From Hydrogenophaga sp. (GTDB lineage Bacteria > Pseudomonadota > Gammaproteobacteria > Burkholderiales > Burkholderiaceae_C), in NCBI RefSeq assembly GCF_018780385.1, contig NZ_JADMJO010000013.1:1-64000 (forward strand): a DNA stretch of 64,000 bases, written 5' to 3'. The notes under the pieces were generated by a model, which saw only the letters and a list, made by a program, of their open reading frames with translations, was not told the origin of the DNA and did no database searches. The position numbers and the translations under genes are program-made. This document shows, piece after piece, positions 1-64,000 of the stretch; position 1 is the stretch's first letter, and every line of letters starts with the position of its first letter.

Positions 1-1
1 G

Positions 2-220
2 GCCAAGACCTTCTTCCAGCACGCCGCGCTGGTGGGTTACGGCGTGGTGATCGCGTTGGCCACCGCCATCTGCTTCACCCTGGCCGAGCCGATCGCGCGT
101 TTCCTGGGGCAGACCGGCATCAACGTGATGACGCGGTTGATGGGCCTGATCCTGGCGGCCCTCTCCGTTGAGGTGATGGCCACGGGGCTGGTGAAGCTGT
201 TCCCGGCCTTATTGGGCTGA
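2..220 (+). CDS. MarC-family integral membrane protein, C-terminal fragment (truncated by window start)
   Basis: Open frame from the window edge to a stop at 220; hydrophobic C-terminus '...GINVMTRLMGLILAALSVEVMATGLVKLFP' resembles MarC/UPF0056 ends. Confidence 0.75.
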   Translation, partial: AKTFFQHAALVGYGVVIALATAICFTLAEPIARFLGQTGINVMTRLMGLILAALSVEVMATGLVKLFPALLG

Positions 221-1213
221 CGGGTACAAACCCAGCGTCTGCGCCTGCAGACGCGAGAGGCCCAGCAGCGCGTCGGTGAAGGGCGTGGCCACGCCGGTGA
301 TCTGGCCAAGTTCGCGCACCACGGTGACCAGCGCGTCGAGCTCCACCGGCTTCTTCGCCTGCACGTCCTGCAGCATCGAGGTCTTGAACGCGCCCAGCTT
401 GAGCGTGACGGCGTGGCGGTCTTCGGGGCGCTGGTCGATCGGGATGCCGATCCTTGCACCAATCTCTTTGGCTTCGAGCATCACGCTGCTGATGAAACCC
501 CGCACGAGCTCGTCGCCCAGAATGCGGTCGGTGGTGGCCCCCGTGAGCGCGCTCACCGGGTTCACCGTCATGTTGCCCCAGAGCTTGTACCAAACGTCTT
601 TCTGGATCTGCGGCGACACCGTGGCGTTGAGCCCGGCGCGCTGCAACAGCGCGGCCAGCGCGGCCACCCTTTCGCTGGCCTCGCCCGAGGGCTCGCCGAT
701 GATCAGGCCGTTGCCGAAGTGGTGGCGGATGACACCGGGCGCATCCACCGAACAACTGGCGTGCACCACACCGCCCATGACGTTGCGCGCGGGAATGGTG
801 CGGTCAATGGCGCCGCCGGGGTCGACCGACTGAAGCCGGGCGCCGGCGCGCTCGCCGCCGAAGCCGTTGAAGAACCACCAGGGCACGCCGTTCATGGCGG
901 TGAGCACCACCGTGTGGCGACCGATCAGGGGTGCGATGCTGCGCGCCACCTCGGCCAGTGCGGGCGCTTTCACGGCCACGATCACGAGGTCCTGCACGCC
1001 CAGGGCGACCGCGCTGCTGGACGCCTTCACCGGTGCGCCGATGAGGCGCCCGTTCTCGTGCAGTTGAAGGCCATCGCGTTGGAGAGCCGCGAGCGTGTCG
1101 CCGCGGGCCAGCGCACTGACCGTGCAGCCAGCGTGCGAGAGCAGCACACCCAGCCAGCCGCCGATGGCGCCAGCGCCGACGATGGCCACGTTCTGGAAAT
1201 CCGGTTGTGTCAA
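209..1213 (-). CDS. 2-dehydropantoate 2-reductase-family protein (ApbA/PanE-like ketopantoate reductase)
   Basis: N-terminal Rossmann motif VAIVGAGAIGGWLGVLL and KPR C-terminal helical domain (KDVWYKLWGNMTVNPVSALTGAT). Confidence 0.88.
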   Translation of the reverse strand: MTQPDFQNVAIVGAGAIGGWLGVLLSHAGCTVSALARGDTLAALQRDGLQLHENGRLIGAPVKASSSAVALGVQDLVIVAVKAPALAEVARSIAPLIGRHTVVLTAMNGVPWWFFNGFGGERAGARLQSVDPGGAIDRTIPARNVMGGVVHASCSVDAPGVIRHHFGNGLIIGEPSGEASERVAALAALLQRAGLNATVSPQIQKDVWYKLWGNMTVNPVSALTGATTDRILGDELVRGFISSVMLEAKEIGARIGIPIDQRPEDRHAVTLKLGAFKTSMLQDVQAKKPVELDALVTVVRELGQITGVATPFTDALLGLSRLQAQTLGLYPSAQ

Positions 1214-1217
1214 TCGA

Positions 1218-2012
1218 TCACTCCAGGTAGCTGCTGTCCAGGCGGTTCACCCGCCGCACCAGCGCATCGAACACGTCACGGCCTGCGCCGTGGTCGGGGC
1301 TGAACTGCAGCGCGTCGCGTGTGCATTGGGCCGCGATCGACTCGGGCACGGGAATGGCGGCAGCGGCACCGCCCATGGAGAAGGTCGCCAGCTGGATTTC
1401 ACAGGCGCGCTGCAGCGTCCACAGGATGGCAAAGGTCTGCGGCACCGTGGCACCCCAGGCCAGCAGGCCATGGTTGCGCAGGATCACGGCCGGTTTGTCA
1501 CCGATGCTCTTGAGCAGGCGCGGCGCTTCTTCGGCGTGAATGGTGATGCCCTCGAAGTCGTGGTAGGCCACCATGCCATGCAGCTGCGCGGTGTAGAAGT
1601 TGGTCTGCTGCAAGCCGTCCTTCAGGCAGGCCACGGCCACGCCGGCGGTTGTGTGGGTGTGCATCACGCAGTGCGCGCCGGGCAGGCTGTCGTGGATGGC
1701 CGCGTGCACGGTGAAACCGGCCGGATTGACGCGGTGGGTCGAGCCGTCGAGCACGTCACCCTTCAGATTGATCTTCACGAGGTTGCTCGCAGTCACTTCG
1801 CTGTAATGCAAGCCAAAGGGATTGATCAAAAACTGCTTTTCACTTCCAGCCACCGAATCGGGCAAGCGCAGCGTGATGTGGTTGTAGATCATCTCGGTCC
1901 AGCCCAGCATGGCGAAGACGCGGTAGCAGGCGGCGAGCTCCAGGCGCGCGGCCCATTCATCGGGGTGCATGCCGGAGGGCAGCACGGTCGTGGATCGCAG
2001 CGTGGCGTTCAT
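1218..2012 (-). CDS. Class II aldolase/adducin-family protein
   Basis: Motifs YNHITLRLP, FLINPFGLHYSEVTASNLVKIN, CVMHTHTTAGVAVA, LRNHGLLAWG typical of class II aldolase/adducin. Confidence 0.9.
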   Translation of the reverse strand: MNATLRSTTVLPSGMHPDEWAARLELAACYRVFAMLGWTEMIYNHITLRLPDSVAGSEKQFLINPFGLHYSEVTASNLVKINLKGDVLDGSTHRVNPAGFTVHAAIHDSLPGAHCVMHTHTTAGVAVACLKDGLQQTNFYTAQLHGMVAYHDFEGITIHAEEAPRLLKSIGDKPAVILRNHGLLAWGATVPQTFAILWTLQRACEIQLATFSMGGAAAAIPVPESIAAQCTRDALQFSPDHGAGRDVFDALVRRVNRLDSSYLE

Positions 2013-2038
2013 GGTGGTCTCCTGTCGGTGTTGTCGGC

Positions 2039-2866
2039 TCAGTACACGCTGCCTTTGGTGGGTGCGGGCATGGCGGGCGCGTCGGCCTTGAAGCGCGCGG
2101 CCAGCGCACTGGTCTGGCGCGCGAGGATCTGGGTGTCCAGTCCCACGGCCACGAACACCGCGCCAAGCGCGAGGTAGTGGCGCGCCTGGGCTTCGTCCGC
2201 GGTGAGGATGCCGGGCGCCTTGCCGGCGCGCAGGATGCCGCGGATGGCGTGTTCGATGGCCGCCTGCACCTCGGGGTGGCCCGGGTTGCCCACATGGCCG
2301 AGCGAGGCGGAGAGGTCGGCCGGTCCGATGAACACACCGTCCACCCCCGGCGTGGCGGCGATCGCATCGAGCTGGGCCAAGGCCTCGCGCGTCTCGGCCT
2401 GCACCAGCAGGCAGACCTGGGCGTTGGCCTCTTTGGCGTAGTTCGGGTAGCGACCCCAGCGCGAGGCGCGTGCGCCGGCCATGCCGCGCACACCACCCTG
2501 GCCGCTCACGTCATCGGCCTGCGGATAGCGGCAGGCGCGCACGAGCTGGGCCGCCTGTTCGGGCGTGTCGACCATGGGCACCAGCAGGGTCTGCAGGCCG
2601 ATGTCGAGGTACTGCTTGATGAGCGCCGCGTCGCCCACCGGCACGCGTGCAATGGCGTGCGAGCCTGGGTAGGCCGCGATGGCCTGGGCCTGGGCCAGCA
2701 GGTCTTTCAGGCTGTTGGGCGAGTGTTCACCATCGATCAGCAGCCAGTCGAAGTCGGCGCCGGCGCAGATTTCCGCGCTGTAGGGGTTGGCCAGGCCGAG
2801 CCAGAGGCCGATCTGCACACGGCGCGCGGCAAGGGCTTGTTTGAAGGCGTTGGTGGGTGTTTGCAT
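2039..2866 (-). CDS. hpaI: 4-hydroxy-2-oxoheptanedioate aldolase
   Basis: HpcH/HpaI family: [30 protein letters not shown]; next to hpaH. Confidence 0.93.
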
Positions 2867-2879
2867 GGTGAGAGGAAAT

Positions 2880-3707
2880 TCAGACGAATTGGAATGTCAG
2901 GCAACCCAGCGGGCCGTAGTCGGCCTCGAACAGGTCGCCCACCTTCGCAGCCACCGGCCGCGTGAAAGAACCAGCCAGCACGATCTGGCCAGCCCGCAGC
3001 GATTCGCCCCAGGGCGCGAGCTTGTGCGCCAACCAGGCGATGCCCACGGCGGGGTGGCCCTGCACGCCAGCGGCCAGGCCCGTTTCTTCCACCACGCCGT
3101 TCTGCTTGAGTACGGCGCCGCACCAGGGCAGGTTGGTGGTGAGCGCGTCGGCGCGGTAACGCTCGTCGCCTGCACCGAGCACGATGCCGGCGTTGGCCGC
3201 GTTGTCGCTGATGGTGTCGAACACCTTGCGCATGGTTTTGGTGTGGCGATCGAACTGCTCGATGCGCGCGTCGATGATCTCGATGGCGGGGGTCACGTAC
3301 TCGGTCGCGGCCAGCACGTCGGCCACCGTCACGTCCGTGCCTTTGAGCGGGGCCTTGAGCACGAAGGCGAGCTCCACCTCCACACGCGGTGCGATGAAGC
3401 GGCTGGCGGGAATCTCCAACACCTGACCGGCCTGCGCGGTGAACAACATGCTCTGCAGCAGGGTGCCGAAGTCGGGCTCGTCAATCTGGCTGGCCATCTG
3501 CATGGCGCGGCTGGTCAGGCCAATCTTGTGGCCGATGACCTTGTTGCCGCCGGCGATCTGCTGCGCGACCCAGGTGCGGCCGATGCGATAACCGTCCTCG
3601 ATGGTCATGCCGGGGAAACGCTTGGAGAAGTGTTCCAGTGGCACGCGGGCCTTCTCCGCCTGCTCGAGCTCGGCGGCCAGTTGCTGGATGAGGGTGTCGT
3701 CGAGCAT
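2880..3707 (-). CDS. hpaH: 2-oxo-hept-4-ene-1,7-dioate hydratase
   Basis: Hydratase family: [46 protein letters not shown]; operon context. Confidence 0.92.
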
Positions 3708-3711
3708 GGGA

Positions 3712-4158
3712 TCAGGTCCGATTGAACAGGGGGTGGATGGAACTGTTTTTGGCGTCGAACACCTCGTGTCCCTCGTCCACCTGCACGGTGATTCCGATCG
3801 GGCGGGCGGCGAGTTGCGCAGCGAAGTTCTTCTTGACGCAGGCCTGCAACGCGTCGCCCACGCGCTGGTGCGTGTTGGTGCTGCGGCCCTTTGCCATGCG
3901 AACGTTCATGTAGACGAAGGCGTAGTCGCTGCCGAGGCCTGCGGCAACGCCCGCCGCACCACCGTCGGCCACCGCGCTGTGCGCGGCGGGGTAGGCGAGC
4001 ACGCGCGTGCCGCCGGTGGGGAAGACCTGCTGGCCGGCCTCGTCGCGCACCGCGAGCATGGCGTCGCACAGGGTGCGGCACAGCCGGCTCATGTCGATGC
4101 CGCCTTGTGCTTCGGGTTGGTCGAGATTGGGGGTGTAGAGGATGACGAGGTGGGGCAT
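3712..4158 (-). CDS. hpaF: 5-carboxymethyl-2-hydroxymuconate delta-isomerase
   Basis: Starts [13 protein letters not shown] with catalytic N-terminal Pro after Met; CHMI-like; operon context. Confidence 0.9.
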
Positions 4159-4163
4159 GTTGG

Positions 4164-5087
4164 TCAGAGTCTGGAGACAGTTTGAAAACCCTGGGCGGCC
4201 GAGGCCTGCGCGGCGGGAATGGCGCTCCCGATCTGCGGCGTGACGGGGAAGATGGCGTTGATCTGGCCGGTGCCGGAGGCGCCGAAGTAGGGTGTGACGA
4301 CCTCGGCCAGGCCGGTGTAGTCGCTCCAGCCGAGCGCGCCGAGCATCATGGCGGTGTCGTGCATGAAGCCTTCACCGTGGCCTTTGGCGGCGTACTCGGG
4401 CAGCATCTCGCAGAAGGCCTTCCACTCGCCCTGTTCCCACATCTGCACCACGCGGCGGTCCAGCGTTTCGAGGAAGGGGCTCCAGATCTTGAAGGCGTAG
4501 TCGGGCGCAAGCCCGTTTTGCGCGAAACGGTGGCTCAAGCTGCCGCTGGCCAGGAAGGCGACGGTGCCGTCGTAGTGGTCTTCCACGGCCTTGCGCATGG
4601 CCCAGCCCAGGCGCGCGCTGTCGTTGAGGTAGTGGGCCTGGCACAGCGCAGAGACCGAGATGGCCTTGAAGTGCTGGTCGGCGTTCATGTAGCGCATGGG
4701 CACCAGCGTGCCGTACTCCGGGCCGAGGGTGGTGGCATCGTGAGCCAGGGTTTCGACGCCGTGCTCGTTGCACACCTGGGCCAGCAGTTGTCCGAGTGCG
4801 GGGTTGCCCGGGATCTCGAACGGCATGTTGCTGATGAAGTGCGGCAGTTCGTTGCTGGTGTAGCGGCCTTCAAAGTGCGGTGCGCAGTTGAGGTGATAAC
4901 TTGCGTTGACGAGCCAGTGGGTGTCGAAGACAACGATGGTGTCCACGCCGAGTTCGCGGCAGCGGCGGCTGATTTCCTTGTGACCGTCGATGGCGTCCTG
5001 TCTCGTTCCTTTTCTGGGGCCGTCCAGTTCGCTGAGGTACATCGAGGGGACGTGGGTGACTTTGGCGACCAGTGCTAGTTTTCCCAT
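4164..5087 (-). CDS. hpaD: 3,4-dihydroxyphenylacetate 2,3-dioxygenase (extradiol, LigB-type)
   Basis: MGKLALVAKVTHVPSMYLSELDGPRKGTRQDAI...DTHWLVNASYH; start moved to 5087 from track end 5276 because an AGAGGAG RBS precedes this ATG. Confidence 0.92.
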   Translation of the reverse strand: MGKLALVAKVTHVPSMYLSELDGPRKGTRQDAIDGHKEISRRCRELGVDTIVVFDTHWLVNASYHLNCAPHFEGRYTSNELPHFISNMPFEIPGNPALGQLLAQVCNEHGVETLAHDATTLGPEYGTLVPMRYMNADQHFKAISVSALCQAHYLNDSARLGWAMRKAVEDHYDGTVAFLASGSLSHRFAQNGLAPDYAFKIWSPFLETLDRRVVQMWEQGEWKAFCEMLPEYAAKGHGEGFMHDTAMMLGALGWSDYTGLAEVVTPYFGASGTGQINAIFPVTPQIGSAIPAAQASAAQGFQTVSRL

Positions 5088-5157
5088 GTCTTGCTCCTCT
5101 GTTGGTTGTTGTTTGCTCCGTGGCATGCGAACGGACGAGCGCCAACGTGCCACTTCA

Positions 5158-5261
5158 GATCGAGAAGGTCGGGCGCTCTGCGCAGCGAAATCAAGGAGGA
5201 GGGCCGGGCGTAGCCCGGACCGGGGGACATTCGCGGAGCAGAGCGCCCGGCCTTCTCGATC
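5158..5261. repeat. ~104-bp nested inverted repeat between hpaE and hpaD
   Basis: Arms GATCGAGAAGGTCGGGCGCTCTGC (5158-5181) and GCAGAGCGCCCGGCCTTCTCGATC (5238-5261) are complementary at 23 of 24 positions; inner hairpin CCGGGC-GTA-GCCCGG (5204-5218). Confidence 0.9.
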
Positions 5262-5288
5262 CCGCCAACCCGGCAAAGCGAAGGCATT

Positions 5289-6761
5289 TCAAACACCCCA
5301 ATGCGGAATGTGATGCGACCCCAGAGACACCGCCACGTTCTTCGGCTCCAGGAACACCTCATAACTCCAGGTCCCACCCTCACGCCCGGTGCCACTCGCT
5401 TTGGTGCCGCCAAACGGTTGACGAAGGTCCCGCACGTTCTGCGAGTTGACGAAACACATCCCCGCCTCCACAGCAGCCGCCACCCGGTGCGCACGCCCGA
5501 GATTCTCCGTCCACACATAGCTGGAGAGACCGTACTGAATGTCGTTGGCCAGCTCGATCGCATGCGCCTCGTCGCGAAACGGAATGAGACAGGCCACCGG
5601 TCCGAAGATTTCCTCTTGTGCAATCCGCATGCGGTTGTCCACATCGGCGAACACGGTGGGCCACACGTAGTTGCCTTTGGCCACGCGCGATGACAGCTCC
5701 GAAGCGTACGAGGGCCGGTCCAACCCGCCACACAACATCGTCGCGCCTTCTTTGGGGCCGAGCTCGATGTAGCCGCGCACCTTCGCCAGATGCGCCTGGC
5801 TGATCATCGGACCGACGATGGTTTTTTCATCCAGCGGGTCGCCCACGGTAATGCGCTTGGCGCGTTCGACAAACTTCTGCGCGAAGTCGGCGTAGATGCT
5901 TTGCTCCACCAGGATGCGGCTGCCCGCCGTGCAGCGCTCGCCGTTGTTGCTGAAGATCATGAACACCGCGGCGTCCAGCGCGCGGTCCAGGTCGGCGTCA
6001 TCGAAGATCACGAACGGGCTCTTGCCACCGAGCTCCATGCTGAACTTCTTCAGGCCCGCGCTCTGCACGATGCGGTTGCCCGTGGCAGTCGACCCGGTGA
6101 AGGAAATCGCGCGCACGTCCGGGTGTGCGCACAGCGGCTCGCCCGCTTCCTTGCCATAGCCATGCACCACGTTCAAGACGCCGGGCGGAATGCCGGCTTC
6201 CAGCGCCAACTCGCCCAGGCGCGCGGCCGTGAGGGGACTGAGCTCGCTCATCTTCAGCACCGCCGTGTTGCCGAAGGCGAGACACGGTGCGACCTTCCAG
6301 GTGGCGGTCATGAAAGGCACGTTCCACGGGCTGATGAGCGCGCACACGCCGACCGGGTGGAACAGCGTGTAGTTCAGGTGCGTGGGCGTGGGGTAGGTGT
6401 GACCGTCCACGCGCGTGCACATCTCGGCGAAGTAGTGGAAGTTGTCCGCCGCGCGCGGAATCAGTTGTTTGCCGGTTTGCGAAATCACCTGCCCGCTGTC
6501 GTTGGTCTCGGTTTGCGCAATCTCGGGCACATGCGCTGCGATGAGTTCGCCCAGCTTGCGCATGAGCTTCGCGCGCTCAGTGGCGGGCAACCCAGCCCAC
6601 GTCGGGAACGCGTCTTTGGCCGCCTGCACCGCCGCGTTGATCTCGTCTGCGCCACCAGCGCTGACCTCGGCAAGCACCTCCTGGGTGGCGGGGTTGATCG
6701 TCTCGAAAGTGGTGCCGCTGGCCACGGACTGGCCGTTGATGAGGTGCTGGATCGTCGTCAT
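5289..6761 (-). CDS. hpaE: 5-carboxymethyl-2-hydroxymuconate semialdehyde dehydrogenase
   Basis: ALDH family: MELGGKSPFVIFDDADLD, FSNNGERCTAGSRILV, QEEIFGPVACLIPF; operon context. Confidence 0.93.
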   Translation of the reverse strand: MTTIQHLINGQSVASGTTFETINPATQEVLAEVSAGGADEINAAVQAAKDAFPTWAGLPATERAKLMRKLGELIAAHVPEIAQTETNDSGQVISQTGKQLIPRAADNFHYFAEMCTRVDGHTYPTPTHLNYTLFHPVGVCALISPWNVPFMTATWKVAPCLAFGNTAVLKMSELSPLTAARLGELALEAGIPPGVLNVVHGYGKEAGEPLCAHPDVRAISFTGSTATGNRIVQSAGLKKFSMELGGKSPFVIFDDADLDRALDAAVFMIFSNNGERCTAGSRILVEQSIYADFAQKFVERAKRITVGDPLDEKTIVGPMISQAHLAKVRGYIELGPKEGATMLCGGLDRPSYASELSSRVAKGNYVWPTVFADVDNRMRIAQEEIFGPVACLIPFRDEAHAIELANDIQYGLSSYVWTENLGRAHRVAAAVEAGMCFVNSQNVRDLRQPFGGTKASGTGREGGTWSYEVFLEPKNVAVSLGSHHIPHWGV

Positions 6762-7540
6762 GCGGACTCAAGGGGTGAGGTGATGGTGTTGACCAGGTCG
6801 CCGATGCCTTCGATGGACGTGACGATCACGTCGCCGGGCTGGCAGTCGACCACGCCGTCGGGCGTGCCGGTGAGGATCAGGTCGCCGGGTTGCAGGGTCA
6901 TGAAGGCGCTGAAGTACTCGATCAGCGTGGGCACATCGAAGATCATGTCGCGCGTGTTGCCTTGCTGCGTGACCTGGCCATTGACAGTGGTCTGCAGCGC
7001 GAGGTTCATGGGGTCGGGAACATCGGTCGCATCCACCAGCCAGGGGCCGATGGGCGTGCAGGTGTCGCGGTTCTTCACGCGCAGGTTGGGGCGGTACCAG
7101 TTCTCCAGGTAGTCGCGGATCGCGTAGTCGTTGGCCACGGTGTAACCGGCCACGAAATCCAGCGCGTCGGCTTTTTTCACGCGCCTGGCCGTGCGCCCGA
7201 TCACCACCGCGAGTTCGCATTCGTAATGCATGTGCTGCACGCCCGCCGGGCGCAGCGTGAAGCCGCGGTGGCCGGTGAGGCCGGCTTCGCCCTTCAAGAA
7301 GGCCAATGGTTCTTCCGGCGCCTTGAACGCGAGTTCTTTCGCGTGGTCGGCGTAGTTCAGACCCAGCGCGAGGATGGTGCGTGGACGGGTGGGCGGATTG
7401 GGTGTGAGCGGCGGCAACCACACCACCTCGTCGAAGGCCACGCGGCAGCCTTTCAACGCGGGGGTGAGCAGCTCCAGCTGGCCGTCGACCTCCACGGCGT
7501 TATGGACCGCGCCGGCCCAGGCGATGCGGGCGTGTTTCAT
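6758..7540 (-). CDS. hpaG2: 4-hydroxyphenylacetate degradation isomerase/decarboxylase, C-terminal-type subunit (FAH family)
   Basis: FAH-family motifs ILALGLNYADHAKELAF, YECELAVVIGRTARRV, ILTGTPDGV. Confidence 0.9.
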   Translation of the reverse strand: MKHARIAWAGAVHNAVEVDGQLELLTPALKGCRVAFDEVVWLPPLTPNPPTRPRTILALGLNYADHAKELAFKAPEEPLAFLKGEAGLTGHRGFTLRPAGVQHMHYECELAVVIGRTARRVKKADALDFVAGYTVANDYAIRDYLENWYRPNLRVKNRDTCTPIGPWLVDATDVPDPMNLALQTTVNGQVTQQGNTRDMIFDVPTLIEYFSAFMTLQPGDLILTGTPDGVVDCQPGDVIVTSIEGIGDLVNTITSPLESA

Positions 7541-8184
7541 GCCTTCACCTCCGCCTGGAAACTGTGCACGGCTGGCTTGAAGCCGGTGGCACTGATCTCC
7601 ACCGTGTCACCTGCGTGCACCAGCGGGCGCGTGCCGTCCGGCAGGCAGTCGCTGCCCAGCATCAACACGTCACCAGCGCGCAGCGACATGAATTCGTCCA
7701 CGTCGGCCAGCAGCGTGGCGGCGTCGCGCACCAGCTCGGCCAGCGCCGTGGTCTGGCGGTGCACGCCGTTGATGCGCAGCTCGAGTTGCAGGGTTGACAG
7801 GCCATCGAGTCCGCCCAGGCGCTGCAGCGGCACGCATTCGGGGCCGACACCGAGGAAGCCGTCCACGCACTGAAACTTCACTGGCGGGCGGTAGTAGCTC
7901 TCAAACGCGATCGCCACGTCGTTGAACAACACGGCGCCGGCCACGCCCGCGTCGCCCATCACCAGCCCGAGCGCCGCGGCCACCACCACCGGTGCGCCAG
8001 CGGGCAGAAAGACGCTGTGGCCCGAGGCGGTGAAGGTGTTGGCGGTCTTGATGTAGAGCACCGGCGCGGTCGGTGCGGCCTTGTACGGCGGCTCGGCCAT
8101 GCGCGGTGCCCACAGGGCGTGCTCGCGCTGGAAGTTGAGCAGCGTGCCGTAAACCGTGCCCTCGGGCATCCAGTGGGTGTTCAT
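7537..8184 (-). CDS. hpaG1: 4-hydroxyphenylacetate degradation isomerase/decarboxylase, N-terminal-type subunit (FAH family)
   Basis: MNTHWMPEGTVYGTLLNFQRE...ADVDEFMSLRAGDVLMLGSD; start set to 8184 (ATGA overlap with hpaR stop). Confidence 0.88.
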   Translation of the reverse strand: MNTHWMPEGTVYGTLLNFQREHALWAPRMAEPPYKAAPTAPVLYIKTANTFTASGHSVFLPAGAPVVVAAALGLVMGDAGVAGAVLFNDVAIAFESYYRPPVKFQCVDGFLGVGPECVPLQRLGGLDGLSTLQLELRINGVHRQTTALAELVRDAATLLADVDEFMSLRAGDVLMLGSDCLPDGTRPLVHAGDTVEISATGFKPAVHSFQAEVKA

Positions 8185-8663
8185 TCGACGTCCTCCTCCA
8201 GTGTCTCGACCTCGCCCGGCTGCTCCAGGGCAATCACCTCGTCGAGCAGGGCATACAGCTGCGCCAGCCGCGCCTTGCCCAGGCGCTCCTCCATCCACGC
8301 GTAGTGCGACTCGATGGTGCTCGATAGGCGCTTGACCAGCTTGAGCCCGGCGGGCGTGGCGCGCACCACCGTGCGGCGGGCATCCTGCGGACAGCGGCTG
8401 CGCGCGATCAGGCCGTCGCGCTCCATGCGGGTGAGCACACCGGTGAGGCTCGGGCCGAGCAGAAAGGCCTCGCGCGCCACACGGCCAGTTTCCACGCCAC
8501 CCGGGAGGCGGGCGTGTTCACCCAGCACGCGCAACACGCGCCATTGCTGGTCGCTCAAGCCATGCTCCCGCAGGCTGGGCCGGGTGTGCAGCATCACCGC
8601 CTCGCGGGCCTCGAGCAGCAGGCGCGGCAGGTTGCGGTGGATGAAGGGGGTGGACTCGTTCAT
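8181..8663 (-). CDS. hpaR: MarR-family regulator of the homoprotocatechuate degradation operon
   Basis: MarR winged-helix motifs (LSDQQWRVLRVLGEH, LTRMERDGLIARSRCPQDARR); first gene of the hpa operon. Confidence 0.9.
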   Translation of the reverse strand: MNESTPFIHRNLPRLLLEAREAVMLHTRPSLREHGLSDQQWRVLRVLGEHARLPGGVETGRVAREAFLLGPSLTGVLTRMERDGLIARSRCPQDARRTVVRATPAGLKLVKRLSSTIESHYAWMEERLGKARLAQLYALLDEVIALEQPGEVETLEEDVE

Positions 8664-8667
8664 TTAG

Positions 8668-8679
8668 TTAACATGTTAA
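8668..8679. promoter_or_regulatory. Candidate HpaR operator: perfect 12-bp palindrome TTAACATGTTAA
   Basis: Perfect palindrome in the divergent hpaR/NMO intergenic region, 4 bp upstream of the hpaR ATG; TTAAC-type half-sites suit a MarR-family operator. Confidence 0.6.
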
Positions 8680-8742
8680 ATGAATGCGCCTGTTACACGT
8701 TTGAGGGTTTACCCGGCCGTGGGCCGCGCGGAGAATGCGCGC

Positions 8743-9792
8743 ATGAACGCACTCACCTCGCTGCTTGAAACCGACGTCCCCCTGATCCAGGCGCCCATGG
8801 CCGGCGTGCAGGGGGCTGCACTCGCCGTGGCGGTGAGCAATGCCGGCGCTCTGGGCTCGCTGCCCTGCGCCATGCTCACGCCCGAGGCGCTGGAGCGCGA
8901 GCTGACCGCGCTGGCCGCCGGCACCACGCGCCCCTACAACGTCAACTTCTTCTGCCACACCCCGCCGGTGGCCGACGAGGCGCGCGAAGCGGCTTGGCGC
9001 GCCTGGCTCGCGACCTACTACCGCGAGGCCGGGCTGGACATCGACGCCGTGCCGGCCGGCCCGGGGCGCGTGCCCTTCAACCGCGCGGCGGCCGACCTGC
9101 TGGAGCGCTTCAAACCCAAGGTGGTGAGTTTCCATTTCGGCCTGCCCGATCTGGACCTGCTGGACCGCGTGAAAAGCTGGGGCAGCGTGGTGTTGTCGTC
9201 CGCCACCACGGTGGAGGAGGCGCGCTGGCTGGAGGCCTTTGGCGCCGACGCCATCATTGCCCAGGGGGTGGAGGCCGGCGGGCACCGCGGCATGTTCCTC
9301 ACCGACGACCTCACCACGCAGGTCGGCACCTTCGCGCTGCTGCCGCAGATCGTGGCCGCGGTGAACGTGCCGGTGATTGCCGCCGGTGGCATCGCCGACG
9401 CCGCCGGCGTGGCCGCGGCCATGGCGCTGGGCGCCTCGGGCGTGCAGGTGGGCACGGCCTTCCTGTGCTGCACGGAGGCCACCACCAGTGCGCTGCACCG
9501 AGCCGCACTGCAAAGCGAAGCGGCGCATCACACGGCCTTGACCCACCTCTTCACCGGCCGCCCGGCGCGCGGCATCGTCAACCGCGTGATGCGCGAACTC
9601 GGACCGATGAACCCGGTGGCGCCGGCCTTCCCGCTGGCCGGCGCGGCCATGGCGCCGCTGCGTGCGCACTGGGAGGCCAAGGGCAGCGGTGATTTTTCAC
9701 CACTGTGGTCGGGGCAGAACGCGAGCGGCTGCCGCGAACTGCCGGCGGCCGAGATCACGCGAGCGCTGATCGAGGGCTTCAAGCGCCCTTGA
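8743..9792 (+). CDS. Nitronate monooxygenase-family (2-nitropropane dioxygenase-like) flavoprotein
   Basis: VPLIQAPMAGVQGAALAVAVSNAGALGSL; GADAIIAQGVEAGGHRG; VIAAGGIADAAGVAAAMALGASGVQVGTAFL; start moved to 8743. Confidence 0.9.
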   Translation: MNALTSLLETDVPLIQAPMAGVQGAALAVAVSNAGALGSLPCAMLTPEALERELTALAAGTTRPYNVNFFCHTPPVADEAREAAWRAWLATYYREAGLDIDAVPAGPGRVPFNRAAADLLERFKPKVVSFHFGLPDLDLLDRVKSWGSVVLSSATTVEEARWLEAFGADAIIAQGVEAGGHRGMFLTDDLTTQVGTFALLPQIVAAVNVPVIAAGGIADAAGVAAAMALGASGVQVGTAFLCCTEATTSALHRAALQSEAAHHTALTHLFTGRPARGIVNRVMRELGPMNPVAPAFPLAGAAMAPLRAHWEAKGSGDFSPLWSGQNASGCRELPAAEITRALIEGFKRP

Positions 9793-9920
9793 AAGGTCTC
9801 CCGCAACGCAGCCGCAGCCTCATGCCGGGCGACTCCCTGCGAAATTGGCATCGGATCGGTCGACTAAGATCACGCTCCTGGAGAATTGCCAGGTTTGCTA
9901 GTGGAAGAACAGCGTTTGCG

Positions 9921-11747
9921 ATGAACAGCACCTACGAATCGAAAAAAATCGACAGCCTGTTGCTTCTTCTTGTCGCCATCTCCAGTGTTGCAACACTGGC
10001 ATGGATGCTGAATTACAGCCGATATGGAATAGATTTCACGGACGAAGGCCTCTATCTCATCTGGGCAGCCAACCCGCACCAGTACGACGCTTCAGTCACC
10101 CAATTCGGGTTCATCCACCATCCCCTCTACCTTTTCCTGAACGGCAACATTGCCCACATGAGGCAGTTCAATGTCGGCATCACGTTTGGACTGGCATTCC
10201 TGCTGTGCCTCGCGGTGTTCGAGGTCACCCGCAGCGGCAACATTCCGCGATTTTCAAGCGTGGTGTCATCACTCGGGCTGGCCACCGCGTCGCTGGTGGT
10301 ATTCAGCCTTTGGTTGGTGACGCCCAGCTACAACAGCCTCAATCTTCACGCCTTGCTGATTTCCGCCGTAGGTATCGTCTGGAGTTCCTCCTCCACGTCC
10401 CGCTTGCGATTCGCTGGGCTGATCGTTCTGGGCATCGGCGGATGGCTCAGCTTCATGGCGAAACCCAGCACGGCGATGGCCCTGGGCATGCTAGTTGTCA
10501 TCTACTGGGCTACGAACGGAAAGCTACGCCTCAAGGATCTGGTCCTACCCATTGCCGTGGCGGGCGCCTTGCTTCTGTTGACTGCGTGGGTCATTGATGG
10601 CTCAGTACTGAAGTTCAAGGATCGCATTTCAACAGGCCTTGAAGTCGCAAGGCTACTGGGCGGGGGCCACTCCATCGAAAAACTATTCCGCTTGGACGAG
10701 TTTTCTCTCAATGACTTTGAACATCATTTGTTCGCGGTGGCGGCGGTCATGCCGTTGACCGTTGCGCTGGCCTTGGGCTCGGCCAAAACGCCGCTCAGAC
10801 TGATGGGCATCTTCGCGTGCACATTGCCAGTTTTCTACGTTGGCGTCGTCATTTCGGAAACAGGTTCGCACGCATCGCCGCTTGGGTCGAATCCGGGGCT
10901 TCTCTTTCTTTCGCTCTCCATTGCTTCGGCGCTCTACGTGGCCTTTGCTGCACTCGCCCGACAGCACACCTTTCGGCTCTCCCCGGACCGACTGGCTCTT
11001 GCACTGCTGCTTCTCACCCTGCCCTACTGCTATGCATTCGGAACCAATGGAAACTATTGGTGGTCCGGAGCCTTCGCCGGCTTCTTCTGGCTCCTTCCGG
11101 GTCTGGTCCTGGTCAATTCTCTCGAAGTCGGACACGATCCATCCCGTTTTGTCGCCTTGCTGGCGATCACCACTACGGCACTCACGATGCTGATTCTGGA
11201 CATGGGCATGCAGACGCCCTACAGGCAACCACAGCCCCTGACGCTGAATGACCAGGTCGTCGAGGTGGGTCAACGGGGCTCCAACCTGGTGCTTTCGGAG
11301 TCATATGTGAACTACCTCCAGGCGGCCAAGGGGTCGGCCGGGACGGCGGGCCTGGCTCCCGGCACGCCCATGATCGACCTGAGCGGCCAGTCGCCGGGAA
11401 TCCTGTATGCGCTGGGCGCCGAGAGCCTGGGGCAGGCCTGGATGATCGGAGGCTATCCCGGCAGCGCAAACCTGGCCAGCTTCGTGCTGAAGGCCGTGCC
11501 ATGCGAGAAGCTCGGTGCCGCGTGGATTCTGGCTGAGCCCGACGGGCCACGCAGTTTGCCGGGTGCGGTCCTGGCCACGTTTGGCGCATCGTTGGCAACG
11601 GACTATGTGCAGGTAGGCTCCTGGGCCACCGCAGCGGGTGCCGGCGGCTACACCCAACCCAGGGAGCAGACACTGTGGAAGCCAGCGCGCGACAAAGGCC
11701 TGGCCGCCGCAGCCTGCCGCGCCGCTCGCACGGGAACGGCGCAATGA
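9921..11747 (+). CDS. Polytopic membrane protein, putative GT-C-fold periplasmic glycosyltransferase (GtrC/GtrX-like)
   Basis: Many predicted TM segments; acidic motif in first extracytoplasmic loop ([19 protein letters not shown]); in an operon with GtrA- and GtrB-like genes; start moved to ATG 9921. Confidence 0.7.
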
Positions 11748-12436
11748 AGAAGGTCGCCATTCTCCAGTCCAACTACATCCCTTGGAAAGGCTACTTCGAT
11801 CTGATCGCGTCGGTAGATGAGTTCATCCTGTACGACGATATGCAGTACACGCGACGTGACTGGCGCAACCGCAACCAGATCAAGACGCCACAGGGCTTGC
11901 AATGGCTCACCGTGCCCGTCAAGGTCAAGGGCAAGTACCACCAGAAGATTCGCGAAACAGAGATCGACGGAACCGATTGGGCCCAGGAGCACTGGAAATC
12001 GCTGGCGCAGAACTACCGCCGTGCGCCCCACTTCGAGGCCATCGCCGACTGGCTGGAGCCCGTGTACCTCGACCCGGACAACCACCTTTCCCAATTGAAC
12101 AGGCGGTTGATCGAGGCCATCTGCGGCTATCTGGGCATCAGAACCACCTTGCACAATTCGTGGGACTACGAACTGGTCGAAGGGAAGACCGAGCGCCTGG
12201 CAAGCCTGTGCAAGCAGGCACAGGGACAGGAATATGTATCGGGCCCTTCGGCGAAGGACTACATTGACGAACAGGTGTTTGAGGATCTGGGCATCCGGGT
12301 GACCTGGTTCGAGTACGCCGGTTATGCCGAATACCCTCAACTCTGGGGACCTTTCTCCCACCACGTAACCATTCTCGATTTGCTCTTCAACTGCGGCAGG
12401 GACGCGCATCGCTACATGAGGTACGTCAAGGCATGA
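11744..12436 (+). CDS. WbqC-family protein
   Basis: [47 protein letters not shown] is a classic WbqC N-terminus; ATGA overlap with upstream gene. Confidence 0.9.
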
Positions 12437-13362
12437 AGCTTTCCATCGTTGCGACCCTCTACAAGTCGGCGCCGCACCTGGCGGAATTTCACGCCCGCGC
12501 CGCGGAATCGGCCATGCGCCTCGTGGGCGAGGACTACGAAATCGTGTTGGTCAACGACGGTTCGCCTGACGACAGCCTGGAGCTCGCGATCGAGCTGACA
12601 CGAACCGACGCCCGCGTCACCGTGGTGGACCTCTCGCGCAACTTCGGGCATCACAAAGCGATGATGACTGGCTTGGCGCACTCCAAGGGTGAGCGAATTT
12701 TCTTGATCGACAGTGACCTTGAAGAAGAGCCAGAGTGGCTTAACGCATTCACGCAGCAGATGGAGGAAGAGAACTGTGACGTGGTGCAAGGAATTCAGGA
12801 GCGCAGAAAAGGGAACTGGTTCGAACGTTGGAGCGGCCAGTGGTTCTATCGCCTCTTCAAGGCGCTTACTGGCCTTGCGTTGCCCGAAAATATTGTCACC
12901 GCGCGCCTGATGAGCCGACGATATGTGGATGCGTTATTGCGCCATCAAGAGCGCGAAGTGTTCATGGCGGGCTTGTGGCACATCACTGGATTTGATCAGC
13001 GGCATCACATTATTAAGAAACACTGCACCAGTGAGACCACATACACACTGCGCAGAAAAATGTCTCTGCTCGTCAACTCGGTGACTTCATTTAGCAACGC
13101 ACCATTAGTAGGCATTTTCTACATAGGCGTTTCGATCTCGTTGTTCGCTTTGGCCTATATCGCTTACCTAGTCACGCACTGGCTCTTTCTTACAAAGCCG
13201 ATGAGCGGATGGACTTCAGTCATGGCTTCTATTTGGCTGCTTGGTGGAATGGTCATCTCATTTATTGGCGTGGTGGGCATATACCTATCCAAGATATTCT
13301 CGGAAACTAAGCAGCGCCCCTATACCATCGTGAGGCAAATTTATGGACAACAGCAAGACTAA
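12433..13362 (+). CDS. GT2-family glycosyltransferase with two C-terminal TM helices (GtrB/ArnC/DPM1-like polyprenyl-phosphate glycosyltransferase)
   Basis: [39 protein letters not shown]-terminal tail [25 protein letters not shown]. Confidence 0.9.
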
Positions 13363-13981
13363 GCTGCTTGATGAGGTTGCGACCTACTACGCTGAAAAAC
13401 TTGCGAAGCATGGGGATACACCGCGCGGGGTGGACTGGAATGGCGAAGAAAGCCAGATGGTCAGGTTTGAACAGTTATGCAAAATCATTGACTTGAAAAC
13501 CCCTAACTTTTCCCTGAATGACTTGGGTTGCGGCTACGGCGCGCTATTTGATTTTCTATCTGACAAGTACCCCTTATGCTCATACTTGGGGGTTGACGTG
13601 TCAGTGGAGATGACCCTGGCCGCCCAGTTACGCAACGCGACATCTCACAAGGCACGATTCATTACAGCGTCAAGACCTGACGTTATCAGTGACTATGGAG
13701 TAGCAAGCGGTATTTTCAATGTACGGCTCAAGAGAACTAACGCCGAGTGGCACGACTATCTGCAGGCCACATTGGACGAAATTGACAGAACCAGCCGTCT
13801 AGGATTTTCGTTCAACTGTCTAACGTCGTATTCTGACGCCGACAAGAAACGCGACTATCTCTACTACGCCGATCCCTGCCAGTTATTCGACCTTTGTAAG
13901 CGTCGCTATTCTCGCCAAGTAGCTTTGCTTCATGACTACGGACTATACGAATTTACTATTCTGGTTAGGAAAGCGACATGA
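13343..13981 (+). CDS. Class I SAM-dependent methyltransferase
   Basis: Motif I NDLGCGYGALFDFLSDKYP, then YLGVDVSVEM. Confidence 0.82.
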   Translation: MDNSKTKLLDEVATYYAEKLAKHGDTPRGVDWNGEESQMVRFEQLCKIIDLKTPNFSLNDLGCGYGALFDFLSDKYPLCSYLGVDVSVEMTLAAQLRNATSHKARFITASRPDVISDYGVASGIFNVRLKRTNAEWHDYLQATLDEIDRTSRLGFSFNCLTSYSDADKKRDYLYYADPCQLFDLCKRRYSRQVALLHDYGLYEFTILVRKAT

Positions 13982-14643
13982 GCAAATCAGTCGTGATATT
14001 TGGTTCTGGTGATATTGCACAATTGGCGTATCATTATTTCAGTACTGACTCAGCATATGAAGTCGTAGCTTTCACTGTCGATGCAAGCTACATCAAGGAG
14101 CTCGAATTTTGTGGATTACCTGTTGTTGCCTTTGAAGATGTCCTCAATCGATATCCAGCCGAGAGCTATGATTTTTTTGTTGCACTAAGTTATACAAAGC
14201 TCAATGCCGTCCGCAAAGAGAAATTCCTTGCTGCGAAAGAAAAAGGCTATAAGCTAGTAAGCTTTATAAGCTCTCGTGCATCAGTACTCAATGACGGACA
14301 AATTGGAGAAAACTGCTTTATTTTTGAAAACAATACTATTCAGCCATTCGTCAAAATCGGAAATAACGTGACACTGTGGAGTGGAAACCACATCGGCCAC
14401 CACTCAGTGATCCACGATCATACCTTCATTGCGTCGCATGTAGTTGTCTCCGGTGGCGTTGAAATTGGAGAGCAATGTTTTATCGGGGTGAACGCTACAT
14501 TGCGCGACCACATCAAAGTCGGAGACCGGTGCGTTGTAGGTGCTGGGGCGCTATTGCTGGCAGACGCAGCGCCCGAAGGTGTTTACATCGGTGCTGCAAC
14601 CGACCGCTCAAAAGTCCCCAGCACAAGGCTACGAAGCTTATGA
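13978..14643 (+). CDS. NeuD/PglD-like sugar O/N-acyltransferase (left-handed beta-helix)
   Basis: N-terminal SVVIFGSGDIAQLAYHYF plus hexapeptide repeats (IGENCFIFENNTIQPFVKIGNNVTLWSGNHIGHHSVI). Confidence 0.85.
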   Translation: MSKSVVIFGSGDIAQLAYHYFSTDSAYEVVAFTVDASYIKELEFCGLPVVAFEDVLNRYPAESYDFFVALSYTKLNAVRKEKFLAAKEKGYKLVSFISSRASVLNDGQIGENCFIFENNTIQPFVKIGNNVTLWSGNHIGHHSVIHDHTFIASHVVVSGGVEIGEQCFIGVNATLRDHIKVGDRCVVGAGALLLADAAPEGVYIGAATDRSKVPSTRLRSL

Positions 14644-15563
14644 AAATGAAAACTATGAAATGGCGGAAGCTGGGTTTAATTTTTTCTGCAAACGGCCAAG
14701 AGTCATGGATGAGCAGCCATGCTGCAGTGCCATTCGCGGAGCATATTTTTGATGATTTGTATCGCATCTTTTTTACAACTCGCGACTCAAAGCAGCGATC
14801 GCATCTGGGATATATAGATATTAATCTCAGGTCTCCGCTAAATATTATTAATATTTCATCTGAACCCGTAATAAAACCAGGCTCCATGGGGGAATTTGAT
14901 GACAGCGGAGCTATGGGCTGTTGGATAACGAAGAATGGAAGAGATCGGTATCTATACTATCAAGGTTGGAATTTGGGAGTCACTATCCCTTTCCGCAACT
15001 CGATTGGACTTGCGATTAGCCATGACGGGGAAGATTTTGCTCGATATTGTCCAGGACCGATTCTCGACAGGACTATGTTCGAACCACAATTTTGTGCGAC
15101 GCCTTGCGTTCTTATTGACGAAGGAGTTTGGAAGATGTGGTACCTGTCTTGCACCAAATGGATTTTGGAGGACAACAAGCCTAAACACAAGTATCACCTA
15201 AAGTATGCCGAATCGACGGATGGGATAGTCTGGCGTCGTAATGGGCATGTTGCGATTGATTATTCGAGCCCCGAAGAGTACGCAATATCTCGCCCATCAG
15301 TCATTAAGGATATTGATTGCTGGAGAATGTGGTACTCCTATCGTGGCGACCGCTACCGGATTGGATATGCAGAATCTCAAGATGGGAAAAACTGGATTCG
15401 TATGGATAGCTTATCCGGTATCGATTTTTCAACGGAAGGTTGGGATTCAGAGATGATTGAGTATCCTTTTGTGTTTGATCACTCTGGCCACCGTTACATG
15501 CTCTACAACGGTAACGAGTACGGCAAAACGGGTTTTGGCTTGGCGGTGCTCGATGAATCTTGA
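14640..15563 (+). CDS. Putative five-bladed beta-propeller protein (GH32/43/68/130-type fold), no signal peptide apparent
   Basis: Repeated propeller-blade-like motifs: YRIFFTTRD, RYLYYQGW, VWKMWYLS, CWRMWYSYRGDRYRIGYAESQDGKNW, HRYMLYNGN; start moved to ATG 14640. Confidence 0.72.
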   Translation: MKMKTMKWRKLGLIFSANGQESWMSSHAAVPFAEHIFDDLYRIFFTTRDSKQRSHLGYIDINLRSPLNIINISSEPVIKPGSMGEFDDSGAMGCWITKNGRDRYLYYQGWNLGVTIPFRNSIGLAISHDGEDFARYCPGPILDRTMFEPQFCATPCVLIDEGVWKMWYLSCTKWILEDNKPKHKYHLKYAESTDGIVWRRNGHVAIDYSSPEEYAISRPSVIKDIDCWRMWYSYRGDRYRIGYAESQDGKNWIRMDSLSGIDFSTEGWDSEMIEYPFVFDHSGHRYMLYNGNEYGKTGFGLAVLDES

Positions 15564-15999
15564 GTCTTTTCGTTTACCTTCCGGAAAAGCTTTAAGGCAG
15601 CTTCTCAGTTATGCATTGATTGGCATTATAATCAATTCAATTGGTTATTCAGCTTATCTTTTGCTGACCCATTTGTGGGGCGCTCCGAAGCTAACGATGA
15701 CGCTTCTTTATTTTATAGGGGCGGCAATTGGATTTCTTTCTAATCGACGATTTACCTTTAGACATGACGGTCATATCGGCGCTGCAGGCGTCCGGTACGT
15801 CGCCGTACAACTTTCAGGTTACCTGCTGAACTTGGCACTTCTACTTCTGATTGTGGACTGGTTAGGACTTGCTCACCAGATTGCTCAAGCAATAGCAATT
15901 GTTGTGGTAGCTGCCTTTTTGTTCGTAGTGTTGCGAATTTTCGTATTTGCACCGCACTTATGTCGCAATGGCGTAACAGATCCAAGAAGGCACGCCTGA
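15553..15999 (+). CDS. GtrA-family small membrane protein
   Basis: Four TM helices; LLSYALIGIIINSIGYSAYLLL, IGAAIGFLSNRRFTFR typical of GtrA. Confidence 0.88.
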   Translation: MNLESFRLPSGKALRQLLSYALIGIIINSIGYSAYLLLTHLWGAPKLTMTLLYFIGAAIGFLSNRRFTFRHDGHIGAAGVRYVAVQLSGYLLNLALLLLIVDWLGLAHQIAQAIAIVVVAAFLFVVLRIFVFAPHLCRNGVTDPRRHA

Positions 16000-16102
16000 T
16001 GTGCGAGCACGTTTTTCTTCAATTTCGTCTCCCCAACCGGCTTTATCTGTCCTGAATCCATGATCCTAGAAACCGCAGTTGCCCGTGCTGATTTCCACTT
16101 AG

Positions 16103-16270
16103 ATGCCCATGAACATTGAACATTTTGGCCACGACGAAGCGCGCCTCATGGGCAACAGTGCTACAGACCCGATTGAGCCGCCTGGAAGCGCTCTGCCTAC
16201 GTTGCTCATCCTAGCCAACGCAGCCCGTGACAGCCCACTCGGGCCTGTCCAACTGCGGTTTCTGGGATGA
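16103..16270 (+). CDS. Possible small ORF (55 aa), unknown function
   Basis: My own translation MPMNIEHFGHDEARLMGNSATDPIEPPGSALPTLLILANAARDSPLGPVQLRFLG; stop overlaps the next gene's start as ATGA; below the ORF-track cutoff. Confidence 0.3.
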   Translation: MPMNIEHFGHDEARLMGNSATDPIEPPGSALPTLLILANAARDSPLGPVQLRFLG

Positions 16271-17142
16271 TCGTTTGCCCCTCTTGCGGTGCCGAGAGCA
16301 TCCATGCCGAAAAGGGCTGCGCCCAATGCGGCTTCGTGCCGACGCGGGTCGACGGCTTCCTGGCCTGGGCACCCGACCTGGCCAAACACAACGACGGGTT
16401 CCACACGGAAAGCTTTGAAGGCCTGGCGCGGGTAGAGGCAGGCAACTTCTGGTTCAGAGCCAGAAACGCCATCATCATCTGGGCGCTTCGCAAGTACTTC
16501 CCGGCGTTTCGTTCGCTGCTAGAAGTGGGTTGTGGCACGGGCTTTGTGTTGTCGGGCATTGCACAGGCGTTTCCTGGAAAAAGGATCGCTGGCAGCGAGA
16601 TATACACGGCGGGGCTGGCCTTTGCCACACAGCGACTACCCACCGTTGAACTGGTCCAGATGGATGCCCGCAAGCTCCCTTATGTGACAGAGTTCGATGT
16701 GGTTGCCGCCTTCGACGTGATCGAGCACATCCTCGAAGACGAACTCGTGCTGCAGAACTTCCACCGCGCCATCAAGCCCGGTGGAGGCTGCCTGATCACG
16801 GTGCCGCAACATCAATGGCTGTGGAGCCCTGTCGACGAGGAGGCTTGCCACCGGCGCCGGTATTCGGCCAGGGAGTTGCATGCGAAGGTGCAGGCAGCGG
16901 GCTTCCGGATCGTCCGAAGCACGTCGTTTGTCACCCTGCTTCTGCCTCTGATGCTGGCTTCCAGGCTCGCGGCTCGCCGCTCGGGCACGTCCGGCGGCAG
17001 CGAAGCACTGCAACTCAACCCCGTCGTCGATCGCGTGCTGGACGCCATCATGCGCATGGAACACCTGGTCATCAAGACAGGTGTTTCTCTGCCGGTTGGC
17101 GGCTCTCGGCTCGTGGTGCTGCAAAAAATCCCAGCCGCATGA
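16267..17142 (+). CDS. Class I SAM-dependent methyltransferase with N-terminal zinc ribbon
   Basis: CPSCGAESIHAEKGCAQCGF; LLEVGCGTGFVLSGIAQAFPGKRIAGSEIY; FDVVAAFDVIEHI. Confidence 0.88.
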   Translation: MIVCPSCGAESIHAEKGCAQCGFVPTRVDGFLAWAPDLAKHNDGFHTESFEGLARVEAGNFWFRARNAIIIWALRKYFPAFRSLLEVGCGTGFVLSGIAQAFPGKRIAGSEIYTAGLAFATQRLPTVELVQMDARKLPYVTEFDVVAAFDVIEHILEDELVLQNFHRAIKPGGGCLITVPQHQWLWSPVDEEACHRRRYSARELHAKVQAAGFRIVRSTSFVTLLLPLMLASRLAARRSGTSGGSEALQLNPVVDRVLDAIMRMEHLVIKTGVSLPVGGSRLVVLQKIPAA

Positions 17143-18287
17143 AAAAAACAACCACCAACATGATCCCCTTCAACCGGCCCCACATGACCGGCAAGGAGCT
17201 GTACAACATCGCCGAGGCCCATTTCAATGGGCGCTTGGCCGGCGACGGCCCTTTCACCAAACGCTGTCACGCGTGGATCGAGAGGCGCACAGGTTGCCAC
17301 AAGGCATTGCTGACACATTCTTGCACTGCTGCCCTGGAAATGGCCGCGCTGATGCTCGACATTCAGCCGGGAGACGAGGTGATCATGCCCGCCTTCACCT
17401 TCGTGTCCACTGCCAATGCTTTTGTGCTGCGCGGCGGCGTCCCCGTGTTCGTTGACATCCGAGAAGACACCTTGAATCTCGATGAGCGTCTCATCGAGGC
17501 TGCCATCACGTCACGCACGCGCGCGATCGCTCCCGTTCACTATGCTGGCGTCGCCTGTGAGATGGACACCGTGATGGACATCGCCATCCGGCACGGATTG
17601 AAGGTGGTGGAGGATGCCGCGCAGGGTGTGATGTCCGCCTACAAAGGCCGTGCGCTCGGGAGCATCGGGGACTTTGGAGCCTTCAGCTTCCACGAGACCA
17701 AAAACGTAATCTCTGGTGAGGGCGGAGCGCTGCTGGTGAACGATCCGACACAAGCGCTGCGGGCGGAGATCATTCGCGAAAAAGGGACGGACCGCACCCG
17801 ATTCTTTCGCGGCGAGTTGGACAAGTACACGTGGCAGGAGGTGGGATCATCGTTTCTGCCAGGTGAACTGATCGCAGCGTTTCTGTGGGCACAATTGGAA
17901 GAGGCCCAGTCCATTACCGACGACCGGATGGCGAGTTGGAACCGGTACCACGCTGCCCTGGGCCCCCTGGAAGCCCAGGGCAGGCTCCGCAGGCCGGTGG
18001 TGCCGGAAACCTGTCAGCACAACGCCCACATGTACTACGTCCTGCTGTCTCCGGAGATTGATCGGCAGGCGGTGTTGACGGCGTTGAAAGAAAACGACAT
18101 TTCATCGGTGTTCCACTACGTGCCCCTCCACTCGTCGCCCGCCGGGCTGCGGTACGGGCGGGTACACGGTTCGATGGAGTTCACCGATACCCAGTCGGCT
18201 CGACTGATCCGTCTGCCGCTCTGGGTAGGCCTAACAGCGGAACAACAAGATCGAATCGTGAAGGTGCTGACAAGCGTCGTTACCTGA
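17139..18287 (+). CDS. DegT/DnrJ/EryC1 aminotransferase, dTDP-4-amino-4,6-dideoxygalactose transaminase-like (RffA/WecE)
   Basis: MIPFNRPHMTGKELYNIAEAHFNGRLAGDGPFTKRCHAWIE...GAFSFHETKNVISGEGGALLVND; start moved to 17139. Confidence 0.88.
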   Translation: MKKTTTNMIPFNRPHMTGKELYNIAEAHFNGRLAGDGPFTKRCHAWIERRTGCHKALLTHSCTAALEMAALMLDIQPGDEVIMPAFTFVSTANAFVLRGGVPVFVDIREDTLNLDERLIEAAITSRTRAIAPVHYAGVACEMDTVMDIAIRHGLKVVEDAAQGVMSAYKGRALGSIGDFGAFSFHETKNVISGEGGALLVNDPTQALRAEIIREKGTDRTRFFRGELDKYTWQEVGSSFLPGELIAAFLWAQLEEAQSITDDRMASWNRYHAALGPLEAQGRLRRPVVPETCQHNAHMYYVLLSPEIDRQAVLTALKENDISSVFHYVPLHSSPAGLRYGRVHGSMEFTDTQSARLIRLPLWVGLTAEQQDRIVKVLTSVVT

Positions 18288-18325
18288 GTCGCCCACCCGC
18301 CCAAAGCGCACTTTGCGTCGATCCT

Positions 18326-19414
18326 TCACGTCTGCTCCCGCTGCGCGTTGAGCCAGCGCTTGACCCGCACCCCGTTGCCCACCTGCTCCAGGTCGTGCTC
18401 GATGCCGGCGAGTTCGGCCTCCAGGGCACGCGCGTGATCGATCCGGTTCTGCAGCAGCGTGTTGGCGTTGGGTGAGAGTCCATCGGGCAGATCGAACTCG
18501 TCGGCCAGCGCGTTCTGGCGGCCGGCTCGCTCGCGCTCCAGCTCGGCCACCTGGGCTTTCAGGAGCAGCGTGAGTGAAGCCAGGCGCTCGTCGGAGAGTT
18601 TGTGCACCGCTGCGGGGTCGGCCAGTTCGACGCGGCTCTGGATCTGCAACAAGGTGACGAGGTCTCGCTTTTCATAGGCTGCATTGGCCTCGCTCATCAG
18701 CGCCGTCTTGCGCAGGCGGGCCTGCGGGTCGGTTTCGCGGTCGGGGTGCAGGGCGCTGGCCAGCTGGCGGAACAGACGGCGCAGCAGCGTGTCGGCGTCA
18801 TGCTGCTCGGTCTGACGCAGCGCAGCACCGGGTTTTTTGCGCTCGCGCTTGGCCTGCGCGGCCTCGCGCTTTTTGTCTTGGACTTCTTCCTGCGAGCGGC
18901 GCAGGCGCGCCATGCCGGCGCGCAGCAGTTGTTCGGCGCTGAGGTCCTGGCCTTCGTCGTCCAGCGGTTCGCCCAGCACCGACTCCAAGCGCGCACGCAG
19001 CGCATCGGCCGCCTCCCGCTTGAGCTGAGCGAGCGTGCGCGGGCTGTGGCGGTCGTGCAGTTCGCGCATGCCCTCGCTTCCCGGCCCACCGGCTTCGGCC
19101 AACGTGCGCGCGAGCTGGCATAGCACGGCGCGGGCCGTGTCGCATTGGCCTTGGCTGAGTTCCTTGCCTTGCAGGAAACCCTCCAACGCCAGCGCCACTT
19201 CACGCTGACCCCGCGCCAGTTGGCGGCGCAGCGGGTCGATGGCGCCATGCAGCTCCTGGCGGTGCAGCTGGCCCAGGGCGTCGAGCTCGGCGAGCTGGCT
19301 CTTCAGTTTGTCGATGCGGGTGAGCTGCAGGTTGTAGGCGCGGGCCGCAGCGGACAGGGGTTGTTCGCTGGGCGGCAGCACGAGCAGGGAGGCTGCAACG
19401 GGGGTCTTGGTCAT
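18326..19414 (-). CDS. J-domain-containing (DnaJ-like) protein
   Basis: HPD motif in LLRRLFRQLASALHPDRETDPQARLRKTALMSEANAAYEKRD; start placed at MTKTPVAAS (19414), not at the 20839 track end. Confidence 0.75.
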   Translation of the reverse strand: MTKTPVAASLLVLPPSEQPLSAAARAYNLQLTRIDKLKSQLAELDALGQLHRQELHGAIDPLRRQLARGQREVALALEGFLQGKELSQGQCDTARAVLCQLARTLAEAGGPGSEGMRELHDRHSPRTLAQLKREAADALRARLESVLGEPLDDEGQDLSAEQLLRAGMARLRRSQEEVQDKKREAAQAKRERKKPGAALRQTEQHDADTLLRRLFRQLASALHPDRETDPQARLRKTALMSEANAAYEKRDLVTLLQIQSRVELADPAAVHKLSDERLASLTLLLKAQVAELERERAGRQNALADEFDLPDGLSPNANTLLQNRIDHARALEAELAGIEHDLEQVGNGVRVKRWLNAQREQT

Positions 19415-19441
19415 GGACTCTCGACTATATTGCCCTGCACC

Positions 19442-20818
19442 ATGGCCAAAGACAAAACCCAATACACCTGCAACGAATGCGGCGGCTCCAGCCCCAAGTG
19501 GCTGGGCAAATGCCCGCACTGCAACGCCTGGAACACGTTGGTGGAATCGGTGGCCGAATCCACCGCGCCGTCGAAAAACCGCTTTGCCTCGCTCGCGAAG
19601 ACCGCCGAGGTCACCACCCTGGCCGACATCGACGCCACCGACGTGCAACGCACGCCCACGGGCCAAGACGAACTCGACCGCGTGCTGGGTGGCGGCATCG
19701 TGGAAGGCGGTGTGGTGCTGATCGGTGGCGACCCCGGCATCGGCAAGTCGACCCTGCTGCTGCAGGCGCTGGACTCGCTGCAGCGCGCAGGCCTGAAGAC
19801 GCTCTACGTGACGGGCGAAGAGAGCGGCGCGCAGGTGGCGCTGCGCTCGCGCCGACTCGGGCTCGATGGCTCGCAGGTGAGCGTGCTGGCCGAAATCCAG
19901 TTGGAGAAAATCCTGGCCACGCTGGACCATGTGAGGCCAGGCATCGCCGTGATCGATTCGATCCAGACCGTGTACTCCGAACAGCTCACCTCGGCGCCCG
20001 GTTCGGTGGCGCAGGTGCGCGAGTGCGCGGCGCACCTGACACGCGCGGCCAAGGCCAGCGGCACGGCGATCGTGCTGGTCGGCCACGTGACCAAAGAAGG
20101 CGCGCTGGCCGGGCCGCGCGTGCTGGAGCACATGGTGGACACGGTGCTGTACTTTGAAGGCGACACGCACAGCAGCTTCCGCCTGATCCGCGCGATCAAG
20201 AACCGCTTTGGCGCGGTCAACGAGATCGGCGTGTTCGCCATGACCGAGAAAGGCCTGAAGGGTGTGAGCAACCCGAGCGCGATTTTTCTCTCGCAACACA
20301 GCGAGCCTGTGCCGGGCAGTTGCGTGATGGTGACGCTGGAAGGCACGCGGCCCATGTTGGTGGAAATCCAGGCGCTGGTGGACAGCGGCGGGCCTTCTCC
20401 CCGGCGTTTGAGCGTGGGCCTGGACCGCGACCGCCTCGCCATGCTGCTCGCGGTGCTGCACCGCCACGCCGGCGTGGCCTGCATGGACCAGGACGTGTTC
20501 GTCAACGCCGTGGGCGGCGTGCGCATCAGCGAACCGGCGGCCGATCTGGCGGTGATGCTGGCCATCACCTCCAGCCTGCGCGGCCGGCCGCTGCCCAAGG
20601 GCTTCATCGCCTTTGGAGAAGTCGGCCTGGCCGGCGAAGTCCGCCCGGCCCCGCGCGGCCAGGAGCGACTGAAGGAAGCGGCCAAGCTGGGCTTCAGTGT
20701 GGCGGTGGTGCCCAAGGCCAACTTGCCGAAGAAAAACGACAAGGCGTTTGAGGGCCTCACGGTGCACGGCGTGGACCGCATCGAAGAGGCCATGGAGCTG
20801 GCCCGCAGCCTCGCCTGA
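19442..20818 (+). CDS. radA: DNA repair protein RadA
   Basis: MAKDKTQYTCNECGGSSPKWLGKCPHCNAWNTLVE zinc finger; GGDPGIGKSTLLLQ Walker A; RadA KNRFG motif. Confidence 0.96.
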   Translation: MAKDKTQYTCNECGGSSPKWLGKCPHCNAWNTLVESVAESTAPSKNRFASLAKTAEVTTLADIDATDVQRTPTGQDELDRVLGGGIVEGGVVLIGGDPGIGKSTLLLQALDSLQRAGLKTLYVTGEESGAQVALRSRRLGLDGSQVSVLAEIQLEKILATLDHVRPGIAVIDSIQTVYSEQLTSAPGSVAQVRECAAHLTRAAKASGTAIVLVGHVTKEGALAGPRVLEHMVDTVLYFEGDTHSSFRLIRAIKNRFGAVNEIGVFAMTEKGLKGVSNPSAIFLSQHSEPVPGSCVMVTLEGTRPMLVEIQALVDSGGPSPRRLSVGLDRDRLAMLLAVLHRHAGVACMDQDVFVNAVGGVRISEPAADLAVMLAITSSLRGRPLPKGFIAFGEVGLAGEVRPAPRGQERLKEAAKLGFSVAVVPKANLPKKNDKAFEGLTVHGVDRIEEAMELARSLA

Positions 20819-20880
20819 ACCCGCGCGGCCTGCGTACAAACCGCAGCGGCGCGCCCGCCGCGTCGAAGGACAATCGCCCC

Positions 20881-21315
20881 ATGCAATTCAAGAAATTCCT
20901 CGTTCCCCTGGGCTGTGCGGCCCTGTTGGTGGTGGCGCACCGCGCCTCCGGCTGGCCCGGCGTGGCCGCCGTCGGCGGTGGCCTGCTCATGTGGCTGCTG
21001 CTGCACGTCACCCGCCTCATGACGGTGCTCAAGCGCGCCGCCCACCGCCCGATCGGCCACGTGGACAGCGCGGTGATGCTCAACGCCAAGCTCAAACCCG
21101 GCGTCACGCTGATGCACGTCATCGCCATGACGCGCGCGCTGGGTGAGCGCATCTCGGATGAAGGCGCCGAGCCCGAGGTGTACCGCTGGACCGACGCCGG
21201 CCTGTCGACGGTGCAAGCCGAGTTCAACAACGGCAAGCTGGTGCGCTGGCAACTGACACGGCCCGACCCCGAGGCGTCACCCCCGGCACCCAACCCGACC
21301 AGCCCGGCGCCGTAA
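20881..21315 (+). CDS. Hypothetical membrane-anchored protein
   Basis: Complete ORF, two N-terminal hydrophobic segments, RBS-like context; no family recognised. Confidence 0.7.
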   Translation: MQFKKFLVPLGCAALLVVAHRASGWPGVAAVGGGLLMWLLLHVTRLMTVLKRAAHRPIGHVDSAVMLNAKLKPGVTLMHVIAMTRALGERISDEGAEPEVYRWTDAGLSTVQAEFNNGKLVRWQLTRPDPEASPPAPNPTSPAP

Positions 21316-21379
21316 AATCGCCGGTTTGGCGGCCATTCCTGTCGGTTGGGCGCCCCTCACGAACAACCCAAAGGACCCC

Positions 21380-22330
21380 ATGAACCCCATCGTTCCCTCG
21401 ATGTCCGACCGCGACGGCAAGATCTGGATGGACGGCCAGATGGTGGACTGGCGCGACGCCAAGATCCATGTGCTGACCCACACGCTGCACTACGGCTGTG
21501 GCGCTTTCGAGGGGGTGCGGGCTTACAACGCGGTCGGCGGCACGGCGATCTTCCGCCTGGAAGAGCACACCGAGCGTCTGTTCAACAGCGCCAAGATCCT
21601 GCGCATGAAGCTGCCCTTCACCATGGAAGAAGCCATGGAAGCGCAAAAAGCCGTGGTGCGCGAGAACAAGCTGGAGAGCTGCTACATCCGCCCGCTGACC
21701 TGGATCGGGGACAAGAAGCTGGGCGTGTCCCCCAAGGGCAACACCATCCACCTGATGGTGGCGGCGTGGGCCTGGGGCGCGTACCTGGGCGAAGAAGGCC
21801 TGAAGCGCGGCATCCGCGTGAAGACCAGCAGCTACACCCGCCACCACGTCAACATCACCATGACGCAGGCCAAGGCGGTGAGCAACTACACCAACAGCAT
21901 CCTGGCCAACATGGAAGTCACCGACGAGGGCTACGACGAAGCGCTGCTGCTTGACGCCTCCGGCTTCGTGAGCGAAGGCGCCGGCGAGAACATCTTCGTC
22001 GTCAAGAACGGCGTGATCTACACGCCCGACCTCTCGGCCGGCGCGCTCAACGGCATCACACGCAACACGGTGTTCCACATCGCCAAGGACCTGGGCCTGG
22101 AGATCATCCAGAAGCGCATCACCCGCGACGAGGTCTACATCGCCGACGAGGCTTTCTTCACCGGCACCGCCGCTGAGGTGACCCCCATCCGCGAACTCGA
22201 CCGCATCGAACTGGGCAAAGGCGACTACGTGGGCAGCCGCGGCCCGATCACCGAAAAGATCCAGAGCGCGTTCTTCGACATCGTCAACGGCCGCAACCCC
22301 AAGTACGCCCACTGGCTCACCAAGGTCTGA
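21380..22330 (+). CDS. ilvE: Branched-chain-amino-acid transaminase
   Basis: Class IV aminotransferase: IWMDGQMVDWRDAKIHVLTHTLHYGCGAFEGVRAY; EAFFTGTAAEVTPI. Confidence 0.95.
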   Translation: MNPIVPSMSDRDGKIWMDGQMVDWRDAKIHVLTHTLHYGCGAFEGVRAYNAVGGTAIFRLEEHTERLFNSAKILRMKLPFTMEEAMEAQKAVVRENKLESCYIRPLTWIGDKKLGVSPKGNTIHLMVAAWAWGAYLGEEGLKRGIRVKTSSYTRHHVNITMTQAKAVSNYTNSILANMEVTDEGYDEALLLDASGFVSEGAGENIFVVKNGVIYTPDLSAGALNGITRNTVFHIAKDLGLEIIQKRITRDEVYIADEAFFTGTAAEVTPIRELDRIELGKGDYVGSRGPITEKIQSAFFDIVNGRNPKYAHWLTKV

Positions 22331-22334
22331 CCCC

Positions 22335-22553
22335 ATGAGCTCCCCCAAGATCATCTCGGCCGTCGAACTCAAGGCCACCGACCTCAATGCCCAGGGCGGC
22401 GTGTTCTGCCCGAACAAGCTGGCCGACATGAAGCTCTGGAACAGCCACCCCAGGGTGTATCTGGATGTGAGTCACACCGGCGAGGCAAAATGTCCTTATT
22501 GCGGAACGGTGTACCGCCTCAAATCCGGCGAGACGGTTTCACACGGACACTGA
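22335..22553 (+). CDS. Zinc-finger (CHCC-type) domain protein
   Basis: CPNKLADMKLWNSHPRVYLDVSHTGEAKCPYCGTVYRLK. Confidence 0.88.
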   Translation: MSSPKIISAVELKATDLNAQGGVFCPNKLADMKLWNSHPRVYLDVSHTGEAKCPYCGTVYRLKSGETVSHGH

Positions 22554-22655
22554 TCCGGAACGGGATTCCGCCGAAAGTGGCGGTTTGGTGAAGATAATGC
22601 GTGGTTCACGGCGGCCTCCGGGCTGCCCCAAGATAGCCACCTATAGGGAAGTTTC

Positions 22656-23726
22656 ATGATTCTGGTCACTGGCGGCGCCGGCTTCATTGGCGGCAATTTC
22701 GTGCTCGACTGGCTGGCCCAGATGGCCGAGCCCGTTGTCAATCTCGACAAGCTCACCTACGCTGGTAACATGGAAAACTTGGCCAGCCTGCAGGGCGACG
22801 TGCGCCATGTGTTCGTACAGGGCGACATCGGCGATGGCGCCCTGGTGGCCCGGCTGCTGGCCGAGCACCGGCCCCGCGCGGTGATCAACTTCGCCGCCGA
22901 GAGCCACGTTGACCGCTCCATTCACGGCGCCGAAGACTTCATCCAGACCAACATCGTCGGCACCTTCCGCCTGCTCGAAGCGGTGCGCGCGCACTGGTCG
23001 GCTCTGCCGGCTGAAGAAAAATCTGCCTTCCGCATGCTGCACGTGAGTACCGACGAGGTCTACGGCAGCCTGGCGCCCGACGCGCCGGCCTTCACCGAAA
23101 CGCACGGCTTCGAGCCCAACAGCCCTTACTCGGCCAGCAAGGCAGCCAGCGACCACTTGGTGCGCGCCTGGCACCACACCCACGGCCTGCCGGTGCTCAC
23201 CACCAACTGCAGCAACAACTACGGCCCGTTCCATTTCCCTGAGAAACTCATCCCGCTGATGATCGTCAACGCACTCGCCGGCAAGCCCCTGCCGGTGTAC
23301 GGCGACGGCATGCAGGTGCGCGACTGGCTCTATGTGAAAGACCACTGCAGCGCGATCCGCCGCGTGCTGGAAGGCGGGCTGGTGGGCGAGACCTACAACG
23401 TCGGCGGCTGGAACGAAAAGCCCAACCTGGACATCGTGCGCACCGTCTGCGCCCTGCTCGACGAGCTGCGCCCGCGCACCGACGGCCAGCCCTACGCCAG
23501 CCAGATCAGCTATGTGAAAGACCGCCCCGGCCACGACCGTCGCTACGCCATCGACGCGCGCAAGATCGAACGCGAACTGGGCTGGAAGCCTGCTGAGACC
23601 TTCGAGAGCGGCATCCGCAAGACCGTGCAGTGGTACCTGGACCACCCCGAGTGGGTGGCGAACGTGCAGAGCGGTTCTTATCGGCAGTGGGTGCAGGCGC
23701 AGTACGAGGCCGCGATCACCGCCTGA
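22656..23726 (+). CDS. rmlB: dTDP-glucose 4,6-dehydratase
   Basis: [76 protein letters not shown]. Confidence 0.96.
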
Positions 23727-23794
23727 ACCACGTTGCCGCTACCGCACTGTGCGGGCCCCTAGGCATTCGCCGTATAGAGAAAAACTTCATATCC

Positions 23795-24658
23795 ATGGAC
23801 CAACACAGCCCCGCACGCGCAGACGAATTCGAAGACTCCATCGATCTTTTCGATGTTGTACTGACCTTGGCTGAGAACATCAAGCTCCTGTTGCTGGGAC
23901 CTTTGATTGCAGGAGCGCTGGTGTACGGTCTGACATTCCTTCTACCGCAGAAGTTTCAGAGTACCGCAGTATTGCGATCGGAAGCAGAAGTCGCCTCCTA
24001 CATGACCACCGCCGCGGTTCTTGACGCGTCACTGGCCAATCTTGGCTTTTTGAAGGATCTGTCTGAGGAAGAAGCGGAGGAAGCCCGCATTGACTTGACC
24101 CAGCGCATCACAACCCAAGTAGGTCGCAACGACAAACTTGTGACCCTCCATGTGATCGCAGACTCACCGGGAGTGGCCCAAAGTATCGCCAACGAAATAC
24201 TCAAAAATACCTTCGCCGGTCTCAGACCGAAAGGTGCCGAGTTGAAGCGATTGGAAACTCAAAAGACCGCACTGGAGCAGCAAATCAGCGAACTCTTGAC
24301 AACAAGCAAGAAGGCGCAAAAGCTTTTGGACGAATCCTCCCCCGCGGGCGACAACGGTCTTTTGGCTGAATCCATATCCAGCCTTTCTGAAGGTGGGATC
24401 CGAATGCAGGAAACGTTGCTTAAGGTAGAAAAAAAGATCGAGGGTTTGACCACTGAGGACTTGCTGCAGTCCCCGACCTTGCCCAAAAGACCTGCGGCAC
24501 CAAGGAAGGGCCTGACCGCAATTCTTAGCGCGGTCGGGATAGGATTCCTCTTACTGGTGTTCGTTCTCGTGAGGCATTTCTGGATAACTGCCAACACGTT
24601 GGAGCCGCAGCGGCACCGTCTGGATGCCTTGAAGCGCACGTACGGACTTGGTCGATGA
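23795..24658 (+). CDS. wzz: Wzz/chain-length-determinant-family protein
   Basis: N- and C-terminal TM segments flanking a coiled-coil region; Wzz-like N-terminus IDLFDVVLTLAENIKLLLLGPLIAGALVYGLTFLLP; Pro-rich motif LPKRPAAPRKGL before TM2. Confidence 0.85.
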   Translation: MDQHSPARADEFEDSIDLFDVVLTLAENIKLLLLGPLIAGALVYGLTFLLPQKFQSTAVLRSEAEVASYMTTAAVLDASLANLGFLKDLSEEEAEEARIDLTQRITTQVGRNDKLVTLHVIADSPGVAQSIANEILKNTFAGLRPKGAELKRLETQKTALEQQISELLTTSKKAQKLLDESSPAGDNGLLAESISSLSEGGIRMQETLLKVEKKIEGLTTEDLLQSPTLPKRPAAPRKGLTAILSAVGIGFLLLVFVLVRHFWITANTLEPQRHRLDALKRTYGLGR

Positions 24659-25557
24659 GTCTCATCCTGCTCTTGGGGCGAAATGGGCAGCTCGGTTGGG
24701 AGCTCCAGCGAAGTTTGGCGCCGCTGGGTGAACTGGTCGCGTTGGACCGGCGCAGCACAGGGAGTGACGGTGGCTGCGGTGATCTCAACAATCTGGAGGG
24801 TTTGCGCGAAACCGTGCTGCGACTGCGCCCCGACGTGATCGTGAACGCGGCGGCCCACACCGCCGTGGACAAGGCCGAGAGCGAGCCTGAGCAAGCGCGC
24901 GCCGCCAATGCACTGGCGCCGGGCGCGCTGGCACAAGCCGCCAGCGAAGTGGGTGCCCTGCTGGTGCACTACTCCACCGACTACGTGTTTGACGGCAGCG
25001 GCACCGCGCCATGGAGCGAAGATGCAGTCACCGGTCCTTTAAGCGTGTACGGGCAGACCAAACTGGAAGGCGAGCAGCTGATCGCTGCGGCCGATGCGCG
25101 CCACCTGATCTTTCGCACCAGCTGGGTCTACGCCGCGCGTGGCGGCAACTTCGCCAAGACCATGCTGCGGCTGGCGCAGGAACGCGACAGCCTCACCGTG
25201 ATTGACGACCAGTTCGGCGCGCCGACCGGCGCCGAATTGATCGCCGACGTGACGGCCCACGCCATTCACCAAACCCTGCGCGAGGAAGCGCACTGCGGCA
25301 CCTACCACCTTGCGGCAGCAGGCGAAACCACCTGGAACGGCTACGCCCGCTTCGTGCTTGAGGCGGCTCGCGCCCTCAAGCCAGACCTCGCGATCAAGGC
25401 CCGGGAAGTGGCGCCAGTGCCCACCAGCGCCTTCCCCACACCGGCACGCCGACCCCTGAATTCGCGCCTGGACACGACCCGCCTGCGCGACAATTTTGGC
25501 CTCACGCTGCCCGACTGGCAGCACGGCGTGCGGCGTATGCTCGCCGAAATTCTTTGA
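24655..25557 (+). CDS. rmlD: dTDP-4-dehydrorhamnose reductase
   Basis: [44 protein letters not shown]. Confidence 0.95.
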
Positions 25558-25567
25558 GACAAAACGC

Positions 25568-26455
25568 ATGACACAACGCAAAGGCATCATCCTGGCCGGC
25601 GGCTCCGGTACCCGCCTGCACCCGGCCACACTGGCGATCAGCAAACAGCTGCTGCCGGTGTATGACAAGCCGATGATTTACTACCCACTGACAACCCTGA
25701 TGCTTGCTGGTATCCGCGACGTGCTCATCATCAGCACGCCGCAGGACACGCCACGCTTCCAGCAATTGCTGGGCGACGGCAGTGCGTGGGGCATGAACCT
25801 GCAGTACGCGGTGCAACCCAGCCCCGACGGTCTGGCACAGGCCTTCATCATCGGCGCCAACTTTGTGGGCAACAGCCCCAGCGCCCTGGTGCTCGGCGAC
25901 AACATCTACTACGGCCACGACTTCACCACGCTGCTGGCCGACGCCGACACAAAGGCGAGCGGCGCCACCGTGTTCGCCTACCACGTGAACGACCCCGAGC
26001 GCTACGGCGTGGTGGCCTTCGACGCGCAAGGCAAGGCCCGCAGCATCGAAGAAAAGCCTGCCAAGCCCCAGAGCAACTACGCCGTCACCGGCCTGTACTT
26101 CTACGACCAGCAGGTGGTGGACATTGCGAAAGCGGTGAAGCCCAGCGCGCGCGGCGAGCTGGAAATCACCGCTGTGAACCAAAGCTATTTGGACATTGGC
26201 CAGCTCAACGTGCAGATCTTGGAGCGAGGTTACGCGTGGCTGGACACCGGCACTCACGACAGCCTGCTCGAAGCCAGCCAGTTCATCGCCACACTGGAGC
26301 ACCGCCAAGGCCTGAAGATCGCCTGCCCTGAAGAAATTTCATGGCGGCACGGCTGGATCGACAGCGCCCAACTGGAGGTCCTCGCGCAACCCATGCTCAA
26401 GAACGGCTACGGCCAGTATCTCGTGCGTCTCCTCAAGGACCCGGTGCTCCGATGA
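25568..26455 (+). CDS. rmlA: Glucose-1-phosphate thymidylyltransferase
   Basis: [46 protein letters not shown]. Confidence 0.97.
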
Positions 26456-26994
26456 AAGTCACACCCACCACCATCCCCAATGTGCTGATCATCGAACCCA
26501 AGGTGTTTGGCGACGAACGCGGATTTTTCTTCGAGAGCTTCAACCAGACGGCCTTCAATGAGGCGACTGGTCTGGATGTGAACTTCGTGCAGGACAACCA
26601 CAGCCGCAGCGCCCAGGGGGTGTTGCGGGGGCTGCACTACCAAGTGCCGCCGCATGCGCAGGGAAAGCTGGTTCGGGTGGTGCGCGGAAGCGTGTTTGAT
26701 GTGGCGGTGGATATTCGCCAGGGATCACCAACCTTTGGCCAGTGGGTGGGGATGGAACTCTCTGAGGAGAATCACAAGCAACTTTGGATACCTCCAGGCT
26801 TTGCCCACGGCTTTTTGGTGCTGAGCACGTCTGCCGACTTTCTGTACAAGACCACGGACTACTACGCACCGCAACACGAGCGCTGCATCGCCTGGAATGA
26901 TCCCACCATCAAGGTGCACTGGCCCGAAGACTTCGTACCACTGTTGTCGGCCAAGGATCAATTGGGCATGCCGTTTCGCGAAGCCGATCTCTGA
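26452..26994 (+). CDS. rmlC: dTDP-4-dehydrorhamnose 3,5-epimerase
   Basis: [52 protein letters not shown]. Confidence 0.96.
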
Positions 26995-27013
26995 GTTTTT
27001 TATCCTCTCGTAC

Positions 27014-29843
<2,830 letters not shown>

Positions 29844-29863
29844 TTTTCTCTTCGAAGCCGCCT

Positions 29864-30952
29864 ATGGAATTCATCGACCTGAAGACCCAGTACCAGCACC
29901 TCAAGACGGAAATTGATGCAGGTATCCAGCGCGTGCTGGACCATGGGCAATACATCCTGGGACCTGAAGTGGCCGAGCTGGAGGAGAAACTAGCCGCCTA
30001 CACCGGGTCGAAGCACTGCATAACCGTGGCCAACGGAACAGATGCGCTGCAAATTGCGCAGATGGCGCTGGGCATCGGGTCGGGCGACGAAGTGATCACG
30101 CCCGGCTTCACCTACATTGCCACCGCCGAGACCGTAGCTCTGTTAAGGGCCACGCCGGTGTATGTGGACGTCGACCCCTACACCTGCAACCTGGACCCCG
30201 CATTGCTCGAAGCTGCCATCACGCCCCGCACCAAGGCCATCATTCCGGTGAGCCTTTACGGTCAGTGCGCGGACTTCGACGCGATCAACGCCATAGCCGC
30301 GACGCACGGCATCCCGGTGATTGAAGACGCTGCGCAAAGCTTTGGCGCCACTTACAAGGGTCGCAAGAGCTGCAACCTCACCACCATCGCCTGCGCCAGC
30401 TTTTTCCCCAGCAAACCGCTGGGGTGTTACGGCGATGGTGGTGCCTTGTTCACCAACGATGACGAACTGGCCCGCGTGATGCGACAGATCGCCCGCCATG
30501 GCCAGGACCGCCGTTACCACCACATCCGCGTAGGTGTGAACAGTCGGCTGGACACCTTGCAGGCCGCAGTGTTGCTGCCCAAGCTGGCGGTGCTGGACGA
30601 AGAGATCCGCTTGCGCCAGATCGTGGCCAAACGATATGGCCGCCTGCTGGCACCGTTTGACGCGGTCACCACGCCGACAGTTGACGAGCACAACCAGAGC
30701 GCCTGGGCGCAGTACACCGTTCAGGTTCAAGGCAGGGATGCGCGGCAAGCGTTGATGAAGCAACGGAACGTCCCCACGACGGTGCACTACCCCTTGCCAC
30801 TCAACCAGCAACCCGCGGTGGCCGATGCGAATGCTCGGCTGCCTGTGGGCGACCGGCTGGCCACTCTAGTGCTGAGCCTACCCATGAGCCCCACACTGAC
30901 CGAACAAGATCAGCAGGCCGTCGTCGAGGCTCTTTGCCGCGCTCCGGGTTGA
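29864..30952 (+). CDS. wbpE: DegT/DnrJ/EryC1 aminotransferase (WbpE-like)
   Basis: MEFIDLKTQYQHLKTEIDAGIQRVLDHGQYILGPEVAELEEKLAAYTG; SFFPSKPLGCYGDGGALFTND; start moved to 29864. Confidence 0.92.
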   Translation: MEFIDLKTQYQHLKTEIDAGIQRVLDHGQYILGPEVAELEEKLAAYTGSKHCITVANGTDALQIAQMALGIGSGDEVITPGFTYIATAETVALLRATPVYVDVDPYTCNLDPALLEAAITPRTKAIIPVSLYGQCADFDAINAIAATHGIPVIEDAAQSFGATYKGRKSCNLTTIACASFFPSKPLGCYGDGGALFTNDDELARVMRQIARHGQDRRYHHIRVGVNSRLDTLQAAVLLPKLAVLDEEIRLRQIVAKRYGRLLAPFDAVTTPTVDEHNQSAWAQYTVQVQGRDARQALMKQRNVPTTVHYPLPLNQQPAVADANARLPVGDRLATLVLSLPMSPTLTEQDQQAVVEALCRAPG

Positions 30953-30965
30953 AGACTGTGCTCAC

Positions 30966-32285
30966 GTGAAGCGTCCACCATGGCTTGAACGCCTAACCAC
31001 GCGGGGAGGCTTGATGCGCTCTGTGGCGGTGCTTGTGGGAGGTACCGCCTTCGCGCACGCTATCACGGCGCTGGCGTTGCCGATTCTTACCCGGCTGTAC
31101 AGCCCGACCGACTTCAGCGTTCTCGCCGTTTTCGCCAGCGTGTTGGCGGTTATTTCCGTGGCTGCCTGCCTGCGTCTGGACGTGGCAATTGCTCTACCAG
31201 CATCCGACCATCAAGCCTTCGATCTGCTGGTGCTAGCATTGGCCTGCACTGCGGGTGTGGCCACGATGTGTGGCGCCATTGTGCTGTTCGCTCCCGAGTG
31301 GTTCGCGTCCACCATCGGGCGCTCGGACATCGAGCCCTACCTCTGGATGATTCCCATCGGGGTGCTGCTGGCGGGCACCTACAGCGCCTTGCAAAACTGG
31401 TTCGTGCGCGAGAAGCAGTTCAGCCTGATTGCTAGGAGCAGGGTGGTGCAATCTGGCGCCAGTGCGGGCACGCAGATTGGCATGTCTGGGCTGGCAAGCG
31501 CCCCCATCGGCCTGTTGGTCGGCTACCTGCTGAACACAGGCTCTGCCTGTATCGGTCTGGGCTTCCAACTGGTGCGGCAACAGCGAACGCGACGCAACGG
31601 AGAAGGTATGAACGTGGCCCGGCTTAAGCAGGCCTGGAAAGACCACGACCGCTTTCCCAAATACTCCACCTGGGAAGCACTGTGCAACAGCGCTGCCATA
31701 CAGGTGCCCGTGATCATGATTGCGGCCCTTGCAGCAGGGCCCGAGGCTGGCTACTTGCTGCTGGCCATGTCCGTCATCCAAGCGCCCATGTCCCTGTTTG
31801 GTACAGCCATCGGGCAGGTGTATCTTTCACGGGCGCCGCAAGCCTATCGCGACGGGCAACTTGCCAGCTTCACAAAACAAGTCCTGGGCGGACTCATCAA
31901 GGCGGGCGTCGGTCCATTGCTTCTGATGGGCGCACTCGCGCCATTCCTTTTTGGTCTAGTGTTTGGCGAGGAGTGGGAGAGGGCCGGCGTGCTGGTGGCC
32001 TGGATGACGCCTTGGTTTGTGATGCAGTTTCTCGCATCACCTATTTCTATGGCTATGTACATCACGGGAAGGCAACAATCAGTCTTTCTCCTCCAAGTCT
32101 CAGGATTAGCCTTCAGAATAATGGCCGTATGGTTCGCTTCAATCTTACCCAACGCCCCTATGGCGGAAGCTTATGCCGTCTCGGGCATGATTTTTTATAT
32201 AGTGTATCTCTGGTTTATTTTGCAATCTGTCAGAGATGAAATTCCACATTCTCTAGATGTGACACCAAACAAAGAAACATTCTGA
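30966..32285 (+). CDS. wzx: Oligosaccharide flippase-family protein (Wzx-like)
   Basis: Polytopic membrane protein of the polysaccharide-export flippase type; position within O-antigen cluster. Confidence 0.82.
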   Translation: MKRPPWLERLTTRGGLMRSVAVLVGGTAFAHAITALALPILTRLYSPTDFSVLAVFASVLAVISVAACLRLDVAIALPASDHQAFDLLVLALACTAGVATMCGAIVLFAPEWFASTIGRSDIEPYLWMIPIGVLLAGTYSALQNWFVREKQFSLIARSRVVQSGASAGTQIGMSGLASAPIGLLVGYLLNTGSACIGLGFQLVRQQRTRRNGEGMNVARLKQAWKDHDRFPKYSTWEALCNSAAIQVPVIMIAALAAGPEAGYLLLAMSVIQAPMSLFGTAIGQVYLSRAPQAYRDGQLASFTKQVLGGLIKAGVGPLLLMGALAPFLFGLVFGEEWERAGVLVAWMTPWFVMQFLASPISMAMYITGRQQSVFLLQVSGLAFRIMAVWFASILPNAPMAEAYAVSGMIFYIVYLWFILQSVRDEIPHSLDVTPNKETF

Positions 32286-32308
32286 CTCAAACAATAAGTT
32301 TCCAATCC

Positions 32309-33697
32309 ATGCAAACACACCAAAGTGGGACCAACGCTCAGGGTAAGAGATGGAAGCCTTTCGAGTCAAGGATCGTTCTTTTTGGATGGAGCTTGCTGTA
32401 TGCACTATCATTAAACTATTGCTTATCGGCATACGCCAGTGTCTGGTGGTCGGAATATGGGTTCACCAGTTCTGATTTCGACCTCTGGAAATGGTTCGCA
32501 GCGAGTCTTTCCATCCTGCTCTGGACTTCGGTCCTTCCAAAACGAATTAAGAATGCGTCATCGTTGTTCCTGATTACAATTTACCACTTCGTTGGTATTC
32601 CTGCACTGGTTGCAATCACCAGTTTGGAGAACATGTACGGAGTCGATCGAAGTAGCCTGCTTCCTTCCTTGACACTTGGCTTCTTCCTATCTTGCATAAT
32701 ACAAAAACGAAGCCTTTCAGTCAGTTTGAATCGGGCATTTCCTTCATGGTTTCCTGTGACCCTGACCATTGTTTGGCTTCTTTGCGCAATCTTTCTAATT
32801 AAAAGTTTCGCTGGAGTCATGCAGTTTGAAGGACTTGACAACATATACGCTCAGCGAGAAGCCGGGAAAGCGGAAGGACTCATTCAAGGTTATGCACAAA
32901 CCTATTTTGGTTATGTGCTTTCTCCTGCACTCTTGGCATTCGGTCTTTATCAACGCCGTCCTCTGTTTATTCTTGTTGGAATTGTGGGTGCGTTGATTCT
33001 TTATGCGATTACTGCAGAAAAAGCGGTGATAATGTATCCATTGTTTATCAGTGCTATGTTTGTACTGATGCGACGACTCTCAAAGCATACTGTTTCCGCT
33101 ATATCCATCACAGCATCGTTTTCGTTTTTGTTAACCATCGCTGTTACCTTCTATCAACATTCAACTGTGGCCGAATTTATATCGTGGTATCTTGGAAGCC
33201 GAACGCTACTTATGCCAGGAATTTTTGTTGTTCACTACTGGGATCAATTCTCCATCGACGGAAATACTCTATGGAGTCAACTTAAGGGGTTTAATTTGTT
33301 GATTCAAACCCCTCCTCAATACCTTGGGGATGAGAGGTGGCCTTCTCTAGGACTTATTGTTGGAGAGCTGCACTTGGGCGTGCCTACATTCAATGTAAAT
33401 GCCAGCTTTATCGCCTCTGATGGAATTGCAAGCTTTGGCGCGATAGGCATATTAATTGCTTTCTTGGTATTTTCACTATTTCTATCCATCTTGGATTACG
33501 TATCCAGCGGCTTCGATCCGATCTTGCTTGTTCCTTTACTAGTACCTCTAAGTCTAAACTTGACAAACGGGTCTCTCTTTACTGCACTAACCTCCTTCGG
33601 AGGGTTATTTTGGATCATATGCTTCGTTTTTTTCACTAGAAGAAAAGTTGGGGCTGACAACTTCTTATCTCATACTCGAACTCTACCGAAATCATGA
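32309..33697 (+). CDS. Polytopic membrane protein, putative O-antigen polymerase (Wzy-like)
   Basis: Multiple TM segments with a large loop; next to wzx; low GC typical of wzy. Confidence 0.65.
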   Translation: MQTHQSGTNAQGKRWKPFESRIVLFGWSLLYALSLNYCLSAYASVWWSEYGFTSSDFDLWKWFAASLSILLWTSVLPKRIKNASSLFLITIYHFVGIPALVAITSLENMYGVDRSSLLPSLTLGFFLSCIIQKRSLSVSLNRAFPSWFPVTLTIVWLLCAIFLIKSFAGVMQFEGLDNIYAQREAGKAEGLIQGYAQTYFGYVLSPALLAFGLYQRRPLFILVGIVGALILYAITAEKAVIMYPLFISAMFVLMRRLSKHTVSAISITASFSFLLTIAVTFYQHSTVAEFISWYLGSRTLLMPGIFVVHYWDQFSIDGNTLWSQLKGFNLLIQTPPQYLGDERWPSLGLIVGELHLGVPTFNVNASFIASDGIASFGAIGILIAFLVFSLFLSILDYVSSGFDPILLVPLLVPLSLNLTNGSLFTALTSFGGLFWIICFVFFTRRKVGADNFLSHTRTLPKS

Positions 33698-34551
33698 ACA
33701 CAGAAGTTATTTTCTCAAATCGTGAGGCGATTAATTGCCCCTGCTGTGGTACGAGTGCTAACACGCCCTGGAGCAATGAGCTTGGCTTCACTGTGGTTCG
33801 ATGCATGCAGTGTCGTCTGCTGTACGTTAATCCAATATTGAAACCAAGCTACATAGATGCTGCTGTCAGGGAGGGAGCGCATTCAATCGAAGGAAGAAAG
33901 CTCGACGTCCGAAGTAGACGCATACCTAGGAAAATTCACCGTTACCAAACCGAGCTGAAAGGTATGTTTTCAGATTTGTGGCAATCTGGGAAAGCAATTT
34001 GTTGGGTGGATGTGGGCGCTGGTTATGGCGAAACACTAGAAGCGGTGCGGGGATTGGCCCCACTTGGTAGCTCAATTGTGGGTGTGGAGCCAATGCAATA
34101 CAAAGCAGAAATGGCCCGCAAACAAGGTCTTGAAGTTCAGAATTCGTATCTTGAACCAAATATATTCAAGGCAGATGTCATATCGATGGTCGACATATTC
34201 AGTCACATTCCGAATTTTCATTCGTTTCTTCAGATCGTGATTAAGAACCTCAAGCCTGGGGGCGAGATTTTTCTCGAGACCGGAAATCTGGCAGATCTTT
34301 CCCTTCGCAGAGAATTCCCGAACGAACTTGGATTGCCCGACCATCTTGTATTTGCAGGGGAGTCTCAATTGAGACGGTACTTGATCGAGGCGGGATTTGA
34401 TGTTATTCAAATCAAAAAGCAACGCATTGACGGATTTTTGTCATCTTTCAAATCCATTGTCAAGAAGTTACTTGGTCGGCCCGTAGTTTTAGGAGTTCCG
34501 TATTCCTCTCATTACAGACAATTATTGATCAGGGCCCGATTGCGCTCGTGA
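33694..34551 (+). CDS. Class I SAM-dependent methyltransferase with N-terminal Cys cluster
   Basis: CPCCGTSANTPWSNELGFTVVRCMQCRLLYVNP; WVDVGAGYGETLEAV; GGEIFLETGN. Confidence 0.82.
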   Translation: MNTEVIFSNREAINCPCCGTSANTPWSNELGFTVVRCMQCRLLYVNPILKPSYIDAAVREGAHSIEGRKLDVRSRRIPRKIHRYQTELKGMFSDLWQSGKAICWVDVGAGYGETLEAVRGLAPLGSSIVGVEPMQYKAEMARKQGLEVQNSYLEPNIFKADVISMVDIFSHIPNFHSFLQIVIKNLKPGGEIFLETGNLADLSLRREFPNELGLPDHLVFAGESQLRRYLIEAGFDVIQIKKQRIDGFLSSFKSIVKKLLGRPVVLGVPYSSHYRQLLIRARLRS

Positions 34552-34576
34552 GCTCCATCAGTTTCACGAACTGCAT

Positions 34577-35749
34577 TTGAAGAATACTCGCCCAAATACG
34601 CCGATGAATATATTGCATGTCTGTCTTTCCAATTATTATATTGACCGATTTTCATATCAAGAAAATGAGATCGTCCACCAAAATGTGATAGATGGACACA
34701 ACGTCAAGATAGTGGCTTCGACAGAAACCTTTGGTGAAAATCGCGAATTAGTTTATGTGCGTCCTTCCAAATATATCGGAAGCGATGGAGCGGAAGTCGT
34801 TAGATTGCCATACCTTCGTTTACTTCCTCATTTCATCATGCGCAAACTGCGCATTCACCCTGGGTTCAAGGAACAGCTTGAGGCATTCCAGCCAGAGGTC
34901 ATTCTCTTTCATGGGACTTGCGGCTGGGAGCTGAACACGGTTGCTAATTACAAGAGGCAAAATCCAAGCATCAAACTGTATGTCGACAGTCATGAGGATT
35001 TCAATAATAGCGCACGCACATGGATTTCAAAGTGGGTGCTTCATTTTCTGTATTACCGCACCATCTTGCGGCATAATCTGAAGTGGATTGATCGGATTCT
35101 GTGCGTCAACGTATCAGCCATGGAATTTCTCGAGAACTTCTATGGAATTCCATCGAACCAATTGGAGTTTTTTCCCCTTGGCGGAAAGGTTCTGAAGGAT
35201 GCCGAGTACCTTGCTCGTCGTAAGGCGACTCGAAGTCTTCACCAACTGGAGGCCGATCACATCCTCTTTGTTCAGTCTGGAAAGATGGATAGCAGCAAGA
35301 AATTTCTTGAATCGCTGCGGGCCTTCTCCAGGATCAAGAACCCTCATTTTCGCTTCATCGCGGTCGGTCATATTCACGATGACATTGCATCGGAAGCTGA
35401 GCAATTAATCAAAGGCGATCCGCGCATAACTTTCGATGGATGGAAGTCGCCAGAGGAGTTAAGAGACCTGCTTTGTGCTGCTGACGTGTACGTCCAACCG
35501 GGAACTCAATCAGTCACCATGCAGATGAGCCTTTGCTGCCGATGCGCGGTGATGATCGCTGATGTCTCAAGTCACCAACCATACATCAATGCCAACGGTT
35601 GGTTGATCGGAACAAACTGCAAGCTAGATCAGGCCTTCCAGGAAGCCGCTGAGCAACCGCATGAACTGCAATCTATGGCAGAAAATTCCCACGCCATCGC
35701 CTCCCGCCTCCTGGACTACCGTTCTCTGGCCGCAAGGTTGTATCGGTAA
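34577..35749 (+). CDS. Glycosyltransferase (GT4/GT-B-like)
   Basis: GT-B C-terminal pattern ITFDGWKSPEELRDLLCAADVYVQPGTQSVTMQMSLCCRCAVM; ATG at 34604 is an alternative start to the TTG at 34577. Confidence 0.75.
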   Translation: MKNTRPNTPMNILHVCLSNYYIDRFSYQENEIVHQNVIDGHNVKIVASTETFGENRELVYVRPSKYIGSDGAEVVRLPYLRLLPHFIMRKLRIHPGFKEQLEAFQPEVILFHGTCGWELNTVANYKRQNPSIKLYVDSHEDFNNSARTWISKWVLHFLYYRTILRHNLKWIDRILCVNVSAMEFLENFYGIPSNQLEFFPLGGKVLKDAEYLARRKATRSLHQLEADHILFVQSGKMDSSKKFLESLRAFSRIKNPHFRFIAVGHIHDDIASEAEQLIKGDPRITFDGWKSPEELRDLLCAADVYVQPGTQSVTMQMSLCCRCAVMIADVSSHQPYINANGWLIGTNCKLDQAFQEAAEQPHELQSMAENSHAIASRLLDYRSLAARLYR

Positions 35750-35787
35750 ACTCCGCTCTTCGCCTCTACAACGACCGCCAGCTTCCC

Positions 35788-36939
35788 ATGACCTCAGCCA
35801 GTACCCGCCCGTATCAAATATGCCGCAAATGCACCATGGATACGAGCGACCCACACATTGCATTCGATGACGATGGCGTCTGTGAGTACTGCAACAACTT
35901 CCAGACGGAGATCCTGCCCAACTGGCACACGGGTCAGCGCGGTGAAAAAGAGCTAGCTGCGTTGGCCGACAAGATCCGGGCACAAGGCCGGGGCAAAGAC
36001 TTCGACTGCATCATCGGTCTGAGCGGCGGGCTGGACAGCTCCTACGCCACTTATGTGGCCAAGGAAAAAATGGGGTTGCGACCCCTGCTTTTCCACGTGG
36101 ACGCTGGCTGGAATACTGACCAAGCCGCGGGCAACATCGAGAAGCTGGTGGACGGGCTAGGGCTCGACCTCTACACGGAAGTCATCAACTGGCAGGAGAT
36201 GAAAGACTTGCAAGTGGCTTTTCTCCGGGCCGGGATCGCAGACCAGGATCTGCCTCAAGATGGCGCGTTCTTTTCGGCGTTGTACAAGTTCGCCAGAAAG
36301 CACCGCATCAAGTATGTGTTGACCGGCTCCAATTTCTCCACGGAATGCTGCCGCGAACCAGAAGAATGGGGCGGCTACCCGGGTATCGACACCGTGCTTT
36401 TCAAGGATATTCACCGCCGCTTCGGCCAGCGTGAATTGAAGACCTTCCCGCTGGTGGACATCCTGATCTACAAGTTGCTCTACCAGAAGGTGCTGGGGAT
36501 GGAGGTGGTCAAGCCCTTGAACCTCGTGCCCTACATCAAGAAGGATGCAGAAGCCGAACTGGAGCGCAAATTCGGCTGGCAGCGGTTTCAGCACAAGCAC
36601 CACGAGTCTCGCTTCACGCGTTTCTACGAGGATTACTGGATGCCGCGCAAGTTCGGATACCACAAGCGCCGCGCACATTTCTCCAGCCTCATCCTTACAG
36701 GTCAGATGACGCGCGAGGCGGCGCTGGAGCGGTTGTCGCGACCCGAGATGGACGAACACTTCCTGAAACAGGAGTTCGAGTACGTGGCCCACAAACTGGG
36801 GCTGTCCGTGGACGAGCTTCAAGCGATCTTTGACGGCGAGAACAAGACGTACCGCGACTACAAGAACAAGCGTTGGGCCATTGGCATCGGCGCGAGCGCC
36901 ATGCGGATGCTGGGCCTGGAAAGAAGGTTGTTCCGGTGA
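35788..36939 (+). CDS. wbpG: N-acetyl sugar amidotransferase (WbpG/PseA/LegA-like)
   Basis: PP-loop CIIGLSGGLDSSYATYVAKEKMGL; CRKCTMDTSDP...GVCEYCNNF; followed by hisH/hisF. Confidence 0.93.
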   Translation: MTSASTRPYQICRKCTMDTSDPHIAFDDDGVCEYCNNFQTEILPNWHTGQRGEKELAALADKIRAQGRGKDFDCIIGLSGGLDSSYATYVAKEKMGLRPLLFHVDAGWNTDQAAGNIEKLVDGLGLDLYTEVINWQEMKDLQVAFLRAGIADQDLPQDGAFFSALYKFARKHRIKYVLTGSNFSTECCREPEEWGGYPGIDTVLFKDIHRRFGQRELKTFPLVDILIYKLLYQKVLGMEVVKPLNLVPYIKKDAEAELERKFGWQRFQHKHHESRFTRFYEDYWMPRKFGYHKRRAHFSSLILTGQMTREAALERLSRPEMDEHFLKQEFEYVAHKLGLSVDELQAIFDGENKTYRDYKNKRWAIGIGASAMRMLGLERRLFR

Positions 36940-37556
36940 TCCACATCGTCGACTATGGTGTGGGAAACGTTCAGGCATTCGTCAACATGTACAAGCGCCT
37001 TGGCATAAACGCCAAGCGGGCGGTCAGCGCCCACGATTTGCTGTCTGCCAAGAAGGTGATCCTGCCTGGCGTGGGTGCATTCGATCACGCCATGGAACTG
37101 CTCAATGCTTCGGGCATGCGCGAGCCACTGGACCGCCTCGTGCTCGAGCAGGGCGCGCCGGTGCTCGGCATCTGTGTCGGCATGCAGATGCTGGCCGACG
37201 GCAGCGACGAAGGCTCGGAGACCGGCCTGGGGTGGGTGAAGGGACGCGTGCGCAGCTTTGCCAGCCAAGCTGCCTCTGCGGCGTTGCCGATGCCCCACAT
37301 GGGTTGGAACGACGTCATCCCGGTTGCAGATTCACCCAGTGCGCTCTTCAAGGGCTTGGAGAGTGAGGCCCGCTTCTATTTCCTGCATTCTTACTATTTC
37401 GAGGCAGCGGAAGCTGCCGACGCCGTGGCGCTGTCCGACTATGGTTTTGAATTCGCCTGTGCGGTTCAGCGTGGTCATGTCGCAGGCGTGCAGTTCCATC
37501 CCGAGAAGAGCCACCACTGGGGTGCGGCGCTTCTGAAGAATTTCGCGGAGCTCTGA
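36936..37556 (+). CDS. hisH2: HisH-like glutamine amidotransferase subunit dedicated to amidino-sugar synthesis
   Basis: IHIVDYGVGNVQAFVNMYKRLG; LGICVGMQMLAD; VQFHPEKSHHWG; GTG start overlapping wbpG stop. Confidence 0.92.
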   Translation: MIHIVDYGVGNVQAFVNMYKRLGINAKRAVSAHDLLSAKKVILPGVGAFDHAMELLNASGMREPLDRLVLEQGAPVLGICVGMQMLADGSDEGSETGLGWVKGRVRSFASQAASAALPMPHMGWNDVIPVADSPSALFKGLESEARFYFLHSYYFEAAEAADAVALSDYGFEFACAVQRGHVAGVQFHPEKSHHWGAALLKNFAEL

Positions 37557-37557
37557 C

Positions 37558-38355
37558 ATGCTGCGCCCACGCATCACGCCCTGTCTGTTGGTCCACCAGG
37601 GTGGCCTGGTGAAAACCGTTGAGTTCCGCGACGCCAAGTACGTCGGAGACCCGATCAACGCCGTCAAGATCTTCAACGAGAAAGAAGCCGACGAATTGGT
37701 GGTGCTCGACATTGACGCCACGGTGAACGGCGCTGAACCTGACTACAGCATGATCGCCCACCTGGCTGCTGAATGCCGCACGCCCCTGTGTTACGGCGGT
37801 GGCGTGCGAACACCGGAACAGGCGCGCAAGATCATCGGGCTGGGCGTCGAAAAAGTGGCCGTGAGCGCGGCGGCGGTGGAAGACGCCACATTGCTGACCC
37901 GCATGGCCGAGGCGGTGGGCAGACAAAGCGTGGTTGCGGTGCTGGATGTGCGAAAGAAGTCCGGGCTATTTGCCAAAGGCTACGAAGTGGTCACGCGCAA
38001 CGCCACTCAAGTGCACAAGCGAGACCCGTTCGAACTGGCACAACAGCTCCAGGCTGCGGGTGCGGGCGAGATCGTGATCAACTCGGTGGACCGCGATGGT
38101 CAAATGAAGGGTTATGACCTCACGCTCGCTGTGAAAATGCGCCAGACCCTGCAGATTCCTCTGACGTTTCTGGGCGGCGCAGGTTCGCACCAAGATATCG
38201 AGGCATTGTTTCAGGCCTGCGGCGTGGTGGGCGCCTCGGCCGGCAGCCTCTTCGTTTTCAAGGGCCCTTACCGTGCGGTCCTGATCAACTACCCCCATCC
38301 CGCCCAGCGTGAAGGCATCTATCGCGCTGGCTTGGCGACACACACAACCAAGTGA
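37558..38355 (+). CDS. hisF2: HisF-like cyclase subunit dedicated to amidino-sugar synthesis
   Basis: MLRPRITPCLLVHQGGLVKTVEFRDAKYVGDPINAVKIFNEKEADELVVLDIDAT; downstream of wbpG-hisH. Confidence 0.92.
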   Translation: MLRPRITPCLLVHQGGLVKTVEFRDAKYVGDPINAVKIFNEKEADELVVLDIDATVNGAEPDYSMIAHLAAECRTPLCYGGGVRTPEQARKIIGLGVEKVAVSAAAVEDATLLTRMAEAVGRQSVVAVLDVRKKSGLFAKGYEVVTRNATQVHKRDPFELAQQLQAAGAGEIVINSVDRDGQMKGYDLTLAVKMRQTLQIPLTFLGGAGSHQDIEALFQACGVVGASAGSLFVFKGPYRAVLINYPHPAQREGIYRAGLATHTTK

Positions 38356-38365
38356 CTGCCCTCCG

Positions 38366-39409
38366 ATGTTCAAAGACAAAACGCTACTGATCACTGGCGG
38401 CACCGGCAGCTTTGGCAATGCCGTGCTGCGCCGGTTCCTCAACTCCGATCTGCGCGAGATCCGTATTTTCAGCCGTGATGAGAAAAAGCAGGACGACATG
38501 CGCAAGCATTTCAGTCATCCTAAGCTGAAGTTCTATATTGGCGATGTACGGGATGGGCGCAGTGTTGCGACGGCCATGCGCGGGGTCGACCATGTGTTCC
38601 ATGCGGCTGCTCTCAAACAGGTGCCCTCGTGTGAGTTCCATCCGATGGAAGCCGTTCGCACCAACGTGATGGGCACGGAAAACGTGCTTGAGGCGGCCAT
38701 AGCGGCCGGTGTGCATCGTGTGATCTGCCTGAGCACCGACAAGGCGGTGTATCCGATCAACGCGATGGGCATCAGCAAGGCCATGATGGAGAAGGTGATG
38801 GTCGCCGCCAGCCGCAATCTCGAAGGTACGGACACGGTAATTTGCGGTACACGCTATGGCAACGTGATGGCATCGCGTGGTTCGGTCATCCCGCTGTTCA
38901 TAGACCAGGTGCGCAGCGGCAAACCCATTACGGTGACCGATCCGGCCATGACACGCTTCATGATGACGCTCGCGGATGCCGTAGACCTCGTGATGTACGC
39001 CTTCGAGCATGGCAACAACGGCGACATCTTTGTACAGAAAGCCCCTGCAGCCACGGTCGAAGTTTTGACGCAAGCGCTGCTTCAACTCATGGGCACACCA
39101 AATCACCCGGTTCGCGTGATGGGCAGTCGACATGGCGAAAAGCTTTATGAGGCTCTGCTCAGTCGTGAAGAGATGGCTTGTGCAGAGGATCTTGGCGACT
39201 ATTTCCGCGTACCTCCTGACGGACGCGACCTCGACTACGCCAAGTACGTGGACGAAGGCGAGGAGCGTTTGACCCAGGCGCTGCATGCGGACGAATACCA
39301 CTCGCACAACACCACGCGCCTCGACGTAGAAGGCATGAAAGCACTCTTGCTGAAGCTTGACTTCATGCAGCGCATTTCGCGTGGCGACGTCGCCGTGGCC
39401 GAGGAGTGA
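38366..39409 (+). CDS. fnlA: UDP-GlcNAc 4,6-dehydratase/5-epimerase (FnlA/WbjB/CapE-like)
   Basis: MFKDKTLLITGGTGSFGNAVLRRFLNSDLREIRIFSRDEKKQDDMRKHF; followed by CapF- and CapG-like genes; start moved to 38366. Confidence 0.93.
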   Translation: MFKDKTLLITGGTGSFGNAVLRRFLNSDLREIRIFSRDEKKQDDMRKHFSHPKLKFYIGDVRDGRSVATAMRGVDHVFHAAALKQVPSCEFHPMEAVRTNVMGTENVLEAAIAAGVHRVICLSTDKAVYPINAMGISKAMMEKVMVAASRNLEGTDTVICGTRYGNVMASRGSVIPLFIDQVRSGKPITVTDPAMTRFMMTLADAVDLVMYAFEHGNNGDIFVQKAPAATVEVLTQALLQLMGTPNHPVRVMGSRHGEKLYEALLSREEMACAEDLGDYFRVPPDGRDLDYAKYVDEGEERLTQALHADEYHSHNTTRLDVEGMKALLLKLDFMQRISRGDVAVAEE

Positions 39410-39413
39410 GTTC

Positions 39414-40535
39414 ATGAAGGTGTTGATCACTGGAGCGCAGGGCTTCATCGGAAAAAACCTTTGCCTGCATCTGACCGAGCGCAAGGACGTGGAGGTGGTA
39501 GCGTTCACGCGCGACCAGCAGACTGCGGATCTGCCGCGCTTGCTGGACGGCGTGGATTTTGTGTTTCACCTCGCCGGCATCAACCGCCCGCAGGATCCTC
39601 AGGAGTTCATCAGTGGCAATGCAGACCTGACACAGGCGCTGTGTATGGCGATCGCGGAAAGCGCGAGCGCTGGAATGATTCAGGTCGTTTACGCCTCGTC
39701 CATCCAGGCAGGAAACGACAATCCATATGGACGAAGCAAGCTGGCGGCGGAGAGCGCGCTGTTCGATTTGCAGCGGCAGCGTGGCACTGCAGTGCATGTT
39801 TTTCGTCTGCCGAACGTGTTCGGAAAATGGTGCCGACCTAACTACAACTCAGCCGTCGCGACCTTCTGTCACAACATTGCTCGCGAACTGCCCATTCAGA
39901 TCAACGATCCCGCCGCTCCCCTGACGTTGGCCTATGTCGACGATGTCATCGCTCGCTTCATGCAGTTGCTGGATGGCGCTGCCCCCGCGGTGGATGCTCA
40001 TGGGTTTGCCACGCTCACTCCGCAATACCTCACCACCGTTGGCGAGGTGGCCAGCAAAATCGCGGCCTTCAAGGCCAGTCGAGTCAGCTTGGTCACGGAT
40101 CGCGTGGGCACTGGGCTGACCCGGGCATTGCACTCAACCTACGTGAGCAACTTACCTCCCGAGGCGTTTTCATACACCTTGCCTCGGCATGCGGATCCGC
40201 GCGGCGTTTTTGTCGAGATGCTCAAGACACCGGATTGCGGTCAGTTCTCGTACTTCACCGCGTTACCGGGGGTGACGCGGGGTGGTCACTACCACCACAG
40301 CAAAACCGAAAAGTTCCTGGTGATCGAAGGCCAAGCGCGCTTTCGCTTCCGGCACATGCTCACAGGCGCAACCCACGAATTGCAAACCAGCGCCGACGTG
40401 CCGCAAGTCGTTGAGACTGTGCCGGGCTGGACGCATGACATCACCAACACGGGGGAGAAGGACATGGTGGTGATGCTCTGGGCCAACGAAATCTTCGACC
40501 GCGAGCAGCCGGACACGTTTGCGTCACCGGTATGA
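39414..40535 (+). CDS. fnlB: Bifunctional NAD-dependent reductase/cupin (FnlB/WbjC/CapF-like)
   Basis: MKVLITGAQGFIGKNLCLHL plus C-terminal cupin (GGHYHHSKTEKFLVIEGQARFRFRH). Confidence 0.93.
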   Translation: MKVLITGAQGFIGKNLCLHLTERKDVEVVAFTRDQQTADLPRLLDGVDFVFHLAGINRPQDPQEFISGNADLTQALCMAIAESASAGMIQVVYASSIQAGNDNPYGRSKLAAESALFDLQRQRGTAVHVFRLPNVFGKWCRPNYNSAVATFCHNIARELPIQINDPAAPLTLAYVDDVIARFMQLLDGAAPAVDAHGFATLTPQYLTTVGEVASKIAAFKASRVSLVTDRVGTGLTRALHSTYVSNLPPEAFSYTLPRHADPRGVFVEMLKTPDCGQFSYFTALPGVTRGGHYHHSKTEKFLVIEGQARFRFRHMLTGATHELQTSADVPQVVETVPGWTHDITNTGEKDMVVMLWANEIFDREQPDTFASPV

Positions 40536-41674
40536 ATGGAACCGTCATGAAAAAACTCAAGGTGATGACGGTCGTAGGCACAAGGCCTGAAATCATTCGC
40601 CTCTCGCGCGTTTTGGCGCGGCTGGACGACTACTGTGATCACGTGCTCGTGCACACAGGTCAGAACTACGACTACGAACTGAACCAGATCTTTTTTGACG
40701 ATCTGGGCATTCGCAAACCAGACCACTTTCTTGATGCGGCATGCGGTAGTGCAGCGGAAACCATTGGCACCATCATTGCGAAGGTTGACACGGTCATTGC
40801 AACGGAAACACCCGACGCAATGCTCGTGCTGGGCGACACTAATAGCTGCCTTTCGGTCATCCCCGCCAAGCGCCGCAAAGTGCCCATCTTCCACATGGAG
40901 GCCGGCAATCGTTGCTTCGACATGCGGGTTCCTGAGGAGATCAACCGCCGAATCGTCGACCACACGGCCGACATCAACCTGACCTACAGCAGCATCGCGC
41001 GTGAATATCTTCTGCGCGAAGGCTTGCCGCCCGACATGGTGATCAAGACTGGAAGCCCGATGGCCGAAGTGTTGGGGCATTACAAGCAACGCATTGACGC
41101 GTCGACCGTACTGACCAAGTTGGGTTTGCAGCGTGAGGGCTATTTTCTGGTGAGCGCACACCGAGAGGAGAATGTGGATTCAGACGTGCGGTTTGCCAAG
41201 TTGGTGGAGGTGCTCAACCAAGTGGCCGAGCAGCATGGTCTGCCCGTGATTGTTTCCACCCATCCCCGTACAAAAAAGCGGGTGGACAGCCAGGGCGCAA
41301 CATTCCATCCGCTCGTTCAACTGCTCAAGCCCTTGGGCTTCACCGACTATAACCAACTGCAGATTCACGCTCGTGCAGTGCTATCGGACAGTGGAACGAT
41401 CAACGAAGAGTCTTCCATCCTGAACTTTCCGGCACTCAACCTGCGCGAAGCGCACGAGCGCCCCGAAGGCATGGAAGAGGCTGCAGTGATGATGGTTGGC
41501 CTGGACCCTTTGCGCGTCATGCAGGGTCTGGCCATCCTGAAAGATCAGCCACGGGGAGGAGAGCGCCTGTTGAGGCAAGTTGCGGACTACAGCATGCCCA
41601 ATGTCTCTGACAAGGTCGTGCGCATTATTCATAGCTACACGGACTACATCAACCGCGTGGTCTGGAAAAAGTAG
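40532..41674 (+). CDS. fnlC: Non-hydrolysing UDP-GlcNAc 2-epimerase family (FnlC/WbjD/CapG-like)
   Basis: LKVMTVVGTRPEIIRLSRVLARLDDYCDHVLVHTGQNYDYELNQIFFDDLGI; HMEAGNRCFDMRVPEEINRRIVDH. Confidence 0.92.
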   Translation: MNGTVMKKLKVMTVVGTRPEIIRLSRVLARLDDYCDHVLVHTGQNYDYELNQIFFDDLGIRKPDHFLDAACGSAAETIGTIIAKVDTVIATETPDAMLVLGDTNSCLSVIPAKRRKVPIFHMEAGNRCFDMRVPEEINRRIVDHTADINLTYSSIAREYLLREGLPPDMVIKTGSPMAEVLGHYKQRIDASTVLTKLGLQREGYFLVSAHREENVDSDVRFAKLVEVLNQVAEQHGLPVIVSTHPRTKKRVDSQGATFHPLVQLLKPLGFTDYNQLQIHARAVLSDSGTINEESSILNFPALNLREAHERPEGMEEAAVMMVGLDPLRVMQGLAILKDQPRGGERLLRQVADYSMPNVSDKVVRIIHSYTDYINRVVWKK

Positions 41675-41687
41675 GCACGGGCATCCT

Positions 41688-42932
41688 TTGCACATACTGG
41701 TGATCAGCCAATACTTTTGGCCTGAAAATTTTCGAATCAACGACCTTGTCCAGGAATGGACGAGGCGGGGTCATGCCGTCACGATACTGACCGGCAAGCC
41801 CAACTATCCGTCGGGTCGGGTCTTTCCCGAATACGAGCAAAACCCAGAGCGGTTTGGCGCGTACCACGGGGCACGCGTGCTTCGAGTCCCCCTGCTCGCA
41901 CGTGCGCAAGGCTCGGTCCGCCTGCTCCTCAACTATGTCAGCTATGTGATCAGCGCCAGCGCCTTGGGACCTTGGCACTTGCGCGGCAATGGGTTCGACG
42001 TTGTTTTCGTCTTCGAACCGTCGCCGGTCACTGTCGGCATTCCGGCGCTTGTCATGGGCAGACTCAAGCGGGCACCCGTGGTGTTCTGGGTACTCGATCT
42101 CTGGCCGGAGACCCTATCTGCCATCGGAGTGGTGCGCTCTCGGCGTGTGCTTGGTTGGGTCGGGCGTCTGGTGTCATTCATCTACAACCGATGCACCCTC
42201 GTGCTTGGACAGTCGCGGGGGTTTCAAACCAGCATCCTGCAATACTGCCGCGATGCCAGCAAGGTCCGCTACTTCCCCAGTTGGTCAGAAGACGTGTTCG
42301 CCCAGTCCGATGCAACTCCAGCACCTGAAATCACTTCGAAGCTTGGTGTGTTCAATGTCCTTTTCGCCGGAAACATCGGCGAAGCGCAAGATCTACCTGC
42401 CGTGTTGGAAGCTGCGACCCTGCTGAAAGACAACCCCGGTGTCCGGTGGTTGATCGTGGGTGACGGGCGCAAATCGGAATGGCTTCAAGACGAAGTGAGC
42501 CACCGGGGCTTGGCACAACAGGTCATGCTACTGGGTCGCCACCCGGTGGAACGCATGCCGTCCTTCTATTCCCATGCCAACGCGCTGCTGGTGTCGTTGA
42601 AAAAGGATCCGGTGTTCAGCCTGACCATTCCGGGCAAAGTTCAGTCATACCTGATGTCGGGCATCCCCATCTTGGGCATGCTCGACGGCGAAGGCGCTGA
42701 TGTCATCCAAAGAGCGCGGGCAGGTATGGTGTGTGGTGCGGGTGATGCTCGCGGTCTGGCAGACGCCGTTCTGGACCTGGCTGCCATGGATAGCAATGCG
42801 CGCAGGGCACTCGGCGAGAACGGTCGGCGATTCGCAAAACAGGAATTCGACCGAGAGACGCTGATGGACAGGCTTGAGCAGTGGCTGACAGAGGCCGTGG
42901 ACACCCAGCGAGAGCGAGGGAGAGATCGATGA
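41688..42932 (+). CDS. GT4-family glycosyltransferase (WbuB-like)
   Basis: LHILVISQYFWPENFRINDLVQEWTRRGHAVTILTGKPNYPSG; downstream of fnlC; likely TTG start at 41688. Confidence 0.88.
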   Translation: MHILVISQYFWPENFRINDLVQEWTRRGHAVTILTGKPNYPSGRVFPEYEQNPERFGAYHGARVLRVPLLARAQGSVRLLLNYVSYVISASALGPWHLRGNGFDVVFVFEPSPVTVGIPALVMGRLKRAPVVFWVLDLWPETLSAIGVVRSRRVLGWVGRLVSFIYNRCTLVLGQSRGFQTSILQYCRDASKVRYFPSWSEDVFAQSDATPAPEITSKLGVFNVLFAGNIGEAQDLPAVLEAATLLKDNPGVRWLIVGDGRKSEWLQDEVSHRGLAQQVMLLGRHPVERMPSFYSHANALLVSLKKDPVFSLTIPGKVQSYLMSGIPILGMLDGEGADVIQRARAGMVCGAGDARGLADAVLDLAAMDSNARRALGENGRRFAKQEFDRETLMDRLEQWLTEAVDTQRERGRDR

Positions 42933-43876
42933 CAGTGTTGGTCACGGGAGCCAGTGGTTTCGTGGGGCGCGCGTTGTGTCGGCGGGCGCTCGCCGCCGGC
43001 CTGAACGTGCGGGCCGCAATGCGAAACCCCGGGGAAACCGTCACGCATTTGGCCGCCATTGAAGTGCCCTCCCTGGACCACCAGACCGACTGGGCACTGG
43101 CGCTCGTGGATTGCCGCGCTGTGGTTCACACTGCTGCCAGGGTTCACGTCATGGATGAGGCGGCAATGGACCCTCTGACTGAGTTTCGTCGGGTCAATGT
43201 CGAGGGAACACTGCACTTGGCACACCAGGCTGCGGCAGCCGGCGTGCGGCGCTTCGTCTTCGTCAGCTCGGTCAAGGTCAACGGCGAAGGCAGCGTGGCC
43301 GGTCATCCCTTTACCGTCGCGGACGCGCCCTCCCCGCAAGACCCCTACGGCATCTCCAAAATGGAAGCCGAACAGGGCTTGCGCCAGATCGCGTCAGAAA
43401 CAGGCATGGAAGTCGTCATCGTCCGCCCGCCGCTTGTGTACGGGTCTGGCGTCAAGGCCAATTTCGCATCGCTCATGCGCGCGGTGCAACGTGGTATTCC
43501 CCTGCCACTGGCAAGCGTCACCAACAACCGCCGCAGCTTCGTCGCCCTCGACAACCTCGTCGATTTGCTCATCACCTGCCTTGCCCATCCCGCCGCAGCC
43601 AATCAGACCTTTCTGGTGAGCGACGGTGAAGACCTCTCCACCGCCGATCTGCTGCTGCGTCTCGGGCGAGCCATGGGCAAGCAGGCGCCGCTGTTCCCGG
43701 TACCACCTTCGTTGCTTCAGCTCGGCGCCAGCATCATCAGCAAAGGGGACATGGCGCAGCGTTTGCTCGGAAACCTACAGGTCGACATCGGCCACACCTG
43801 CAACACGCTGAACTGGACTCCCCCCATTTCGGTGGACGAAGGCCTGCGGCGTGCGACGGCAGGACTCACACAGTGA
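42929..43876 (+). CDS. NAD-dependent epimerase/reductase (WbpV/WbpK-like SDR)
   Basis: MTVLVTGASGFVGRALCRRAL; VHTAARVHVMDE; YGISKMEAEQGL. Confidence 0.87.
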   Translation: MTVLVTGASGFVGRALCRRALAAGLNVRAAMRNPGETVTHLAAIEVPSLDHQTDWALALVDCRAVVHTAARVHVMDEAAMDPLTEFRRVNVEGTLHLAHQAAAAGVRRFVFVSSVKVNGEGSVAGHPFTVADAPSPQDPYGISKMEAEQGLRQIASETGMEVVIVRPPLVYGSGVKANFASLMRAVQRGIPLPLASVTNNRRSFVALDNLVDLLITCLAHPAAANQTFLVSDGEDLSTADLLLRLGRAMGKQAPLFPVPPSLLQLGASIISKGDMAQRLLGNLQVDIGHTCNTLNWTPPISVDEGLRRATAGLTQ

Positions 43877-44436
43877 TCAAGCGCCTGTTCGACCTGACCC
43901 TGGCCATTCCCGCGGCGCTGCTGCTGCTATTGCCCGTGGCGAGCATTGCGCTGACCGTTCGACTCACGTCACCCGGGCCCGCCTTGTATTGGAGCGACCG
44001 TGTCGGTCGCCACAACCGGATCTTCAAGATGCCCAAGTTCCGCAGCATGCGGATCGACACACCTGCCGTGGCCACCCATCTGTTGACCGACCCGGCGAAG
44101 TACCTCACGCCGATCGGCTCCTTCCTGCGCAAGAGCAGCCTGGACGAACTGCCCCAACTGTGGAGCATCATCAAGGGCGACATGAGCTTCGTGGGACCCC
44201 GGCCTGCGCTGTTCAACCAGCACGATCTGATAGCACTGCGCACAGAGCAAGGGGTGCACGAACTGGTGCCGGGTTTGACGGGCTGGGCGCAAGTGAACGG
44301 CCGGGATGAATTGCCGATTCCGCAGAAGGTGGCGCTGGACGCCGAGTACCTGCGGCGTCACACTTTGGTGTTGGACTTGCGCATTCTGTGGATGACGTTT
44401 GTAAAGGTGTTGCGCCGTGACGGCGTGACCCACTGA
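43873..44436 (+). CDS. Bacterial sugar transferase (PglC-like monotopic phosphoglycosyl transferase)
   Basis: Single N-terminal hydrophobic segment, KMPKFRSMRIDT, SLDELPQLWSIIKGDMSFVGPRPAL, PGLTGWAQVNGRDE. Confidence 0.92.
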   Translation: MIKRLFDLTLAIPAALLLLLPVASIALTVRLTSPGPALYWSDRVGRHNRIFKMPKFRSMRIDTPAVATHLLTDPAKYLTPIGSFLRKSSLDELPQLWSIIKGDMSFVGPRPALFNQHDLIALRTEQGVHELVPGLTGWAQVNGRDELPIPQKVALDAEYLRRHTLVLDLRILWMTFVKVLRRDGVTH

Positions 44437-44441
44437 AAACA

Positions 44442-46445
44442 ATGAACAGCAGGGATTCAGAAACTTCCGCGGCGACGGTCCTGCTGGACCTGCCACGCTT
44501 GGCCAAACGGTTGGTGGCGCTCGCGGTGGACGTGTCGCTCTGCGTACTCAGCGTGTGGATTGCCCTGTGTCTGCGGCTGGAGCACTGGGTGCGGCTCGAA
44601 CCGGTGCACGGATGGGCGATGTTGGGAGCGGTGCTCTTGGCCCTGCCGCTTTTCGTCAGGTTTGGCCTGTACCGAGCCATATTCCGGTATGCAGGCTGGA
44701 ACGCCATGATCAGCCTGGTTCAGGCCATGGCCTTATACAGCCTGTTCTACGCCATGTTGTTTACCGTCATCAGCGTGCCGGGCATTCCGCGAACGATCGG
44801 TGTCATCCAGCCGATGTTGCTGATGGTCTTCGTAGGATCCAGCCGGGTCTTGGCGCGCTATTGGCTCGGCGGTTTGTACCGGTCTGTCTTGCACCGCAAA
44901 GAACTGCCCGGCGTTCTGATCTACGGCGCCGGCGCGGCCGGCCGCCAACTCGCGGCAGCACTTGCCCGCGGGACCGAACACCGGCTGCTGGGCTTTCTGG
45001 ACGATGATGACCGCCTGCACGGCAACAGCCTGGATGGGCGCACGGTATTCCCGCCGGCTTCGTTGCCCGAACTGATTCCCGAACTGGGCGTGACCGATCT
45101 GTTGCTGGCACTGCCTTCGATCACCCACCAGCGACGCCTGCAGGTGCTGGACTCGTTGCGCCATCTGCCCGTGCACGTGCGAACCATGCCCGGTATGTCG
45201 GATCTGGCCGCAGGCCGCGTGAGTCTGAACGACGTGCGCGAACTGGAGATCGAAGACCTGCTGGGTCGCGAACCGGTGACGCCCGATGCCTCGCTGTTGC
45301 TGCGGCTGGTGCACGACAAGGTGGTGCTCATCACGGGCGCCGGGGGCAGCATCGGCAGTGAGCTCTGTCGGCAGATCGCCGCCTGCCGGCCTCGCACCCT
45401 GCTTCTGGTGGAAAACTCCGAGTTCGCGCTCTACCAGATCCACCATGAACTCACCGCCCTGGTGGGCAGCCAGACCGATCCGCTGGATCTCGAAGAAGGT
45501 GATGTGGATGCACCCATGGCGGTCACGTTGGTGCCGCTGCTGGCCTCGGTGCAGGACGAAGAGCGCATGGCTCAGATCATGCAGACGTGGCGGCCGCACG
45601 CGGTGTACCACGCCGCCGCCTACAAGCACGTGCCGCTGGTGGAGCACAACCCGGCTCAGGGGCTGCGCAACAACGTGTGGGGGACCTTGGTCTGTGCGCG
45701 CAGTGCGCAAGCCGCTGGCGTGAGCCACTTCGTGCTGATCAGCACCGACAAGGCCGTGCGGCCCACCAACATCATGGGCGCGAGCAAGCGCATGGCCGAG
45801 CTGGTGCTGCAGGCTCTGGCGGCGGAGCCGGGCGCCACCACGTTTTCCATGGTGCGCTTCGGCAATGTGCTGGGCTCCAGCGGCTCGGTGGTGCCCTTGT
45901 TCCGGCAGCAGATCAAGGACGGCGGACCGATCACGCTCACCCACCCGGACATCACCCGCTACTTCATGACCATTCCCGAGGCGGCCCAGTTGGTGATCCA
46001 GGCCGGCGCCATGGCGCAAGGCGGCGACGTGTTCGTGCTGGACATGGGTCAGCCGGTGCGCATCATGGATCTGGCGCAACGCATGGTGGAGCTCTCCGGT
46101 CTGCAGGTGAAGACGGCCATCAACCCCACCGGCGACATCGAAATCCAGACCACGGGGTTGCGCCCGGGCGAAAAGTTGTACGAGGAACTGCTGATCGGCG
46201 ACAACCCCCAGCCCACACAACATCCGCGCATCCTGCGCGCCCGCGAAGACTTCCAACCCTGGCGGGAATTTCAGCAAACCTTGCATGCGCTGGACGCCGC
46301 GCTCGCGGCCCAGGACATTCCAACGGCACGGGCATTGTTGCAGCGGTGCGTGCAGGGTTACCTGCCCACCGGCGAGGTGGTGGACTGGGTGCACATTTCG
46401 GCCATGCGCGACGCCGAACAATCGATCAAGCAACTCCAGCACTGA
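44442..46445 (+). CDS. wbpM: Polytopic UDP-GlcNAc C4,6-dehydratase (WbpM-like)
   Basis: N-terminal TM segments + KVVLITGAGGSIGSELCRQI; HAAAYKHVPLVE; STDKAVRPTNIMGASKRMAEL; PGEKLYEELL. Confidence 0.93.
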   Translation: MNSRDSETSAATVLLDLPRLAKRLVALAVDVSLCVLSVWIALCLRLEHWVRLEPVHGWAMLGAVLLALPLFVRFGLYRAIFRYAGWNAMISLVQAMALYSLFYAMLFTVISVPGIPRTIGVIQPMLLMVFVGSSRVLARYWLGGLYRSVLHRKELPGVLIYGAGAAGRQLAAALARGTEHRLLGFLDDDDRLHGNSLDGRTVFPPASLPELIPELGVTDLLLALPSITHQRRLQVLDSLRHLPVHVRTMPGMSDLAAGRVSLNDVRELEIEDLLGREPVTPDASLLLRLVHDKVVLITGAGGSIGSELCRQIAACRPRTLLLVENSEFALYQIHHELTALVGSQTDPLDLEEGDVDAPMAVTLVPLLASVQDEERMAQIMQTWRPHAVYHAAAYKHVPLVEHNPAQGLRNNVWGTLVCARSAQAAGVSHFVLISTDKAVRPTNIMGASKRMAELVLQALAAEPGATTFSMVRFGNVLGSSGSVVPLFRQQIKDGGPITLTHPDITRYFMTIPEAAQLVIQAGAMAQGGDVFVLDMGQPVRIMDLAQRMVELSGLQVKTAINPTGDIEIQTTGLRPGEKLYEELLIGDNPQPTQHPRILRAREDFQPWREFQQTLHALDAALAAQDIPTARALLQRCVQGYLPTGEVVDWVHISAMRDAEQSIKQLQH

Positions 46446-46457
46446 GCGCGGGCAAAA

Positions 46458-46481
46458 AAAAGCCACCTTGCGGTGGCTTTT
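46458..46481 (+). terminator. Rho-independent terminator downstream of wbpM
   Basis: AAAAGCCACC-TTGC-GGTGGCTTTT: 10-bp stem, 4-nt loop, 3' T run. Confidence 0.85.
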
Positions 46482-46761
46482 GAAAGTCCTTGAAGGGACG
46501 TCGTTGGGAGACCAGTTTCAAACGCGCTGAGCGACGTGTGGGATTTGCCGGGTCTGATTTTTTTGAGATGTTGTGACAGCAACGGGGTCTATTGTGCGTT
46601 GCAGCGGGCGGCTCGACCATCCCCAACATGGGGGAGTTGTCCGTTTTTTGAATACAAAAGACGCAATGTTTTCAGGTAATTTTCACCAACTGAATAAGTT
46701 CGGACATTTGGCCTGCCAAGCTCTGCGAATTCACAACACAAACCACACCGATGCCCGCACC

Positions 46762-48021
46762 TCAGAGCGGCAGCCGCACAACAAACCGGGCACCTCCGCC
46801 AGGCCGATCTTCGCAGTGCACACGTCCGCCATGCTGTTCGACGATGGTCTTGACCAGCGACAGGCCCAGGCCCACGCCGCCTTCGCGTTCGCTCGCGCCG
46901 GGCAAGCGGTAGAAGGCCTCGAAGATGCGGGCGCGCAACTCGGCCGGCACGCCCGGGCCTCTGTCCTCAACCCACAGCACCGCGGCACGCTGACCCCCCT
47001 CCTGATCGATCGAGAGCCTCAAGCGCACCTCGGGTTCGGCCCCATCCAAAGCGGAGAGCGCCGTGCTCTGCCCGTAGCGGCGCGCGTTCTCCAACAAGTT
47101 GCGCAGCACACGCCTGAGCAGTTTGGTGTGGCCCTGCACGAGCGCGGGTGACGCCCCAGGGGCAATGTCCAGGTCGGCGCCCGTGCGGGCGCACTCCTCG
47201 GCAGCCAGCCCCACCAGATCCACTTCTTCGGTTGACCCCAGCGCCGACACGTCGCTGGCGTCGCGCAGATCCAGCCGGCTGGCCAGCAGAATTTCGTCGA
47301 TCAGTTGATCCAGCTCGTCGATGCTGCGCGCCATTTCGCGGCGCTGCTGAGCGCTCACGCTCTCGTGCCCCAGCAGTTCCAGGCCCATGCGGATGCGCGC
47401 CAGCGGAGACCTCAGTTCGTGCGACGCATTGGCCAGCAGGGACTTGTGTGACTTCACCAGGATCTGCACTCGCTCGGCGGCTGCGTTGAAGCGCTCGGCC
47501 AGGAAGGCCACCTCGTCCTGCCCTTGCACCGGCAGGCGGGTAGAGAGATCACCGTTGCCCCAACGCTCCACGCCCTTCTGCAGGATTTCCAATCGTTTGG
47601 TGAGGCGCCGAACGATCGGGTAGGCGCCGGCCGCCACGGCCAGAGCCACGAAACCCAGCAGCCAGGCAAAACCGGTGGGTGTCTGCAACCACGCGGGCGC
47701 GCGGCGGCCCGGGTTGTTCGAGCCCTCGGGACGGTTGGGACGTGGCAACAGCACGAACAGCTTCTGCCCGTCTTTCATGTTCACTTCGAATTCCCAGCCG
47801 CCTCCCGGGATGCGCACGGCACGCGCCGGAGACTCACCAATGACCTCGCGGGTCGCATCACGAACCACGATCGTGCGGGTCACCCGCGCGTCGCGCTCGG
47901 CGCGATCATCGTCCAACGCCTGTTGCCACAACCAGCCAACGACCAGAGTGAGCACCGTCACGGCGGCCACCACCGCGAGCCAGATGCGCAGGTAGAGCTT
48001 GGAGCCGAAGAATGCCTTCAT
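46762..48021 (-). CDS. Sensor histidine kinase
   Basis: HAMP-like region, NASHELRSPLARIRMGLELL H-box, LWVEDRGPGVPAELRARIFEAFYR; start placed at MKAFFGSKLYLRIW (48021). Confidence 0.92.
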   Translation of the reverse strand: MKAFFGSKLYLRIWLAVVAAVTVLTLVVGWLWQQALDDDRAERDARVTRTIVVRDATREVIGESPARAVRIPGGGWEFEVNMKDGQKLFVLLPRPNRPEGSNNPGRRAPAWLQTPTGFAWLLGFVALAVAAGAYPIVRRLTKRLEILQKGVERWGNGDLSTRLPVQGQDEVAFLAERFNAAAERVQILVKSHKSLLANASHELRSPLARIRMGLELLGHESVSAQQRREMARSIDELDQLIDEILLASRLDLRDASDVSALGSTEEVDLVGLAAEECARTGADLDIAPGASPALVQGHTKLLRRVLRNLLENARRYGQSTALSALDGAEPEVRLRLSIDQEGGQRAAVLWVEDRGPGVPAELRARIFEAFYRLPGASEREGGVGLGLSLVKTIVEQHGGRVHCEDRPGGGARFVVRLPL

Positions 48022-48035
48022 GGCGTTTCGCCGCC

Positions 48036-48103
48036 GGGCCGCCCCAAGGCGAAACAGCCCCCTTGGGGGCCAGCGACCCGCGCAGCGGTGGAGCGTGGGG
48101 GCC
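48036..48103. repeat. Structured intergenic repeat-like element between response regulator and kinase genes
   Basis: GGGCCGCCCCAAGGCGAAACAGCCCCCTTGGGGGCCAGCGACCCGCGCAGCGGTGGAGCGTGGGGGCC, containing the perfect palindrome GCCCCCTTGGGGGC (48057-48070). Confidence 0.6.
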
Positions 48104-48109
48104 TCATGC

Positions 48110-48826
48110 TCAATCTTGCTGCTTCGCGAAAACGTATCCAACCCCGCGCACCGTGAGGATGCGTTTGGGGTCCTTGCTGTCGACTTCGATCGCATTGCGG
48201 ATACGGCCGATGTGAACGTCGATCGAGCGGTCAAAGGCCTCGAGCTCGCGCCCGCGCACCGCTTCCATGATCTGGTCGCGCGTGAGCACGCGCCCGGCCC
48301 GTTCGGCCATGGCCACGAGCAGGTCGAACTGGTACGAGGTGAGCTCGCACGCCTGACCCGACACCACCACCGTGCGCGCGTCGCGGTCGATGTCCAGCGA
48401 ACCGAAGCGCATCACGGGCGTGCTGCGCGACACGCTGGCGCTGCCCGTCTCGCCGCGGCGGCGCAAGACGGCACGCACGCGGGCCAGCAACTCGCGCGGC
48501 TCGAAGGGCTTGGGCAGGTAGTCGTCCGCGCCGAGCTCCAGGCCGATGATGCGGTCCATCGGGTCACCCTTGGCGGTGAGCATGAGCACGGGCACGCGCG
48601 CCACGTCGCCTTGAAGCGCGCGGATGCGCCGGCAGACTTCCAGTCCATCAATGCCCGGCATCATCAGGTCGAGGATGACCAGTTCGGGCTGGATGAGTTG
48701 CAGCTGCTCCAGTCCCGCTTCGCCGTCGGCGGCATGGGTCACCTCAAAGCCGGACTGGCCGAGGTACTCGACGACCATCTTGGCCAGACGGGCGTCGTCT
48801 TCAATCATCAACAGCTGGGATGTCAT
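48110..48826 (-). CDS. OmpR-family response regulator
   Basis: LLMIEDDARLAKMVVEYLGQSGFEV; VILDLMMPGIDGLEVCRRIRA; C-terminal winged helix (GRVLTRDQIMEAVRGRELEAFDRSIDVHIGRIR). Confidence 0.95.
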   Translation of the reverse strand: MTSQLLMIEDDARLAKMVVEYLGQSGFEVTHAADGEAGLEQLQLIQPELVILDLMMPGIDGLEVCRRIRALQGDVARVPVLMLTAKGDPMDRIIGLELGADDYLPKPFEPRELLARVRAVLRRRGETGSASVSRSTPVMRFGSLDIDRDARTVVVSGQACELTSYQFDLLVAMAERAGRVLTRDQIMEAVRGRELEAFDRSIDVHIGRIRNAIEVDSKDPKRILTVRGVGYVFAKQQD

Positions 48827-48925
48827 GGGTTTTTGTGGTGACTTGGGTCGTTAACCCCACAGGGTGGGGGCCAGGTGTGAACACGGGTTGTGGAAGGCGT
48901 AAAGAAACGTGAATGTCGCGCCCGC

Positions 48926-50314
48926 TCAGGGTCGGTTGCCCACCGGAGCCACGCGAGAGGCCAGCCAGACCAGCAACAGCACCGGCACGCCAAGGCAGGC
49001 CGTCGCGGTAAAAAAGGTGGCGTAGTCGTATGTGTCAACGAACGCACCCGAATAGCCCGCGAGCCACTTGGGCGCGAGCAGCATCATGGAGCTGAACAGC
49101 GCGTACTGCGTGGCGGAGTAACTCACGTTGGTCAAGCCCGACAGGTAGGCAATGAACGCGGCGGAGGCCACGCCGGCGCTCAGGTTGTCGGCTGAAATCA
49201 CAAACACCAGCGCGGTCACGTCGTGGCCATGCCCGGCCAACCACGCAAAGAGCAGGTTGCTCGCCGCCGAGAGCACAGCCCCCAGCATGAGCACGCGCAT
49301 CACGCCCAGCTTGAGCGAGAGCGCGCCGCCGATGAAAGCACCCACCAGGGTCATGATCACGCCGAACACCTTGGTGACCGCCGCCACCTCGTCCTTGGTG
49401 TAGCCCATGTCCACATAAAACGGATTGGCCATGATGCCCATGACCACGTCGCTGATGCGGTAGACCCCGATGAGCGCGAGGATCAGCACCGCTTGCTTGC
49501 CGTAGCGCTTGAGGAAGTCGGCGAATGGTTCGACAAGAGCGCTGCGCAGCCATTCGGCGGCGTTCTTTGACGGCGGCAGCGCCACCCGGACCGGTTCACG
49601 CGAAAACAGCACGGTGAACACGCCCACCAGCATGCTCGCCGCCATCACCAGATAGGCCGTGGTCCAAGCCGCCTGCTGATACAACACACCGGGCACAGCG
49701 CCCGCTACGGCAGCCACCGGGGCCACCTCGGCACGCGCGGCGATCCACAACACACCGGCACCGGCCCAGATCATCGCCAGGCGGTAGCCGGTCTGGTAGG
49801 TCGCGGCCAGAGCACCCTGGTGGCGCACGTCGGCCGACTCGATGCGAAATGCATCCAGCGCAATGTCTTGCGTGGCTGAAGCGAATGCCACGGCGAGCGC
49901 GCACCACACCACCGTGGTCAGCCCCGTGCGCGGGTCGGACAATGCCATGCCGACCAGCGAGGCCATGATGAGGAATTGCGACAGCAGCAACCAGCTGCGC
50001 CGCCGCCCGAGCCAGTGGGTCAGAAACGGCAGCGGCAACCGGTCCACCAACGGCGCCCAGCACCATTTGAACGCGTAGGCCAGCCCCACCCAGCTCAAGT
50101 AGCCGATGGTCGTTCGGTCCAGGCCGGCTTCGCGCAGGCGAAAGCTCAGGGTACCCAGCACCAGCAGCAGCGGCAGGCCGGCGGAAAACCCCAACGCGAA
50201 CATGCGCAGGCTGGCCGGCTCCAGATACACGCGCAGGGTTTCGCCCCAGGTCGGGCTGGGCTGCGGCGTCGGCTCGGCGGCCGACGGGCTTGTCACGGAA
50301 GTGGGTGGGGACAT
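48926..50314 (-). CDS. AmpG-like MFS transporter (muropeptide permease family)
   Basis: MFALGFSAGLPLLLVLGTLSFRLREAGLDRTTIGYLSWVGLAYAFKWCWAPLVDRLPLP, characteristic AmpG N-terminus. Confidence 0.88.
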   Translation of the reverse strand: MSPPTSVTSPSAAEPTPQPSPTWGETLRVYLEPASLRMFALGFSAGLPLLLVLGTLSFRLREAGLDRTTIGYLSWVGLAYAFKWCWAPLVDRLPLPFLTHWLGRRRSWLLLSQFLIMASLVGMALSDPRTGLTTVVWCALAVAFASATQDIALDAFRIESADVRHQGALAATYQTGYRLAMIWAGAGVLWIAARAEVAPVAAVAGAVPGVLYQQAAWTTAYLVMAASMLVGVFTVLFSREPVRVALPPSKNAAEWLRSALVEPFADFLKRYGKQAVLILALIGVYRISDVVMGIMANPFYVDMGYTKDEVAAVTKVFGVIMTLVGAFIGGALSLKLGVMRVLMLGAVLSAASNLLFAWLAGHGHDVTALVFVISADNLSAGVASAAFIAYLSGLTNVSYSATQYALFSSMMLLAPKWLAGYSGAFVDTYDYATFFTATACLGVPVLLLVWLASRVAPVGNRP

Positions 50315-50384
50315 CGGCAGGCCGTTGAGAGGGTAGGGTTCGCTGGGGTGGGCACACCCCCTGGGCTTTGACTATTATTCACGC

Positions 50385-51251
50385 ATGTGTTTCATCTGCG
50401 ACCTCAAGTCTGACCCATCCCCCGCACCACGGCCCGATCACGTCTGGTCGGCCCGTCGCGGCTTCCTGCTCGCGGGCACCGCAGCTGCTGCCGGCAGTGT
50501 GCTGCCAGCGGCCGCACAGGTGGATGTGGGCCAGGCATCGGCCCTGCGCAACCTGGTGCCGGCGGAAGAACTCGAAGGCGCTGCGAACCAGCAATACGCC
50601 CAGATGATGAGCGAGGCCAACACCAAGAAACTCCTGTTGCCGACCAGCCACCCAGAAGTGCAGCGGCTGCGCAATATCGCGCGCCGCATCATTCCGCATT
50701 CCCCGCAATGGAACAAGCGAGCCAGCAACTGGAAGTGGGAGGTCAACCTGATCCGCAGCGATCAGGTGAACGCGTTCTGCATGCCGGGCGGCAAGATCGC
50801 CTTCTACACCGGGATCCTGGAGAAGTTGCAGCTCAACGACGACGAGACCGCCATGATCATGGGCCACGAAATGGCCCACGCACTGCGCGAACACGCACGT
50901 GCCCGCGTGGCCAAGAGCAGCGCGACGAGCATCGGTCTGTCCATTGCGGCGCAGCTGTTCGGACTCGGCCAGCTCGGTGATGTGGCGGCCAACCTCGGCA
51001 CGCAGCTGCTCACACTCAGGTTCAGCCGGGAAGACGAAACCGAAGCCGACCTGGTGGGTCTGGAGCTCGCGGCTCGTGCCGCCTATCAGCCACGGGCCAG
51101 TGTGAGTTTGTGGCAAAAAATGACGTCGGCCGGCGGCGGTGCCAGCCCGGGGTTCCTCTCCACCCACCCCAGCGGCCCCAACCGCATCCGCGAGCTTGAA
51201 GCCAATGTGCCGCGCGTGCAGGGCCTGTACGAACAGGCCCGAAAGGGTTGA
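50385..51251 (+). CDS. M48-family metalloprotease with putative Tat signal
   Basis: HEMAH zinc motif in MIMGHEMAHALREHARARV; ARRGFLLAGTAAAAGSVLPAAA Tat-like signal. Confidence 0.9.
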   Translation: MCFICDLKSDPSPAPRPDHVWSARRGFLLAGTAAAAGSVLPAAAQVDVGQASALRNLVPAEELEGAANQQYAQMMSEANTKKLLLPTSHPEVQRLRNIARRIIPHSPQWNKRASNWKWEVNLIRSDQVNAFCMPGGKIAFYTGILEKLQLNDDETAMIMGHEMAHALREHARARVAKSSATSIGLSIAAQLFGLGQLGDVAANLGTQLLTLRFSREDETEADLVGLELAARAAYQPRASVSLWQKMTSAGGGASPGFLSTHPSGPNRIRELEANVPRVQGLYEQARKG

Positions 51252-51257
51252 ACGGCC

Positions 51258-53684
51258 TCAGTTGAGCAGGCGTTCGGGATTGGCGTCGAGCTTGGAGAGC
51301 GCGTCGCGCGTGGCGCGCACGGTGAGCGCTTCTTCCTCGCTCGGCACCAGCAACCCCGCCTGCAGATACGAAGCAACGCGGGTTGCCTGGATCAGGAAAC
51401 AACGACCACCGTTGGTGACGAACAAATACAGTTGACCCCGCTGGCTGCGCCAGGCGAGCTGCACGCTGTTGAGTTTGCCGTTGTGGTCCAGGCCAAACCA
51501 CGAGCCGATCTGCAGTTCGATCGCCCACGAGCGCATGGCCTCGTTCGGCTGACTGCCGCCCTGGTTGATCACCTCGATGTTGCTGGCGTCCACGCCGGTG
51601 ATCATCTCGATGCTCTCGTTGTTCAGGTCCAGATCACCCAGGCCATCGGCCGGCAGGTAGTCTTCCAGGTTGGCCAGTCGCTCAGACAGGTTGTCCAGCT
51701 GCTCCTGCGAAATGGCTTCGGTGCGAGACATGAAGGCATCGGCCAGCGTGTCGCTCACCGTCTTGATGTGCTGATCCTGCATGCCAGTGGTGAACCCCAG
51801 CAGCCCCATGCCTTGGCGCAGGCGCTGCAGCAGCGCTGGCAGTTGCTGGATCACGCGGGCGCGGTCGTCGCGGTTGGGCTTGGCGCTGGCCGCCCACAGC
51901 AGATCGGATGCCACCTGCTTGAGTGCGCCGGTTTCCTCGTGGCGCAGGCCGTACTTCACGCTGGACACGGCGAGCACGTCCACCCACACCTTGAACAGAA
52001 AGTCGCGCACCTCGTCGCGCACCGGCACGTCGTCCAGCAGCTTGCGCAATTCGATCGTGTACTGCACCGACAGCGTTTCCTTCTGCTCGACCTGCTGGGC
52101 CACGCTGACGAAGCGGCTCGCGCTGCCCTGCTCGCTCAGGTAGGTCGACAGAAACTTCTGGAACTCGTCAAAGACCAGCTGAAATACGCGACGGCCCGTC
52201 TCCGGATACTGCTCGATCACCTGCACCACGCGCTTGATTTCGGCCTCCAGCGCGGCCGAACTCACGTTGGACTCGAAACCCATCACGCACGACCCCATGC
52301 GGTCGATCAGGCGGCGGGCGGGGTGCTGCAGCGCGCTGAAGAACTCCGGTTCGGCCAGCGCCACGCGCAGCACGGGAATCTGCAAACGGGCGAACCACAC
52401 GCGCACGCTGGGTGGAATGCGCTCTTCGGCGAGGATGCTTTGAAACATCAGCGCCACCACCTCGATGGTGGCCTTCTCGGTCGGGGTGCTGGCGGCCTGC
52501 TTGAGTTCGGCCGTGCGCTGACGCAAACTGGTGGCCGCCCTCTCCACGTGGGTGGCGTCCATGTAGACAGCCCCGGGTCGGCTGTTGCCCGAGACGTAGA
52601 ACCCCGCGCCTGCACTGTCGCCGGGCATCACCCTTTGCATGGCCTGCTGCAGGCCGGGTGAAGGGGGCAGTATCTGGGTGGCTTCGAAGTCGCCACCCAC
52701 CTTGTCGATCAGCATGCGCCGCAGTCGACCCACGACGCCCTGTGCACGCATGCGGGCGCGCGCCAAAGGCGACGCATTGGTCATCATGCGGGTCTCGTCC
52801 TGCACGCCCATGCCTGAAGAGCCTGTGGCACCCGAACGGGCCCCGGCGCCACCGGTGGTCCCCGCTTCACCCGGGTCTGCGCTGGAACCGCGGCCCTGGC
52901 TCGAATCCAGGCCCGTGCGGGCAGGGCGGAAAGCGCCCCCACCCCTCGATCCCGGGTCTGCGCCCGAGGCAGGAACACGGGCGCCCACCGGAAGGGACTG
53001 CGGCGGCGCAGCGGGCGGGCCGTCCGTGCGGGCTCCGGGTGTGCGCCTGACGAGCGCCTGCAGATCGATCTCTTTCATCACGCCACTGGCCACGAGAAAC
53101 TCGTTGGCGGCCTTGTAGGCGCCGTGCAACTTGTCGGTCATCACCGGCGCCAGTGCGTCCTGCACCAGGAGCCAGGCATCGCGGGTCATCTGTGTGTCAA
53201 GCCACTGGTCCACCAAAATGCGCGCGGTCACATCGGGCAACAGCACGTCTCCGCGAGGCATCTCCTGGCGCTGCTCGAGATGCTGAATGCGCAAGCGCAG
53301 TTCGTTGAGCTCGGTGGACGATTTTTCCAGCACCTTCATGGCCAGGCGTGACGCCATGATCTGGTCGTCGATGGCACCTTCGGCCACCAGTTCAAGCGCG
53401 CCTGACATGCTCACCAACTGACCCGAGCTGGACACACGGGGGAGCAGGGTGCGCTGCAAGGCCTTGCGGCTCTGGTTGAGCCAGGTGGTCTGGTGTTTCT
53501 GAAAGGCGGTCCAGGCGTCGCGTCGGGCCTGGCTCTCTCGAGTCGGGCCGGCCTGGTCGAGGATGGAGGTCAGGCGGGTGTCACAGGCCTTGACCATTTC
53601 GGGAAGGGCACGGCCCACGTGAACCACGAAGAGTTCACGTGCCTGTTTGGCCAGGGAAGAGACGTGCTTATCGGGTGACGACAC
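51258..53684 (-). CDS. DUF1631-family protein
   Basis: Long ORF with DUF1631-like segments (LPRVSSSGQLVSMSGALELVAEGAIDDQIMASRLAMKVLEKSSTELNELRLRI) and a PilZ-like C-terminal region. Confidence 0.75.
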   Translation of the reverse strand: MSSPDKHVSSLAKQARELFVVHVGRALPEMVKACDTRLTSILDQAGPTRESQARRDAWTAFQKHQTTWLNQSRKALQRTLLPRVSSSGQLVSMSGALELVAEGAIDDQIMASRLAMKVLEKSSTELNELRLRIQHLEQRQEMPRGDVLLPDVTARILVDQWLDTQMTRDAWLLVQDALAPVMTDKLHGAYKAANEFLVASGVMKEIDLQALVRRTPGARTDGPPAAPPQSLPVGARVPASGADPGSRGGGAFRPARTGLDSSQGRGSSADPGEAGTTGGAGARSGATGSSGMGVQDETRMMTNASPLARARMRAQGVVGRLRRMLIDKVGGDFEATQILPPSPGLQQAMQRVMPGDSAGAGFYVSGNSRPGAVYMDATHVERAATSLRQRTAELKQAASTPTEKATIEVVALMFQSILAEERIPPSVRVWFARLQIPVLRVALAEPEFFSALQHPARRLIDRMGSCVMGFESNVSSAALEAEIKRVVQVIEQYPETGRRVFQLVFDEFQKFLSTYLSEQGSASRFVSVAQQVEQKETLSVQYTIELRKLLDDVPVRDEVRDFLFKVWVDVLAVSSVKYGLRHEETGALKQVASDLLWAASAKPNRDDRARVIQQLPALLQRLRQGMGLLGFTTGMQDQHIKTVSDTLADAFMSRTEAISQEQLDNLSERLANLEDYLPADGLGDLDLNNESIEMITGVDASNIEVINQGGSQPNEAMRSWAIELQIGSWFGLDHNGKLNSVQLAWRSQRGQLYLFVTNGGRCFLIQATRVASYLQAGLLVPSEEEALTVRATRDALSKLDANPERLLN

Positions 53685-53767
53685 AATACTTTCAGTATGA
53701 CATGAAAGGAATTAGCAACCCGAGGCGAAACAGCTCTGCAAGGGCATGCTCGTGCCGGTGTTCGCGC

Positions 53768-54721
53768 TTAAACCACAGCGCCTGCATTCGGATCGTCGGG
53801 ATCGCCTTCGTTCTTGCCGGTGGACTTGATCAAGTCCTCGCGCTTGATGCCCAGCCACATGGCAATAGCCGCCGCCACGAACACCGATGAATAGATGCCG
53901 AAGCAGATGCCGATGGTCAGGGCCAGCGCGAAATAGAACAGTGTCGGACCACCGAACAGCAGCATGGACAGCACCATGATCTGGGTGGAGCCGTGGGTGA
54001 TGATGGTGCGGCTGATGGTGGACGTGATCGCGTGATCGATCACCTGCTGCGGTGCCATCTTGCGCTGCTTGCGGAAGGTCTCGCGGATGCGGTCGAATAT
54101 CACCACCGATTCGTTGACCGAGTAGCCGAGCACGGCCAACACGGCGGCCAGCACGGCCAGCGAGAATTCCCACTGGAAAAATGCAAAGAAGCCCAGGATG
54201 ATGACCACGTCGTGCAGGTTGGCGATGATGGCCGAGACCGCGTATTTCCACTCGAAGCGGAAAGCAAGGTAGATCATGATGCCCACGATCACCAGACCGA
54301 GGGCCTTGAGACCGTTGGCGACCAACTCCTGCCCCACCTGAGGTCCCACGAACTCGGTGCGGCGCAGCGCCACGGTCGGGTTCTGTGCCTTCAAGGCGGC
54401 CAGCACGGTCTCGCTCTGCTGACCGGATGACTGCCCGGCCTGCACGGGCAAGCGCAACAGCACGTCGCGCGAGGTGCCGAAGTTCTGCACCGGCACGTCT
54501 GCGTAGCCCAACGACTCGATCACCTTGCGCACCGACTCCAGGTCGGCGGGTTGCTCGTAGGCGACCTCCATCACCGTGCCACCGGTGAACTCGACCGACA
54601 GGTGCAGACCGCGGGTGGTCAGGAAAAAGACGGCGAGCAGGAAGGTGATGGCCGAGATGGCGTTCAGCACGATCGCGTGCCTCATGAACGGGATGTCTTT
54701 GCGGATGCGGAAGAGTTCCAT
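53768..54721 (-). CDS. secF: Protein translocase subunit SecF
   Basis: MELFRIRKDIPFMRHAIVLNAISAI; GLHLSVEFTGGTVMEV; GYSVNESVVIFDRIRE. Confidence 0.96.
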   Translation of the reverse strand: MELFRIRKDIPFMRHAIVLNAISAITFLLAVFFLTTRGLHLSVEFTGGTVMEVAYEQPADLESVRKVIESLGYADVPVQNFGTSRDVLLRLPVQAGQSSGQQSETVLAALKAQNPTVALRRTEFVGPQVGQELVANGLKALGLVIVGIMIYLAFRFEWKYAVSAIIANLHDVVIILGFFAFFQWEFSLAVLAAVLAVLGYSVNESVVIFDRIRETFRKQRKMAPQQVIDHAITSTISRTIITHGSTQIMVLSMLLFGGPTLFYFALALTIGICFGIYSSVFVAAAIAMWLGIKREDLIKSTGKNEGDPDDPNAGAVV

Positions 54722-54736
54722 GCTGCGATTCCTCGT

Positions 54737-56611
54737 TCAGTCGGCCTTGACGGCGGGGGTCTGGTCGTCGGGACGCCAGACGGTGCCGATCGACACGGTC
54801 TTGAGTTTTTTCTGTCGGCCGTACCAGAGGTTGACCAGGCCACGCGAGAAGAACACCGAGGAGAACATGCTGGTCACGATGCCCAGGCAGTGCACCACGG
54901 CGAACCCGCGCACCGGACCGGAGCCGAAGATCAACAGCGCCAGGCCCGCGATCAGCGAGGTCACGTTGGAGTCGAGAATGGTGCCCCAGGCGTGGTCATA
55001 GCCGGTGTTGATCGCCACCTGCGGCGAGGCGCCACGGCGCAATTCTTCGCGCACACGCTCGTTGATCAGCACGTTGGAGTCGATCGCCATGCCCAGCGCC
55101 AGCGCCATGGCGGCGATGCCAGGTAGGGTCAACGTGGCTTGCAGCATGGACAGCAGGGACACCAGCAACAAAAGATTGAAGCCAAGCGCGATGCTGGAGA
55201 ACATGCCGAAGAGGGCGTAGTAGACGCACATGAAGAACACGATGACCGCGAAGCCCCACATCACGCTGTTGAAGCCCTTGGCGATGTTCTCCGCGCCCAG
55301 GCTCGGGCCGATGGTGCGCTCTTCGACAATTTCCATGGGCGCGGCCAGCGAACCCGCGCGCAGCAGCAGGGCGGTGTCGTTGGCCTCGACCGTGGTCATG
55401 GCGCCCGAGATCTGCACGCGGCCGCCCCCGATTTCACCGCGGATCACCGGCGCGGTGACCACTTCCCCACGGCCTTTTTCAAACAGGATGATGGCCATGC
55501 GCTTGCCCACGTTCTCACGTGTGACATCGCGGAAGATGCGCGCGCCCTTGGCATCCAGCGTGAGGTGCACAGCGGCTTCCTGGGTCTGGCTGTCGAAGCC
55601 GGCCTGGGCATCGGTGAGGTTTTCACCGGTCAAGAGCACGTCGCGTTTGACGACAACGCTTCGACCACCGCGCTCGGGGTAGCGCTCCGAGCCGAAGGGC
55701 ACCGCACCGGTGCCGCGCTCGGCCGCCTGGCCGTCGGTGGACTCGTCCACCATGCGCACTTCCAGCGTGGCGGTGCGGCCCAGGATGTCCTTGGCCTTGG
55801 CGGTGTCCTGCACGCCGGGCAGTTGCACCACGATGCGGTCGGCGCCCTGTTGCTGGATCACCGGTTCGGCCACGCCGAGTTCGTTGATGCGGTTGTGCAG
55901 GGTGGTGATGTTCTGCTTGAGCGCCTGCTCCTGCACAAGGCGCGCGGCCTCGGGTCGCAGGGTGGCGATCAGGCGGAAGTCGGGTGTGTCGGTGAGGACG
56001 AGATCAGGAAATTGGGCTCGAATCAGGTCACTGGCCGCGCCCAGGGTCTGGGCATCCCCGGCACGCAACTCCATGGTCTGCCCGTTGCGGCTGATGCCGC
56101 CGTGGCGCACGCCCTTTTCGCGCAGCAGGGTGCGCAGGTCGGCCACCAACACGTCAGCCCGGCGCTGCAAGGCGGCGCCCATGTCGACCTGCAACATGAA
56201 ATGCACACCACCGCGCAAGTCCAGGCCGAGGTACATGGGCGAGGCGCCCAGCGCAGCCAGCCAGGCAGGCGTGCGTGGCAACAAGTTGAGGGCGACCACG
56301 TGGCCGGCGTCCGCCGGATCGGGGTTGAACGCCTTCTCCAGCGCGTCGCGTGCCTTGAGTTGGTCGTCGGTGCTGTTGAACCGGGCCTTGACCGAGTTGG
56401 CGTCAAGCTGGATCAGCGCAGCTTCAACACCTTGCGCCGTCAGCGCCTGCTCCACCCGGGTAACGGTGCCGCTGTCGATACGCACCGTGGAACGCGCTGC
56501 CGACACCTGCACGGCGGGCGATTCGCCGAACAGATTGGGCAGCGCATAGATCGCACTGATCAGCAGAGCGATCAGGATGATCGCGTACTTCCACAGCGGG
56601 TAACGGTTCAT
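54737..56611 (-). CDS. secD: Protein translocase subunit SecD
   Basis: MNRYPLWKYAIILIALLISAIYALPNLFGESPAVQV; LGLDLRGGVHFMLQVD; AIDSNVLINERVREELR. Confidence 0.97.
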   Translation of the reverse strand: MNRYPLWKYAIILIALLISAIYALPNLFGESPAVQVSAARSTVRIDSGTVTRVEQALTAQGVEAALIQLDANSVKARFNSTDDQLKARDALEKAFNPDPADAGHVVALNLLPRTPAWLAALGASPMYLGLDLRGGVHFMLQVDMGAALQRRADVLVADLRTLLREKGVRHGGISRNGQTMELRAGDAQTLGAASDLIRAQFPDLVLTDTPDFRLIATLRPEAARLVQEQALKQNITTLHNRINELGVAEPVIQQQGADRIVVQLPGVQDTAKAKDILGRTATLEVRMVDESTDGQAAERGTGAVPFGSERYPERGGRSVVVKRDVLLTGENLTDAQAGFDSQTQEAAVHLTLDAKGARIFRDVTRENVGKRMAIILFEKGRGEVVTAPVIRGEIGGGRVQISGAMTTVEANDTALLLRAGSLAAPMEIVEERTIGPSLGAENIAKGFNSVMWGFAVIVFFMCVYYALFGMFSSIALGFNLLLLVSLLSMLQATLTLPGIAAMALALGMAIDSNVLINERVREELRRGASPQVAINTGYDHAWGTILDSNVTSLIAGLALLIFGSGPVRGFAVVHCLGIVTSMFSSVFFSRGLVNLWYGRQKKLKTVSIGTVWRPDDQTPAVKAD

Positions 56612-56706
56612 GGTGTGCCGGCCCTGGAGGCCGCAGGTGTGTCAGCGAGGTCGGGGGTGGAAGCCAGAAGCAGAAACGGGGAGAGAGGCCGCCCCGTCGC
56701 AGGAAT

Positions 56707-57033
56707 TCAGACGTTTTTCAGCGTGCCTTTGGGCAGCACCTGAACCACCGCGGTGCGTTGCATCTGGACCTCCATGCCGTCGGCAAGTTCCACGCCGACA
56801 TAGATCTCACCGATCTTGGAGACCTTGCCGAGAAAGCCACCAGCGGTGACGACTTCGTCGCCTTTGGCCAGGGCTTCAACCATGGCCTTGTGCTCTTTCT
56901 GGCGCTTCATCTGGGGACGGATCATCACGAAATACAGCACCACGAACATCAAAACCAGCGGCAGCATGCCCAGGATGGTGGATTGGGTGTCGCCACCGGT
57001 GGCGGCTTGGGCGTAAGCGGAGGAAATGAACAC
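56707..57033 (-). CDS. yajC: Preprotein translocase subunit YajC
   Basis: LPLVLMFVVLYFVMIRPQMKRQKEHKAMVEALAKGDEVVTAGG. Confidence 0.96.
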   Translation of the reverse strand: MFISSAYAQAATGGDTQSTILGMLPLVLMFVVLYFVMIRPQMKRQKEHKAMVEALAKGDEVVTAGGFLGKVSKIGEIYVGVELADGMEVQMQRTAVVQVLPKGTLKNV

Positions 57034-57166
57034 GGGCGGTCTCCAACAGGTTCGGGGTCAAGAAAAGGCCGAGCGCCCGGTCCGCTGCAAGCGGCGCCCG
57101 GGCGCTGGAGCACAACCCGGGATTGTATGCCGGGGGGTGTTGGAGAGCGACGTGCAGGGCGACCGC

Positions 57167-60100
57167 TCAGGCTGCCTTGGCCAGACTGGCCTCCCCGGCT
57201 GGCTGACGCCATTGGGCCTGCAGCCCATCGCGGCGCGAGCGGGCAGCGGCCAGGTTGCGTTCCTTCACGTGCCCGAAGCCCTTGATGTGCTCCGGAATGC
57301 GGGCGATCTCTGCCGCCAGGTCCAGTTTGGCGCTGTTGAGCTCGGGCAGCAGCGCCTCGATGTCGGCGCGGTATTCGCCGATCAGCGCGCGCTCGGTGCG
57401 GCGTTCTTCGGTGCGGCCGAAGATGTCCAGCGCGGTGCCGCGCAGGCCCTTGAAGCGGGCCAGCCATTTGAATGCAGTGAACATATAGGGGCCAAACGGC
57501 CGCTTGACCAGTTCGCCACGCGCGTTCTTCTTCGCGATCAGCGGTGGCGCCAGGTGCACATGGAGCTTGAAATCACCCTCGAACTGGCTGGCCAGACGAG
57601 CGTGGAAGGCCGGGTCGCTGTGCAGGCGGGCCACCTCGTACTCGTCCTTGTAGGCCATGAGCTTGAAGAGATTGCGCACCACGGCCTCCGTCAAGGTGGA
57701 CTTCCCCAACGGCGCCTCGGCCGCGCGCACGCGGAGCACGAAGCGCTGGTAGTCGGCGGCATACGCCGCGTTCTGGTAGCCGGTGAGGAACTCGACCCGG
57801 CGTGCAATCAGGTCGTCGAGCGAATCGCGCTTCTTGAACTGGATCACCTGCTCACCGGAGCCGGCCTTCTGCCACAACGCGGCCACGGCCTGCGGGTTGT
57901 GCGCGGCGCGGCGGCCCCATTCGAACGCCGCCTTGTTCTTGTCGACCTGCACCGCATTGAGTTCCATGGCGCGCATCAGCGCGTCCAGGCCCAGCGGCAA
58001 CCAGCCCTTTTGCCACGCGTAGCCCAGCATCATGGGGTTGGTGTACAGGCTGTCGCCCATCAGGCGCGTGGCCGCGGTTTCGGCGTCGAACGCCCCGACG
58101 GCTTCCGCGCCCAGGTTGTGCACCAGCGCGTCCACACAGGCCTGCGCCGGGTTCTGCCAGTCGGGGTTTTTCACAAAAGCCGCCGTGGGCGTCGCGCTCA
58201 CGTTCAAGGCCACGTGGGTGCGGCCGGCACGCAGGCGCTGCCAGGTTTCCTTGTTGGCGCTCACGATCGGGTCACAACCGATGATCAGGTCGGCCGAGGC
58301 GGCCGAGACACGCGTGGTTCGGATGTCGTCCTGCTGCGCGCCAATGAGCACGTGGCTCCAGGTCGCGCCGCCCTTTTGCGCCAGGCCCGCCGCGTCCTGC
58401 GTGACGATGCCTTTGCCCTCCAGGTGCGCGGCCACGCCGAGCAACTGGCCGATGGTGATGACGCCGGTGCCGCCAACGCCAGCCACGATCACGCCCCAGG
58501 CTTCCGAGCCCAGCACTGGCAGCACCGGCGCGGGAACAGCACCACCGGTCCATTCGGACGCGGCGCCCTTCTTGTCCTTCTTGCGCAGCTGGCCACCCTC
58601 GACCGTGATGAAGCTTGGGCAGAAGCCCTTCACACACGAGTAGTCCTTGTTGCAGCTGCTCTGGTTGATGGTGCGCTTGCGGCCGAACTCGGTCTCCAGC
58701 GGCTCCACCGACAGGCAGTTGGACTGCACGCCGCAGTCGCCGCAGCCCTCGCACACCAGCTCGTTGATGACCACGCGTTTGGCCGGGTCCACCAGGGTAC
58801 CCCGCTTGCGGCGGCGGCGCTTCTCGGTGGCGCAGGTCTGGTCGTAAATGATGACCGTGGTGCCCTGGATCTCGCGGAACTCCTTCTGCACCGCGTCGAG
58901 CAGGTCTCGGTGCTGGATCGCGATGCCTTCGGGCAGGCCCTTCACGCCGTCGTACTTCTCCGGCTCGTCGGTGACGATGGTGATCTTCACCGCGCCCTCG
59001 GCGCGCATGCTCTGCGCGATCTGCACCACGCTGTGGCCCTCAGGCCGCTCGCCCACCTGCTGGCCGCCGGTCATGGCCACCGCGTCGTTGTAGAGGATCT
59101 TGTAGGTGATGTTCACGCCGGCCGCGATGCTCTGGCGCACCGCCAGCAGGCCGCTGTGGAAGTAGGTGCCGTCGCCCAGGTTGGCGAACATGTGCTGGTC
59201 GTGGCTGAACGGCTGCTGGCCGACCCATGGCACGCCTTCGCCGCCCATCTGGGTGAAGCCCACGGTGGCGCGGTCCATCCAGATCGTCATGAAGTGGCAG
59301 CCGATGCCGGCCATGGCGCGCGAACCCTCGGGCACGCGGGTGCTGGTGTTGTGCGGGCAGCCCGAGCAGAACCAGGGCTGGCGCTCGGCACCGGCCACGC
59401 CCTGCGTGAGCAGCGTCTGCATCGACTGTTCCTGCGCGGTCAGGATGGCCAGTTGCGCGTCGATGCGCGCCATCACGTCCTCGGGCACCTGGCCCATCTT
59501 CTTCAGGCGCTTGGCAATGGCGCGCGCGATGATCGCGGGCGACAGGTCGGCGTTGGCGCGCAGCAGGGTGCGCTCGCTGGGATTGGGCATCGACCACTCG
59601 CCGCCACTGAAATCGCCCTCGACCTCTTCAAACTTGCCCAGCACGTTGGGCCGCACGTCGGGGCGCCAGTTGTAGAGCTCTTCCTTCAACTGGTATTCGA
59701 TGACCTGGCGCTTCTCTTCCACCACCAGAATCTCGCGCAGGCCCGTCGCGAACTCCCGCGTGGTCTGCGCCTCCAGGGGCCAGACCACCGCCACTTTGTG
59801 CAGGCGCAGGCCAATGCGCCGACACGTGTCGTCGTCCAGGCCCAGGTCCAGCAAAGCCTGGCGCGTGTCGTTGTACGCCTTGCCGCTGGCGATCAGGCCG
59901 AAGCGGTCGTTCGGCCCGGCGATCACGTTGTGGTTGAGCTTGTTGGCACGGATGTAGGCCAGCGCGGCGTACCACTTGAAGTCGAACAGGCGCGCTTCCT
60001 GGTCCAGCGCGTGGTCGGGCCAGCGGATGTGCAGCCCCCCGGGCGGCATGACGAACTCGGGCACCACGATGTTCACACGGTCCGGATCGATGGTGGCGGT

Positions 60101-60766
60101 GGCGCTCGATTCCACGATCTCCTGGATCGTCTTCATGCCGGCCCAGACGCCGCTGAAGCGGCTCATGGCGATGGCGTGCAGGCCCAGGTCGAGGATGTCC
60201 TGCACCGAGGTGGGGAAAAACACCGGCAGGCCGCAGGCCTTGAAGATGTGGTCGCTCTGGTGCGCGGCGGTCGAGCTCTTGGCCACGTGGTCGTCGCCGG
60301 CCACCGCGATCACGCCGCCCCAGGGCGTGGTGCCGGCCATGTTGGCGTGCTTGAACACGTCAGAGCAGCGGTCCACGCCCGGGCCCTTGCCGTACCAGAT
60401 GCCGAACACGCCGTCGAACTTGTTGGTGCCGGGCGGCGCGAAGCCCAGCTGCTGCGTGCCCCAGAGAGCGGTGGCGGCCAGCTCCTCGTTCACCCCGGGC
60501 TGAAACACGATGTTCTGCGCCTTGAGGTAGGGCGCGGCCTTCTGCAAGGCCTGGTCGTAACCCCCCAGCGGCGAGCCGCGGTAACCGCTGATGAAGCCCG
60601 CGGTGTTCTTGCCGACCAAGGCATCGCGCTGGCGCTGCAACATCGGCAGCTTCACCAGCGCCTGCACGCCACTCATGAAGGCGCGCCCCTGGTCGAGCGC
60701 GTATTTGTCGTCCAGCGTCACGGTTTCCAGGGCGCGGCGGATGTGTTCGGGCAGGGGGGCGTTCAT
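57167..60766 (-). CDS. Indolepyruvate ferredoxin oxidoreductase family protein (fused alpha/beta/gamma-type)
   Basis: ISGYRGSPLGGYDQAL; WFCSGCPHNTSTRVPEGSRAMAGIGCHFM; Cys-rich VCEGCGDCGVQSNCLSVEP; C-terminal Ior beta-type domain. Confidence 0.94.
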   Translation of the reverse strand: MNAPLPEHIRRALETVTLDDKYALDQGRAFMSGVQALVKLPMLQRQRDALVGKNTAGFISGYRGSPLGGYDQALQKAAPYLKAQNIVFQPGVNEELAATALWGTQQLGFAPPGTNKFDGVFGIWYGKGPGVDRCSDVFKHANMAGTTPWGGVIAVAGDDHVAKSSTAAHQSDHIFKACGLPVFFPTSVQDILDLGLHAIAMSRFSGVWAGMKTIQEIVESSATATIDPDRVNIVVPEFVMPPGGLHIRWPDHALDQEARLFDFKWYAALAYIRANKLNHNVIAGPNDRFGLIASGKAYNDTRQALLDLGLDDDTCRRIGLRLHKVAVVWPLEAQTTREFATGLREILVVEEKRQVIEYQLKEELYNWRPDVRPNVLGKFEEVEGDFSGGEWSMPNPSERTLLRANADLSPAIIARAIAKRLKKMGQVPEDVMARIDAQLAILTAQEQSMQTLLTQGVAGAERQPWFCSGCPHNTSTRVPEGSRAMAGIGCHFMTIWMDRATVGFTQMGGEGVPWVGQQPFSHDQHMFANLGDGTYFHSGLLAVRQSIAAGVNITYKILYNDAVAMTGGQQVGERPEGHSVVQIAQSMRAEGAVKITIVTDEPEKYDGVKGLPEGIAIQHRDLLDAVQKEFREIQGTTVIIYDQTCATEKRRRRKRGTLVDPAKRVVINELVCEGCGDCGVQSNCLSVEPLETEFGRKRTINQSSCNKDYSCVKGFCPSFITVEGGQLRKKDKKGAASEWTGGAVPAPVLPVLGSEAWGVIVAGVGGTGVITIGQLLGVAAHLEGKGIVTQDAAGLAQKGGATWSHVLIGAQQDDIRTTRVSAASADLIIGCDPIVSANKETWQRLRAGRTHVALNVSATPTAAFVKNPDWQNPAQACVDALVHNLGAEAVGAFDAETAATRLMGDSLYTNPMMLGYAWQKGWLPLGLDALMRAMELNAVQVDKNKAAFEWGRRAAHNPQAVAALWQKAGSGEQVIQFKKRDSLDDLIARRVEFLTGYQNAAYAADYQRFVLRVRAAEAPLGKSTLTEAVVRNLFKLMAYKDEYEVARLHSDPAFHARLASQFEGDFKLHVHLAPPLIAKKNARGELVKRPFGPYMFTAFKWLARFKGLRGTALDIFGRTEERRTERALIGEYRADIEALLPELNSAKLDLAAEIARIPEHIKGFGHVKERNLAAARSRRDGLQAQWRQPAGEASLAKAA

Positions 60767-60942
60767 CGTTGTGTCTCCGTGTGGGCGGGTCGCCTCATGG
60801 GCGTTTCGTGGGCAAGCGGCACGCCGGTAGGTGCACCGCTCCAGCGTGGCGCACAGTGTATGCCCCGTTGCGCGATAAGTGTTTGCGTTTCATGCCCGTT
60901 TTATCGATGATCGAGCAATATTCTTTCTAACATTGGGTCATC

Positions 60943-61452
60943 ATGGAAACACTCGACAAGTTCGACATCACCATCCTGCAAGAACTGCAAAGTGACGGCC
61001 GCCTCACCAATGCCGAGCTCGCCCAGCGCGTGGGCTTGTCGGCCGCGCCCTGCTGGCGGCGCGTGCGCGCTCTGGAAGAGGCGGGGTTCATCCGGGGCTA
61101 CCGCGCCGAAATCGACCGCGAAAAGATCGGCCTGGGCGTGCTCGCCTTCGTGCGCCTGGACGCCGACCGCAACAGCGGCGACGTCACACGCAGCCTGGAG
61201 AACGCGATTCGCGGCATCCCCGAGGTGGTGTCCTGCCACTACATCAGCGGCTCTGGCACCTTCGAACTGCAGGTGGTCAGCCGCGATCTCAACCATTTCA
61301 GCCAGTTCGCCCGCGAAGTGCTGATCAATTTGCCCAACGTGAAAGACCTGCACACCAGCTTTTCGCTCGGAGAAGTGAAATCGGGCAGTGCACTTCCGTT
61401 GTCGCACCTGTTGGCCAAAAGTACGAGCACGGCAAAGAAGCCAGGAACTTGA
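60943..61452 (+). CDS. Lrp/AsnC-family transcriptional regulator
   Basis: LDKFDITILQELQSDGRLTNAELAQRVGLSAAPCWRRVRALEEAGFIRGYRAEID. Confidence 0.95.
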   Translation: METLDKFDITILQELQSDGRLTNAELAQRVGLSAAPCWRRVRALEEAGFIRGYRAEIDREKIGLGVLAFVRLDADRNSGDVTRSLENAIRGIPEVVSCHYISGSGTFELQVVSRDLNHFSQFAREVLINLPNVKDLHTSFSLGEVKSGSALPLSHLLAKSTSTAKKPGT

Positions 61453-61652
61453 ACATTTTTGCAACCATTCATCTAATCTTTTCGGCCGTTGGGTAACAAA
61501 GTCGCCGTAAGTTGTTGAGATATGTGAATTTTTTCCGATTCTTTTCTTGCCATCATTCGTGTCGTTTCGTAACATTGGGCCATCAACCCCCGTGGAGCAG
61601 GTACCTGAAAGTGCTCAGCCCACACTTCTCACTTCCATTTGAAGGAAACGTC

Positions 61653-62246
61653 GTGAATAAAGCCCTGCTGCTCAAAACCACCTTGGCCCTGGCTCTGGCA
61701 ACCCCGTTGCTGGCCTCGGCCGAGTCGCAGCTCATCGTCGGCGGCACCGCCAGCGCGGTCGCACGCCTGGATTTCCGCGTCGTCGTTCCCCGGGTGCTGT
61801 TCCTCGGCGTGGGTGCCGGTGCCGGCAGCCTCGCCGACAACGCCACGATCGACACGGTGACGTTCGACTACACCACCAACCCCGCTGCCGTAGGCACCGG
61901 TGCAGCCGCTGGCGCCATCACCGGCAACGTCGTGCCGGTGCGCGTCGTGGGCAACAACGGTCAGGTGAGCCTGGCTGCTTCCACCACGGGCGCATTGACC
62001 AACCTTGCTGGCGATACCATCCCCTGGTCCGAGATCACAGCGACCACCAGCCTGGCCGCACTGCCCAGTCCCATCATCCCCAACACGGGCGCGGGCACGG
62101 CCCGCGACGTGACGCTCTCTTCGGGCACCAAGGTCACCGACCGTGCAGCCAATTGGACCTTCAGCTACGCCAACACGGCGGTGGTGGCTCCGGGCACCTA
62201 CGGCACGACCAATGGTCGCGTGACCTACACCGCCGCCATGCCCTGA
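61653..62246 (+). CDS. Exported beta-rich pilin-like protein
   Basis: GTG start with GAAGGAA RBS; signal peptide VNKALLLKTTLALALATPLLASA; C-terminus WTFSYANTAVVAPGTYGTTNGRVTYTAAMP shared with the next gene. Confidence 0.72.
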   Translation: MNKALLLKTTLALALATPLLASAESQLIVGGTASAVARLDFRVVVPRVLFLGVGAGAGSLADNATIDTVTFDYTTNPAAVGTGAAAGAITGNVVPVRVVGNNGQVSLAASTTGALTNLAGDTIPWSEITATTSLAALPSPIIPNTGAGTARDVTLSSGTKVTDRAANWTFSYANTAVVAPGTYGTTNGRVTYTAAMP

Positions 62247-62267
62247 GGTCGCAAGGGAGACCTTGAG

Positions 62268-62329
62268 ATGGCGGAACACCCGCCGTCGGCCTCACGGAGG
62301 GTTTGCAACGGGCAACCCTCCGTCGCCAT
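62268..62329 (+). repeat. Nested hairpin between the two pilin-like genes
   Basis: Outer ATGGCG (62268-62273)/CGCCAT (62324-62329); inner CGGAGGGTT (62295-62303)/AACCCTCCG (62314-62322). Confidence 0.65.
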
Positions 62330-62405
62330 TTAAGGCCCCTGCCTTGCACCTCGACACCGGCCTCCCGGGGGGCCTTTTCTGGACAGCCGCAGCGACACTG
62401 ACATC

Positions 62406-63059
62406 ATGAAGCGCAAGCCCCGCTCCAGCACGGCACACACTGCAGTGAACCTCTGCGTGGCGTTGCTGTGCGTGGCGGAGATGGCCTCTGCCCGCGCCTG
62501 GTCGTTGAACATCACTTCAGGCAGCCGGCGCCTGTTTCTCCATGTCGGCAACGGCGCGCTCAGTGGCTCCAGTGGCACGCTGAATGGGACTGCGGGCACC
62601 AGCGGCGCCATCAACCTGGTGCAGGTCTCGGTGCCGGTGGCGCTGTTGGGCAACGGAACAGCCTTGGCCATGACCAGCAACAGCACCCAATCCACCAGCC
62701 TGTATGGCGACGGCAACAACACCTGCCCGACCCCCGCCAACGCGCTGATGATCGGTGCCGGGTACCGCCGCAACAACGGCTCGGCCAACGCCACGTTGAC
62801 CGTCAATTCCAGCACCAGCTTGACCAACGGCAGTGACACCATTCCGTTCACCGAAATCAGCTGGACAGTCTCAGCTCCGGGCAGCGGTGTACCCAACGTG
62901 ATCCCCGCTGGCACCTTCAACGGCGGCACGCAGACCCTGGCCACGGTGCCAGGCAACACCTACCTCGAAAACTGCCACACCTACAGCTACGCCAACAGCG
63001 CGGTGCGCCCGGCGGGCACCTACAACGGCCGAGTGACCTACACCCTCAGCAGCCCATGA
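62406..63059 (+). CDS. Exported beta-rich pilin-like protein, paralogue of the preceding gene
   Basis: Signal-like N-terminus; DTIPFTEISW and HTYSYANSAVRPAGTYNGRVTYTLSSP resemble DTIPWSEI and SYANTAVVAPGTY..NGRVTYTAAMP of 61653-62246. Confidence 0.72.
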   Translation: MKRKPRSSTAHTAVNLCVALLCVAEMASARAWSLNITSGSRRLFLHVGNGALSGSSGTLNGTAGTSGAINLVQVSVPVALLGNGTALAMTSNSTQSTSLYGDGNNTCPTPANALMIGAGYRRNNGSANATLTVNSSTSLTNGSDTIPFTEISWTVSAPGSGVPNVIPAGTFNGGTQTLATVPGNTYLENCHTYSYANSAVRPAGTYNGRVTYTLSSP

Positions 63060-63517
63060 TCCTGCTCAAACACCTCGTCACGATGGTGGTCTGCACATTC
63101 ATGACTGCCACAGCCTGGGCCAACCCACATCGGCTGGACGATTCGCTGAGCCACACCGTGCCTCCCAATGTGCAGATGCAATGGCTGCCGTTGACGCCGG
63201 GTCAGTCTTTCGCGGGCGGCATGGAAGCCTGGCTGCGCGTCAACATCCGCCTAGATACCCGCGACTGGGCCGGGCGCAGGGGGCGCATCTACATGGTGCT
63301 CTCGCGCGACCAGAGCTCCAACGTCGAAGCCGTCTGGACCACCCAAGGGCGCCTGCAGCCCGGGCGCCTTGTCTCGGGTGAACGCTCCCTGGTCTTCGCC
63401 GGCACGATCCCCGGCGCCACCCTGGACGACCAGATGCAGGTGCGCCTTCGTTCTAATGCCGACTGGCAGTCCAACAGCCGGCGCCTGAATTTCCACTTCG
63501 AACTGGATGTCGACTGA
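63056..63517 (+). CDS. Small exported protein of unknown function in the putative appendage locus
   Basis: Signal peptide MILLKHLVTMVVCTFMTATAWA; overlaps preceding stop (ATGA). Confidence 0.65.
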   Translation: MILLKHLVTMVVCTFMTATAWANPHRLDDSLSHTVPPNVQMQWLPLTPGQSFAGGMEAWLRVNIRLDTRDWAGRRGRIYMVLSRDQSSNVEAVWTTQGRLQPGRLVSGERSLVFAGTIPGATLDDQMQVRLRSNADWQSNSRRLNFHFELDVD

Positions 63518-63524
63518 ATCCGCC

Positions 63525-64000
63525 ATGCCACATGCGCACCTGAGAGCATTCTTCGCCCTGCGCCATGCATTGCCGGGATGGGTGTGCACCGGTGCCCTCG
63601 CTGTCTTGCCGACCAGCATCCAGGCGCAGGGCTTCGCCGCCTACATCACGCCGCCGCGATTCGAGGTGCAGGCCACGCCCGGCCAATCACTGCGCCAAGT
63701 GCTGGAGATCCAGCACGTGGGGTCGCAGAAGGGCAACTACCGCATCTACACCAGCGACTGGACACTGCAGTCCGACAACTCCGTCACCTTCAGCGACGAG
63801 CTCGCTGCGGACAGCTGCCGGCCCTGGGTGGCGATCGAGCGGCGTGAACTCACGATCGAGCCCGGCGCGCGCTACCGCTACCGCTTCGAGATCACGCCTC
63901 CGCCCGGCACGCCGGCGCGCGAGTGCCGCTTTGCGATCATGGTGGAGGGACTGGACCCCGCTCGGGTTCAGGGCAGCTTCAACTTTCCAGTCGGTGGCCG
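63525..64000 (+). CDS. Putative PapD-like periplasmic chaperone, N-terminal part (truncated by window end; absent from the ORF track)
   Basis: My translation MPHAHLRAFFALRHALPGWVCTGALAVLPTSIQAQGFAAYITPPRFEVQATPGQSLRQVLEIQHVGSQKGNYRIYTSDWTLQSDNSVTFSDELAADSCRPWVAIERRELTIEPGARYRYRFEITPPPGTPARECRFAIMVEG...; Ig-like chaperone pattern, open at the window end. Confidence 0.72.
   Translation, partial: MPHAHLRAFFALRHALPGWVCTGALAVLPTSIQAQGFAAYITPPRFEVQATPGQSLRQVLEIQHVGSQKGNYRIYTSDWTLQSDNSVTFSDELAADSCRPWVAIERRELTIEPGARYRYRFEITPPPGTPARECRFAIMVEGLDPARVQGSFNFPVGG

Follow-up and report, generated by a model that had tools for sequence, protein, structure and literature searches.

A divergent, probable chaperone-usher-like gene cluster of a so far unnamed class in Hydrogenophaga and other bacteria

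The gene cluster at the window edge

The window, that is the whole stretch of 64,000 nucleotides that was analysed, forms the start of a 125-kb contig (C11). Four reading frames had been named between 61653 and 64000 in an earlier note, which took them for the beginning of a surface appendage locus cut by the window edge. All four are present and the cut was read correctly, as the chaperone gene runs on past 64000 on the contig and a barrel gene follows it. The features of the cluster are:

61547..61575 (L001 648-676), forward strand: promoter-like site TTGCCA-17-TAACAT upstream of P1, from a consensus scan
61653..62246, forward strand: P1, exported subunit of 197 aa, paralogous to P2, no Pfam family
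61737..61790, forward strand: proposed donor strand of P1, an N-terminal extension with the mature residues VGGTASAVARLDFRVVVP, based on conserved alternating hydrophobicity
62247..62405, forward strand: P1-P2 spacer with strong hairpins (fold z -3.2)
62406..63059, forward strand: P2, exported subunit in which a pair of cysteines is invariant
63056..63517, forward strand: P3, small exported protein, ATGA overlap with P2
63525..64000, forward strand: N-terminal part of a predicted Ig-like periplasmic chaperone, from fold and profile comparison
about 64352-66334, outside the window, just 3' of the chaperone gene: usher-like outer-membrane barrel protein
L001 5455-5569 (contig C11 66354-66468), beyond the window edge, flanked by the barrel gene and an IS630-family transposase gene: probable C-terminal remnant of P4

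P1 starts with a GTG behind a GAAGGA site and its signal peptide ends at LLASA-ES. The small exported protein that had been described as ATGA-coupled is P3. The chaperone frame begins at 63507 or 63525, is open at position 64000 and closes at contig position 64355 (282 aa counted from the upstream ATG); its stop is overlapped (ATGA) by the likely ATG start, at 64352, of the barrel frame, which has 674 aa and ends at 66334. Beyond the barrel gene lies the IS630-family transposase gene on the opposite strand, followed by what appear, on reading the sequence, to be exopolysaccharide-type genes. An Lrp/AsnC-type regulator is encoded directly upstream of P1 on the same strand (60943-61452). In other Hydrogenophaga the barrel gene is followed by an intact gene for a further protein, P4. 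As only a weak match to the end of P4 precedes the IS here (tblastn 43% over 37 aa, E 0.04), P4 was probably deleted from the window's genome with a remnant left behind.

The non-coding features are less distinct. The region contains four promoter-like sites where 0.7 would be expected, which is weak evidence. The spacer between P1 and P2 holds a terminator-like match, the hairpin GGCCTCCCGGGGGGCC-TTTT at 62359-62374, and strong hairpins occur there in many relatives (mean z -1.6 over 61 loci). A rho-independent terminator was found at this place in 4 of 65 relatives (0.8 expected), and for that reason a conserved terminator is not claimed; the spacer may act as an attenuator or as a stabiliser of the mRNA. 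A comparison with Rfam yielded no match.

Family assignment and distribution

In the versions of Pfam and NCBIfam used here, P1, P2, P3 and the chaperone went unrecognised, and single-protein searches of Pfam, NCBIfam and the PDB sequences returned only noise for the subunits and the chaperone. The barrel protein showed only an SdrD_B/CarboxypepD_reg-like C-terminal domain, below the Pfam cut-offs. Given that the whole source genome contains no match above threshold to PapD_N (PF00345) or Usher (PF00577), no candidate of the chaperone-usher kind other than this cluster is detectable in it. A search of the open-access literature found no paper that describes the system; one may exist elsewhere.

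Scanning a one-genome-per-species collection with a profile of the chaperone yielded at least 240 related stretches, and the 80 loci returned from these served as the sample for synteny. The complete order P1-P2-P3-chaperone-barrel was recovered in 72 of these loci, all from other species, whereas the remaining eight are cut by the start of the contig and so lack subunit genes. Orthologous clusters with the same order in so many independent loci show that the frames are not chance ORF content. The barrel gene was present in all 80 loci, in three arrangements: in the second (L040-L046) it comes first and further subunit genes come after, and in L064-L066 it faces the block. The loci were found in Hydrogenophaga, Variovorax, Ideonella, Polaromonas, Ramlibacter, Lysobacter, Pseudoxanthomonas, Steroidobacteraceae and others; the 240 or more stretches are spread over Comamonadaceae, other Burkholderiales, Lysobacteraceae and Steroidobacteraceae. 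Within the family of the source genome, the barrel protein was found to be encoded, beyond its C-terminal domain, in 16 of 251 genomes, the window's own included. No relatives turned up in viral contigs searched with the barrel protein, nor in phage and plasmid collections searched with the chaperone.

Some further observations concern the borders of the family. Three genomes (L087, L093 and L119) carry two clusters side by side that differ in gene order. More distant clusters (L069 2794-8406 and L072 3989-8695) hold a related chaperone, subunit-like genes (e.g. with VDVNITISNGITILYYYS at the N-terminus) and a long protein that has a CarboxypepD_reg domain at its end; these likely point to a wider superfamily that is unannotated as well. 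In L067, L068, L070 and L071, from other Pseudomonadota, distant chaperone-like genes are present with no barrel or subunit genes visible next to them. Conserved frames upstream of the cluster in Hydrogenophaga turned out to be chromosomal neighbours or antisense frames and were not counted in the system.

Subunits, chaperone and barrel protein

P1 and P2 are true paralogues (hhalign E 1e-24), in line with the two exported beta-rich paralogues that had been noticed before. Their C-terminal ends read ...GTYxGRVTYTxxxP, and a weak likeness to archaic pilins (SCPU) is limited to this C-terminal strand (E 0.006-0.01); Pfam scans gave no match to SCPU PF05229 in either subunit. The same C-terminal end presumably resembles the WxL motif, and a WxL identity was therefore considered; it received no support from the Pfam scans, with 0 WxL matches among 68 P1-group and 56 P2-group sequences. 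Profile matches of P2 to a xylanase (E 0.015) and of P1 to PlsX (E 0.8) were rejected as chance.

The two subunits differ at the N-terminus. The mature P1 of the window carries the alternating strand A-x-A-R-L-D-F-R-V-V-V-P at its N-terminus, and when 63 distinct P1 sequences are aligned on the strand LFLxVG, they show a strict alternation A-x-A-R-L-D-F-R-V-V-I-P near the mature N-terminus. An alternating hydrophobic pattern is also conserved in 29 distinct sequences of P4, a different protein that is encoded directly after the barrel gene (about 48 sequences). The match between P1 and P4 (hhalign E 7.6e-10) covers 40 columns, part of which are signal peptide, and the N-terminal strand is essentially all that they have in common, as would be expected if it is a donor strand. 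The mature P2 begins directly at W-S-L-N-I (family pattern W-S-L-x-I), and as it is apparently cleaved right before this sequence, it has no long N-terminal extension. P1 would probably be the main polymerising subunit, and P2 may be a tip subunit that is exported first, a role that fits the missing extension. Some relatives possess three or more tandem subunit genes.

The structure models described below are of the orthologues from another Hydrogenophaga (L075), the chaperone of which is 78% identical to that of the window. The chaperone model (mean pLDDT 92) consists of two beta-sandwich domains, and its best PDB folds were CsuC (1.1e-9), CfaA, the WxL-interacting protein (WxLIP) of Enterococcus faecium at rank 6, YadV and, later in the list, FimC and others. 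In profile-profile comparison it aligned along its length with the archaic chaperones (E 1.9e-8 over 212 columns), whereas the alignment to the classical chaperones was out of register (E 0.008) and other controls gave nothing better than E 0.01. The sole PDB sequence match of the profile above noise was WxLIP (E 0.005). In CsuC the carboxylate of the subunit is anchored by Arg89 (F1) and by Tyr196 and Arg174 (D2) (PMC4654587). In the present family hardly any variation is seen at the F1 arginine (ECRF), and an invariant D2 arginine (AHGR) lies near the position of Arg174; the position of Tyr196 aligns to an invariant proline. In a tree that took in 40 chaperones, the window's clade (21 rows, SH-aLRT 96) and four distant relatives form a branch of their own (support 99), apart from the archaic and classical chaperones. 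The protein encoded from 63525, which had been called PapD-like, stays under the cut-off of PF00345; the orthologue model predicts, at high confidence, that it is an Ig chaperone of two domains, related to the PapD/CsuC superfamily. The suggestion that the locus might represent a new subtype also gains ground, considering the separate clade of the chaperone and the fact that the subunits are without a match in Pfam, NCBIfam or the PDB sequences. The gene for P3, a protein that has no match in Pfam or the PDB, always adjoins the chaperone gene in the relatives; on account of this fixed place P3 is, speculatively, a candidate for the role that the small usher is missing.

An usher gene had been predicted immediately downstream of the chaperone. 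A large barrel protein with usher fold matches is indeed encoded there, but according to the orthologue model (mean pLDDT 84) it would be a reduced one. Residues 1-35 are largely disordered and contain a near-invariant Y-x-D, residues 36 to 515 form about 26 strands joined by loops of at most about 22 residues, and a single beta domain, CTD1-like, is found at 530-626. The model thus leaves no room for the N-terminal domain (NTD), plug and second C-terminal domain (CTD2) of an usher, all of which appear to be absent. In the PDB fold search ranks 1-13 were all FimD or PapC (E 3.8e-13 and weaker), followed at rank 14 by a protein of the Mtr complex (5e-8), with Foldseek TM-scores of only about 0.4. 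At the profile level the whole protein matched real ushers with E 1.9e-8 and TonB receptors with E 5.8e-6, whereas the barrel piece alone fitted TonB receptors (8e-6) better than ushers (0.0024), and the sequence of the barrel region was therefore dropped as usher evidence. The C-terminal domain aligned to usher CTD1 (E 3.6e-8) via the TDxxG and LP motifs and gave no alignment to the barrel controls. Therefore, the case for usher ancestry of the protein is built on its C-terminal domain, on the ranking of the folds and on the context of the gene. No adhesin-sized gene or gene for a two-domain tip adhesin (CsuE-like) is present in the conserved block, and an adhesin, which had been named as something to look for past 64000, was not found.

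Assembly, alternative readings and relation to known systems

By sequence or model, the conserved cluster specifies beta-rich subunits that are exported, an Ig chaperone of two domains that is related to the archaic ones, and an outer-membrane barrel with a domain like usher CTD1. The core of the earlier reading is thereby supported: a barrel with usher-like traits does follow, and the 63525 protein is predicted to be Ig-like. We consider it quite probable that the cluster encodes a chaperone-usher-like export and assembly system that is divergent and belongs to a so far unnamed class. In such a system the chaperone would lend a beta strand to P1 and P2 in the periplasm, with its conserved arginines anchoring the C-terminus of the subunit, which carries the conserved ...AGTYxGRVTYTLxxP. 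It would then deliver the subunits to a barrel that has no folded N-terminal recruitment domain, and the disordered N-tail with the near-invariant Y-x-D might serve as a docking peptide. Polymerisation would proceed by donor-strand exchange, the P1 strand AxARLDFRVVIP replacing the chaperone strand in a neighbouring subunit. P2, which has no extension, would leave first and form the tip, and P4 could be a base or terminator subunit in the many relatives that have it. A thin fibre on the cell surface would result, with a role in adhesion or biofilm; its polymerisation and surface display, like an adhesin, are hypothetical. A more far-reaching proposal would be that the barrel is a minimal usher without NTD or plug, in which the N-tail and/or P3 have taken over recruitment and gating, and also that the likeness of the chaperone to both archaic chaperones and WxLIP goes back to one ancient donor-strand chaperone fold that diderm and monoderm bacteria have in common. 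This combination is conceivable, and we put it forward tentatively, leaning against it as a whole.

The same reduced usher leaves some room for a secretion system derived from chaperone-usher pathways, in which single subunits or short heteromers are displayed or released and a long fibre is not made. The barrel has neither a plug nor an N-terminal domain by which polymerisation could be controlled, there are just two or three subunit types, P2 has no extension and an adhesin gene is lacking, all of which would suit such a system. On the other hand, the conserved N-terminal strand of P1 and P4 has no obvious use other than donation to another subunit, and the relatives with three or more tandem subunit genes also speak against this reading. 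We therefore regard secretion as unlikely. It is very improbable that the cluster is a Gram-negative counterpart of the WxL/WxLIP surface complex, with a chaperone-like protein that is not recycled and stays bound to the subunit as its anchor. The sequence match and fold rank of WxLIP given above do favour it, and the WxL sandwich is predicted to be completed by a strand from a hairpin of WxLIP (PMC10599100), but the profile match to archaic chaperones is far better, no membrane anchor is visible in the chaperone, WxL Pfam matches are lacking in P1 and P2, and an outer-membrane barrel is always present.

The barrel might also be an unrelated outer-membrane transporter, for instance of polysaccharide, that neighbours the chaperone operon by chance. 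This would agree with a barrel region that is not usher-specific by itself and with the apparent exopolysaccharide-type genes beyond the IS element. We give it hardly any credence, considering that the barrel gene is found in each of the 80 loci, with three arrangements among them, that the C-terminal domain is of the usher type and that usher folds head the PDB search.

Taking the cluster as a chaperone-usher-like system, the data support that it is widespread in environmental bacteria, unannotated and equipped with a reduced usher, with a hypothetical fibre role. As the Pfam and NCBIfam versions used miss its components, genome annotation and pilus surveys overlook it. An usher without plug and NTD would make it possible to test cleanly which parts of an usher are essential for subunit recruitment, gating and polymerisation, and the likeness of the chaperone both to its archaic counterparts and to WxL-interacting proteins has a bearing on how donor-strand complementation arose.

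Compared to known systems, the cluster resembles the archaic (sigma) Csu-type pili in the profile and fold of the chaperone (CsuC being the best PDB match), in the conserved F1 arginine position, in the N-terminal alternating strand and in the AGTY..xVTxTx subunit end. It differs from these in that PF00345, PF00577 and SCPU are not matched above threshold, in that the barrel lacks NTD, plug and CTD2, in the replacement of the anchor tyrosine by proline, and in having no two-domain adhesin, an extra conserved P3 and a separate chaperone clade. The fold of the chaperone is also close to CfaA and EcpB of the alternative (alpha/CFA-I, ECP) pili, but no Pfam match to an alpha-type pilin or usher was found and the gene order is different. 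With the classical type 1 and P pili (FimC/FimD, PapD/PapC) it shares the usher barrel fold, the CTD1-like domain and the Ig-type chaperone, whereas the chaperone profile is misaligned and the barrel is without plug or NTD. Finally, WxLIP (DUF916-DUF3324) is likewise a two-domain Ig protein, similar to the chaperone in sequence and fold, from a system that differs in being Gram-positive and membrane-anchored and in having no outer-membrane barrel. Given that no WxL domain was detected in the subunits of the present cluster, this likeness is best taken as a lead on common ancestry and not as membership.
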